Shown: piece after piece, positions 1 to 64,000 of the stretch
How the letters are laid out: each line of letters begins with the position of its first letter
Position numbering within the stretch: the first letter of the stretch is position 1
NCBI GenBank assembly: GCA_947034885.2
Contig: OX344752.2
Span: 2,914,001-2,978,000, forward strand
DNA: 64,000 nucleotides
Reading direction: 5' to 3'
From: Thuidium tamariscinum
Taxonomy: Eukaryota > Streptophyta > Bryopsida > Hypnales > Thuidiaceae
Program-made: the position numbers and the translations under genes
The notes under the pieces: model-generated
Databases searched by the model: none
The model's input: only the letters and a program-made list of their open reading frames with translations
Told to the model about the DNA's origin: nothing

Positions 1-2
1 AG

Positions 3-53
3 CTTCGTGGTGCAAAGCAGCTTGAGAAAAGGCTTCTGGCTCTGACTTCTTAG
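3..53 (+). CDS. possible 3' end of a terminal exon (partial)
   Basis: From base 3 one frame reads 16 codons (LRGAKQLEKRLLALTS) and ends at a TAG at 51-53. The composition (Lys/Arg/Leu-rich, helical) looks coding, and it is followed by a stretch of intermediate GC that could be a 3' UTR. Only this tail lies in the window, so neither family nor exon structure can be judged. It may be chance. Confidence 0.25.
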   Translation, partial: LRGAKQLEKRLLALTS

Positions 54-3000
54 GGATTTTCAACCTCTTGCATTCCTAGATTGTCTCATTGCGTTCATAT
101 TGAATGCACGCAAGCTTTAGGTATGTCATGTATTGCAGTCATTTGCCAATTTCTCCTACTATAGTAGGGAAAGCGAATGTGCCGACAAGAACCTGGGAAG
201 GGCAACGGGAACTTGTTCTTCAAGACGGTGGGTTCCAAATTGCAGTACTTTCCTGGCGAGTTTGTGAAAAATTGACATATTGTTAAGGGTTGTAGGTGCA
301 TGTTAGCAACCATGGTTGCTTCTCAAAGTCTCACATAGCTGAGGGTTATGTATATTACTTAGATTGTTCATACATGGGTCTTATTTTACTGATTGGCTGG
401 AAGAGTAGTAAGAATATTATCTCAGCCTCTCCGAGACTGTATTTGTGTAAATTAATTCTTGGAAACTAAGTCTCCTTCACAGGAGTGCAGGTCATTACCA
501 GTGACAATGGTGTCTTGTTCAAATGGTAGTTTACCTCGACAGATGTATCTTCTTATGAGTCTAATTACCGGATCTGAACGGACCAGACCAGAGAGAAAGC
601 TAAATTTCGTATTCGTGTTCTTTGTTTGTGTATTTCTGTTTATGATATTGATTTATTGTATTTCAGAATTTGAGTTTAATTCTTCAAATGAAATCTACAG
701 TACGTGTTGGAACTTGGATTTTTAGAGCATTGCATTGCAGCTTCATTTTTACAATGACACGATTGTGAAATCTGAAGGTGCGTGAATGCACAACAATCAG
801 AAGATTTAGGAGATTTGCTCCGGGCTATACTAGTTTTGAGGTAGCGAATTTGTCAATGTTTCTCCTTGGAATGCGTATCGCTCCTTGTTTGAACGTTCGT
901 CAAGGTAGGTGAGCTGCTCTGGGAGTTGGTGGAAACTCTCCTCGCAAAGTCCAAGATTGGCGTTTGTATTTCATATGCACTATTTACAAGAGCTCTAAGT
1001 TTAATGGGTTGATTTTTCTCTTGGCCAAGTCCACTTGCCCATGCAACAATGGCAGTGTTCTAACATTCTAAGCTAGCAACATCTAAAAAAGACTTTTCAT
1101 TCTTTGAGAGGTGAGGACTTTTTTGAAGTAACCAATGAAAAGTTGAGACATTTTGTGCTTCAAGGGTATTCATCCAAGGTGATTTTGATGTTAATTATAG
1201 GCTATCCAATTTTTGCAACTTTGAAAATTTATAAAATATTATTGGAGTGGTAAGAAAATTATGAAACTACTTAGGGTGCATTCCTTTCGATTTTGCTTGT
1301 GACCTTATCAAATTTTTTATTATTAGACCTTTTGACAGAGAGGGATTTGAAAAAGTGAGTTGCTTCTTTAGAACATGAAGAAAACTCTAAACTCTCTATT
1401 ATGCACAATAGCTATTTATTTTAATGAATTGTAGTTAGCCATCCATCTTGCCTTGTAATTCATTGATAGTAGCATTATAGATGCAATTAGTCCATCTACA
1501 ATTGCTGTGAAAAGGGTCACTTGCTTCAAGCTTCGATAACACTATTTTTGTCAATTCTTTTATTTTGGGTATGGCAAGGTGTATGGTTTTTTTGCAAACT
1601 AATTGATATGAAAGATTGAATTGTAATTTTTTTAGTTAATTAATTTATTTGTGATTTGTGATGGCTTGGTCTAATTTGTACATTTATTAAAAATAACTTG
1701 CTATTATGATAAATTTGATGAAATTTGAACTTAATAATGTATATGAAATAAGATGTGAGCAAAAATATAGAAAATTTCAAGAAAAGGATTTGGATGTTAA
1801 TTAATAGAATTTAGTCAAAGTCAAAAGTGCCTTCTAAATGAGTGGACAATTCTTCCTTGTACCATAACGTAGATGATTCTCATTTTTTAGGAATTTTTAT
1901 AGTTTTTTGGTGCACAACTTTTTTATTTCCTACTTGTCTAGCCAATGTATCTTTTTTTGGTATTGAATAAACTTAGAAGTTATACCAAATCTTACCAAAG
2001 CAGTATTTTTAGTAATTTTAAATAGTTGAATTCCATTTAAAGTTTATTTCAAGTATCAAGAATTTGATTTTAAATAAAGGTGTTTATACGATAGTGTTGA
2101 TTGCAAATCTTGATTTTCTTAGTGTTAGGAGATCTTGGAAATGAGCACCAAAAATCATATGGAAATTCATTGAAGAAATTGAAGAGTAAATTTTAAGAAG
2201 CCCTAAATCAATTTGGAATTATTCATGTTTTATCTTTTGCTTATATATTTTTTCATGATCTCAATTTTAGATTTGACATATAAAAGAAGGTTAGAAAGAG
2301 TTAAAAATCATTTTCATGTCTTAACGTCTTCTTGAATCTTGATCAAACATTATAATCTTTCAACCTATTAGTGATATTATTGTTTTTTTCTTTTCCAATG
2401 TAATTTATACATGTCTAGTTTGAATTTGTATAGTATTTAGTTACAAAAAAAAATTTATTGAAAAAATAATCAAAACTAGAGCTTTTTGTATAATTTTGAG
2501 CAAATACCAATAAATCAAAAATGGCCTTAAGCATTTAGGAGTTAATGGTACATATAACTACATCTTTGACTTAAAATCAATTCACATTAGATATTTTTTA
2601 AGATTTAATATGAAATTTTCTTTTAAGGAGAAAGTGGATTACTTGAAAGGTATATTTTAACAAATTTTAGACTTCAAGATAATAGTTTCTTTTTCATTTA
2701 AAAAACCAATAAAATCAAACTTCCTAACTTATGTTTTTACCATGTTTTAAGAGTGGTTTTAGTGTCGAGGGTTTTTTCAATGAATTAAGGTTAATAACTG
2801 AATGGATTCTTCTTGCTAACACCACTTTTAATTACCAAGTGCAAAAATACTTTGAGCTCACTCAATTTTTAGTTTGTTTGAAAACTTTGAAAATTCACAA
2901 AAATGAATATTTTATTGCAGTTTGCAATTGAAAGCCTACAACTACGCTTTTGACATATTGAATGATAAGGAAATTACACTATAATTACACTATAACCTCT

Positions 3001-4450
3001 ATGGCAAAAATGCCAATTTCAACCCTAGAAGGATGTTGAAGACTAAACATATTCAATGAATGACTTTCAAAGAGATTGTTGAAGCAAAAAATACACTCTA
3101 CCCATCCAAGTGTAATAACTTTTGACTAATTACATTAGAAAGACGGCTATAACCTTCAAGGTTCAAAGCATATTTGATATTGGACAAGAATTTTTCATCA
3201 TTTTTTCTTCAAAAGATTATGAAATGGTGTAGAAAATTGTTTACTTCATTTTTGCAAAACAATATTTAAAATTTCTTTCATATTTAGTAGCAAAATATAA
3301 CAAAGAGAAGGAAGGATTTGTTATAAACTCTCCATCATTATTGTATATTCATTAGAAGAAAAAATTAAACTTCAAAATATTAACTTTTCAAACCCAAATG
3401 AAGTACTCAAATCCATGGATGTATGTTATAACCTTTAGGGGTTTGATAAACAACCCATTCGCTATGTCATCCAACATTAGTTTATGGTGACAATCTATCC
3501 TTTAGTATTTAGATATTCAAAGTAATTAAATATTAAAGGAGAATATTTAATCTTAAAGGTTTATAAAGTTGATATTTAGATGCAATATGGATTTTTTGAT
3601 ATAGAAGGTGTATAAATTGAGGTATATGGTAGTGAAACAAGTTTGTATCTATAGTGAGCCAAATCCATTAATACATAGTACTTTGAATTTGAATTATTGC
3701 CTTCATCTCCTTCACATCTTAGAAGCTCAAAGATGGCCACATATTCTAGGTATATGATGTCTCATTTGAGTTCAAATTTAGATGTCAAATTGACATCCAA
3801 ATGAAACTAAGGTGCTAATTGTTGAATCATCGATCCAAAGGTGCATGTCTTGTCATATTTTAGTATAAAACTCATATTCAAAGACCAATATAGGGCAATT
3901 GCATGAAACACTTTTACTATTTTTTGTCACAAGTTGAAAGTTGAACTTGTTTTCTTGCATAAGTAATGCAAAAAACATCCAATGAATACGAAATTCAAAA
4001 TAGAGGTTTCTCTTGCATTCATAAATGTACATAATTTTTTTCAATTTTAAGAAAATTAGTTTAGTAGGTCGGATGGAATTTCCATAATATGTCACAAATG
4101 TAGTTTTCATGGTTTTCAGTACTTTTGAATACCCAAGCTTCTGAATTTGAAGCTGAGGTTTGGTGGGATTGTTCCTCTACTGAACTCTAAACTTTTCACG
4201 GGAGGGATTTGAAAACCATTGCTTCTTTTGACTTTTGCATAGCCACAAAGTAGGCTTCATTTATCATAAATTTGTGAGCAACGGATCATGTAAATCCTCA
4301 ATTTTTTTTGGGCGTTTTCTTGTACACAAAGTTCCTCAAAATGGCCATTTTTTTCCTTAATTTTTTAAGCCCAAGACCTAATTTCCAAAAATGAAAATCA
4401 AGGTAGGTATTTTCTAGCATAAAAATACAGTCTCTACCTGATGATAGTAC
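54..4450. other. AT-rich intergenic DNA, no gene recognised
   Basis: Bases 54 to about 950 have intermediate composition and could be the 3' flank of a gene to the left. After that the sequence is strongly AT-rich, with short poly-A/T runs and frequent stops in all frames. The small open frames here (for example 459-725 and 2731-2931) show no domain, codon bias or neighbouring splice signals. I see no tRNA, LTR or clear inverted-repeat element. Confidence 0.6.
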
Positions 4451-4765
4451 TGAAGCATTCTAGGAAGTACTGCATAGTAGTGGTGGAGCCCTATAAGGCT
4501 GACAAAATCCGACGTAGACATGATTGGGCTTCAATGTTGCAGTTCTGACTAGATGGATGGCATCCTTGATGCAGAAGCACCTGAACACCGCCGCCAGCAC
4601 CTTAATTTGATCAGTCATTATTCATTAGGGTTCAACGTCATTGCACACTGGTGAATTTTACACCTTCGTCAATTGTCATGCACAAGCGCATCAACATGAG
4701 GTTTAGGGGTCTAAGGTTGTTGATTATGTATTCAATTACATTGGTAGGGTACTTATTAAACACAA

Positions 4766-7700
4766 ATGGATAGGCAGGTGCAGCGAAGTCGGCCAAGTCC
4801 GAGGACTCGAAGCTTAGAAGCAATTGCAACGAGGGAGAACCAAAGACAAGAGTGGAGAGATCGGCAGCGTCGACATCGTGATAGAGAAGGTGCATGGGAC
4901 CATGCATTAGAAGATCAGGGTGAACTGCCAGCTGCTGCAGATGTAGATCTTCATTGGGGAAGCGGCAGACATCGGAGTACAGTGTGGAGAAGCGCACAAC
5001 GAATTGCGGCACAATTGATTAGGAAGTTGGAGCGTCTTGAGAATCCTGCTTTGCGCCATGCAGTGCTAGAGAAAGTATTCAGTAACCAACACGTGTGACC
5101 TCTACTCCCCGAGTATTTTCCTAGTCCTGAGGAAGCTAGAGTATAGAGCAACATTTTGAAAAACATTCGGGCAGACTTGGCGGCCTTGAAGATACCTTAT
5201 TCCTCTGGAAGGCTTGCTAGGAAGCGAGCCATCCTCGAAGCGGTTGTGTCGGAGCTTGATTCGGACATCAACAACTTCCACAAAATTCTTGGCACACGGA
5301 AGGAAAACTTATTGGCTGCTGTGGAGCGGCTGAGATCAACTACAACATCTACGTCTGGAAGATACAACATTCCAACGCGAAAACAACGGGAAGGTGGCCT
5401 CACTGATGAGATCAAGGCAGCTGTAATTGAGTGGTGGACTCATGAAACTCGAGTTAGCCCGGGGCGATGGGATGTACGACGGAAGCGCCAAGGACGTTGC
5501 CTCTATGATACACATAGTGCGCATTTGCTGCTAGAGACTCAGGTGCACCCTTCCATGTAGCCTTTCTTCTTCTAGTTCATCATCATTTATTTGTAACTAT
5601 GTTGCTTAGTTGCCGCACTTGCTTTACACATGCATCCTACATTCCAAATACTTTGCTCAGATGCCACACGCAATGAGTGGTTAGCATAAGGGTCCTCTCT
5701 TGAATGCTTCATAGGATTCTATATTTCATAAGTCAACTCCCTTGCCATCATATGTCAATTGTAGGTAAATATATGTAATTGTAGACTTCTTTACACAAAA
5801 GACATCACAGGAATACTCATGATTTTGAATCTAAAGCAGCAATTTACGTCATCACATTTATAGTTGTAGAAATATATGCCATTGATCCATCATCATTCTT
5901 CTACATAGGAATAGTACTTCAAACTTTCAGTGTATAGTAGGCATGATGCACTGTGAGTATTGTCAAAATTTACAACTCTCATACTTGCTGTACGGTGTAC
6001 ATGGCTGCCATATATTGGGAGATTCATATAAGATGGGAGATGTTGTTGTTTCAAATAGAAATCCACAAATGCTACCTTCGATCTGAACTGCCTCATGGTA
6101 ATTTTGTCTGCAATGTCATGATGATAACATGTCTCATGAACAGTTTTGCTAATGTTGTCTCAAGATAGTATATTTCTAGTATAGATCATGTATGAAAGAT
6201 TGTCAATTGTATTGGCTTTGAAGACTTCATCATGCTACAGAGTTGTTGTAACCACTTCCTCTATCCTTTTTCAACTACTGAGTATTTTGTATACTACTAC
6301 CTTGGCTTCAAAACTTCTTCTTACATATGGAGGGAGTCCTTCTACGACGTATAGGTATTTTTACGTGTACTTGTAGTATAAGTTCATGACCTTTCCTATT
6401 CCATGCTTTCACAACCAACACTATGTAGAAATATGTAGTGTAGTGTAGTAGCCCAACTAGTACTAACAGTGACGCATGCATTACTCCCATGCTCAGTGAT
6501 AACCTCTAATGTCATTGACGTAGTACATGTTCAGTATTATGTGTACTACAAAATGCACTAAGCTATCCTATGTGTTACACTTCTCGTGCATCTTCAACCT
6601 TCTTACTATGCGCACTCTAAAAACGTATTGTGTTCACTCCCTTTTGAGTACTATGCATTGCTTACATGTTATCTTCAATTCTGTAGGTCAGTCTTTGTCA
6701 TCATTGAGTACTATATAGTACCACGTCAATGCTACCACAGACAATTCAGTGTTTTCATTACAACAAGTAATGGAATACATACGACGCACTATACTTCTAG
6801 TACTAGAACATGTCTCAACTAGTACTATGCAGTGCTTTCCAGTCCTAATGAGTATTATGTACACTTATTGAGTACTGCACAGTTCTACTAGGGGTACTAA
6901 ACTGAAAATGCTAGTAGCTTTTGCTCTTTTGTTATCATTTCTGGCACAATATACACATATTCTTAATATCCTTGTTTCCTTGAATACTTCATGTACTGAT
7001 AATTTTTCTTATATTCAATTGCTGCAGATGCAATTATACCATCGTTTTGTTGATGCGAATCCCCAGTGGTCCATCCAACATCGTGCATTTTTTAAATTGC
7101 GCCCATTTTTTGTCATCAAATGCAAAAAGCGCAATGTTTGCTGCTGTCGATATCACATTCAAGTACTCTATCTACTGGAGGCCTTGAATGCCTTCCGTGA
7201 CCCACAGCAAGGTGCTCATGTCCGCTTCCTATGCACATGTGTATGTATTGTTTGTGACCTGGACGACACTGGAGTTTGCAATGTGGGTAGTAGCTGATTC
7301 TCTAAAGTCACTACTTTATGCGAGACACTCCTATGTCCAAAAGGCGAGGATCAGGAATTCCACAATCTTCAGTCCCTCCTAGGAGCTTGTAGTAGATGTA
7401 GTGTCAAATTCTTTAAGGTATGTCCATGAGAACGGGTTGAAGATGCTGCTTGCACTATTCAATGGAAGCAGTTCCAATACGAAGTTGTTGGGACATCAAC
7501 AGATGGAAGGCCAAAAAAGAGAATTAAGGAGGTTCACATGACAACTTCCTTCCCTGAATTCCTAGATTTCTTTTATCCTACGATGGAGCATTTCATTCGG
7601 CACAATTTCATAGCAAAGTGGCAAACTAAGCAAGCAAAGCTACTACAAGCGTGTCTACAGGAAGGGACCATTCTAACTCATATAGATTTTGCTGAGAACT

Positions 7701-10700
7701 ACACGTTTACACCTCAGAATGAAATTCAGTCCATGTACTATCACTTTGACCAAATCTCCATCTTGGTGCAAGTGACATATTCTGCAGATATTAGTGACGA
7801 TGCTTTGCAGAGAGGTGTTCAGTTAACTAGGCATATCCACTACTACATCTCAGATGATAAGAATCATGATACACACTTTGCACAGCATTGTCTCATGCTG
7901 CATTGGCGTTGGATGCAATCTAGGGGGTCACCTCCTCAATTTCACTACGTTTTCAGTGATGGATGTGCTGGTCAGTTCAAGAGTGCCAAGGCCATGTACT
8001 TTGTCAGCAGGTGAGTTCATTTTCTATTAATCTCACTGCCATACTCATTGTTGCCTTGTACACTTCAATAGGACGTAGTAGTATGTAATTTGATGTGTTA
8101 CTTTTCAATTGCAAGTTTGTTTGTGGGTGGAATTGCATTTATAAGTTAATATGATACCATCTTCATAAAGCCCTGCCAAACCACATACATCTCAGCCTCC
8201 TCTAATTCTTCAAAATTCACTTTCTGTAGGTACCCGTCTTTGACCAGTGGCTGCAAGATGATGTGGAACTATTATGGTACTGGGTACGGAAAAGGAGAAT
8301 GGGATGGAGCTGGAGCCGTTGTGAAAAGGGCACTTCGTCAGGAACAACTCTTGAATCTACATCGACGCCTACAGAATGCTGCAGATTGCGTATTCTTTCT
8401 GGATGCTACTATGGCTGGGCAAGTGCCAACTTCGAATGGCGACATCAGGTCATTTTCTCTTGTCACCTGCATTGATGTTTCTTTTGTAGTCCCCCACACT
8501 GCACTTCAAATTTCAAACAACTAATTGCAAAGAATTGAACATCTGTATCTAGGGTACTCTGAGAGATCACTAATGTTGCTTTGGCAACAATTGTAATGAG
8601 AACTGTACAGGTCATATCGATATTTTCACCTCATAGGGATCAACGATATTGACCGTGGAAATCGTCATGCTTGTGATTCCATTACTGGATCCTCCAAATT
8701 TCACTCTATCTTTGCAGCGGTGTTGTGATGTAAAAATATACACTATTTAAAATGTATACGTATTTTGTATTTAAATTAGATTTTAGAATTCAAGTTCTAG
8801 AATCTATGTTTAGGTTTGAAGTTCAACACTAAAATGTTGAACTGGAGGGTTTTTATGAAGTCATAAGATTTAGAGTCTTAGGATTCTTCTTTGACTTTAG
8901 TTTTTACCTCCATTTAGTTTAGTTGAAGTTTAATATCTAATTTTAATCTTATATTTTATCTATATGTTTAGAAGATAAGATTATGAGTTAGAATTAGTTT
9001 ATTTTTTAGTTTGATCTTTGAGTTTCATTGGCTTTGGAGAGTAAACTTGAACTTATGTTCTTGTTCTTTTCCTTTGGCCAATAGTTGTTTGGAGATCCAT
9101 TTGGGCATCTCCCACTTAACCTAGGGTCCAGTAGGATTGGTGAGTGATCTTCTTCCTCTTTTTAAGGGGGTTTGGAGAGTTTTTCTAGAGGAGTTTTTGG
9201 GTTAGTGTGTGTGGAGACAGAGTTTTGTGTGTGAGTGTTAATGGGGTTTTGAAGCCGAATTTTTGGTTGATGTAGCTCATTGAGCATTGAATCTTTGGAA
9301 TTGAAACTTTGACATCTGATTCCTTGTGATTATATTTTTTCAAATTGTGTTTGCAAGTTGAATTTGGACTTATGAATCAAAAGTTATAGAATTTTGAAGT
9401 TGAGAGGACCTAAGGCCTTCCATTGAGAAGAGCAAAGGCTTAGACTTTGAGCCATAACTTTTGGAATATTTTTCATCTTGTCTTGAGATTTAGAGGGATT
9501 GTATATCATTGTAGTAGCTTTCCAAAAAGTCATCACCCATCTGGTTTGGAGTTTGGAGGAGAAAGTTATGAGGAGTTGAAGGTCTGGAGGAAATTTGGAG
9601 TTTGGAAGGAGAAAGGCTGTGACTTGAAACGACCACAACTTTGGGTGTGTTTCTCATATGTCTTTGAATATTCTTGTGGAGTTAGTTTGTAGAATTTCCT
9701 ATCCATAATGAGTTCATTCACTTCATTTGAACTCTTATTGAAGAAGTTATAGAGTGTAGAAGATAGGAAAGAGTGTTGCCTTTATAGTTTAGAAACCCGA
9801 GACTTTGTTCCTTATTAACTTTTGGACAGAGTCTTAGTTTATCATGAAACTTTCTGAGATTGTGGATATTAGTTTGAGGATTCTAAATTGCTATCACACT
9901 TGCAATTAGGATTTGTAGTTCAAAAGTTATAGAAAAATATAGAGGCAGTAGTTGGTTGCCAAGGGATTTGAGGAACCTCTACTTTGCACTCTAATAACTT
10001 TTAGACAGTAGTTTAGATAGAGTTGAGATTTGGAGGGTGTTTTTCTTGTAAATTTATCTTTTCAAAATGCTATTACATTAAGTATTTGGAAACTTAAGCC
10101 ATCTGTAGCACTAGAAAGAAGGTCGCAGCTAGTGAGAAGAGAAGTTTTCTAGTGTTCTTTGGGGTTCTTTGAAGTTCTTTGGGGTTCTTTGGGTTCTTTT
10201 GAAGACTTGAATATTCGAAGGCCGTACATGTCGAGGACCTAGCCTTGTATTGTGGCTTGTGGCTCGTTTTCATTTCTGTTATTTTCAGCCAGTTTTGGAG
10301 GCTAGTTGAAAATTCAATTTCTGCATTGTAAAACTGTTGCGAGCCGTGGTTATCCAGTAAGCGCTCCATTTTGTGTTTGTGGCGACGAAGTGGGGTTAAT
10401 GGCCCACATGGTCGATCTTTTATGTTGTTTCCATTGATGAAAGGTGCTTCCTGGTCATCGTGGGTTTGAAATTTAGGGGCCCATCATCCGGACGGTCACT
10501 CGTGTTGGCTGTCCCATTTTACCCATCCGAAGCCTTGTTTCTTATTACACACCTTCACCCTTGGCCCTATAGAGCCAGCCACAGGATAGGCCAACGAATG
10601 AACAAGCAAAGATTCAAGCAAAGATTCGAATGAAGATCAAGAGAAATTCGAGTTTTGAAGACTTACCCAACTTCACTCATCAACGTGCAGCTAGACACCC

Positions 10701-11345
10701 TGTGTGTTCTCTAAGCGCGCTCCTCTCTACCTAACAGTGGATGAAAATGACCCCACAAAATTATTAGTGCGGCGCTTGTCTTGCTTCTGCGACCCATACT
10801 TGGAAGAAGACTTTGTTCACTGTGAAGATAAGAATTATGTGAAGCCTTGGCGCGCTATTAAGATCCAACCCCGAAATATCAACTTTGCAGCAGAACAACT
10901 CAACGTTGCAGAAGATGATGGAAGCTGGGAATATGAGGTTGATGAAGAATCCATGGCCAACTTAGTGGCCCCGGGAGACAATTTTGTGGTACCCGCAGCT
11001 GTAGACAATGCCGAAGGAGTGCAATTTTTCATTCTCCAATGCCAAGTTGCAAAGCACACGTTGGAGTCCAACTTAGAATGCGCTTGGGGAGGACATTTTG
11101 AAGCTGGAGATTCTGTCATTTGTGGTACATATTACCAGAAATGGGGACGGTGTGATGCCCACAACTATGTATATCTACGAAATTCTCGACCTGCTTATGT
11201 GGACGCTAGTATAGTCCTCGCTTGCAAATTTCAAATGATTCCACGACAGCACAGGGTGAAGGGTGGTGACGCTGTATATAGTTTGTCAGCCGATACAGTC
11301 GATGTCATCAACACAGCACTAGAGGAAATGGATGCTGCATTGTAG
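4766..11345 (+). pseudogene. DFAENY-type DDE/RNase H-like transposase, broken by four stop codons
   Basis: Five exons join in phase through GT..AG introns: 4766-5542, 7028-8010, 8230-8448, 8611-8719 and 10695-11345 (913 codons with the stop). In-frame stops lie at 5096 (TGA), 5144 (TAG), 7295 (TGA) and 7427 (TGA). The N-terminal part is charged and helical. A Cys/His cluster (KCKKRNVCCCRYH, then GACSRC) follows, then an RNase H-like core with IDFAENYT (Asp about residue 479), NEIQSMYY, VFSDGCAGQFKS (Asp about 570) and GYGKGEWDGAGA (Glu about 610), where I would expect His in place of Tyr. The last exon carries SCFCDPYLEEDFVHC, a second Cys-rich segment. I recall similar proteins from animals and non-seed plants, but cannot name the superfamily with certainty. 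The 1975-bp last intron is unusually long. Expression as one protein is not possible as read. Confidence 0.72.
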
Positions 11346-11824
11346 AGTTTTGAAGTTGTCTACAATGATTAAGTCCTTAGCCTTCAACGCTTTCTACATT
11401 TATTCAGGAATAGTTCTTGCTATACATATGATCTCTATGTACATCTTTCACTATATGAAAACATTCAAAATCTTCATCAGAGAAAAAGGTATGCAAATAG
11501 CTTGTAAATACTCTTGCATGTGCTCTTCTGGTTCACATCATGCACTATGGTTTGCAGAAATAAATAATAGTTCTCCAGAACATCATTCCAAGAATGGCTT
11601 CATTAATAGTCACATATAAGTGCATTCATTACTATGAACACAATACTGCAAATGTTTTCTAGAATGTTACATACAGTTCATGAAAAGAAGGAATTCCATG
11701 CATACATTCCATTCCATTTGTAGGAGCCTGAACATGAAGTTATAGGTAGTAAAATATGCTGTATGGCTACAAAAAGAAGGAAACTACTGTAATAAATGAT
11801 GCTAGTAAAATTGAAGCTATACTG

Positions 11825-12238
11825 CTATGGAGGAAATTTGGGGCTACTATCCTTCAAGAGTAATGCCAAACTGAACTGCCTTCTACGTTGTCCATTTAAG
11901 CCTTCATTCGTTGTTGCACGCGATATTACATTGGGCACTATCCCACTTCTACGCCCTGCTGATACTACTAATTTTTGCAGACATTCAACACATTTGGCAT
12001 CGTTCTCCTCTACTAGCTACTTCAAGCTAATCTTGTGTCTCTGAGGAGGCGGAGGCTGTGGTTTCAATTCCACCGCACTCATAGTTTCCAGTGTGGTGGT
12101 GGAAGAAGGGTTGACAGTCATTCCAGAGTTCAGTGCATGCGAATTATCTTTGGGTTCCTCTTCTTCATCACTCTACACAATCTTCCTTTTCTGTCTTCTA
12201 TGAAGAGGTACTGCCCGCAGTACCCTTCTTTTTTCCAT
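11825..12238 (-). pseudogene. second, antisense reading frame of the transposon, with two internal stops
   Basis: On the minus strand a 138-codon frame starts at ATG 12238-12236 and ends at a TAG at 11827-11825. It is interrupted by TAG at 12175-12173 (codon 22) and 12019-12017 (codon 74). Between the stops it reads like real protein: a basic start (HRRQKRK), an acidic stretch (SDEEEEPKD), a Ser/Thr- and Pro-rich part (ELKPQPPPPQRHK) and a C-terminal part with CVEC. It lies tail-to-tail with the transposase gene, about 480 bp from its stop. I do not recognise the family. The basic segment could be a nuclear localisation signal. An accessory transposon protein is an inference from position alone. 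Confidence 0.45.
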
Positions 12239-13319
12239 GAAGCCACTATATTTCTGTGTTCAAGCTATTGCGAGGACAACATGCAAGAAGCATTGTACTA
12301 GTTACAAAACCATACAGTCAATTGGGTCTTAACTAAATCAGAAAGCTATTGGATGCTTACCCTAAAACGAACACTTCCTTAGCTGAATGGGATCCATGTC
12401 AAGGAAGATAAAAAAAATTGCAGAAAACAAGAATTCGTTGTTGTAAAGTAGGTTCTCTATACGTCGAAGTACTAGGACATTATAGAACTCCATATTGTCT
12501 GATTTTTATAAATTGGGAGTAGTGGTTGCTAAATTAAGCAAGCATGCGTCTTAGTAAAGGTGAACCAAGTGGAATTCTACACGAAGACAACAAAAAAACT
12601 ACAGGGAAGCCGACCTATATATCTAGAACGTGAAGAACACCTTATCTCTACAGTCCATATTTTGTACACAATCCAATAACAAGTGAACATTTACGGGTGA
12701 ACTTCAATTGAAACGTAGAAAAACCCTAAATCCCGACTACAGCCAGAAACAATTGACACGTTCAGTGCAGAAACCGTAACGTACCTTCTACGACGGCTGA
12801 ATTCGTTGTGCTGTGAAATCAGATGCTCCCTCAGCAAATGTTGTCTTCTCCAATTGCAGCACTAACGTCGCCTTCTCAAACAATAGCAACAACCATCCAC
12901 ACTTGGAAAATCGTGAAAGACTTGAACCCTACAGCGAAGGTTGCGGAATCACCCAAAGCATTCGCCGCCAGTACCTCACGGTCGCGCTCCAACTTTCTTC
13001 TGCTGTATTAAAAATCTAAACACGTAACAATTGCCTTCCATACATTTGCAAAGCACTTCCAACATTCCCTTCAATTTTGAAATCGCGCTAAACCGGAAAC
13101 GCAACACAGTTGCAGTTGACAAAAAAAACCATTCCACGATGCCGCATTGATTGCTGGCAACCACGAACGGACGAAGACTAGGATGAAAAACAATATTTGC
13201 AATTCATTCGTGGGCAACATCCACGCCTGACATCCAAAATGAAGCACCCACGTGTCGTTCCATCGACAGATCTCATTTTCAATCTAACGGCCCTTGTTTC
13301 ATCGTCCAAACTCGTTATA
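12239..13319. other. right part of the transposon, no gene recognised
   Basis: Moderate GC, especially 12780-13020, on both strands without a frame that continues across plausible splice sites. It could be the promoter and leader of the minus-strand frame at 11825-12238. The short open frames at 12813-13019 overlap each other and look accidental. Confidence 0.4.
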
Positions 13320-13548
13320 CACTAGAAGAAAACCATGTTGAAAATGCTGAAAACACGTCATGTGGTTTGTGTTGAGTCCCTGTTTCAGAACGCAATGAAA
13401 ATGTAGTGAAAACACAAAAAAACGTAGAAAAAGCATTTTTCTGCGTTTTTTTGTGTTTTCACTGCATTTTCATTGCGTTTTGAAACAGGGACTCAACACA
13501 AACCACATGACGTGTTTTCAGCATTTTCAACATGGTTTTCTTCTAGTG
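13320..13548. mobile_element. hairpin MITE with CACTA-like ends
   Basis: A 229-bp palindrome: arms of about 115 bp differ at only a few positions and meet near 13434. It begins CACTAGAAGAAAACC and ends with the exact complement GGTTTTCTTCTAGTG. It is flanked on both sides by ATA (13317-13319 and 13549-13551), a 3-bp duplication as expected for the CACTA (En/Spm) superfamily. The transcript would fold into one long stem. Confidence 0.85.
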
Positions 13549-14870
13549 ATAGTACGCACAGTACTCATAGTAGTCATAGTACTGTCAAAGGAAAAAGCAA
13601 AAACGCAACAAATAGTACAAGTGTTTTGTGCAATGACCCTATATAATACTATGTACATAGTTCTTAATTAGTAATCCTTGAAGGATTAAATCCTATATGC
13701 ACAATGGGATTGTTTTTAGTGTTTCCTACTTGACCTTATTCCTCTAAAGTCCTAAAGTCCCAAAGTTCCTATAGGGCCTTTTGTAACTTCAAGTAGGTTT
13801 GTATAATCTCAATTTTTGACCTAATTTTTGAAACTTTTTTGAAAACAAAAAATCAAATTAGATTTTTAGAAATATTATTTTCATTTCAATTGGTGCTTGG
13901 GAGCAATAGTTATGCCACCCTAAGTCTAAAAAGTAACACAAGGTGCAACCCATAAAAAATCACATAAATTTTTATTTTTTAAATATTAATTTTTTTTCTC
14001 AAATATTATATTTCTGTCTACATTTGAGGCTTTGATTTTTTCTATTTGGACCAATGATGAGAAAGTTATAGACAATCTTTTTTTCAGGCAATTTAAACAT
14101 CTTTATGGAAAAACAACAACTATAGAATTCATTTTTGAATACAATTTTTCAATTTTTTTGCAAAAAATTACTAGACTTAATTAAATTTTCTCGCTAGAAC
14201 AATTTCACCATTGGGATTATTATGTGTCAAATCCACCCTATAACTATTACCGATTTAGTTTTTTTATTCAACCTCAAACTTACTCCCACTTGATAATTTT
14301 TTAATGAATGAAAATCAAGTGCTTTTTTCTAAATTTTTTTTCTAGATTTTCAATTCAAGTATTCATAATAAAAAATTAGAAAATCAAAATCAATAGTAAA
14401 AAAGTTATAAATTAAGTAAATCTAAAGCCAAAAAATCTAGTCTAGAAAGGTGTAAAATAACTTGTTTTTACTACTTTTAGTACAAAAATTTTGCAATCTA
14501 TACAATCAAAATTTTTGAAATTTCCTCAATGCATTTGTATACTAGTCTGATGCAAGATTTTTTAGCTAGATATGGAAAAAAATTAGGTATTTTTCTCCTT
14601 GCAACAGAAATGACAATTTTGAGTGTTTTCTTATCGACAAAAGGCTTTGAAATTGTAAAGGTTAAACATTACATGTACAATGGAATTCTTTTCAATGTTC
14701 CTTAGTTGATCCTCAAGCTTACATTTTCATTCATTTGTATGAACAAACTCTCAACCTTTAAAGCAATATATTTATCCTCACATGGCTTGGATTGTATACC
14801 CAAAATTTCACCCACCATGTCTTTGTCTTGACTAGGATATACCCTAAAGTGTGCGTGCCACAAGATCTAG
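13549..14870. repeat. AT-rich DNA with a copy of the 0.9-1.1 kb TTAACC..GGTTAA element family
   Basis: About 13720-14675 shares internal blocks with the elements at 21672-22812 and 52946-53876, including a TTTGAT...TATTTGGAC...AAAGTTATAGACAATC segment near 14030-14080. It ends near a GTAAAGGTTAA at about 14674. The flanks at 13685-13735 and 14665-14715 are similar to each other in direct orientation, so two related units may abut. Ends are approximate. Confidence 0.4.
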
Positions 14871-15386
14871 AGAAGGAGAACATTGTAGGATCTAGTGATA
14901 GAGAACATTCTACAGAGCAGGGGAGTTGTGCTTGGTCGTGTTACCGAAGAAGCTCTGTTTCAGCAACGGAGCCAACCAGCCAGTCCTCCATCTCACAATC
15001 AGCATAATCTTGCTACGAATTCCTTGACTCGGGCTGAATCTGACGACACCCCTGTTTTCCTGTTTTTCGCAACCCTAATCTGGCCACGGACATTCCGAAC
15101 TCACACCACCGTCGCCATTTCTGCCAACCCAGCTCTTCGCTACCCCCGTGTGAATTCAAGCTTCGTTCAATTTGAGATTCCCAGTTTAGGGTTGCAAAAA
15201 AATCGATGGCGTGCTTAGGTTTCAAGGATTTCCGCGTCTGGAGTGGTGTATCCCAAGCCGAGAATTGGAAACGCTCTGTGTGGCGCTCTTGACAGGACCG
15301 AGGTGAAGTCTCTCTGGGGATTAGAAATGGGTGGGATTTGATGGGATTGTTGATATGGTAAAGTAGTTGTGGTGGAGGTTTTGGGG
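14871..15386 (+). promoter_or_regulatory. promoter/5' leader region of the ethylene receptor gene
   Basis: GC rises sharply at about 14870 and stays high up to the receptor start codon at 15387. No long frame in this stretch looks like a separate gene. It is the likely core promoter and 5' UTR and contains an upstream ORF at 15206-15292. The transcription start cannot be placed. Confidence 0.55.
15206..15292 (+). CDS. upstream ORF in the receptor leader (28 codons)
   Basis: ATG at 15206 opens a 28-codon frame (starts MACLGFKDF) ending in TGA at 15290-15292, about 95 bp before the receptor ATG. If the mRNA starts upstream of it, this uORF would be met first by scanning ribosomes and could dampen translation. 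The peptide has no recognised homology. Whether it lies in the transcript is not known. Confidence 0.3.
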   Translation: MACLGFKDFRVWSGVSQAENWKRSVWRS

Positions 15387-18300
15387 ATGATGGGGAAGCT
15401 ATGGCGATGGGCGCTGGCCGTGGTTTGTTTACTTGTTGTGGTGAAAGCCGTGATGGCGGGGTTGGGGACGAACGCGCCAGGTCTTCCGGGTTGCAATTGC
15501 GAGGAGGATTGGGGTTTGCTTGAGCTTGTGACGCGGTGTCAGTTAGCTAGTGACTTTCTGATTGCACTCGCGTATTTCTCCATTCCTCTGGAGCTCGTGT
15601 ACTTCGTCAGCTTCTCCAACGTGTTTCCGTTTCGATGGATCATCATTCAGTTCGGGGCGTTCATTGTGTTATGTGGGTTGACGCATTTCATTGCGATTTG
15701 GACGTATGGGCCGCATTCGTTTCTGATTATGCTGGTGCAAACGATTCTCAAAATTGCTACGGCGTTGGTGTCTTGTGCGACGGCGATCACGTTGGTTCAT
15801 GTTATACCGACTTTGCTTCATGTCAAGGTGAGCCAATTTCTGGTTGAATCCCAAAGAAGTTCGTGTTTGATGCAATTCTAGGGTTTCAAGGGCAGCAATG
15901 GTTGGTATAGCTCTTTTCAAATTTGGAATTTTACGTTCTTGTTAACATATGAGAGAGGGTTCCGACACTTCAAACATGGGTATTTTGGTAGCTATGAAGG
16001 TTCACAGGTTTCAAAGGTAGACGACCTGAAATGAGCACTTGAGAAGATGTTCAGGTGGTGTACGTCCTCTTAATCAATATGTACCGATTGTTCAAGGTGA
16101 TAGGTTGACGATTTTGGGTGTCCCTACGTTTGTTCTGTTTAGGGTTTCAATATCGGTTGCTAATGGTATAGTTTTACACGCTTTCTTTAGGTGCGGGAGC
16201 TTTTTCTGAAGCACAAAGCTGCCGAACTGGATAGAGAAATGGGTCTCATCAAGGATCAGGAAGAGGCGGGACGGAATGTTCGTATGTTGACGAATGAGAT
16301 TCGAAACTCCCTGGATCGTCACACCATTCTGAACACCACCCTTGTGGAGTTGGCCAAGACCTTGGAGCTGGCAAACTGCACCATTTGGGAACCGACTCAC
16401 GAGGGTGACGCGGTGAAGCTCACTCACGAACTTGACAGACGATATCTTCAGGTATCTTTTACTCACAATCTCTCCTATCAGTTCAATTCTGGTATTCTTT
16501 TCTTACGTTGAGGGTACTCGTTCTCACTTTAAGCATTTCAGTCAATCTGTAGGAATGTGCTTTCATTGGAAGATCAGTTAAATAGGTGTGGAGAGATCAC
16601 TTTGTGTACGAGATTTAAAGCTGTTGAGATCAATTCTCCCCACTATTTATGAATTTCTTATGCAATCATTCGAAGTGGGTGATTGTGAACCACTATTGAA
16701 GGGACAGTAGGCAACCTTACTTCCATTCAATGATCACTGGCCATAGACATTTTGCCTTGCTTACACTTAACTTATTGAAGGCTGATGAGGTGTAGTATTG
16801 GAGATGAATTACTGTTAGTAACAGGTATCAGTCAATAGTAAACGGGATCAGGTCCCGGTTGGCTTATCCTCTACCTTAATATTGCTTTTGGTTCGTTTAT
16901 TTTTGTATCAGCTGGAAGGGAAAGAATAAATGTGCACTGGATTGTGATCCGTGTTTTGATGTATGATGACTGTCACTAAGGGAAGTATGCTTGTTTACAG
17001 GTCCCGGTTACTGTTCCCGCAGCTGACAAGATTGTGCAGCAAATTGTTCAAACCAGCGCAGCAATAATAATTCCACCCGTGTGTGCCCTTGGGAAGGCAA
17101 GCAATCACCGTGTGTTAGCAGGTGCTATGGCAGCAGTTCGTCTGCCTTTGCTGTACGTTTCAAACTTCAAAGGAGGCACACCTGAAGTCGTCAATGCTTC
17201 GTACGCCATCTTGGTTTTGGTTTTACCTGGTGAAACTGGCCGAGTGTGGACAGCCCATGAGATCGAGATGGTGGAAGTTGTGGCAGATCAGGTAACACTC
17301 GCTGATGGTGTTGTTGGCTTCATTTGATACATCGTGGAGTTTGTGATACCCGCAACGTTGGAGAGCGGTTGGGATCACTCACCCTGACTCAAATTGAAGA
17401 AGTATTTGAATCACTGTAGAGAATTTTCGCATGGAGGTAGGATCATTCTAAGCAATTGAGAACATGACTTTGTGGAGCTCTAGTTTGTGTTCAAAAGGAA
17501 TCCAGATTCTTGTTTTTGAACGTATCGAGGCAGCTCCACAAGAATGTTATGTACATGATTTGATTCAGTATTGGGTTCATTAAGAAAATGATGATGAATT
17601 CAGTAGAACTGGCAATGCAGGTTGCAGTAGCGTTGTCCCATGCAGCAGTGTTGGAGGACTCGCATCGGACAAGGGACGCGCTAGTGGATCAGAACAAGTC
17701 CTTACAGCTTGCACGGCAAGAAGCCGAAACTGCAGTTCTTGCACGCAATGATTTCTTGGCAGTCATGAATCATGAAATGCGAACGCCAATGCATGCTATC
17801 ATAGCTCTGTCTTCATTGCTACAAGAAGCAAAGCTATCATCAGAGCAGCGGAGTATGGTGGACACTGTTGTGAAAAGCAGCAGTCTGCTTTCTACGTTGA
17901 TCAATGACGTGCTCGACTTCTCCCGGTTGGAGGATGGCAGCTTAAGCCTGGAAATGCGTCCTTTTGAACTCTCCTCTGTGTTGCGAGAGGCTGAGAATCT
18001 TGCAAAACCAATGGCAAAGGCGAAAGGCCTGGATTTTTTCTTTGACATAAACATGGATGTGCCTCAGTGTGTAATAGGAGATGAGAAGCGGCTCCTTCAA
18101 ATTACCTTGAATATCATTGGGAATGCGGTGAAGTTCACGAAACACGGCTTTGTGTCCGTCTCCGTCAGCCTGGAAAAGTATGACGCCAGTATTAGGCGGG
18201 ACCCTAGAAACCCGAGCTGGCGCCCCATTCCATGCGATGGTTTTCCGTACATTCGGATTGTGGTGAAGGATACAGGATTGGGTGTGAGGGAAAACGATAT

Positions 18301-19451
18301 CCCTCGCCTCTTTAACAAGTTCGTGCAAGCTGACAGTACAACCACGCGTCAGTACGGGGGCACTGGACTAGGCTTGGCCATTTGTAAGAAGTTTGTTCAG
18401 GTTTGTTTTTATTGCACCTCTTTTTCTACATCTTAATTCCTTACATTTTATGCTTTTGCATTGCTTTGAATCACTGAAAGATCATGGCAGCTGTGTTTTT
18501 TTCCAATTGATAGGATAATCCGTCACTTATATCGTTTTAACCAGTACCGGTACATAAAATTATGCTTTCACCGAGAGACAAACTATCCTTTCAAATTGTT
18601 ATCACACTGTATGAATTTCTTCAAAATGGAAGAGTTGTATAGCACAATAATTGACGGTAAACAATCCCATTCTATTCAAGGATGAGATTTCGTGGACAGG
18701 TAGCCAAGTCATGCTTACGTCCCTTTCTAATTGACGGCCAACTAAATAGCTGAGTTGCTGGTGGTGACGGGTCAAATCAATAGGAGGCAGAATCAGACCG
18801 CTAACGGTTTTTAGTATCTTCTACTTCATAGTTTCGTCCACTATCATTATTTAATCCTTTCTGACAATCCTTTTTATCCTGCAGCTAATGAATGGACACA
18901 TCTGGATTGAAAGTGAGGGCTTGAACCGCGGTTCGGTGGTGACCTTCATCGTGAGGTTACAGGTACAGTCCGATTCAGCCAAGGAACGAGACCGGCCATC
19001 TCGGGAGGAGCAGCGGAACAAAGAAGACCTGAAAGGTCTCAAGGTGTTGGTGACTGACGACAACGGCGTGAACCGCATTGTGACTCGCAGGTTATTAGAT
19101 AGGTTAGGGTGTGACACTACTGTAGTAGAATCAGGACAACAGTGTCTGGCTGCTCTATCGCAGCCCGGTAGCAACTTCAGGGTGCTGCTGCTGGACTTGT
19201 GCATGCCCGAGATGGACGGCTACGAAGTGGCCAAAATCATCAAGCAGAAGTTTCGGCCTGGGGAGCCTTTGGTGGTGGCTTTGACAGCCAACACAGACAA
19301 AGGGACCAAGGATCGCTGTCTGCAGATTGGTATGGATGACATTGTGTTGAAACCCATCTCCTTGCAAGAGATGAGCGCGGTGCTGAGTAAACTTATACAC
19401 TACCCGAAGAGCGGTTCTCGGTCGCATAGTAGTTTTATTAATGGAAGATAG
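15387..19451 (+). CDS. ETR: ethylene receptor, ETR1-type hybrid histidine kinase
   Basis: Ethylene sensor of the ER membrane; in plants it represses ethylene responses through CTR1 until ethylene binds. Five exons, all joined in phase 0: 15387-15827, 16191-16451, 17001-17291, 17621-18400, 18885-19451, giving 779 aa (ETR1 is 738). A hydrophobic N-terminus (about 1-25) precedes the CNC motif (Cys36, Cys38) and three transmembrane helices; Asp56 and the copper ligands Cys96 and His100 (VLCGLTH) are present. A GAF domain follows (about 180-331), then a histidine kinase with H box [10 protein letters not shown] (His382), N box [11 protein letters not shown]1 KDTGLG, F box FNKFVQAD and G2 GGTGLGLAI. 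The receiver has Asp649/Asp650, phospho-acceptor Asp695 ([10 protein letters not shown]), Thr725 and Lys747. All kinase motifs are intact, as in subfamily 1, while the extra N-terminal helix resembles subfamily 2. The start is the first in-frame ATG (a second follows at once). Confidence 0.97.
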
Positions 19452-20010
19452 TCGTCCTCCTGTAAGTGCACCCACCCCATACTTTAAGCATAAAATATGT
19501 GCGCTGTACAAACCTGTTTTAGCCCAAACTCTCTTGTGGTATATGAGAATTCTCTAATATTTAGGATACATTTTCCTGCTGGCTATTCCTTGAAGGTTTC
19601 GGTTGCCATTTTCATAATGCTGAGCAGGCATTGTGTAGATCTATGTGCCTTGTCTTTGGAGTTTGACTGAGATTGTGGTGTCAATTTTTATTACCTTAGC
19701 TTGGATCCAGAATTTTGGCGTCATAAAAAATTTGTAGCCTGAAAATGCAATCGTTGTTGTGTACTTTACCCTGATGTCGTTTATGAGTGAATTCAACTGA
19801 ATCACATTGAACATCTTCAAGGTAAGTGCAAAGAAAGTAGGTCGTCAAAAGTTTATTCTTGAGCAGATGTAATTAAATGCAGAATAGGTGCATCCTAGCA
19901 ACAAGCAAACTTTACTTTATTTTTTAACTGCAGTGTGGTGTGTTGCTATCGGAGAAAGACTATGTTGACCGAAAATTTTGAAATCTAAACATGCCAATTT
20001 TATCAGCAAG
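19452..20010 (+). other. 3' flank of the receptor gene
   Basis: Intermediate composition continues to about 19900 and likely includes the 3' UTR. I see no canonical AATAAA close to the stop; plant poly(A) signals are often degenerate. No other gene is visible. Confidence 0.4.
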
Positions 20011-20279
20011 ACGTTAAATCGGTCCCCACGAAGTGGGTCCAGAGGGGTAAAACGTGGCTCCAGCGGGGTAAAACTCATTTTAGTAGGGGTTGATAGAGGT
20101 TTGGGGTTTATGTTTTTGTTGGGTTTTTTGGTTGTGTTCAACCCTCTACATGCTAATTTGGGGTCTTTGATGCCAAATATGAACTCAGAATTTGAAAAAA
20201 TTAAATTATGCAAAAAATTAAAAAATTCAGCATTTACACCTGTGGTAAATTCAGGGACTTCATGGGACTGATTTAACGT
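20011..20279. mobile_element. MITE, core family 'TTGATTGCAAATATGAATTC', ACGTTAAATC-type ends
   Basis: 269 bp with imperfect terminal inverted repeats: ACGTTAAATCGGTCCCCACG at the left, and the complement of ACGTTAAATCAGTCCCATGA at the right. Internally, near 20165-20200, it has a variant of the family core (TTTGATGCCAAATATGAACT followed by CAGAATTTGAA). The overlapping open frames at 19917-20294 and 19978-20271 are within the element and are not genes. Confidence 0.65.
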
Positions 20280-20297
20280 TTCGCATTTTATCATGCT

Positions 20298-20514
20298 TTA
20301 ACCCTTAAACAATGAGTTGGTGACTATAAAAATCATATTGTGGGAATCAATGGTTCATAAAAATCCAAAAGCTCTTGTTGGAAGTCAAAGCACTGTAGAA
20401 GATCTTTCCTTTCCATTTCTTATTTTGTAGATGAATAGTTGCATTTTTGTCCTATATAGAGAGATTCTCTCATTCATGGACTAGAAAATGGCTTCTATGT
20501 TGTTCACAGGTTAA
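20298..20514 (+). mobile_element. MITE of the TTAACCCTT family
   Basis: About 217 bp starting TTAACCCTTAAACAATGAG and ending near CAGGTTAA. It shares a long internal block (GGAAGTCAAAGCACT, then GTAGAAGATCTT) with the copy at 59801-59990, and the same block in reverse with the copies at 50943-51161 and 51162-51441. Confidence 0.65.
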
Positions 20515-21671
20515 AAAATATGCCTAAGGGATGACTAGGAAGTTGATCCATCTTTGCACAATCTCCTATAATAGATGCTTCTCAAAACAAGTGTACATGC
20601 CCACTTGCTTAGAAATTGTATACCTTATGCATATGAATGACCTTTTTGATGTCGCTTTTCAAAACAAGTGCACATATTCTATCAAAGAATGTTCACTTGT
20701 TTAGAATTTGTATACCTTATAGGCATAAATGATCTTTTCACTATGGAGAACATCAATTGGCCACTAAGGTGATAACACCTAAAACTGCCAAAATAAGGGA
20801 TTCAACAATTGCAAGTTGTCTTTAGTAGGGGAGGGAATCATTTTTTCCTATTAGCAAATGGAAATTATAAATTTATAAAGAAAAAAAACAAAACTCCATA
20901 TATACTTTGATCACCCCATGTGAACTCCATGATTTTTCAAAGTAGAAATGTATAGACCACTAAAAAACATTGTAGATTTGTCCACCACTAACGTCATTCA
21001 GTGCCACTCATCACTTATATATAACTAAAAAGGAGTATGTTGGAGCCCGTAACTCTTCAAGTTTCATTGTCCCCCAATGAGGTGAAATTAGATTTTGGAT
21101 AGGCTTAAATAACCTCATTTTTTAGATGTTTTTTAAATTAAATAAAAAATAGAAATATACAGTAGCTTTCAAGGAATATAATCTTTGTATCAATTGATGC
21201 ATGGGAGCAAAAGATTTGCCATAATAAGCTCAAAATTGAGAATGCAAAGTAGAAAAAAAATCACAAAACCTTGAAATAAAATATTTTAATTTTTTCTCAT
21301 TGATTATATTTTTGTCTATATTGAAATCTTTGATTCATTCCATTTGAATTAGCAATGTGAAAGTAAAAAGGTTGTGGATGGAACTTTAGGGATTAAGCTA
21401 CGCTAAAATCAATTACAATGTATTTCCAAGTAATTGGAGGCACTTTGTGCCTAGCAATTTACATTGACTCATTAACTACTTTATTGACATGGTGGCAACT
21501 ACTTAGTAGTCTCTAATATCATCTTAATCATCAACAAAGTATATGACTTAAGTATATTCTTGTTGTGCTCCATGAAAGGTAAAATGCTCAAAACCATCCC
21601 TATATCCAATCATGTGCAATGGATTTCCCTTGAAGTGAACCTAAACTTCCATTAAAATGTCCATGAAAACT
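20515..21671. other. AT-rich intergenic DNA
   Basis: No gene. Contains two near-copies of a TGTTCACTTGTTTAGAA / CCCACTTGCTTAGAA segment with a conserved TTGTATACCTTAT tail (about 20590-20720), and a fragment resembling the interior of the 1-kb element family at about 21325-21385. Confidence 0.4.
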
Positions 21672-22812
21672 TTAACTTCTAAAGGACCATTGTCCCTTTG
21701 GAAAACAAATGAGATTTTGTACATAACCAACGGTCCCACCTTTTTTCTTGATTTTCAAAATTGTTTTGAAGATAGAAAAATTGATTAGCTTCATAAGAAT
21801 ATCATTTTTTTTCAATTGGTGCTTGGGAACAAAATTCATGCTTAAATAAACTCAAAAGAGGGGCGAAGAGGTAGTTTAAAAAAATCAATTTGAGTTTTAA
21901 AACAAATTAATTTGAATTTTAAAACAAATTAATTTGAATTTTAAAACAAATTAATTTTTTTTTATCATAGATTTTATTTTTGTCTACATGGAAAGCTTTG
22001 ATTCATTCTATTTGGATTTGTTAGGACAAAGTTACGAACAATCTTGTTTTGGGGGCAATTGATCTTCTTGAAAAAATATTTTGTAGAATTTATTTTTGAA
22101 TGTAATTTTTACAATTTAAGAAAAAAGTTTGAAATGGTTTATTTTGATTTTTAGAAAAATCTCACCATTGGAATTAGTGCATTTTAGTTCCATTTTAGAG
22201 ATATTAATAATTTAGATTTTCCTTCTATCTTATGCCTACTTCTACTTCACAATTTTTTAGAGAATAAAAATAATTTTTTTCTTGTATTTTCTTTCAATGG
22301 AACTTTCAACTCAAATATCCACTATAAATATTTAAAGCTCAAAACTATGTAGTGCAAAAAATCAAAGTTAAGAAGGTTCAAAGTCAAATAATCTAAAAAG
22401 AGTAAAATGGTGGTTGTGATCTGATTGCTCTGTTAGACGTTGTGCTGTCAACTCTGGTCTCCTAAAAACAAGTTTTCGCCGAGGCTTTTTGCCTTTGGTC
22501 CCTTGTACTGTTTCCCCTTGCAATGGAAATTGTCCTTTGTTCAAAAAAAAAAAAAAAAAAAAGTCAAATAATCTAATCCCACAATGTATTGAAAATTTTA
22601 TTTTTTTCACTTTAAATGCAAATATCTTGCAATCTATATAGTTATAATTTTTGAAATTTTTTCCACATATTTTCATACTAGTTAGGTGTAAGATCCTTTG
22701 ATTAGATGTGCAAAAAAAATAATTCTCAAATTTTTTTAACTCTTTTTTATAGAAATGACAATTTTAAGTATTTTTTTTCCTAGAAAAAAATTCTTAGTCC
22801 TTTAGGGATTAA
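21672..22812. mobile_element. 1-kb TTAACC..GGTTAA-type element, interrupted by a retroposed insert
   Basis: Left end TTAACTTCTAAAGGACCAT; right end AGTCCTTTAGGGATTAA, the near-complement. Without the insertion at 22396-22575 it is about 960 bp, close to the 931 bp of the intact relative at 52946-53876. Internally it has the shared TTTGATTCATTCTATTTGGA and AAAGTTA..AACAATCTTG blocks at about 22000-22060. No coding capacity, so non-autonomous. Confidence 0.6.
22381..22575 (+). mobile_element. retroposed insert (SINE or truncated LINE) with 15-bp target duplication and poly(A)
   Basis: The sequence AAGTCAAATAATCTA occurs at 22381-22395 and again at 22561-22575. Between them is a 165-bp insert that ends in a run of 20 A (22543-22562, the last two shared with the duplication). 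The insert is more GC-rich than the host element and has no ORF. A long duplication plus A-tail is the mark of target-primed reverse transcription. I see no clear tRNA-type A and B boxes, so a 5'-truncated LINE tail is as likely as a SINE. Confidence 0.8.
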
Positions 22813-24849
22813 ATACTTTAATTGATTGTTAATTTTGTAAGAATTTGATTTTAAATCTAAATATATGATGTTTTGATGGTCTATATTCATAGAAATTTAT
22901 TGTCATATTTGAAAAATCTAATTTTTTCTTTTTGAAAATTTATGCTTTTCAATAACTAATACTTAAAAATGATTGTTTTCAGGAAAAGGTGCCCTAAACT
23001 ATATTGAATTGCTTATATTGATAGTTTTAGGTGTTTCCACCGTATGACCCTAAATACCCTTTCATTATAATCTTAGTAATAAATGACAATTTCAATGACA
23101 ATAAATAAATAAATAAAACTGCACCAAAGGATTTTATGTGTTTTTACCTTATCTATAGTGAAGTAACCACAATTCATGGCTATAGTAACCATGGTCAAAC
23201 CTTTCAACTCCATAAATACACTTGTGACATAAAAAGAACTCCACTTAGCAACAACATTTAATTTTGGTTTTGATTTCTTATTGCACAACTTGCACCTTGA
23301 ACTATCAAAACAAATATCCAATTTGTGAACATACATCCATAGGATACATATTTTTGTCCACAATACTATCTAATATTAGTAAACTTCATCTAAATTTTGG
23401 GCAACAATTTAAATTACTTAAAGATATTTGTGGTAATTTCATCCAAACTTTTCCCATGTTTTCCTGCTATATTCGTAGCTACGATTTAAAATTAGGGTAG
23501 TCACACCTCTTCCAAGAAGTAGATTTCTTTGAAGTCAAAGAAAGTGGTGAGAGAAAAGCAGAGCCAATGGCAAGCCAATCCATCAGTGAAGGAGGTGTGA
23601 CACTCCTTTTTGCTATTTGAGATTCTTCAGGAGTTTCTTACTAACAAAGCTAGACGGGAGCTTTGCAACTTACACTAAGCCAACCAAACTAAAAAACTCC
23701 TCGAGAAATTTTTCCTTAGGAATATTTCTTCACCTCCAAAGGAAAAGAAACAACACCTTCAATTCTCAAGGAAACTGAGCTATAGGAGAGAATTTATAAA
23801 TCGTGCAAGCTTTTGCACCTGTCTACTAGGAAGCTCCAAAATGGATAGTTGATTGTGAGAAAATGAATTGTGGATTACATTGAAGCATGCTAAGATTTAT
23901 TTTTTTACTAATTGAATGGATGGTTTCAGAGTCCCAATGGGTTCATTCCTAACTATGTGGATAGGTGTCTACTAATTATATTCAAAATAAGAATTGGTTG
24001 TTGAACCACCTTCTTTCAACTGTTAAAAAATCTGAAATAACGATTTATTCAAGCATTCATTTCAGTTTTAGAAAGGGGCGCATTTAGAAACAAATTCTAT
24101 TACTTCTTGCATGTTGCAGTGCTAGTTTTTGAACCAAGCCAGATTTTTTTTTCAAACTGCACAAGTATGGGTTTGCAAGCCCTACCGATCACAAATAGGG
24201 CCCAAATATGCCAGAGTGTGTTTGAAAATTTATGATTAATTCAATAATGCTTCAAAAAACATGAAACGACTCATGTTAGACTCCTCATCTATTTTTCCTT
24301 GACTGAAAGATGCGCTAAAAATATTCCCATCTCAAGAAATACTTAAAAAAGGCAGATGAGCTCTTAAATGAGTGGTTTCTGAGCCTCCTACCTTACACCT
24401 GCCACAAACTATGAACCAGGAAACACTGCATGCACATTCTCTGAGAATTGCAACCGTGCTGAAAAAGGTGTGACAACCCCTATTGAGAGTACCAGGAAGA
24501 TCTCAAATTGGCCCCAAATTTAATTGCTGCAGCATGAGAGTACAGGCACCTTCATAGTACTGGTACCCCAAAAGTGATAATAACTAAGTGCCATGTCCTG
24601 GCGAGTGGCGACATGACAAAACCTCGTCCACATGGTCCAATATTTCATTCGTATTCAAGCCTCTGCTCGAGCCAAGGCTGCGTCACAGGGTCAATAATGG
24701 CCCAATTCCAATGCAAGATGAAAAAAAGGCCATGCTTGCAGAGTTGCATCTCAACCAAGAAGGCCGGCCGTGACCTCACCCAGCGGACAGGCTTTAATTA
24801 GTGTGGCTCAATAAGTAGTGAGACCCAAAATCACCAATTGCGACACACC
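22813..24849. other. intergenic DNA, no gene recognised
   Basis: AT-rich to about 23500, then slightly higher GC (23500-24850) without a coherent reading frame or splice pattern. The open frames at 24574-24801 and 24588-24773 overlap each other and lie beside a MITE. Nothing else identified. Confidence 0.4.
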
Positions 24850-25274
24850 CAAAGGTAGGGTAGTCTGCTCATAAAGCGACCATGTAAGCCTACCTAACTC
24901 ATCATTGGACAATATTACATACTTCAAATAACATATAAGGTAGGTACTCCCAAAAGCGCCAGTTTTTCATACTGTGCCTAGTTCTTGTTATTATGTTGTT
25001 CAGATTTTGTTATAGTCTTGTTGGTGAGTGAAAGCATGTTCCAACGCACCAAAGAACTGTGGATTTGGATACCATATGCAAAAGTTATTAACAGTCAAAG
25101 TGTGTTTCTAAAAGCGCCATCTACAATCTGGGTACATGACTGATTTTGAAAATGTATGCACGTTGTATAGGGCGCTTTAAGGTCAGGTGCCATTTTGGGT
25201 GTACCTACCTTAAGTTGTTCTAAGATAGGGTTCACATTTAGAACACATTTGTTTTTAGAGTAGACTACCTTAAT
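24850..25274. mobile_element. possible outer MITE hosting a second MITE
   Basis: AAGGTAGGGTAGTCTGCTC at about 24850 and AGTAGACTACCTTAA near 25260-25274 are partial inverted complements. They enclose the complete MITE at 24938-25210. If real, the outer element was about 150 bp before the nested insertion. Confidence 0.35.
24938..25210. mobile_element. mariner-like MITE, AGGTRGGTACACC family
   Basis: 273 bp. Left end AGGTAGGTACTCCCAAAAGC, right end the complement of AGGTAGGTACACCCAAAATG. Both sides are flanked by TA (24936-24937 and 25211-25212), the Tc1/mariner target duplication. Colinear with 49616-49887 and, inverted, with 50238-50485. Confidence 0.8.
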
Positions 25275-26422
25275 ATATGCACTAAAAAGAGGCTCTCCTC
25301 ATTACAGTACCACTTACCTTTAGTTGTTTAAGTTTGAAATCTTTGACTTGTTAAAGATAGGTGGTGCATCTAGGAGAGTGTTTCTTTGTTTAGGGACCAA
25401 CTTCATTCCATGCATCATCATAATGGAGGTAAAATTGTGTAAGGTTTTGAACTGATTCAACTCAAAATGGATTTGGGTTTTAATCCTAGAAGGATATGAT
25501 GTATCTCCAAGGTACTTTGCCAATACTTAGGTGTGTTCTTCATTTCTAGAAGAATCTTGAAAGTTGTAGCTATTGACAACTTTTTGGTCTTTGGACATCC
25601 TTTGGGGATCGAAAAGGTTGGAATTTGGTTGAAAAGTCTCAGTTTTATAATTCCAATGTACACCACCTTGCCGTTTCTATACATGACAAAAAGTTCACTC
25701 ATTATTCTACAATTTTGAAAGGAGGTGCTTTAGGATTTATATTACAACTCAAAAGAGAATAAAGAGAGACACATTAACATGAAATGAATGAGAATAGCTA
25801 CACTAATGACAACAATAGGAATTTGAATGTCTTTGTTTCATCAACCTATTACATGTATATTTTTTCTTAAAAATGAGTTATTTTAAATACATATTGAACA
25901 TTCCCTAATTTGACATTTAAAAAAAAAATTGTATATATGATAAGTCTAGATATAAAAGCAACAATAATTGGATCATCTCACCTTAATCCACATCTAACTA
26001 TAGTCTTCACATACCTAAACCTTAAGATCCAAATGCACCCAATTGACCTTCACATACCAAAACGCTAAAACCCACATCACATGGCTTAGAAACAAGCCTA
26101 TGCATGTTGATTTTTTGATGCCACTAAAAAAACATACCCTAAGTCTACTATGAGTGTGGTTACCTCACAAAGACAAAGATTCACATTGTTGTTGTTTTAT
26201 TACCTCCAACAAATGAGTATTTAATAATCAACAATATATATGGCCTATCATTTTAGAGTAATTTTACTCCTTCATACTCAATTTTTCAACTTCTAAAGGA
26301 CCAAAGAACCCATTTGGGGCTTTTTGACAACTTATGTAGGCTCTATTGACTTCATAATTTGGAATTCTTGCATTAATTTTCTAAGATGAAAGCTACTCAT
26401 CATAATTTATCAGTGAAACTTT
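25275..26422. other. AT-rich intergenic DNA
   Basis: No gene. The two opposed frames around 25457-25718 overlap and lack any domain. The segment ends at the left terminus of the large CACTA-like element. Confidence 0.4.
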
Positions 26423-27162
26423 CACTACAAAAAAAGTAGGGTTTAAATGACTGCGATAAATGACTACAAAGTAGTCATTTAGGCCAAAAATGACTGCATC
26501 GTGACTTGGTGTCCTGCAATCATTGTGGACAAGTCACAACCTGTAGTGATTGCTACTATATTATCATGAACTTGGATGAAAAAGGAATGACAAGGTCTAC
26601 ATGGCACTTGTAATTTTCAGGCAATTGTTCAAAAATTGTAGGTAGTTGCCCATTCCACTCTAAAATTTTGGAGAAGTAGCATGACGTGAGCAATTTTGAA
26701 GTCACTCTACAGTCACCATAGAGTCATTGACAATTTCGAGTACAACTGATGTGGACATCCACGTCAGAGTCACGTGGAAGTCATGATGTAGTCATTTCGG
26801 TATTATAAATAATCCGTACGTTGCTGACGTCAGAGTCACTATGAAGTCATTGTGAAGTCATTATTTAGTCATTTTGTAGTTGTAATGTAGTTTGAGTACT
26901 ACTGACATAGACATCCATGTCAGAGTCATATGGAAGTCATTGTGAAGTGATTATGTAGTCATTCAAGAATTAGTGGCAATGAAGTCATTCCACAGTCATT
27001 CCACTATTATTTTTAAGTAATTTAGAGTTAGGGTTGAGATCACTATACAAAGATGTTAAATGCAATTTTATTTTGTAGCAAAGTGTGCAAAAAAATATAT
27101 TAATAATTTTATGGGAAGTAGACACTCCAAGTCATATATGAATACATTCAAAATTTTACAAC

Positions 27163-27476
27163 GATGGCAAATTTCGTTAAAATGGCGGTATTCCTTATGC
27201 CATTTTTCAGCCCGCGTGGTGTGAACCGAAAATCAACATCTAGGAATGGTATAGATTTCAAACATCTAGGATATATGTAGATTTTCAAAATCTATGATAA
27301 GTTTAGATTTCAGACCGCACGGTCTAAAACATCTTGGATAGATGTAGATTTCAGACATCTACAACACATGTAGATTTCAAAAATCTATGACTATTTTAGA
27401 TTTTAGACTGCGTGGTCTGAACTGTCAAAAATGTCAAACTAATGGAATACCGCCATTTTAACGAAATTCGCCATAA
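27163..27476. mobile_element. MITE nested in the CACTA-like element
   Basis: Inverted repeat ends: GATGGCAAATTTCGTTAAAA then TGGCGGTATTCC at the left, and GGAATACCGCC followed by ATTTTAACGAAATTCGCCAT at the right. The interior holds several imperfect direct copies of a TAGATTTCA..CATCTA unit and two opposed copies of a TGGTCTGAAC/GCACGGTCTAAA motif. Exact ends are uncertain by a few bases. Confidence 0.7.
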
Positions 27477-27600
27477 CAATATACTATACACAATAATTTT
27501 ATATTGCACAATACACCATACACAATTCATCATATACAATATACCATATGCCATACACAATTCACCATGTATAATATACCATACACCTTATGCCATGCAT
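27476..27600. repeat. tandem CACAATWCACCATA repeat
   Basis: A run of imperfect units built from ACAATATACCATA and CACAATTCACCATA, starting directly after the nested MITE. Low-complexity and without coding potential. Confidence 0.7.
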
Positions 27601-27729
27601 CATTCCAAAACAACTTAGTATGTGAGTATGAATAAAAGAAATGACAAGCCTTTTATAGAAGTAGGATAGTAGTTGGCAAGACAAAGCTTGTCGGATATGT
27701 AAAACGTAGGAATTGCATTACAAATAATA

Positions 27730-27905
27730 TTTCGAACCTCATTGAGGCATAGTATATGAACTTTTTTCAAAAAACTTTGAACTGATGAAAGTTAGAAGAT
27801 CTTTGTCACTTTCACCTCTAAAAATCCGTTTCATATTTTGAGCCTTAAATCAAAAGTTATAGACAAATTTGCAGAAAGATTTGAAAAAGATTGACATAGG
27901 AAGAG
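27730..27905 (+). repeat. dispersed repeat, second copy at 43880-44055
   Basis: GAACCTCATTGAGGCATAGT...CTAAAAATCCGTTTCATATT...AAAGTTATAGACAAATTT matches the segment at 43880-44055 in the same orientation across about 170 bp with many substitutions. Type of element unknown. Confidence 0.55.
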
Positions 27906-29030
27906 TACTAGACTTTTGAGTAGTTGTTTGACAGTCACACAAAGTCATTTTGCAGTAGAATCAGAGTGGTGATGTTGTCATTTTGTAGTAGAACCAGAGT
28001 AAAAAAATGGGACTTAATAATTACTATTGGGTCCTTTCTAAATACCTCAGTGTATGTTTATTGAAATTCTTAATATTTCAAATGTAAATCATATGAAGTG
28101 TTCAAAACTAGTGCAATGACAATGGCACATGTTTCTAGAAGTATTGGTGGCACATCGATAGGAATTTAAATAAATCATAGAAATGAACTCTAAAGAAAAA
28201 AATAGTATACACAAACAAAGAAAAAGCCCACCAACAATGCATCATTTCACAATAAGATTAAAAAACAAAAGAAGTATTGTATTAGAAGAAGATGTTTAAA
28301 AAAATGAATAAGATAAACCTAGGAGAATTGGAGAAGCACTCGATGTATTTATATTGTTAGCAAACCACATGCAATAAAGACTTTAGATCCTCTACTTCTT
28401 GAATATTGATGCAATGATCAACAAAATGTATTTTTAATAAGTATTTGAGTTGGACTATATGTCAATATGAGTCATTTCCCTTCATTTTTCAATCTTTCTG
28501 AAAGTCATATTATATATTATTTGAGGTGAAAGTTTTCAACAATAGAAATCTAAGATTATTATCAATCAAAGTTCAAAATTACAAGTTGAATTTATCATTA
28601 GAAAAAATTTCAGATCTGAAAAAGGCTGCAAGTTTTGCACCCCCATGGTACAACTATAGAAAAAAATAAAAATAAAAAATTATTTTTAATTTTTTGAAAT
28701 TTGGAATCTAACATGGTACTACTAGTGCCGTGTCAACACTATATGAGATTGACAACTGATAAATATTTTTTAAAATATTTTAATTTTTTTTCAAATTTTT
28801 CCAAATTTAAAAAAAAAATTCACCATGGAGGTGCTCAAAATGAATTCTTAATAGCCTCTTTTAGGGTTGAAATTTTTTCCTAATGAATTTATTAAAAAAT
28901 TATTGAGGGATTAAAAACCTACTTTATTGCATATGATATACAAAATCTCCTAAGAGTGATCTTCTTAAGAAATAAATTAGGAATAAAAGATTAGAATGAA
29001 TAAAAGATAACCTAAAATTTGCAATTCTTG

Positions 29031-29035
<5 letters not shown>

Positions 29036-29074
<39 letters not shown>
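29036..29074. repeat. (TA)n microsatellite
   Basis: About 19 TA units. The tract resumes as TATATATATAA directly after the element at 29075-29797, so that element appears to have inserted into the microsatellite. Confidence 0.9.
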
Positions 29075-29077
<3 letters not shown>

Positions 29078-29797
29078 GTGATTGCAAGAAAGGCCTCCCA
29101 TTTTTTGTCTCATTTTGGAATAATACTCATTTTTTTCGGGAGTACTTTAAAAATAGAAAAATAAAAAAATTTAAAATAAAAAAATATGTTCAATGTATAT
29201 TTCTTGAAGAAGAAGGTACCCTATGAAGGAAAAGTGAAGGAAAATTTTCTAAATAGGTGAACTAGACAAGTGCAAAATATCATGAAAATGAGCACTTTTA
29301 CATTTTTTTGTAATAATTTATTTTTAAAAAAAGTAAAAATTGGAAATTTGAGAAGGACTAATGGTAATTACATTTCTTCAAAAGAATTATTTTGAAACCA
29401 TTTTTGATGTTCAGAATTCTATGTGCAAGGGGCCCCTATTTGCATCAATGTAGAGGATATACAATAATGTTTTTTTTAAATATATATGATCAACTTATAA
29501 ATCTTTAGTGTATAAATAGACCATACAAATTTCAAGTCTACATCATTAATTTTGGATACTCCTTAGTACTAAAAACCCCTAAATTGCAAAATGTGATAAA
29601 TTAGGTAAATTAAAATTTAATTAGAAAATGTTTTTTGGAAATTTTTGAAAAATAATGAATTTCTTTACTATCAAGTTGGACATCTTCAATAAAAATTTCA
29701 AGTAAATTGGCTTAATTCCCCAAAAGTTATAACCAATGGCATAAAAGTCACTTAGATTGTGACGCCAAATAGTACAGCCCTTTCTTGCAATCACCCA
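29075..29797. mobile_element. 723-bp TA-flanked element with TGGGTGATTGCAAGAAAGG ends
   Basis: Exact terminal inverted repeats of 19 bp: TGGGTGATTGCAAGAAAGG at 29075 and its complement ending at 29797. Both sides are TATATA. Non-coding and AT-rich inside, thus a non-autonomous element with TA target preference. A diverged relative may lie at about 42578-43295. Confidence 0.75.
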
Positions 29798-29811
29798 TAT
29801 ATATATAATAC

Positions 29812-29850
29812 AAGTGTGTGTGTGCGAGCGTCTGCGCGTGCGTGTGCGCA
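29812..29850. repeat. (GT/GC)n simple repeat
   Basis: GTGTGTGTGCGAGCG followed by TGCGCGTGCGTGTGCGC: alternating purine-pyrimidine DNA right next to TA repeats, a sequence type able to adopt Z-DNA. No gene. Confidence 0.6.
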
Positions 29851-30429
29851 AAGGTCATTGGTATTAAAACAACTACTTTTGCAAAATTATATTGAATTTA
29901 AAATGAACAAGAATTTTTTTTAAATCAAATTATAAAAAATTAAATGTAGAAAATTTGGGAGAGTGTACATATTAAAAAAAATTCACAATGTATATGAAGA
30001 ATTGAAATACCTATAAATAATTAAAAAAATTCAACTACAAGAAATCCCATCTAGTTAATATTAAATTCTAAAAAAATATATAAAATGTTGGATACCTTGT
30101 TCTATGATACATGTATTAAAAAACCTGATATAATTAGTTTTTAAATATTTTAATAGTCCTCAAAAATTATTAAATTCATGTATATAATTACATTTTTGAA
30201 TTTCTTATTAAAAAAGATACAAGAATTTTCTGCATTTAAACAAATTACATCCCTTGAGATTGGACTAAAGTGCATTTGTTTATAAGTGATTGTAATTAGG
30301 ATCATATACTATAGGAGTTACGTACTCAAGAAGATAACTTATTAGCTGAAGAAGGATATTAGAGTGTGAGTGTTGGAAGATTCTAAAGGGCCCTTTCAAG
30401 AAATATAGTGCGCTTTTAGAGCATTTTAG

Positions 30430-31020
30430 CATTAAACACTTTTTTGGAATACTTAAGTCATTTTGGAATCATGTAGTAGTCATACGTAATCGCATCGTAG
30501 TTACCCTAGGGTTATCATAGTCCATGTCAACAAATTGCCCTATCCATTTTTTCTATAGAAAATGCTGATTTGGCTTTAGAAGGGACACTGAAGTTATTTT
30601 GGAATCACACAATAGTCATAAATAGTGGCGTTGTAGTCACACAAAAATGACTAAAGTCCACATCAGCAAATTGTCCTATCCATTTTTCCTACAAAAAATT
30701 TTGATTTGGCTTAAAATAACATTTAAGTCATTTTGGAGTCACATTATAGTAATATGCAGTCACATTGTAGTCACACAAAAATGACTAAAGTCCACGTCAA
30801 CAAATTGCCTTACTTATATTTTTTACAAAAAATCCTAATTTGGCTTTAGAAAGGACACTTAAGCCATTTTGGAGTCACATAGTAGTCATAAATAGTGGCG
30901 TTGTAGTCATACAAAAATGAATAAAGTCCATGTCAACAAATTGTCCTATCCATTTTTTCTATAAAAATCTTGATTTGGCTTAAAAAAACATTTAAGTCAA
31001 TTTAGAGTCATGCAATAGTC
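30430..31020. repeat. four tandem copies of a ~135-bp unit at the right end of the CACTA-like element
   Basis: The marker TCCAYRTCARCAAATTG starts at 30521, 30657, 30791 and 30927, a spacing of 134-136 bp. Each unit carries several AGTCAT/AGTCAC words and a TTGATTTGGCTT block. Probably the expanded subterminal repeat of the host element. Confidence 0.75.
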
Positions 31021-31301
31021 GTGTGCAATCACTGTTAATGACTTCAACATCCATATTGGATGCCCCCCACTTCCCTCTAATATTGTCAATGTCATCTTGA
31101 ATGAATAGTTGTAGTGAATGTCACACTTCATTACTACTTCATCCACAAGTTGTTCAAAATGGCTAAAAAATGACTTAAACACTTAGATAGTGCAGCCTTG
31201 GTGCAATTACAGAATTTGCAGTCATTCTTTAGTTGTTCCGGACATTTAGTCATTCTGCAGTCACTTCATGGAGTCATTTAGGACAGGGATTTTTTGTAGT
31301 G

Positions 31302-34300
31302 TCAACTAACAGTGTTCATTAGTGCTTTACCTAAGCTTGCCTTGTATTATTACTTGATCCATACCCACTACTCAAAATGAATGCCCTCTTACCAGTTCTC
31401 AAGGCCATTGATACTCTCATGAACTTTGTGCAAAAGACAGAAATGTACATTTGTGACTTTGTGGTGATATTAAAAGTATGCCAAGGATTCTTATACCAAA
31501 TGTATTCAAACAAGGCCACATATTATAGCACACATGAATTTTGGAATTTCAACAATCTACTTGATTGTAGCCATGAGTAGATCCAAATCAAGTCGATTAC
31601 GGACCTCAACAATGACTCAACCATCTTGTCCTTTGTTTGTTATAGTGAGCAAATCCATACCAAACATAAGGGACGACCGCTAGACCGGGAATTTTGGTCT
31701 TCCCTATTAGCAAAGGTGAAGAGAAAATGCACAAGTAAATAAATTGTAACACTTCCTCTTTTACCATTTTATATATTGTTTGAATGTTTGGTTGCAAAAA
31801 TGATTTTGTTCACAATGTTGAGGCTCTTCAAACTAGTTGGAGAAGTATGTATTGTAATGTGGCCCAACTAAACTATATTGACATATTGAACATTTCTTTC
31901 TTGAAGGTGCATCGTTGATGCTAGTTGAGGAGTTGGACAATACATTTGGAGAGCACCATGTGATGAATGCATTTGGTATTTTATAGCGACAATTTTGGTG
32001 CTAGAGAAACTGTGAGGAGTTGTTTGGTAAGCAACTCCGCACTTTCATGGACACATATGGTTGCGACAAATCTTAGAGGAGGAGAAGAAAATGCTGATAA
32101 AATCACTAATTGATCGCAATGCCCTCATGTCTTAGCGGGACTTGTTTAAAACATGTATGAAGTCAAATTCTTGTTCTGCTATGCTTCATCTCTATGACAC
32201 CAATCCATTGACAAAAATTTGGTGAGTCCACAATAATTTCACATAGAACTTTGGAGAATTCTTGAAACTAACAGAGACAACTGTCATCCATGTAATTGGC
32301 TCAATAGAGGATGAATACACTTTTTCCAATGTTAGTTTCTGGAAGTCAAAATTACAAAACAATTTCAAAGAACCCATCAAAGTTGTTATCAAAGTGTACT
32401 CCTAGTATATTTTCATGTTGGAAAATTTTCCTTACCAAGCTATATTTGACAAGTTATTTCTCTTAGGTCGATGTGGCAAATATATGGAAACCATGTAGTT
32501 TCAAAGGAGGAGTATGCAAAGCAATATTTTTGAAGTAGTAAATTGTTCTTCACAGCACTAGTAGGTAGGTTGACAATTTGTATAGTGTTGCAGGTATTGT
32601 GCTTTTCCCCCTCTAGTAATTTGAGAAGTTCTTTTTGCATGCTCTTGACTAGGATTTTTTTTTTTTTGGTGCCAAATTGCACCCAAAAAATAATCTAGCT
32701 AGAAAACGTTAAAAAATATGCCAAAAAACTTGGATGAAATTGCCAAACAACTTTAAATTTAAAAAAAATATTAGATGAAATTGCTTGATTGTGAAGGAAA
32801 ATCATACTATACATCCAATAAGTAGATGAATGTTGCAATTTGGAGCACCACTATAACATTTTATATTACCACTATGGCACTTCTTCAAAAATGAAAAAAA
32901 AACCCTACTCTTGATATGCATGTCTCCTAGGCTATCTTCTATTAGAGGGCTACTTCATCAATATTTTTGATGAATACAGGACTTAGACTTTGAAGTTTAT
33001 TTTATTTATTCTACATATTTTCCTCATTTTGGATTATACTACTGATCTCTTTCCTTGATGGTCAATTGTTTCCTTATTTTATCCTTGACTAAGGCGTCGG
33101 GGGGGGGGGGGGGGTTGCAAGTCATCGTGTGACAAGTGGCGGTGTCTTCCAACAAACTTGTTGCATGTAAAAGATGTGGTTGATTTTTATTCTACTTGTT
33201 TGTTACTTTATTGACTAAAGCATCGGAAGGGTGTTTGGGTGGGTGTAGGTCAAGGTGTAAAACCTTATTTCTATCAAATTGTCATTGGAATGTAAAGCCA
33301 GCATTGTGAAGTAAAGTAATGTAGGTCTTCCTTGATCTTTGCCCAATGCAATCTATCTACATTATCCACACTATAGTATCCCGTGACATTAGTAGTTGAA
33401 AATAATGTTTATTTTAAAAACAAGTCAGTGATGCTTACTTAAATGCTCACTTTCATGTGCCAATTTTATGAATTTGAACTTAGAATGCTTTCTAGATAGA
33501 GTACTTGGCGGCTGCATCTTCTAATTATGAGTCTACCATATTACCTTCTTACAAGAAAGTGCCATCATTTTTTGCCTAATTGACCCTCAAGCATATTCAT
33601 ATTGCACCAATTCACTACATAAAGAAACAGATTATCGCCAAGAACACATTTATCCTTTTACATATGTTTGCCTAGACAAGAAGGAAAAAATGAAAAGAAT
33701 TTGTGAAGTATTTTTCCTAAAAGTTCTTCATGTCGCCAAACCAAAACTTTGGTCTATTATGAGGAATCGCCAATTCATCATTCCCCATAGATTACATATC
33801 GCCTTTTCATCCATTTTTGAAAAAGTTGAAAAAAAATCCTAATTATATTGATGAACAACTTCATTTCAGGGAGAGTTCCTACGATTATTGGTATAGAAAT
33901 TGTACTCTCCTATCGCTTGAATTAAATCACATTGAGCCTCAAATTGGTTTTCTAACCTCTTTTGACACTTGTCGTTGTAGCTAAAGATGGGGATGTTGAA
34001 TATTCCACATCATGTCATTTGGGGATAAAATGACATGGAATATTCCACATCATTCCATTGGAAAGAAGGCAACCCACCTTACAGCTACTAAATGTTATAT
34101 GATGTATGGGGCACAATCCATCATTCTGCTATGAAATTCGCCTCCTTTCCCTCTAGTATCAGCAAGCTTGTTCACATCAAAATCCACATGAAATCTTTGT
34201 TTTCAAAAAGGAATTTTTTTTTTTAAACTTAAATTTTTTTTTTTAATGAAATCAAACAGCCCCACCCCACCCCACTATTCTCCATGACATTCTAGTTTTG

Positions 34301-34458
34301 GCAAGCTACTCTACTGTATTGTACAGTAGTAGCACAATTAGGAGTACAGATCACTAAAATATTGAGCAATTGTCTCTCTTGGTAAGCAATGGATTCCTTC
34401 AATAGGTATGCAATCATTATATCACATGCACCCACATAACCTTGCCGCAGGCCACTAA
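31302..34458. other. intergenic DNA, no gene recognised
   Basis: AT-rich with small unrelated frames (31331-31797 and 32440-32682 on the minus strand), none with a domain or splice context. Contains a run of 16 G at 33099-33114, followed about 100 bp later by a degenerate second copy of the surrounding TTGACTAARGCRTCGG segment. Confidence 0.45.
33099..33114 (+). repeat. run of 16 G
   Basis: Sixteen consecutive G in otherwise AT-rich DNA. Able to form a G-quadruplex; also a spot where assembly length errors are likely. Confidence 0.9.
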
Positions 34459-34701
34459 ATCCTCCATTCGAAATGGGCCCAGCAGGGTAAATTTTGGGTT
34501 CTCTGGGGTAAGAGGAAAAAAAAAAGCCCCCTGTTTCAGGCCATGTCTAGGGTATGTTCTACACCTCACCTAGCTAGTGTAGGGTCTTTGATTGCAAATA
34601 CGAATTCAGAGTTTGAAAAACATTATTTGCAAAAAATAAAAAAATTCCCACATTTTCCCCAAGGTAAATCCACCCTGTTGGGCCCACTTCAAATGGAGAA
34701 T
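34459..34701. mobile_element. MITE, core family 'TTGATTGCAAATATGAATTC', GGGCCCA-type ends
   Basis: 243 bp. Left end ATCCTCCATTCGAAATGGGC continuing CCAGCAGGGTAAATTT; the right end is its near-complement over about 33 bp. The family core is present at 34587-34625 (TTTGATTGCAAATACGAATT, then CAGAGTTTG). Same subtype as 41209-41443. Confidence 0.75.
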
Positions 34702-36227
34702 TTGGCATCCTGCTAACCTTGCTGACCTTGAAATGAATAAACAATTCAAATGCAAAGTACAGCCACTTTTGGCACACAAAACATGATCTTGAGATCGTAC
34801 ACAAACCGAACAAGTCTAGAATCACACTTCATGTTCATTGATACCAAGGGTATTTATTCTTGCAGCCCATGTTCATTGATACCCAAGGTATTCATGCCAC
34901 TCATAAAGAATGTAATGTCTAACATTCTTTGAGGATTGGCATAAAAACAGCCTTGAAGTCAATACAAACATAGAGAATCCACATTCTTTTTAGAGACACA
35001 TTCTTTTTAGAGACAATAGTGACAATGGTGAGCACACGCAGTACTTGCTGAGAGTCTAAGATTGATTGGTTAGGAATCATTTAAAATTTTGTAGCTCCCA
35101 TGTGGCAAAGTCCCTTTTCAGCTGCAAAACATTGGTAGCCAATAAAAACAAGTTGGTATAAGTTAATAGAGCCCCATCGACTGCCCCCAACAACTCATAA
35201 TTGGAATGTATTCTATTCAATTTCCACTTTTTGAAAAACCACAAGTTTTTCAATCTGAGATCTGCAGTGGGAAATGCAAACTGTGCAAAAAAGAAATGAT
35301 TAATTTCCTTCTGAAGATTTGTTTCAAATGAGGATCAATTTCCTTCAAACAGTTCAATTCACAACATTGCTGCTAAAATTTAGCTTCTGAAGAGCAAGAA
35401 CAATGTAGTCCAAAATGAAAAACTAAGCCAAGTGAATTGATGCGAAAAAGCATATTTACATCATGCAACTAAAGTCCAAGTCCTCCCATCTTCTGGTCAT
35501 AACAGTCAGCACTTTTTGAACCCTGCCTTAAATATTCCATCAATTGCCGTGCAATTCACATATTTGGCTGAAAGTTGTTCAGGGGTCCTGCATCGCAAAG
35601 TCCGTCCACACATGAGCTCGAAGTGACACAGCCCTTCGAAAACTTCCCTAAACACAGTTACGAAAACCAATCACATCTTTTGGGTTCATCCCAATCTCGA
35701 GACTCACGAAGTAATGCATACACTGAAGTCATTACAAGCAGAGCAACCATCCCAAACAAGAGTAGATGCTGGAAACATTCAAAAGATGTCTCAACGATGA
35801 GCTGAATGCCGAAAATCCCATCAGTTCAACCTCGATAGGAATTACAAAATATTCATAAGCATAAGTAAAAATGTTGCACAATGTTTGGGTCTCTTCTACA
35901 AACGTACAAACTACTCGTTTTATTGCAGACAAGACCGCCTGCACATCAGATCCCACTTTCCATAGTGGAGTACATAGTAGAGCACATATTACCAAGCCGA
36001 CATAGACAAAAGATCAACTCGATGTCAGCAGATCAAGCGGGTGATCTGCGGACATAGTCCAGCTCTCATCGAATTTAGTATCAAAACAAAAGGAACTGCC
36101 CACCAATAGAATAGGGTTTAAGGGTGAACCCAAGAGACAAGCTACACCTACGGGCATGGTAAAGATTTGCCATCAAAAAGGTGCAACTCTTGTCTGAACA
36201 ACAAAAACGAGGCGGTCAAAAGTGGGC
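34702..36227. other. region downstream of the CDF gene, no gene recognised
   Basis: AT-rich up to about 35550; after that composition approaches that of transcribed DNA. The last part probably includes the 3' UTR of the minus-strand CDF gene and its downstream flank. The open frames at 35575-35805 and 35732-35995 overlap on opposite strands and lack recognisable features. Confidence 0.4.
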
Positions 36228-36233
36228 TTTATT
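36228..36233 (-). terminator. candidate poly(A) signal of the CDF gene
   Basis: AATAAA on the minus strand, about 100 nt downstream of the CDF stop codon, a usual distance for a near-upstream polyadenylation element. Only the hexamer supports this. Confidence 0.4.
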
Positions 36234-36334
36234 CTGCACCTCCAAACCGCCTGATTCGTCAAAAGGCGCTCAAGAGCAGCTTGGAATGCAGCAAGCAGCA
36301 CAAGAGCTAGTGAAACTTTGGCTCCAGAAGAGGA

Positions 36335-38779
36335 TCAAATGGTCAATGGAGATGGCACAGCTCGGGTCGCTGACGCATTCATGAACAACCTGCTCATGAA
36401 AGTGTCCTTAGGCTCACAAACAACACTGGAGGGTTCTAGCTTCGGATTCTGGAAAAGTTGCTTCAAAGTGCTGTTGGAGCGCACTTCTGCTGATGGAATC
36501 CTCCCTTGCAACATGGGCCACTTGCTTATCAAGTTTGAGCTAGGCTCAACATCTGTACGCAGCGTTTTTGCAGGAGGTACACCCTCCACCCTACCCCCTT
36601 GGCGCTTGCCAAGAGTGGCTGGGAGTGGTTGCTGCGGGGCTCCAGTCCACTGAGGATTGCCCATCCATGCCCAAGCGGGAGTCCATGTCGAGGTTGCTGG
36701 TGTCGGCCCGGCAGTGGAAGTGTTGTAACTTGTAAGAACTGGAGCGAAACCTTGCGAAACTGGGTGAGCGTGTTTCCCATCCCAGTCCAGATTGTAACCA
36801 TGAGGCCACTCCCCACTGAAGAACCGCACTGAAGGTCCTCCGGTGTTGGCTGCCCACTCGCCGACCGTGTCTGAAGTTGCCCCTCGCTGCTGCTGCAACA
36901 TGGAAGCTTCTTGCACTTGCTCACTCCGTGGTGATCTGCTGCAATCCTTGTCGACACCAATTCCTGCAGGAAGGCATACTAGCCTCTGCCCTCGCAGCGT
37001 GGATGCTGTGTCCGAGCTTCCCACTGCACTCAATTCTGTACCTGCACCACATGATCTCTTTCTTAGATATTGTTTCCTTGTTATATCAACTTATATACCA
37101 TAGAAAGTCTATCTAACAAATTCACCAGGTAGTCTAAGATAGAGGATGCAAAAAACGCAAGGAACCTGATCCTGTCTCCCACACCGTCCCCTGTTACCAA
37201 CAGCAACTCATCTCTTCTAATACACTCATGTAAACTTCAATTAGCAAGTTTCGAATAAGCACGACTTGGAAATGTAATATCTGCTCGCCCCTTTCCTAGT
37301 GGTCTACAACCTCGACTTCAAGTGACTGCATGAGACATCATCATCCATTGCGTGAGAAAATTTTGACATCAAGAGAGTTTCGCTCTCGTGGTCACCAAAG
37401 AGTATCCTCCACTTGACAAGGATATGACGCTAGCAGACTCGAAATCAACAGGAGTTACGGCTAGGTGGAAATAACATACCTGGGGTGGTGAAGCCTTGGC
37501 TGCATGAATTGAACGATTGGAAAGGAAGGCGTCCATTCTGGTAAAGCGAGTACGGCGCGATCCCACTCTCAGGGCCAAAAGGCGAGGAGCTCCCCGGGCT
37601 CTGCATTGGAGAGCCTTGCCCAGGCAATCGTTTGGGATGCGAGACCTTGGGTTTGGGAGAGCCCAGGCCACAAGAGAATTCGCCAGAGTCGAGTTGGAAT
37701 GAGGAGCCGTTCTGAGATGCTTCGTTCTCCTTTTGCTGCTGCAAGTTACCCGTCTTGTTCTTCCGTCGCCCAGCCCCCACAGGCACATTACGCAACGTCC
37801 CGCCGGCCGTCCAATAGCGCTGGCAGTTCTTACAGAAGTGCCGCGGCTGGTTGACGTTGTAATTGTTGTAGTAACAGAACTTAGTGTCCTGGCTGTGACA
37901 GCGGGGACACGCAACCACCTTGTCCGGTTTTCTGCCATCACTGTTACCCGAGGGGGAGTCTCGCTGTTCATCGGACTGCCCTCCCTCACTGTCATCACAG
38001 AGGAGCGGCTGATTCTGCTGCTGCTGCTGGGCTCCTCCTGGAGCAGCCCCACAAGACTCTGTGTTCTTGAAAAGTTGCAAGAATTCGTCTGCGCTGCTAC
38101 TTCTGGCACAGACGAGCTTCTCGCTTACAATTTTGTTCTCAGCCCCGCGGTGCATATTGTCGCCGCCATCCTGAAATCAACACAGCATCCATCATGGCCA
38201 TATCCAGGAACTCGCACAAGCCCATCAAGATTCCTAACACGTTACCACGGCCCATACAGGTCACATACAGGCAACCATGGGAACCCCCCGAAAGAGAAAC
38301 ATGGGAAGACTAAAATTACATCAGCATATTCTCACACTTGACGAGTGTTACACTCGAACCTCTTCCTCATCCGGTATCAAAACTCCATATGGCACTCGAC
38401 ATTCTCTAATATGACATATCACGTACGCTTGCCAAACTGTCATCGCCTGTAGCACAAACTTCACTATGTCCTAGGTAAAAAGTCTTCAGTATGTAGAGTA
38501 CATGCAAACGAGGGACAGAAGCTTGTAAACCCTACCTACATGCAACACAAGACACACAATGCAAAGACCCACACACCGGACTTGCTTACATACACTGAAT
38601 CGTCATCTCACATACGAAGCTCTCAGATGGCGAGAGAGAGATAGACAGTACATCATACGTACCTGGCTGGATGGCGGGGACACACTCTTCGGGATGAGAA
38701 CTCCTGCATCGGCACCTGCCCCAGTGTGACTCGGAGTCGCACTTAAGATTCGTCCAAAAAGTTTGATCTGGGGATCCAT
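36335..38779 (-). CDS. CDF: CDF-type Dof zinc finger transcription factor
   Basis: Nuclear DNA-binding protein recognising AAAG; in flowering plants CYCLING DOF FACTORs repress CONSTANS/FT and are degraded through FKF1-GI. Three coding exons, complement 38779-38663, 38170-37480 and 37041-36335, with phase 0 and phase 1 introns, give 504 aa. Exon 1 encodes only 39 residues, including [10 protein letters not shown], the N-terminal CDF signature (IKLFG) not found in other Dof groups. The Dof finger [25 protein letters not shown] has Cys127, Cys130, Cys152 and Cys155, followed by a basic tail (GAGRRKNK). The C-terminal part has WAWMGNPQW (about 393-401) and [12 protein letters not shown] (about 425-436), resembling the WNPAQW and VPKTLRIDDP segments of angiosperm CDFs, although diverged. 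The nearest Met before IKLFGR was chosen; an in-frame ATG at 38836 would add 19 residues. Confidence 0.93.
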
Positions 38780-40200
38780 AGCTGCCTGTCGGCAACCTGG
38801 TTCTTCACCCAGTGCTTTCCACTCAAGGTTCGGCATGAGTGCTCTACCACTTCCAGAGCACAGTCTCCGATACCACAGAAATCCAAACTACGATTTCTGT
38901 CAACTACGCAAACGGTTCCGCCCACAACTCTGGATTCGCTGAAGGAAGTAGCAAACCTTCGCGTCTGTCACAGAGTATGTGTCGGACCACACCTAAACTT
39001 ACGATGATTTGAACAAAACAACAATCGCAATCCTCTCAGTTCGTCAGTTGCGTTGGAGAATCACCGCCTGTGAAGCTCCGGAACCCGCAATAAGACCAAA
39101 GTCGTTTAATGAGAAGAAAAACTGGAGGATGCGCACATCAGCAAATGTGGAGCTCTCGCTTCAACGGATGCAAGCGAGATTCCGCACGAGCCCTACGAGA
39201 TTGCTGAGAGCTACTGCTGCTGCTGCTGCTCCTGTGAGCTTCATGTCAACGTCGAATGCCTGCAACCGATTCTTGGCGATGCCAACTCGCAATTTATTCT
39301 CAGTCCCCAGGCACAAGCACACATACAGCGGCGAACGTCCTGTTCAAACCAATCGAAACAGAAACTCCAGCTTCGAGATCACCAGCCACACACCCTAACC
39401 AGCCGTGGATTTTGCAAACAACCAAAAGCTCACGCTAACAACAACGCCGAGGACCATCACTCAACCTCCTCGCCAACGAGTAACCAATCCCCGCCGCTGC
39501 CAAATTCACCGCCTCCAGATCAGAATCCACGATTGCAACTGGCGGCGCGACATTCGCAGCTTCCTCAAACAACCCGCACACCACAATTTGCGCTCCAATC
39601 GCGTCTACACTCGACCTCCTCAACTCCAGCCACACCAACTACACTCAAACGAACTCCACCGACCTCCCGAATTCCGTCCTCACGAGATCAAAAACCAAAA
39701 CACACACAAAAACAACACACAAGACAACACGGGAAACTCTCAAGAAACGAAACAAACAGAGGATTAACAGCGCTGCTTGAGGCGCTCGGCAGGCCAAGAA
39801 GTCCACAACTGCGAGGAGATGTGCCACTTGGTGGCCATTACGGAAACGAACAACTCCCCCCACCCGAACACAAAATAAACCGACACCACAAACAACGAAG
39901 AACGGAAACCAAAATCTCTCACTGCAAACTCTCACACTGCAACCTCCATTTTCCGACGATCTTCCCACTACAGTACTGAACTGAATCCCTTCGTCGAGCC
40001 TCTGTACAGACTAACTGCGAGAAGCTTTCGATCCAGGATCCCTGGGAGCACATACAGGCGAGAGTCCAGGCACCTCGTCACTAAGTGGAATCGAAACCCT
40101 CGTCACTGAGTGGGGGGCGGAAGACGGGAAAGAAGGCGGAAGAAGGAAGGAAGCAAAGGGGGGGAGGGATGGACGTCATTCGTGCGTGTGGATGAAATTC
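38780..40200 (-). promoter_or_regulatory. 5' leader and promoter region of the CDF gene
   Basis: GC-rich to mixed DNA upstream of the CDF start. No plausible protein frame of its own: several overlapping frames on both strands (39009-39979) are low-complexity Pro/Thr/Arg translations. A long 5' UTR is likely. 39885-40000 contains CACTGCAAACTCTCACACTG-like direct repeats. Transcription start not placed. Confidence 0.45.
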
Positions 40201-40219
40201 GCGTATATGCTCGGGAAGT

Positions 40220-40460
40220 AGATGAGGGTGGCTGAGGTGGACATGGATGAAATGTGGCGATGTGGATGAGGGGAGGATGAAGCGGATATGGATGAAACGT
40301 GACGCGGATGAGGGGTGGATAAAGTGTACATGGATGAAAATATGGTGGAGACTGGAGACTACGATGGGGTGGGTATGGATGAAATGTGGTGGGGATGACT
40401 CGGAGATGGATGAGGTGGGCCCTGTATGGATGAACTGTGGCGGGAATGGATGAGGACGGA
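40220..40460. repeat. TGGATGA minisatellite
   Basis: At least a dozen imperfect units around GTGGATGA and ATGGATGAAATGTGG across about 240 bp, upstream of the CDF gene. The open frame 40247-40453 is only a translation of this repeat. Confidence 0.8.
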
Positions 40461-40470
40461 TGGAGGGAGC

Positions 40471-40490
40471 CGTCCGTCCGTCCGTCCGTC
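40471..40490. repeat. (CGTC)n microsatellite
   Basis: Five CGTC/CCGT units directly after the minisatellite. Confidence 0.85.
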
Positions 40491-41190
40491 TTTCTTGCCT
40501 TGTGGGGGGATAAGACTGAAATCTCTCTCCCAGGGCTTGGAGGTAGGCCCCCTCCTCGTAAGTTGTGGTTGTTCCCCGCGCGGTTCCCGAGTGCGCCTTC
40601 AGTTGCCCTCAGTCCCGTCCAGTCCAGTCCTCCAGTCCTGGAGCCTTCTCAGTTGCTGGCCTGCCTGCAGTGCTGCTGCTGGCTGCTGCTGGCTGCTGGC
40701 TGCAGGCGCGGTGGTTCCGTCCGTCTCCGTCTGGTTCTGGGCCTCTGGGTGCGTGGGCTTTGGTTATTATTTGGTTCCCAATCTTGCGTGGTGTGCGCAG
40801 GCTTTTGGGCAGGCCCTCAGGGCTCCATAGTATCTGCTGTTGGGTGCGGTGCCAAGCCAAGGGCCTTTTCCGCAGTCCCCCAGACCCCAGTCGCGCTGCC
40901 ACTGAGTGGGCGATCCGGCCGCTTTTGGCTGGCCCCGGACAGGCGGGGCGAGTTACCCGCCTGCCTGGGAGGAGAGGAGGAATTGAGGACTATTCAGTTG
41001 GGGAGGGGAGGGGAGGACGGGCGGGACAAGGACACAACCCAACTTTATCCACCGAGTTCTCGAGGGGACGGACGAACTCTACCACCAGGGACTGAGGCCC
41101 TTTTGAGGTCGGGGGAACCGACGGGCCCGCAGGGACGGAGGATCGACGGCCCCTTCTTCAGTTGCCACGTCAAAGTCAAAAGGTAAATGT
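40491..41190. other. GC-rich patch without a recognised gene
   Basis: Strongly GC-rich with CTGCTGG repeats (40660-40710) and CCAGTCC repeats. All three forward frames are open for long stretches, which reflects base composition; the translations are rich in Pro, Ser, Gly and Arg with no domain. It could be a distal promoter, a noncoding first exon or a remnant of a CpG-rich transcript. Confidence 0.45.
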
Positions 41191-41208
41191 AAAATCGGGC
41201 AGGTAAAT

Positions 41209-41443
41209 CCTACCATCCAAGGTGGGCCCAGCAGGGGAGATTTATCTCAGGAAAACAGACGAGTTTTTTATTTTCTGCAAATAATTCTTTTTGCAAATTC
41301 TGAATTCATGTTTGCAATCAGACACCCCTAATTAGCGAGGGATGTTTTGGAGCATACCCTAAACTTTGCACAAAATAGGAAGGGGGCACTTTTATCTCGG
41401 AGAACTCAAAATTTATCTTGTAGGGCCCACCTTTGATGGTAGG
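41209..41443. mobile_element. MITE, core family 'TTGATTGCAAATATGAATTC', GGGCCCA-type ends
   Basis: 235 bp. Left end CCTACCATCCAAGGTGGGCC followed by CAGCAGG; right end the near-complement, ending GATGGTAGG. The core appears in reverse at about 41290-41325 (GCAAATTCTGAATTCATGTT). Belongs with 34459-34701. Confidence 0.75.
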
Positions 41444-42577
41444 TGCCCTACAACATCTTGCCAAAATTTGCCTCTTATAATATTTTGTGCCATATAAATT
41501 TGGTTGCTTCTTTAGCTCCCATAGCTAATTTAGAGCCTCTAATTGCAAGTATGAATTCAGAATAGGATATGCAATTTTTACCATGCACGGAAAGCAAAAA
41601 AATTTAGTGTTTTTCCTTTGGAACGAGTGAAGGAGTGAATTCCGCCTTGCCCCTTTTTAACCCACCCTTTGAACACATCTAGGTGTAACACTAATAATCA
41701 ATTTGGAAAACTTGAATTCAAAATGGCAATCAGAGAGTCCTATTTTGGTGATAGGACACAAAGCAATGCTTAATTATACTATGCAAGATATAATCAGTTT
41801 ATACATTTTTATTGTCCTTGGGCAATTTGGAGAATTGTTCTCCTAGAATCACATTTGAAGAGGGACACTTGAAAAGAAAAAAAAGGGGCTCAGAGACTAC
41901 TACACAACAATTTAGAGCATGGTTTCTACAATGCACATAGGCACCAACTTAATACCCATTGGACCTTAGAAAATGCACATTCGTAATTTTGAGATGAAAG
42001 TGAGATTGTCGATCATAAACATAATGTGACTTCAAGGTATCCCAAACTTGATGCATTAGACAAGGCTCACACTTCCATTGCATATTGGCAATAAGATAGC
42101 ACATATGTTTGAATAAATAGGATATTTGAGTAGTGATGCTCTATGAGGTTCTTTCTACTATATAAATGATGACTTTTTGTATTATCTATACTAATTGAAT
42201 TTTTCATATTGATGAAGAATTTTGACAAGAGCATAGGTATCAATAACATTCAAAGAGGAGGAGCTCTGTAAACATAGTTGGTTAAAAGAATTATAGAGAC
42301 TAAAAACTTATAGTATTTCAAACTTAAAGATCATTCATCCAAATAACACTAATTATTATTATTTGTAAAATAGTTTTTCTTGATCTTGATACTCTAATTG
42401 TTTGTAGATGATTCCACCAAACAACGATAAACACATGCAGGTGATCTTGGGTAGGTGCCTATGAAGTCATTTTTCAACAAATGTTCTTCAAATTTTGACA
42501 CAAGGTGTATGTATACCTCCTAAATGGGAATATAACTTTTTTTCTCAATCAAGAGCCCGAATCAAAGCTATATTGCT

Positions 42578-43295
42578 GGATTGTTGCAAGGAACACTTGT
42601 CCTAATTGGGTGTCCCCTAGGCCTTAGATAGGTGGTTTTTTGGTCATAACTTTAGCATAGTATGTCCATTTTCTATGAAATTTTGAAATAAATGTATATC
42701 CAATAATTGTGGATGTTGCATAGTTTTTGAAATTTTAATATATTTGTTTGCTATTTTTAAATTGTTCTCAATTAGATGTCTACTTTAGCCATTTAGAGGG
42801 GTTTTAGTACTATTTCCAACCCTAAATTGAAAATTTGAATATGAAGACTTCTATTATAGTTACACAAGTTTGTGAAGAGATTTTCTAAAAATAATAAAGT
42901 ATCCACCTTCCACATGTGCTCTAAGTGCACTACCGAGGTGCATTTGTATAGAACACAAAATATTTTTCTTGAAGATGAAAATGGGCAAGAAGAAGTACCT
43001 TCAAATTTTAAAAAATTGATTATCTTAATGAATTTTTTTGAGTTTTTTTATTATTTAAAAAAAATCAAATTCCAAACTATCTATTTTCTTGCATTCCTCA
43101 TTACTATTTGAGAGGGTATAACTTTTAGATATAAAATTTTCTAAATTAGAATTTTCACCCATAAACTATGTAGAGTTCTTTACAAATTATACATATTTTA
43201 TTTTATTTTTAAAAAATTTACTCCAAAAGTCACAGTACTATAGTATTTAGACCATTTTGAGCCAAAAATGTTAAGTGTTTCTTGTAATCACCTTG
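42578..43295. mobile_element. possible diverged relative of the 29075-29797 element
   Basis: TGTTGCAAGGAACACTTGTC near 42582 and the complement of GTGATTACAAGAAACACTTA near 43275-43295 form imperfect inverted ends. They resemble the 19-bp ends of the 723-bp element, and the distance is about the same (718 bp). Ends are approximate. Confidence 0.4.
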
Positions 43296-43879
43296 CCCTA
43301 AATTTTTCAAGTAGCTCAAGCAACTTCAAATAGGATGAGTAAAACTACTCTTTTATTATTGAAATTTTGCAAGTGTGCAACTTACATGATACAAGATGCA
43401 AATGTCAATGAAAATAACCATGTATAGTGTAAAATATCACTCTAGGATGAGCTAAAGAGTCTATTGACCTTACACAAAAATTGTTATATATAGGATAAAA
43501 GTGCAAATATTCATCTTTAAAATTTTGTATAAAAAGAAAAGTTCTTGTATAATAGTTTGACTTTCAATGAGTTCTCCTTGAAGGAGGGCACCTCTAAAGT
43601 CCTAAGGTTTTCTTCCACCAAAATATAATCAAAATTTTCATCTAGAATATTATATCATAAATCCATAGAATATTATATCATTGAATTTTCTTGCCAATTT
43701 TCCATCAAAAACTTACTTTAAATTTCTATTGTAAAAGAAAAGCTCCACATATACATTGGGGTGGTAGGACATAGAACAACCTATATGGGACATGATATAA
43801 ACTTTGACTTAGAAGTAGTAGTTTTTCAACCACTCATAGTGAAGTTTAATGAAAGTAAGAATTGTGTTGAAACTAAAAT

Positions 43880-44055
43880 TTCAAACCTCATTTATGCATA
43901 GTAAAATAACTTATTGCAAAAAAATTTGAACTAAAAAAAGTTGCTAATTCAAGTTAAGTTTCATCTCCAAAAATCCGTTTGAGATTTTGAGCCTCCACTC
44001 AAAAGTTATGGACAAATTTCAAAGAGAAATTGGAAGGAGATTTTTCTTGACATTT
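43880..44055 (+). repeat. dispersed repeat, first copy at 27730-27905
   Basis: Carries the same AACCTCATTTATGCATAGTA, AAAATCCGTTTGAGATTTTG and AAAGTTATGGACAAATTT blocks in the same order as the copy at 27730-27905. Confidence 0.55.
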
Positions 44056-44711
44056 TCATAAATTAAAAAAACAAAACAAAACAACTCCATTCTGTCAGTT
44101 TCTTCACATAATGAAGAATGTATTGTTAAAAAGAAATCTTTATTTGTCCTTGCACACAAATCCAAAAGGGGATTGATATTATAAGCCACCTCAGTTAAAG
44201 GTCGGCTACACTATTAATGGGCGTGTTCTTTTGATCATGAAAGACGACTGGAGCTGGGTCTTTGTGCCTCTCAATTGGATAGAAAAAAGAAAAAGAAAAA
44301 TACACTTTAAAAAGAAAAAGAAATCACTGGGTCCTCGACTGGTGGCTCTGAAGTGGAGACGAGGAACCGGGTACACTGTTTGACCCACGTGAATAAAGAA
44401 GGCTGGTGGAGGCGGTGCTCTTCAGACGATGCCACGTGGGCGTTGGTCGTTCATGACTCTCCGTCTCCGTTGGCTTCGAAAAAGGGTACGTTAGGGATTT
44501 TTTGGGTAAAAGATTACATTTTTGCCAATCATTTTGGTGATATTCTTCTAGAATTTTGCAAGGATACAGATAATGTTTATCAATGAGATAGGGTCTCTTT
44601 TGCATTTTTGAAAAGGGTATGAACAATAATGTGTAAGATGTATATTCAACCAATCATGATTTTTGAATTAAGTCAATTTTAAAAATCTTATACTGGAGTA
44701 GTTGTTTTCTA

Positions 44712-44793
44712 TTCCCTTTGTTTCAAAATAAATTTGCAGTTTCTACTAGGGAATTGTGAAAGTACTATGGATTTATTTTGAAATAAAGGAAGT
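44712..44793. mobile_element. 82-bp Stowaway-like MITE
   Basis: TTCCCTTTGTTTCAAAATAA at the left and ATTTATTTTGAAATAAAGGA at the right are near-complements, flanked by TA on both sides. This matches the general look of plant Stowaway elements (CTCCCTCCGTTTCAAAATA-type ends) in shortened form. Confidence 0.5.
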
Positions 44794-46528
44794 TAGATTT
44801 TTATGATTATTTTCCCTCTCCAAAAATCATAAGAAATCATATAAATATATTTAAACCAACAAAATCAGACATATATGCACGAAATTATATAAATTATATC
44901 AAAATGTATTGTCAATAATATGAATATTGTTTATAAATGTATTATCGTGTTGATTTTGGAAATACTTATTTTGATCTATTCTTTGATTATAAAGATAAGC
45001 GACCAAATATTATTATTATTATCATTAATTTTAGAACTATAAAAAATCTTTCATTAAAGTGCAAGTAAGCTAGAATATAATCATGGAAGTTCAAGCCTAT
45101 AAACCAAATCTAATGTATAGATATATCAAACAAGATTCAAATTAAAATATATGTGGAAAAGATTTCTTATTGGGTAGTAAGCTTGACCAATTTGCTTCCA
45201 TTATTTTTGGTTCATCCTCCTTCTTCATTCTCATACATTCTACATCAATTATTATAATATTATAAATTAAAAAATATATCAACATCAATAAATTAAAAAA
45301 TATTTTTTTACACGTAAAAAACATACAAATTTTCAATGAATTATACAAAGGATAAGTTTAGTTTACCTCTTGAGCGTGAAGACTCATATTTAGAATTGAT
45401 GAATTTGGAAAAATCATCGTATTGTACCATTTGGAAGAATATTTTGGAATCAAGATGCAAATAAAAGTTGTAGAGTTTGAATTTTAGATTTTATCCATAT
45501 ATTTAGGTTCACCAATGCTATCATCAATATTATTTTGTAAATTTTGAAAGCAAAAATTCTTAATTCCTTCTAAATTCAATTATGAGCAAAATATTGTAAT
45601 GTTTTGAGTAAATTTTTTTAAAAGGGATTTCAAATGAGGTTTTCTTAACATGGTGATTTTTTGTAATTTTTGTATTATTTGATTCTATGACCTCATTTTT
45701 ACAATTCTTGGTTTGAACTAGAATGAATGCAATTTTTGCTTAGTCAACCACTTGAAACACTTGCACATTTATAATTTTACAAAAATATATATTGTAGTAT
45801 CACCAAATCCAATGCTTGGATAAGACAACAACTTCAAAAAGTATCTCTAAAAATTAGGATGACTTTAACCGAGTTGTAATCAAAAAGAAATTTGATTTTC
45901 ATTTTATTTATCATCCACCTTGCACTTTGGGGTTAATAGTAGTAATTTAACCAAATACCATAGCTAAAGGGATTTGGCTGTGGAAATAACATGGTAAATA
46001 TTTCACAAATTTTCACATTATATATTATTGTTTCTTGTACCTTAAGAACTTTGTTTTGATACCTTTTTGGTAAAAATGAGGACAATGACAATTCTTCACA
46101 CAATCTATGGAGATTTTTGACATTGATAAACATCACATAATTAGTCTCTTGTAATATATAAATACCATACATATAGGTCAGTTTCAAAAATAACTTGGAA
46201 TTTTTTTGGAAGATGTCAAAGTTTAAAAAACTATTTACAACTATTTCTAGGAATATGAAAAAATTGTTCTTGAGAAAAATTGAAAAAAAAGAACACATCT
46301 ACACATGAATTGAAAGAGTCAATCTAAAATTAAGAGTGTTTTTGTAAAGTGCCCAAAACAAAGAAATTCCTATCTACTTGTCAAATTGTCGAATTGAGAA
46401 AAGTAAAATGTTTGGGCATGAACTTACTGAAAAACAAACCTAAATGTACAGTATATAATTAAAATTTAACTTTGCATTTATGCTACCACGCTAAAAAAGG
46501 TTTGATGGATGATTTGACTTGATTGTAG

Positions 46529-46840
46529 CATTAGAAGGGATTTCAGGGCAATAGGAAATTGCAAGTTTTTTTGAGCTCCCGGATTGTAGGAAAGTACCAC
46601 ATCAACAATGTAATATGGTTGAAAGATTACTAAATCATATTTTTTTTAATTTTTAATTATTTTTTTGGAAAGAAAATATTTTTTAAATTTATTTTTAGGT
46701 TTCTTAACTATTTTTTTAATTTTTAGAAAAAAGATTTGAAAAATTCAGCCAACAAGGATGGTGCACAATTTTTTGATTGTAGAGGAAATGGACTGGGGAA
46801 CAACCCTGAAATAGGTCTAGCCTTCAAATCCCTTCTAATG
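46529..46840. mobile_element. MITE with CATTAGAAGGGATTT ends
   Basis: 312 bp from CATTAGAAGGGATTTCAGGG to the near-complement ending CCCTTCTAATG. The AT-rich middle is followed by a GCACAATTTTTTGATTGTAG segment. A second member is at 54477-54742. No clear target duplication seen. Confidence 0.65.
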
Positions 46841-46974
46841 AAACAAAGAACATACCCTATTGATCCACTAACTAGAGCATTTTGGTGACTACTTTAGTCA
46901 TGGGGTTTTGCATCCTTGTAGGGTGAAATTGAGCAAAATTGAAATTCAAGACAACCTTTAAAAATTGGGATGAG

Positions 46975-47210
46975 GGTGAATTGACCCCCTCATTCTTCCA
47001 ACCAAGGGTAAATGTAAGATAATTTGCCCCCTATTTTACGCCTAATTAATTTTTCATTTCTTGACCTCTTTCTTTCCCCATGTAGGACCCTTGATTTGAA
47101 ATGTGAATATGAAATTTCCAAATTATATCCTCGGTAACAAACCAACAAAAAGTTCCAATGTTTTTTCTGGAGATAAACCGCTTGAAGGGGAATGAGGGGG
47201 TCAATTCACC
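46975..47210. mobile_element. MITE, core family, GGTGAATTGACCCCC-type ends
   Basis: 236 bp. Left end GGTGAATTGACCCCCTCATT, right end its complement ending GGGGGTCAATTCACC at 47210. A diverged core lies at 47090-47120. Confidence 0.7.
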
Positions 47211-47234
47211 AAAGTCTATCTGCCTCGAAAAGGG

Positions 47235-47465
47235 GCAGGGAGAACTGACCCCCTAGCTCAACCACTCAAAATGCTATAATTTTTTATTTTTCACACAAAT
47301 TTTTTTTTGCAAATTTTGAATTCATATTTGCAATCAGAGACCCAAATTAGCTTGGTGTGTGTGATGAAAGTAGGGGAGATCATGGCCCAAACTAGGGGGC
47401 TCTTTGTTTTGATTGCACCTCTGATAAAACATGGTAATGCCCAGCGAGGGGGCCAATCCACCCGG
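47235..47465. mobile_element. MITE, core family, second copy of the GACCCCC-type
   Basis: Left AACTGACCCCCTAGCTCAAC and right GCGAGGGGGCCAATCC form imperfect inverted ends. The core is present in reverse at 47305-47345 (GCAAATTTTGAATTCATATT, then TGCAATCAGAGACCC). It sits almost next to the element at 46975-47210. Ends approximate. Confidence 0.6.
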
Positions 47466-47499
47466 ATCCTCAAAAAGGAGGTTGGAGTTTTCAAACTAC

Positions 47500-47708
47500 T
47501 GTAGTCCTTGTGGAAATCATCCCCTTTTGAAAAATCTAAAGTACTCATTGGAGATCAAACTCCACCTCCTCTTTCTGCAATGAAGACCTCCCGGCCCCTT
47601 TTGGTGCCAAATTTCAAAGATGAGCAATTACACTTCTGTCTTACATGGAAGGATTCTCCATCATCCCTGGGACATAGAGTATCGGCAGCAGCTTTCCAGG
47701 GTTTAACT
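47500..47708 (+). mobile_element. diverged MITE of the TTAACCCTT family
   Basis: Shares the order of blocks of the TTAACCCTT family: an ATTGGAGATCAAACTCC-like segment, TTTGAAAGATGAGCAATTAC-like text, CTTACATGGAAGGATTCTCC, and an end near CCAGGGTTTAAC. More diverged than the others; left end not defined. Confidence 0.4.
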
Positions 47709-47929
47709 ACTATATCTTACCTTACTCCCACTGGTTTCCTCTCATTCATTTCAGTTCCAACAATAATAAAGTGTCCCAGCCTTTGGCAATGGAATTCTGT
47801 TTCCTCTTTTTTTTTAAATTTGAACACTGTTTCCTTTTGTTTCACCCCCCCACAACCCAAAACCAATACTAAACTTTACTCAACCACCCCAGTACGGAGG
47901 CATAATTGAAAAGGCTAAAATTAAAATAA

Positions 47930-48350
47930 AACCCTAAGTTCCACACTATAGAGCCACTAGGGCCGCACCCCAACTCCCCCTGCGCCAGCTGATCCCTCCC
48001 GCCTGCTGAGTGCTGGCTGGCTGGGGCTGCTGCTGCAGGGATTACCAAGAATCTTTGGAGTCGCCCCCGTCGAGATCCCCGGGGGCCCTTTTTCTTTGGC
48101 CCCCAGAAATAACGGCCAGCGGCTCAGATCCAGGGAGGGAGGGAGGACGCCCACCTGAAGTCACGTGGGTGAAATCGCAGGAAATTATCCGCTGGTTCCG
48201 TCGACGCCCCCGGCCCTGCAGCTGAAGCCGAGCAGGGGCTTTCTTCTTCTTTTTTTAATTTCAGTTTTCGGACCAATGGTTAGGTGGCCTTTCTCTCAAG
48301 AAGGAAGGTGTCGAGTTTCCGGATCCCTGCATTTCGAGGACTTGAATTGA
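47930..48350. other. GC-rich patch without a recognised gene
   Basis: GC-rich with CTGGCTGGCTGGGGCTGCTG and related repeats, between AT-rich flanks. No frame with a domain or supported splice sites. Similar in character to 40491-41190 and 61000-61800. Confidence 0.35.
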
Positions 48351-48879
48351 ATTGAAGGAGGCCATACTTGAATATGCAATTCTGAATATGCAGTTTTTGT
48401 ATACGTTGGCTTTGCACAATAGATGAAATGAGAATTTTGAAATATTGTGGCAACAATTTGCAAGGCCAAGATTGTTGTTAGGCATTTTCTTAACACATTT
48501 TTACTTTTGTTTTCGTGTAAGCTTGAAGCTAACCATTTTTTTAGGGGATTAGGCATTTAGGGTGAACTGCCCCATTATAGAATAAATGGGGGGAGACCCA
48601 TTGTGGGTGAGATTTTAGTGGTGGTGTACATTCAAGTTCTTAAATGTACACCACCAGTACAACTTGACTTGCAATGGGTCTGCTCCCATTTGGTCCGTAA
48701 TGGGATGATTTACCTTACATGCCTGGGAAAAGTTTCTACCCTGCATCTGAGTAACTGAACCCTCTGTAAAAACCCATTAAAATCCATTAAATTTAAAGAA
48801 AAAACCCGTTTCTTTCTAAAACAGATTAACAAAAACAACAAACAATGGAATCTTAAAATTCTCTGGAAACCCGTTGATT

Positions 48880-49600
48880 GTTTTTTTCCCTCCCCCTTAA
48901 ATAGCCCCCGAAGCTCCCTTTTCCTTAGCTGGAACTCTGGAAGCCCGGCCTGGAAGCCTGGAACCCTCCACTCTCAGTTATTATGCCCTGGAATCAAATC
49001 AAAAGTAAACCCGTCACTGTGTAGAATCGTGTGAAAGTGTAGATTGTCTTCACGTGAAAGGGCAGTGACGGACCAATGGCAGCGCAGGATCATAAAGGCT
49101 GTGGCAGACAGATCACACGTGAAAAGGTCGCCCCTTGCCATTACCAACGCAGTGCAGTCGCCTTCCATTTGTTAAGCTTCAATTCAATGGGGCCGGGGGC
49201 CGGTGCTGCACTGCTGCTGCAACCCCATCACCGCGGCACTTGGCGTCAGCTCAGTTTCCCAATCGGGTCAATTCCCTTCTTTTACGCCGGAAGAGGAAAA
49301 ATCTGCAGCTTCCATGTGCAAACCCCGAAGAGGAAAGCCGAAAGGACTCCTACTTCCAGGCCCCGGGTAGCACCTGGAATGGAGTGGTTCGTAGGGGGAA
49401 GGGAAGGGGAGGGGGCCCCACCTCGTAGGATTCTCGGTAGCCCTCCCTTGAATGGGGACAATTATAGACGGCCACTTATGAGGCCGCTGTTGGGGGCTGA
49501 CCTAATACAAGGCCCCAGGCTAGGAAAATGGAAGGCTTTCATATTACAGTCCAGGGATTTTTTTCTCCCTTTTGTTTGACACAAAAACGAGGGTTACCTT
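48880..49600. other. GC-rich patch without a recognised gene
   Basis: Holds CTGGAAGCC repeats (48925-48965) and long open frames at 49076-49579 and 49135-49428 that overlap in different frames. The translations show no conserved motif. A MITE begins right after it at 49616. Confidence 0.35.
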
Positions 49601-49615
49601 TTCTGCAGGGGGGTA

Positions 49616-49887
49616 AGGTGGGTACACCTAAAAGTGCCACTTTTTGGTACGGTGCCTAGTAACCATTACTGGTCTGATCAAATTTTCATATAGTCTTCTT
49701 GGCAAGTGAAAGCACATTCCAATGCACCAAAAAACGTAGCATTTGGATACAGTATGCAAAAGTTATTAAGGTTCAAAGTCTGCTTCCAAAAGCGCTCCAG
49801 CCAAATAGATACATAATGGAATTCAAAAATGTATAGCAACTATAGATGGCACTTTTAGGTGAGGTGCAATTTTAGGTGTACCCACCT
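49616..49887. mobile_element. mariner-like MITE, AGGTRGGTACACC family
   Basis: 272 bp, AGGTGGGTACACCTAAAAGT at the left and its complement at the right, flanked by TA (49614-49615 and 49888-49889). Colinear with 24938-25210 along its length, including the CATTCCAATGCACCAAA and ATGCAAAAGTTATTA blocks. Confidence 0.8.
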
Positions 49888-50237
49888 TAATTGAAACTAG
49901 TGTGCGCTGTGCCAATGCCACAATCCGAAATAAAGTAAAAGTAATTTTCTCATTTTTGAGATCCATAATAAAAACTTTGAAATGCAATAACTCTCATACC
50001 ATAGGTCCAAATGCCATGAAACAAAGCTTGTGCACCCCTCCTTGTTGAGAGCTTTCTAATGGTACAAAGATCGCGACCAAAATCGAAGGAAAAGTAATTT
50101 TTAATTTTTTAGAATCAATAATAACTCAAAAATCCATAACTTTCACAGTGTAGGTTGGAACGCCATGAAACCAAGCCCGTGCACTCCTCCTCGCCGAGAA
50201 CTTTCCAACAGAACCAATCACGCGATCAGGGGACCTA

Positions 50238-50485
50238 AGGTAGGTACACCCAAAATGGCACCTGACCTTAAAGCACCATCTACATTGTGCATACATTTCC
50301 AAAATCAGTCATGTACCCAGCCTGGAGATGGTGCTTTCAGAAACAGACTTTGACCGCTAATAACTTTTGCATACGGTATCCAAATCCTTTGTTCTTTGGT
50401 GGGTTGGAACATGCTTTCACTCACCAACAAGACTGTATAAAAATCTGAACAGCATGATAATAGCACCTAGGCACAGTAAGAAATT
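50238..50485. mobile_element. truncated MITE, AGGTRGGTACACC family, inverted
   Basis: Starts AGGTAGGTACACCCAAAATG after a TA and follows the family consensus in reverse orientation relative to the other two copies. Alignment stops near GCACCTAGGCACAGTA; the second terminal repeat is missing. Confidence 0.75.
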
Positions 50486-50942
50486 AAATGGAATTTCACG
50501 TTTCAATGGTTTGAACTGGTTGTGGGAGGAATAGTCTGAATAGTATGGGTCAGACGAAATGCCATTTCAATTACCATTGTAGGTCAGTGGCAATTTGTGT
50601 GGCCGTAGAGGACATGACGAGTGTGTGAGGGAGGTATGGTCACATGGCTTGATCATGTCCCCCACGGCACCTCCCTGTGGCCTTTGATACCAGCTTCAGC
50701 TTCAGTTTAGGGCTACCCATGTGACCCTGTCCCCCTGCACCCCCATCACAAATTTGGGATGTAATATGCTCGACACAATGAAATTTATAATTTAAGAATC
50801 AAAAACACACTTGAGGGAGGACAAAGATGGTGGCATGTGTGGACTAATGACTGGCTTTCATGTGGAGTTGGGAACGGTGAAGCCCACCAATCAACAATCG
50901 ACTAGAAAGTGTGGTTTTGATGGAATTGGTCCACCTCAACAT
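50486..50942. other. intergenic DNA, no gene recognised
   Basis: Mixed composition, no coding frame. Contains a run of CACCTCC/CCCCCTGCACCCC text at 50660-50745 but no recognisable element ends. Confidence 0.35.
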
Positions 50943-51161
50943 TTAACCCTTGAACGACGCCACATCCACTGAATGACAAAGAATCTTTCCTTCCAGGACA
51001 GAAATGCAACTTTTCATCCTCGGTATTGGGGGTGGAAAGGGAAGATCTTCTATAGTACTTTGACTTCCAATGCATATATTTGGCTTCTTCAAAGTAGGTG
51101 ATGTCACACAATATCAAAATGCATGGTTTTCATGGCCACCAGGCCATCCTTCAAGGGTTAA
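50943..51161 (-). mobile_element. MITE of the TTAACCCTT family
   Basis: 219 bp from TTAACCCTTGAACGACGCC to TTCAAGGGTTAA, with a 12-bp inverted end. In reverse, the GATCTTC..TATAGTACTTTGACTTCC block matches the copies at 20298 and 59801. The two minus-strand frames at 50902-51117 and 51151-51387 are translations of this repeat. Confidence 0.7.
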
Positions 51162-51441
51162 AGGTTAAAGTTGCTACGTTCATATCCTCACATGTCCATT
51201 CCTGAAGGCTAGCTTCTATGCCATGAATTAGGGTTGATGGAAACCCATTGATCAATGATAGAATCTTTCCTTGTAGGACAGAAGCGCAACTATTCATCCT
51301 CAATATTAGAGGTGGAAAGGGGAGATCTTCTACAAGACTTGGACTTCCAATGAGTATATTTGGTTTATTCAAAGTAGATGATGTCACATGGTATCAAAAT
51401 GGATGATTTCCATGGCCACTAGTCCATCCTTCAAAGGTTAA
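51162..51441 (-). mobile_element. MITE of the TTAACCCTT family, adjacent second copy
   Basis: Repeats the previous element in the same orientation (GAATCTTTCCTTGTAGGACA, GGGGAGATCTTCTAC, CCATGGCCACTAGTCCATCC) and ends TTCAAAGGTTAA. The two copies abut, giving a local tandem. The left limit is approximate. Confidence 0.6.
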
Positions 51442-52945
51442 CTACTTCTAAATCTTCTCATAGATAGCTTCTTTAGTCTTCAAAATACTCCTTTTTGTCT
51501 CCAAATGATCTTCATATTGGATAAAATGCTTGAAATTGAAATCGAAATTAAAAGCGATATTATTTTCACCTAGTTTAAAGTTTGTCCATTCATTGAATCT
51601 TCGAAAACAAAATTGATCAATTTTTGAACCATCAAAAGATCACTTACAACAAAAAAACAATTTTGTCCAATCGGAAGATCTTTTGGAGATGGGAGATAAG
51701 TCTAGCTTTTTACAAGAACAAGTCAATGGGCAACAAAATCAAACTTCTCTCAAAATTTGCAATCTTGATAGTGTGTGTAAAAAAATATAACGTAGACATC
51801 AAATCTACCATATTTATTTCATTCCAAGAAAGAAGATGATGCTAAGGTAGGATCATTCATTTGGTGTCGAGTTCCATTAGCGTGTGTTTGTTATTCCAAG
51901 TAGTGAAATAAGGTTGCCAAAAACTAATTTCATGACATTTGACACTATATAAATATTTTTGGTTCTAATACAAGAATGCCGACCACTTTTGAACCTCCAT
52001 GTGTACAAATAAAAAATTATATTGTTGGAAACATTTATTAACTATATGGCTTATAAAGTAATTTTCTTGATGGAAGGCAACCTAATTTTACTATTATGTG
52101 TAGTGTATATTGAAAAGCATGAGATTATCAATCTAAACTATTGAGATGTCCTTTAAGTCCAACTCAAAGATTTGCATTTTGTTTGTCCTAAGACTTCCTA
52201 AAAATTGACATAGTTGATGAATAATGGAATTCATTGTACCATTCAAAAGTATTTGCAAGCCTACAAACTTGGTTTCAAATATTAGAGGTATAGAATGAAA
52301 AATGTGGAATTTGAAGTGGGTTCATTTAATTTTGAAAGTTGTATGAGAAGCAATGTATAATATATCCTATTAGATTAGTTGCAACATTGCAAATTCAAAT
52401 GAACATTCTACTTAAAAGTCTTCCAAAGGCACTTGAGCTTTTTTAAAGCATTATGCCATCAAAAGAACAATATTGAAAAAAAACTAAGATTGAAATCCAA
52501 AATTCAAACCAAATGAATTCATATCAAGTTTCATTTTCTGTTTTATTCAATCTTGCACTTTTGATCACATAAAAAATAAATTTTGTAATTTTGCATTGAA
52601 CATTTAAAGTTAAACATTGAAGTCTAAAAATTGAACCATTTATGGGAAACTTGATTTATATGTACTTCCCAATTTCTTCAATTTTTTTTAATATTTAGGT
52701 TTTATAAATTTTTGCGTCAAAAACTTGGTTGTAAGAGATTGAAGATCAAACAAACGAAAATTCCATCCCAAGGGGTTCATTGTTGGTTTTTAGAAAACTA
52801 CTTGAGTTAAAAGATGGGGTCCATTTAATTTAAAGGGAAAAAAATTTATACAATATGTAGGACTAGTATAGGGTCTATGAAATGCTATACACTCTGTTAT
52901 ATATAAATTAGGCTATGTAAAAACATCATGTAGTAGGAATTTTTA
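51442..52945. other. AT-rich intergenic DNA
   Basis: No gene or well-defined element. The frame at 51624-51839 is an isolated AT-rich open frame. Confidence 0.4.
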
Positions 52946-53876
52946 TTAACCCCTAAAGGACCGCAACTATATTTCCACCAAAACCACTCCAAAACTGCCA
53001 TTTCTAGGATAGCTACCAAATTTTAGAAAAAAGAACATTTTTGAAATAATGTAATCATAGGGTCTTTTAGTGCACTAGTTTGAGAGCATGTAGATAAAAT
53101 TTCAGAAAATTCTCCCATGTAGATTGCAAGATATTAATGTTTGAAGTTACAAAAATCATTTCTTTACCATTGCAAAAATTGAGGCAACTGCACTTCAGAC
53201 GGCCACATTTGTATGAAAAAATGTCCAAAATGGTTGTAACTCCTTGCATTCATTCCTCAATTCAATTTGGCTACATGCTTGAAAATTTTCAAATCATTTG
53301 GAATTGTACAACATCTGCAAAAAAAATAGTAAGTAGAAAGAAGTAGAGAATGATTCAAAATACTAAATTGTTAAGAATTTATTTTTGAAATTGAAGCTTG
53401 CCAATCCCAATGGTTTAAATGTTGTAATAAACAATCTACATCTAATGTTTCAATTTTTTTCCAAAATATTGAAAATTGAGTAAAATAAAGGACTTCAAAG
53501 TTTATTTTAGAGTTGAGAATCCATAACTACCCGCAAATTAAAACTCTTCATAACTTTTGACTCATTAATCCAAATGGAATGATTCAAAACTTTCCACATA
53601 TATATAAACTTATGAAACCAATTTCAAATTTTTACTTCCAAAAAATGTAATCTTTTTTACATGCCCGAACTGCCCAAGTTGAGAAAGAAACAACATATTA
53701 TGCAATAACTTTTTAACCATGCAGTCAAAAGTCACAAAATTTGTTGGGCTTAAAGATATTATTCATCCACACCTTCTTTTAAATTTTGGTCCCAAAATAT
53801 GGAAATCTCTGATCACACGTACCTACCCAAAATTTCTATGTTGCCACAAAAGGCACTTTGGTCCTTTAGGGGTTAA
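52946..53876. mobile_element. 931-bp mariner-like element with TTAACCCCTAAAGGACC ends
   Basis: Left TTAACCCCTAAAGGACC, right the exact complement GGTCCTTTAGGGGTTAA, with TA on both sides (52944-52945 and 53877-53878). No transposase frame, hence non-autonomous. The most intact copy of a family also seen at 21672-22812, 56479-57133 and probably 13720-14675. Confidence 0.8.
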
Positions 53877-54173
53877 TAAGTTAGCCTTGACAAATCAAAG
53901 TTGTACAAATTTTTTAGAGTAAAATGAGTATAGATGTAGATGGATTTAATATAATCCAGCTTGAAGAATCTACATTGAAAGGTAGTTCACTAAATTTGTC
54001 ATGGTATTAATAATACACATAATTAAAAATTAAGTACAAGTGTAAGACATTGACCATAAGTGACAAAAATTGCTTCATTTAACATGAATAGGGATTTTAC
54101 CTTAGTGGATTTAACAAAATAAAAATGATATAACATGAAGATAAAATTTATCATTCATTTAACCTCAATCTTT
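53877..54173. other. AT-rich intergenic DNA
   Basis: Short spacer between two elements; nothing recognised. Confidence 0.4.
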
Positions 54174-54398
54174 CACTACAAGAGAAAGGATTGTTGTAAG
54201 TGAGTTTTAAGTATAGTCTTAGACATAAGATTAGAAGTAATGACCTTCAAGGCAATTTTCATCAAAAGTTTACTAGAAATACATATATTTCTAGTAAAAT
54301 TTTGATGAAAATTCCCTTGAAGGTCATTGATTACTTATAATCTTATGTGTAGGACTATATTTAAGAACTCACTTAAAACACCCCTTTCTCTTGTAGTG
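54174..54398. mobile_element. hairpin MITE with CACTACAAGAGAAAGG ends
   Basis: 225-bp palindrome: the two arms of about 110 bp run from CACTACAAGAGAAAGG to a centre near 54285 and match at most positions. The flanking triplets are TTT and TAT, so a 3-bp duplication is only partly visible. Same terminal style as 13320-13548 and 26423-31301. Confidence 0.8.
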
Positions 54399-54476
54399 TA
54401 TGAAGCCATATAATTATGTTATACACAATCATATTGAATAGAATGTTTATGGGATAGTTTCAATGGAGATTCTAGA

Positions 54477-54742
54477 CATTAGAGGATTTTTGAGGCCATT
54501 GGAAGACTGTGGGTTTCTGGACTGCGGGAACACAGTTTCTGTCGTGTAAACAAAAACCCTACATGGTCGAGAGAGTGCCACATCATAATTTTAAATTAAA
54601 TAATTTTTTTTTTCATATTTTAGGACCCCAATTTTTTTATTTTTTGGGGTAAATGCTGGCTTGACAATGGCCAGCAGTTACGGAATAGTTTTGGGGAACG
54701 GCCCCAAAATGACCCTTTGGAGGCCTCAAATCCCCTCTAATG
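54477..54742. mobile_element. MITE with CATTAGAGG ends
   Basis: 266 bp. CATTAGAGGATTTTTGAGGC at the left and GCCTCAAATCCCCTCTAATG at the right are near-complements. The ends match those of 46529-46840. Confidence 0.7.
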
Positions 54743-56478
54743 AGTATATAGTGTTAAGTTTCTTCTTATTCTCTAAAGCACAAAGGGTGTTTTGGAAGAA
54801 GAAAAGTCCAAATAGCCAATCTTAGATGCATTTTCCAATTTAAAAAAAAAATTCCAATCATACAAAATTTTAATTGAACAATTAAGATAATGTCTAGAGA
54901 AACATTAAACCCATTTGACCTTGTGAATTGAAAGATTATAATGTTTGAGGTGAGAATTTTTTTTCATTTTTATGAAACAAAGGTAATGAACTTCAAGCCT
55001 TTTTAGAGTAAAATTTTGCAACCATTCATGAGTATATTATGTTAGGTTCTTTCATGAAAAATTTCAAAAGCAAATATGAAATTTAATTTATTCTAAATAA
55101 CTCTACAATGAAAGGAAGTTAAATGCATTGGCAATACACTAGTCATTTTTTGATGTTTTCTTGTGCAATGAAAAAAAAATTAATTTGAAATTCAAATTTA
55201 GTAAAATTCATAAAAACATTTGGAATATTTGAGAAAAATTTCAATAACTTTGACTTTATAGGTTGTAAAACAATAGAATTCAAAGTTAGAATAATAATAA
55301 TTTTTTAAATTGCTTTAATATAGCAAACAAAGTTTGACTTCTCTTAAAATGTGAATTGACAACTAAATTCTCTTAGAATTCTTGAATGCCATACTTTATT
55401 ACTATATGCCAAATTTCAAAAGTCGATGAGTGTTTTTGCAAAAGATGTACAAAAGATGCGCAAATTGCCCAGCCTACCAAAAAAATTTAAGGGAACATAA
55501 CTTTGATTTGAATATCCAGTTGTAAAAAATTATGTTTTTACTTAAAGACATACATGTTCACATCTTGTGTAAAATTTTTATGAACATCCAACAAAAATTC
55601 ACTTCATAGGAACCTACTTACATTTGTTTAATGAACAATTGGCCTTTAGAGGTTAAAAACTATGACCTGGTCAATGGCACTTGAATTGAATTGATTATTG
55701 TTGGTTTTAAGGTGTATATCCTATATACATGTATGTAGTAGAAGGAAATAAAATATTGTGAAGAAAAGTGAAGGTAGGAAAAATTTGGATACTCGAATTT
55801 TAAGTGTAAGATAGACCCACTTTAAAACCCTCATGAATGAATGTACAAAACTATAGGGTATTAGAAATATGCCCTTTGTAGCTTTTTATGTAAAAATACA
55901 ATCATCTTAAATGCAAGAATTAAGGTAAATATCCCCACATCAAATACCCTCTTAACTCAAGTGTATACTTTAAATTACAAGGAGTGATGTCCTTGAGAGT
56001 TCCATGAGCTTAATATTCTCATAAATCTTATAGAGTTAGGATTGTGTGATTCTAGATTATAATTGAAAAGTTATATTTTTAGGATTGCATTTTATCTTCT
56101 TTTACAAAAATAAAATATCTAAATAGTCAAAGATTGTATAGTTTTGTTGAAAAGAAGGAGATTTGAGGGGCTGAAACCAAAGTACTTTTGTTGGAGTTGA
56201 TGGAAAGATATTCTCCACGTAAATTCACTTATAGTATCATCATCGTATCTATTTTTTTTCTAGATGTTGGTTTACAAGCTCAATTGTATTTCCTCCTTTA
56301 TGAACTTGAATCTATAATGTACAATCATCTTATTTCAACATGCAAGAAAGAATAATCTCTTTATTTACTATATTCTAGACTCTATGTCATTAAGATTATA
56401 TTTAAATATTTTATTCATTCTAATGCTTTAAAATAATGATCCATATTACTAAATGTATTTGCAATTATGAACAAAGAT
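54743..56478. other. AT-rich intergenic DNA
   Basis: No gene, no clear element. Stops are dense in all frames. Confidence 0.45.
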
Positions 56479-57133
56479 TTTAACCACTAAAGTTATTTGA
56501 CTAGTATGGTTCAACCAAAAACACTCCAAAATTGTCATTTTTAGTAATGTACTAAATTCTAGAAAAAAAAATATTTTTGAACAAATGTAACCGTAGTGTC
56601 TTGTAGTATGTCAATTTGAAAAAAATGATTAACTTTTTAAATAAATTTCCACCTCATAATAAGTAAAAAGAAATAGTGATTGATTTATAATAATAAAGTT
56701 CTTAAGAATTTAGCTCTAGAATTGAAAAATGTCAATCCTAGTAGTTTTTAATGTTGCAATAAATGATATACACCTAATTGCCTACAAACTCATATTTGTC
56801 ATTAATTAAAATGAAATGATTCAAAGCTTTCCATGTATATATAAATCTAAAAAAACAATTTCAAATTTTTGTTTCTTAAAATAGTTTTTTTTCCTATATC
56901 TACTCAAAGTGCTTGGTTAGGGAAAAACAAAACATACAGTACAATAAAGCTATCATGCAATAACTTTTTAATCATGTAGTCAAAAGCTATGAAACTATTG
57001 GGCCTTAAAAGGAAAATTTTGCCCCCATGTTGTGCAAAAATTTCAAAGAAAAAGAAAAGTTTCATTAATTTATAGTAAATTTTCCAAAATTGCTATGTTT
57101 CCAAGAAACGTAGCTTGATTTTCTAGGGATTAA
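56479..57133. mobile_element. diverged copy of the TTAACC..GGTTAA element family
   Basis: Starts TTAACCACTAAAGTTATTTG and ends TTCTAGGGATTAA. The CCAAAAACACTCCAAAATTG and AAATGATTCAAAGCTTTCCA blocks align with 52946-53876 in the same order; the copy is shorter (655 bp) through internal loss. Confidence 0.6.
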
Positions 57134-59800
57134 TCATCTACAATAATATACTGCAATTTCACTATAATCTTATTCCTAAAGGACAATTGTCTCATCAAAG
57201 GACAAACAAAAATGTGGCAAACTTAGTTCATGATAAAAAAAAAAAGATGAATTAATCTCAGTGTTACAATTAATATGTTTTGATTCCATCTCAAATTTGT
57301 TTTATGATTTAGTTTCAACTTTGTCTTCTTCTAATTTCTAATAAATAAAATTTTAATGAATGAAAGTTCAAGTTTTTAAGAAAATAAAAAATTTTAGACT
57401 TTCAAATCAATTTTCTATCATTAAAATTTTTATAAAATAAAAATTATAAGTTAATAGGATATAGTATGATAAGATGAAAACAAAATGTATTTATTCACTA
57501 TAATTCTAGAGTCTCACAATTTGTAAAGCCAAAAGCTTTAAAATTACTTGTACAAATTGTTTTTCAAATGTCATGCAAGATCTTATTGTTGGATACATAA
57601 TAAATTCTTTTCTCGATCCATTTTCATTCTTTGAGATAGAGTTGGAAATTTTGGAATATTTTTTTTGGAAAAGATCATCTTAGAACTTCAAGAATTAAAG
57701 ATAGTATATCAAAAAATGTCAAAAGCTAGAACCATATGAATAACACTATTGATTAAGAAAATATCTCAAAGGATTACATCATTTAATTAAATGAAATTTA
57801 CTTCTTTTTATTTTTAAGACATATTTCTTATTAAAATGTTCATATTTTATAATATGGAAATAATCACAACCAATCCCTAGAAGTTTGAAAGTGGTCAACA
57901 AACCCATAAATATTATAAAGTGTAAAACAATAATTTGGTAGTAATATTTTACTAAAAGTATATTATAATCTATAAACCATATATATGTGGTTGAGTTTAC
58001 CAATAAATATACAATTCTATAATTCAAAATCATTTTCTTTTACATTTCAATTAATTCCATGAAATCAATGGTTAGAAATTCAAAGATGCATTTTCGTCTT
58101 ATATTAGACTAGTAGAAGGGTGGTCATTGGGACAACAAAGAATAGTGTCCAAGGCCTATATGGGCACTAGTTTGTGCCAATGTCAACTTTGGGAACCTCT
58201 TTGATACTATTTTTAAGTTAAGTTGAATGCATTTGATTGTATAAGAAAAAATGAATGTCAAGAAAAATTGCACTATTCATAATTTTGCAATGATTACAAT
58301 ATCTCATTCAACGTAGGGATGTTGGAATAACCAAAATGATCAGCAATTTTAATTTCAACTATTAATATTACATTCATAAAGAATTGAGAATATTTGTTGA
58401 TAAATTAGTATGCAATTTGAAGCCCATGGTGTGATGGCATTGTAGATTTGACTATGCTTGTGCCTATAACCTAAACTTAATTGTAAAAGAATGTCAATAT
58501 TTATTTACATTCAATAAATGACTTTACAAAACCTAATATTATAAAAAAGATTTTTTTCATTGAGTATTATTTGGAAGTTACTTGAACCTAATTGTAGCAA
58601 ATAGAAATGGAAATTCATATATTATAGTATTGTTGATTTTTTTGCAAAAGAAGGTATTAAATCTATAGATTACCTTGTATTTTTTCAATTCCTATTTGAT
58701 TTGTATTTAGTCATAAAAATGAGCTTTTTCCAATTTGAGTCTAATTACTATAGTGACAGTTATTGAAATTAGTTCTAATGGTAATTGAAATTTGAAAGTT
58801 TTATAGTATTTAATTTAAAAAAATACATATATTCGAGTCTAGAACCTACAACTACCGTCTAAAACTTCTAAAACTATAAAAAGATTTTAAATCAAGTCTA
58901 ATTCCTATTCCTAATCAAGCAAAAGAAATGGCTTATAAAGATTTCAAATGAACATGTGATTTCAAATTTTATAGCTTATAATAAATATACAATATTATCT
59001 TTGGAAAATAATAAAATCATTTATAAATACTAATAAGACTGAACATGTAGTGTGAAGGATTTTGAAGTTTGTATGCATCATGATAGGCTTTGTTTTTACA
59101 AAATTAATCTAATGATATGCAAATCCTATTGCCAAAGTTGTATATTTGAACATAAATGACAATAGCATTGCTCTACTATCAAAGCAAACTTACACATTAT
59201 GGCTCTTCTCCCAATTGCATATCCTATTGACATCCTTTAGGGTTTCAATGTAGATGAACATATACTTAAGGACGCTTTACATCCAAAAGTTGGGCCATTT
59301 TCCTTAATTCCAATTGTAGCCTTTTGTTCAATCACAAGGGAGGATTTCAAAATTTTATTCTATTATATACAAGTGAAAATTTCAACCTTATCCGATTGCA
59401 AGTGAAGACTTTAGCCTTTTGTCCAATCACAAGGATTTCAAACCTCATATACAACAACTTGATCCATCCTCCAGGTGTAAAGCATCCCTTGTTGTACAAC
59501 CACCCATTTTTTACTAAGATCCATATAAGATGTAAGCTAGCAAGACCCATTCTTGTCCACGTACCCCATTCCATCATTATGTATTAATGGTGCACATTTC
59601 TTCCTAGAATGTATTCTATTAGATCATAAGGATAGAATGGATAACATGAATTCATAGGAATGAATGTGTTTGTTTTAGTTATTTCCAACTAAGGCTAGAA
59701 TACATTTCTAATTAAAGTTTGGAATTTTTTTTTCCTTTTCAAGATTAGAACTAATAAGGTCATGACACATGTTCCAAAGTAGTGAATAAGAAAGTAGTTC
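57134..59800. other. very AT-rich intergenic DNA
   Basis: No gene. Long runs of A and T. The minus-strand frame 57779-58033 is AT-driven. A segment at 59290-59460 repeats TAGCCTTTTGTYCAATCACAAG twice. Confidence 0.45.
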
Positions 59801-59990
59801 TTAACCCTTAAACAATGAGCTAACGGCCATGGAAATCATGAATTTTGATACTATGGGAATCAATGGTTCAAAATAATCCCAAAGCACTTTTTGGAAGTCA
59901 AAGCACTATAGAAGATCTTCCCTTTCCACCCCTAATTTTGAGTATGAATAATTGCATTTTTGTCCTATACAAAGAGATTCTCTCTTGTTT
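59801..59990 (+). mobile_element. MITE of the TTAACCCTT family, right end lost
   Basis: TTAACCCTTAAACAATGAGC and then GGGAATCAATGGTTCA, TGGAAGTCAAAGCACTATAG and TTGTCCTATACAAAGAGATT follow the copy at 20298-20514 closely. The far inverted end is not present. Confidence 0.65.
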
Positions 59991-60269
59991 ATTTAGACTT
60001 TATTCCTATCCTTCTACACAACAAAAAATTTATATTGCCTTATACTACTTTAAAATAGCCATAGGAATATATGTACAGTCACTTAAGTGATTAGCTATAG
60101 ATGGTTCTACTATAGTCTTAGAAACTTATCCTCTATTCCATAGATGGTTAAATTGGCATTTCATAACCAAATTTTCTATCCATGATAAACTACAAATTTC
60201 TAGGTTTTCCCTAGAAGCTAAATTTAAAATGTACAAGTTGGTTCTCTCCCTACTACCCATAGGCACATA
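59991..60269. other. AT-rich intergenic DNA
   Basis: Short spacer between two elements; nothing recognised. Confidence 0.4.
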
Positions 60270-60540
60270 GAGTAATTCATACGATGCTACACCTATCCGA
60301 CAAAGGTGACCATTAGGGTAAACTTTGTATTCTTCTAAGGATAAAATTTAAAAAAACAATCCCCTCTTTTGTGCCATGTTTAGGAAATGCTTTTGACCTC
60401 TCTCCACTCATATGGGGTCTCTGATTGCAAATATGAACTCAAAATTTGCAAATTTTATTGTGCATGGCCAATAAAGAATTCTTGTTTTTCCCCTTGAAGT
60501 AAATCCACTCTGCTGGTTCCACTTTTTAAGATGGGTTTGG
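60270..60540. mobile_element. MITE, core family 'TTGATTGCAAATATGAATTC', diverged ends
   Basis: Holds the core at 60418-60460 (CTGATTGCAAATATGAACTC, then AAAATTTGCAAATTTTA) and AAATCCACTCTGCTGGTTCC at the right, close to the right end of 34459-34701. The left end is eroded; limits are approximate. Confidence 0.5.
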
Positions 60541-60551
60541 AAGGGTCAAGG

Positions 60552-60990
60552 TGAATTGGTCCCCTTTCTCAACCACACCACGTCATTTCAAGGTGCAAGT
60601 AAAAATAAAAGCCCCATATTTGGGTCTTGGTTAACCTTGAAACACCTCAATCTTTTTTTGAATTTTTGCACATTTTCATTTATAGCTTTGTACAGATATA
60701 TCATTTACTAGAATTGAATGAATTTGGTCATTAAGGAAGGTTGTCTTTTCTAGATTCAAGTGTTACATTTGATAAATGAGAAGTTAATTGGATGAAATAG
60801 TGCCTTGAAGCCCTCTGTTCATCGTCTAGAATATGGACGTTAGAGCGCTTCAGGGTTAATTTACTTGGTACACCTCTTCCAACAATATTAGGGTCTTTGA
60901 TTGCAAATATGAATTCAGAATTTGCAAATTTTATCATGCGTGAAAAATAAAAAATTTCAGCGTTTTCCCAAGTGGCCGAGCGAGGGGGTC
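60552..60990. mobile_element. MITE, core family, TGAATTGGTCCCC-type ends
   Basis: Left GAATTGGTCCCCTTTCTCAA; right GAGCGAGGGGGTCAGTTC, its near-complement. The best version of the family core lies at 60893-60935 (TTTGATTGCAAATATGAATT, CAGAATTTGCAAATTTTATC). Longer than its relatives, so it may contain an extra insert. Confidence 0.6.
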
Positions 60991-62279
60991 AGTTCCCCCT
61001 CACTGGCCTTTGGAAGCCTCCCTGTAAGGTAAGCTTATTAGTTCTAACTGAAACTGGATCCCAGTTGAAATTGCATGCCTCCCTCCTCCATTGTCCAGTA
61101 CAGAGTACTTGGAAAGCCCCGTGTCACTCCCTCCCCTCTTCAGTCTTCAGTTCGTCTTTGTTTGCCGTGTTTCCGAGCGCGAGAGGGGGCAGCCCCAGCC
61201 TCTCCGCCCAGTCCGTCCACCTCGAGGTTCCCGTCGAGTTGTTGCTGTGCAGTACCGTCCTCCCCCTCCCATGTGCATGGTAGCATCCACCAGCTTCCCT
61301 TTTGTCCTGTAGGCGCTCTGAATGAGATCCGTTTGTTGGCAATTCTTTGGACTTTAGATGCTCACTCACTACTCCTGCGCCTCGGGCACAGGGCACAATA
61401 ATTAAATTTGTTTATTGAGCCCCACTCCCAAGTCCCAACTGGCATACAAAAATATCAGGAACTTTTTAAAAACAGCAACAGGACTGATCCATCCAGCCTA
61501 CGTAAGTAGTAGGGTCTTCTTACCGCAGAATCATTTCGTTTCGTACACTCCCTTCCCAGGCAGCACTTTACAGGGAATTCAGGGAATCTCGAAGGGTTGT
61601 TGATTCTGTCTTTGATGTAAAGACTGCATGTTACTGAGAAGCCTGATACTGTAGGTCCTGCTGCTGGGAAGGTAATGACGGTAAGGTAAGGATAAAGGTG
61701 AGGTAAGTCCTGTTGTTGCCGGCTCTCCAGTCTCCACTATTCATTTAGGACGTACAGAACCCCAGTTCCTGTCCAATCAGGAGCGGGAAAGAAAAAAAAT
61801 TACTGTTGAATTCGGGGCAACCATTAGGTTCGCAAGGGAATTGAACTGAAAGGGTCCGTCAGTGGAATATAGAAATAGATTCGAATCAGGCATTCTGAGC
61901 AGCGAAAAATGATGAATTTTTTTCGAATATTTGTTTAGGAAGCAGATAGTATTGCGTAATACAAAAAAAGTGGGTGCGCTTCTCCAATAGGACTATTGAT
62001 ATATTCGCATTTCTGAATTGATTGCAGTGGAATTTATGTACCTGTGGTTCTCTTATGGGCAAATGGTTCAAGTGCTCCTAATGCAATTCCAGATGTTACT
62101 TGCCAGGCTGCAACATCACCACGATCAATTTATAATAATGATAATCGAGATCTGTACAGTTGAATTTACGATACAAGTAATCACGATTACAGTAAATCTC
62201 TTAAGTATACTGATATGCGCTCCAGATACCTCTGTTGAAACACATGGTTACAGAGCAAAGGAAGTATTTTAAACGATCC
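60991..62279. other. GC-rich patch and 3' flank of the NAD(P)-binding protein gene
   Basis: 60991-61400 is CT- and GC-rich with overlapping frames lacking domains (61075-61401, 61091-61312). 61600-61730 has GGTAAGG repeats. The part next to 62280 should contain the 3' UTR of the minus-strand gene. No second gene recognised. Confidence 0.4.
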
Positions 62280-64000
62280 TCAGAGGCTAATCAGTTCTAC
62301 CCCGTCGAGTGAGGATGTAGGAGGAAGCAACTGCACAACCACCAGGCCCAGTCAGAAGAGTTATCTCAACGGCTTGCAGCAAAGTGTATGTCAAATGTTC
62401 CGTTGTAATATAAGATTTATTCAAAAGAAATAGAGTGTCAGGAAATAACGTGCTCGTACCTTGTCTTCATCGACTGCTGTCAGAGTTTTCCCATAAGAGT
62501 TCTTATTGAACAAAACTTCCATGATCTGAAGCACGAAGTCAAAACTCAGCAGCATACATGCGAACTGAGGAAACGAAATGTCTAACAACAGGGGAGCATT
62601 TTGTGTGTTGCAAACAAGAGAATTTGTTTAATAATGAACTGCTACCACCATTCTATGCAAAAGGAAAGGAACTCACAAAACTGTTACACGTTGCAGAACA
62701 AGAAAGAGAAAAGTGTCACTTACAAGAGAGGCAACATCAGCACGACTGATGAGCCCAGAAATACCAGCTTTTTCAGTCAGAATTCCATTGCCGGTCGGAG
62801 GCTGCCCAGAACCACACAGCGTGAGGAAAGTTATCTAAACCCTTTCAAAACGACTCAAAGAATATTCAACTAGATAAAGTGTCCTGGGACAATAGGAATT
62901 GCAAGACAAAACCAAGAAAGGTTCTTAAGAACTTTGGTCAAAGAATCACCGCCGCAAAACAAAGTGTGAAAAGATGACGTACTGAAAGCAAAAGGACTCT
63001 CGATTGCTGCTAATAAAGGGCAAAGAAACACACAAGGGTTGGAGAACAGCATACAGTAGATAATAGACCGCCTGGACGAATGATGGTGAAATTAAGCTCG
63101 CTTGATTTCACAGCCTCTTCAGCTACCTCCTTGAGTGTCTAAATATCACAAAGAACACCTTCAATACCAATTTTGCACAACATATACCTCCATAGAGACC
63201 AACGATCAGCAGCAGTTTATGGCAGATATCGTAATATTTTTGTGGAAGGCTTGCACTTACCACTTCATCATCATCTTTCACACCGTCCGAAGCTCCAACA
63301 CTGGAAACCTGCACGAAACAGTTACAGCACTTTAGCACTCATATAATCAGTCCAAATAAGTCAGACCATATGTTGTCCAACAAAGATGCAATCAGACTAT
63401 GCTTTTGGAAAGCATAGTCTGATGCTTCCACGTATGCTTTTGGACGCTCCGTGATTCATAACGAGAAGGGATCCATATTCAACGCATACAAGAACTGACA
63501 GGAACAATCAAGACGCACTTACCAGCACGAACCTTTTTACGCCTGCCATTTTAGCTGCATTTACCAGCTTGACGGGAACATCCTGCTACCTTCACAAAGC
63601 CCAAGTTAAAACCTGCTAGAATGCGTTCCTCTGAAATCAAACGACTTCAATTCCAACCCAATATTGCAACTCGGAATTACTACTCGATAAAACTAGTACA
63701 TAATAAGGCACTGATCGTACCTTGTCAAAATCTGGTCGAGTGATTCCTCTACCTGTGGAACTCAAGAAATAACAGCCCTCTTAGAGAAGATAATCGCAAA
63801 TTTGAAAAGCAGAAATCAACCGCCCAAACATTACGCAATAATTGAGGCAGAAAAAGAGGGAAAATCACCGCTGTACCCCATTAAACTCGGGAGCTAGGAT
63901 TGAGATGCAGTAAGTGCTTATATTACTACTCAAAAGAGTACACGTTGATATGATATCTATATTTACCCTTGAGCGCACATCGTAAAAGAGCAGAATCACT
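62280..64000 (-). CDS. NmrA-like/atypical SDR NAD(P)-binding Rossmann protein (5' end outside window)
   Basis: Eight exons on the minus strand, all consistent in phase: complement of 64000-63967 (partial), 63752-63721, 63582-63523, 63308-63261, 63138-63055, 62801-62724, 62525-62460, 62330-62280. They encode the last 150 residues. Recognisable parts are the strand AGVKRFVLVSSVGASD (typical KRFVLVSS of atypical short-chain dehydrogenases), the helix EVAEEAVKSSELNFTIIRPGGL (20 or so residues; the IIRPGG strand-loop), GISGLISRADVAS and the tail ending DGVELISL. Such proteins bind NAD(P) by an N-terminal glycine motif, which would lie beyond the right edge. Plant relatives are mostly chloroplast proteins of unclear activity; substrate unknown. 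The residues expected between the first two exons (a beta strand with VI..ATG) are not seen, so a small exon may have been missed at 63753-63966. Confidence 0.85.
63391..63423. repeat. perfect 15-bp stem hairpin in an intron
   Basis: ATCAGACTATGCTTT, a 3-base loop, then AAAGCATAGTCTGAT. It lies within the 63309-63522 intron of the NAD(P)-binding protein gene. A second copy of part of the arm (ATGCTTTTGGA) follows at about 63434. Confidence 0.75.

Follow-up and report, generated by a model that had tools for sequence, protein, structure and literature searches.

What kind of mobile element left the split, transposase-like reading frames found at this locus, how far that element extends and what else it once encoded are the questions addressed here. 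The locus lies in a 64,000-nucleotide stretch of DNA that was analysed as a whole (C4:2914001-2978000; hereafter the window) and was compared with the genome of 363 Mb in 19 contigs. The results make it likely that a large DNA transposon with terminal inverted repeats (TIRs), of Sola type, is present in the window as a dead copy, and that complete relatives of this copy carry a second gene encoding a RING-like finger and a SET domain.

The decayed and internally deleted copy occupies 3893-13639 on the forward strand (9747 bp, two later insertions included), a longer extent than the 4450-13310 given in an earlier note made from the letters of the window alone. Local alignment and pattern matches in the window placed the left TIR at 3893-3931 (forward strand) and the right TIR at 13601-13639 (reverse strand), the latter agreeing with the right end of the relative K1, and a 4-bp target duplication, TATA, flanks them at 3889-3892 and 13640-13643. 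The local alignment of the two ends scored 28, the best of 200 dinucleotide shuffles reaching 23; when another gap penalty and shorter stretches were used, the score was 22 and the best of 60 shuffles 21, so that the shuffle support is modest and weak by itself. Two patterns derived from the TIRs, with up to three mismatches allowed, matched solely these two ends within the window. The homology of K1 (C1:5099801-5116200) and K2 to the window copy begins at 3888-3898, and K1, which carries both ends of the window copy, stops at the equivalent of 13639, its final 91 bp being 89% identical to window 13549-13639. Young copies in four subgroups start abruptly, with differing flanks, at GGGTCATTGCATGAAAC, GGGTGGATTCAAGAAAG, GGGTTGAAGTACACTAG or GGGTGATTGCAAGAATG, and the young transposase copies open with the same end sequence as that at position 3893. 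The TIRs of the family are approximately 40 bp long and have the form GGG...CCC. TGCA was rejected as the target duplication of the window copy; it sits within the inverted repeat. K1 is approximately 78% identical to the window over 3888-5743, 7017-8715 and 10739-11445 and 64% identical over 6108-6737, and it showed no target duplication (flanks TTTA and GTGA).

The window also contains two short elements with ends like those of the transposon copy, M1 (29076-29796, reverse strand) and M2 (42577-43292, forward strand), which are homologous to one another and to window 3893-4397. This homology, a step in base composition near 4400 and a 9-bp direct repeat, ATAGTACTG, would all suit a nested arrangement, in which the transposase element would cover 4453-13575 only and would have inserted, duplicating 9 bp, into a short element that was already present and ended at 3893 and 13639. 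The genome copies refute such an insertion into a 0.7-kb element: the young transposase copies start with the end sequence of 3893, and the K1 and K2 boundaries given above coincide with the outer ends. In addition, further 9-mers are common to both regions, and a junction scan, whose length-dominated scoring discriminated poorly, did not pick out the ATAGTACTG repeat. We therefore regard nesting as very improbable and retain 3893-13639 as a single transposon copy. Because young copies and K1 share the ends of the window copy, M1, which has the same kind of ends, and M2 are best read as short non-autonomous relatives. M2 has TTGC on both sides if its start is taken as 42577, and M1 is flanked by an AT repeat that is uninformative on duplication. 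End-like sequences also occur inside the large group 1 elements, at 8014, 11985 and 13682 in L018 and at 8325, 12214 and 13911 in L020, which suggests that short relatives are nested in these long elements.

The transposase occurs at no fewer than 150 places in the genome, a lower bound because 150 of the 271 candidate places were scored; the copies are dispersed, and many contain stops. One young end pattern, with up to three mismatches, had 319 genomic matches, 172 of them forward and 147 reverse; the reversed control gave no match. Two full-length copies of 13.5 kb are flanked by TTCT (L024) and CCTA (L025), and AAGA lies on either side of a short element in L030, the empty site of which is seen in the related L029 with a single AAGA and no insert. 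Aligning other genome copies, a check that the earlier note had suggested, thus revealed shared terminal repeats and 4-bp target duplications, and its reading of the locus as a DNA transposon is borne out by these features and by the repeats throughout the genome. The 9 kb given there applies to a single copy that is damaged and internally deleted. Complete relatives, which have the second gene, measure 13.5-14.1 kb and others at least 16 kb, the shared sequence running from the left end for at least 16.2 kb in the L018 group and at least 16.4 kb in the L026 group. The strong conservation of protein motifs among subgroups might also be expected if the gene were a cellular one, ordinary or domesticated, with a domain like that of a transposase, an outcome that the earlier note had said would overturn its proposal. 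However, the 150 or more dispersed copies, many with stops, together with the inverted ends and target duplications, refute this for the transposase family, and we give it practically no weight. A local excess of transposase places was observed on contig C11 (17.5 Mb, approximately 5% of the genome length), which has 19 of the 150 listed and is perhaps a repeat-rich or sex chromosome.

Exon-by-exon alignment with relatives showed that the transposase of the window copy has four coding exons, all on the forward strand. Exon A (4766-5542) contains the stops TGA at 5096 and TAG at 5144; exon B (7028-8010), which encodes the Cys-rich regions and the DFAENY and SDGC motifs, contains TGA at 7295 and at 7427; and exon C (8230-8448) encodes the GKGEWDG motif. 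Exons B and C are contiguous in relatives that lack the intervening intron, such as L028 and L034, exactly at the predicted splice point, which confirms their junction. Exon D (8611-11342 overall) consists of a first piece at 8611-8715 and a second piece at 10739-11342, the latter encoding a C-terminal Cys-rich part and followed by a stop at 11343-11345. The multi-exon structure proposed in the earlier note is thus upheld, but its count of five falls to four, since two of its exons are apparently one exon D split by an insertion of approximately 2 kb (8716-10738) that is absent from L011, L013, L014 and L015. This insertion may be a solo LTR, to judge by its TG...CA ends and a 4-bp near-duplication, GCGG/GTGG. 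A cluster of AGTACT-centred repeats in intron 1 (6450-6880) resembles sequence found close to each end of the coding region; these repeats are perhaps candidate binding sites for the transposase.

A second insertion, nested at 13320-13548 and absent from K1, has CACTAG...CTAGTG ends with ATA on both sides. It is a near-perfect palindrome of 229 bp with arms of 113 nt that are 97% complementary, and it looks like a CACTA-type foldback MITE. The four in-frame stops mean that the window copy is dead; it also carries the two insertions and has lost its second gene. Beside the transposon lies a gene for an ethylene-receptor-type histidine kinase (15390-19450; ETR1_N, GAF and HisKA in Pfam), which marks the window as plant DNA, and an old AT-rich repeat family, with approximately 62-68% mutual identity, is present at 13800-14640, 21734-22787, 53320-53656 and 57254-57702.

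The motifs DFAENYT, FSDGCAGQFK and GKGEWDGAGA and the two Cys-rich regions were found within the stretch where the earlier note had placed them and are conserved at the protein level in relatives. D220, D311, E351 and D353 are invariant in seven of seven aligned rows; in a larger alignment, D311 is replaced by Asn in one of 14 rows (L022). The acidic residues are spaced D-(90)-D-(39)-E or D-(90)-D-(41)-D, depending on whether E351 or D353 is the third, and the N-terminal part is rich in Cys and His in the seven aligned copies. Profile searches, likewise proposed in the earlier note, found no match at a credible score to a curated family in Pfam, NCBIfam or PHROGs. The weak matches (ANT 0.13, Sep15_SelM 0.0048, DUF4007 0.084, topoisomerase VI 0.024 and two PHROGs from 0.043) are single-member, and those having a curated cut-off score far under it. 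A sequence and profile search of the PDB matched no solved structure to the transposase core and, for exon D, gave nothing beyond weak matches. Six motif words did not occur in the papers searched. Among the hypothetical proteins of animals, those with motifs of the DFSENY and GHGKG type have the same motif order and, we presume, probably belong to the same transposase family. Among viral contigs, a protein search found no relative; pattern searches gave zero and one match, the latter (L001) falling in a phage protein by chance, and none of the 35 pattern matches from an alignment-derived search was confirmed. Bacterial and archaeal genomes gave eight pattern matches, with the other motifs in none of the frames inspected (700 of 2666 residues for L009), and plasmids gave no transposase relative.

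The remainder of the window copy (11446-13639, reverse strand) matches the right end of K1 in the pieces 12536-12614, 13171-13311 and 13549-13639, and the body of the RING-SET gene, which precedes the right end in K1, is gone; no SET match was found in the window element. A minus-strand frame at 11826-12238, of approximately 138 codons, interrupted by two in-frame stops and rich in Lys and Glu in places, is perhaps the remnant of an accessory gene. Complete relatives, including ones close to the window copy, have a series of open frames downstream of the transposase gene, which are encoded by the other strand and so converge with it. In the direction of transcription, these frames encode a Lys/Ser-rich start, a coiled-coil-like stretch, a RING-like finger (C-x2-C ... 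C-x-H-x2-H-x2-C), pre-SET, SET and post-SET, with an acidic linker between the finger and pre-SET in group 3. From their order and strand, we infer that they form one gene. In Pfam, group 3 matched Pre-SET (PF05033; 1.6e-8, 35.5 bits, cut-off 29.1) and SET (PF00856; 1e-8, 36.0 bits, cut-off 22.4), and group 2 matched SET above the cut-off (9.6e-13, 48.9 bits), whereas zf-RING_2 reached 24.5 bits in K1 and 19.0 in group 2 against a cut-off of 27.3. The nearest solved relatives of the SET part are the H3K9 methyltransferases EHMT2 (3.1e-32) and EHMT1.

The RING-SET gene lies between both element ends in L024, L025 and K1. SET matches were obtained in 13 of the 22 long loci (K1, K2, L018, L020, L022-L028, L036 and L037); the nine others are represented by 9.9 kb each, which may stop short of such a match. 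Throughout the genome, 78 of the 150 transposase places listed are followed, at most 16 kb downstream, by a SET match on the other strand; the remaining 72 have no SET partner among the SET loci listed. The corresponding counts were zero for the same strand downstream, zero for the opposite strand upstream and two for the same strand upstream, and random placement gave a mean of 0.43 pairs and a maximum of three in 200 draws. From the side of the SET loci, 78 of the 113 listed are paired and 35 have no transposase among the places listed; the unpaired ones include at least one host gene, for an SRA-SET protein on C8.

The surroundings of the motifs GW[GS], NH[RK] and LTWDY and the post-SET Cys residues are kept in five element SET regions, with WDYR for WDYG in K2. 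NH[RK] is common to all element SET regions compared, and CGDAN and LTWDY are present wherever that exon was seen; the host protein on C8 has NHSCKPN and ELTYDYG where the elements have NH[RK]CGDAN and LTWDY. We take the element motifs NH[RK], CGDAN and LTWDY to resemble those of SUVR1/2/4. SUVR4 is described as depositing H3K9me2/me3 (PMC7218100), and SUVR2 as having a role in transcriptional silencing (PMC4260354).

The placement of the element among known superfamilies was considered with respect to duplications, domains and size. In piggyBac and Kolobok, the target duplication is TTAA; the duplications of this family are TTCT, CCTA, AAGA and TATA, and membership was rejected. Mutator-like elements (MULEs) were rejected as well, since they are described with duplications of 7-12 bp (PMC10741241), whereas those found here are 4-bp and Pfam detected no MULE domain in the transposase. 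The family fits Sola in element size, in its terminal repeats and acidic motifs and in the 4-bp length of its duplications. This is a match by feature description and not by transposase sequence; since similarity to a Sola transposase is a defining feature, we write "Sola-type" and not "a Sola". The earlier note had left the superfamily uncertain, which is only partly right in view of this fit by features. Sola elements are described with 4-bp duplications, inverted ends, three acidic motifs and a similar size, and they occur in a land plant, all as in this family (PMC10741241, PMC9033089, PMC3627910); Sola has been reported from a moss (PMC10741241, PMC9033089), Sola1 being listed for Physcomitrella. 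The TIRs of approximately 40 bp are inside the range of 11 to 1124 bp for Sola. By contrast, the duplications of amoebozoan Sola2 are given as AWWT, and those seen here are not AWWT alone; a RING-SET gene is unmentioned for Sola in the parts of the descriptions compared. The lack of matches among curated families and solved structures would also suit a separate, unnamed TIR superfamily, likewise with 4-bp duplications, as would the third acidic residue, which could be E351 or D353, both invariant, when the Sola transposase is described as DDD (PMC10741241). Against this stand the duplication length, size range and inverted ends, which are those of Sola, and the moss reports just cited; we consider a separate superfamily a lesser but real possibility and Sola type the better fit.

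Plants silence transposons by H3K9 methylation, and an element that carries its own gene of this type may use the same chemistry. In the mechanism we envisage, the transposase would bind the inverted ends through its Cys-rich, zinc-binding-like parts, and its acidic triad would cut and join the DNA, with insertion at a 4-bp staggered site. More speculatively, the second protein might methylate histone H3, most likely at Lys9, on the element or on target chromatin, its RING part might be a ubiquitin ligase or binding module, and the methylation might steer copies into heterochromatin or shelter them there, whereby many copies would be tolerated. The window copy is a deletion derivative that has lost its second gene and later gained the stops and two insertions; short elements like M1 and M2 would be mobilised in trans. 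As a tentative interpretation, to which we attach less than even confidence, a giant plant transposon lineage took up an H3K9-type methyltransferase gene long ago, fused it to a RING-like module and diversified with the second gene fixed, and itself writes the silencing mark of the host to steer insertion into heterochromatin or to shelter there. The SET protein could instead be an anti-silencing or decoy factor and not a writer of repressive marks, in line with such factors in other transposons, namely Vandal regulators and fungal TET/JBP enzymes (PMC12730594). This seems less likely: the SET motifs and post-SET Cys residues kept in the five regions compared suggest an enzyme, with the proviso that a writer could still counter silencing via another residue. 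The retention of a SET gene in several diverged subgroups and dozens of copies makes the use of host silencing chemistry by a transposon directly testable. The present data also give a first anatomy (ends, duplication, gene model and partner gene) of an abundant transposase outside the curated libraries searched.

A limited search of the open-access literature found no report of a SET gene in a transposon of plants or of this lineage. SET genes in transposons are already known from oomycetes: HarbingerS and MuDR of Phytophthora are likewise DNA transposons with a captured SET histone methyltransferase gene (PMC12730594). They differ from the present family in transposase superfamily and in their host, an oomycete; in the plant element, the convergent gene encodes a RING-like finger ahead of its SET part. 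The order pre-SET, SET and post-SET is the same as in SUV39-type H3K9 methyltransferases (EHMT1/2 and plant SUVR/SUVH). Unlike these enzymes, the element SET domain is borne by a transposon and lies beside a RING-like finger; the SRA-SET protein of the host, encoded on C8, contains an SRA domain.
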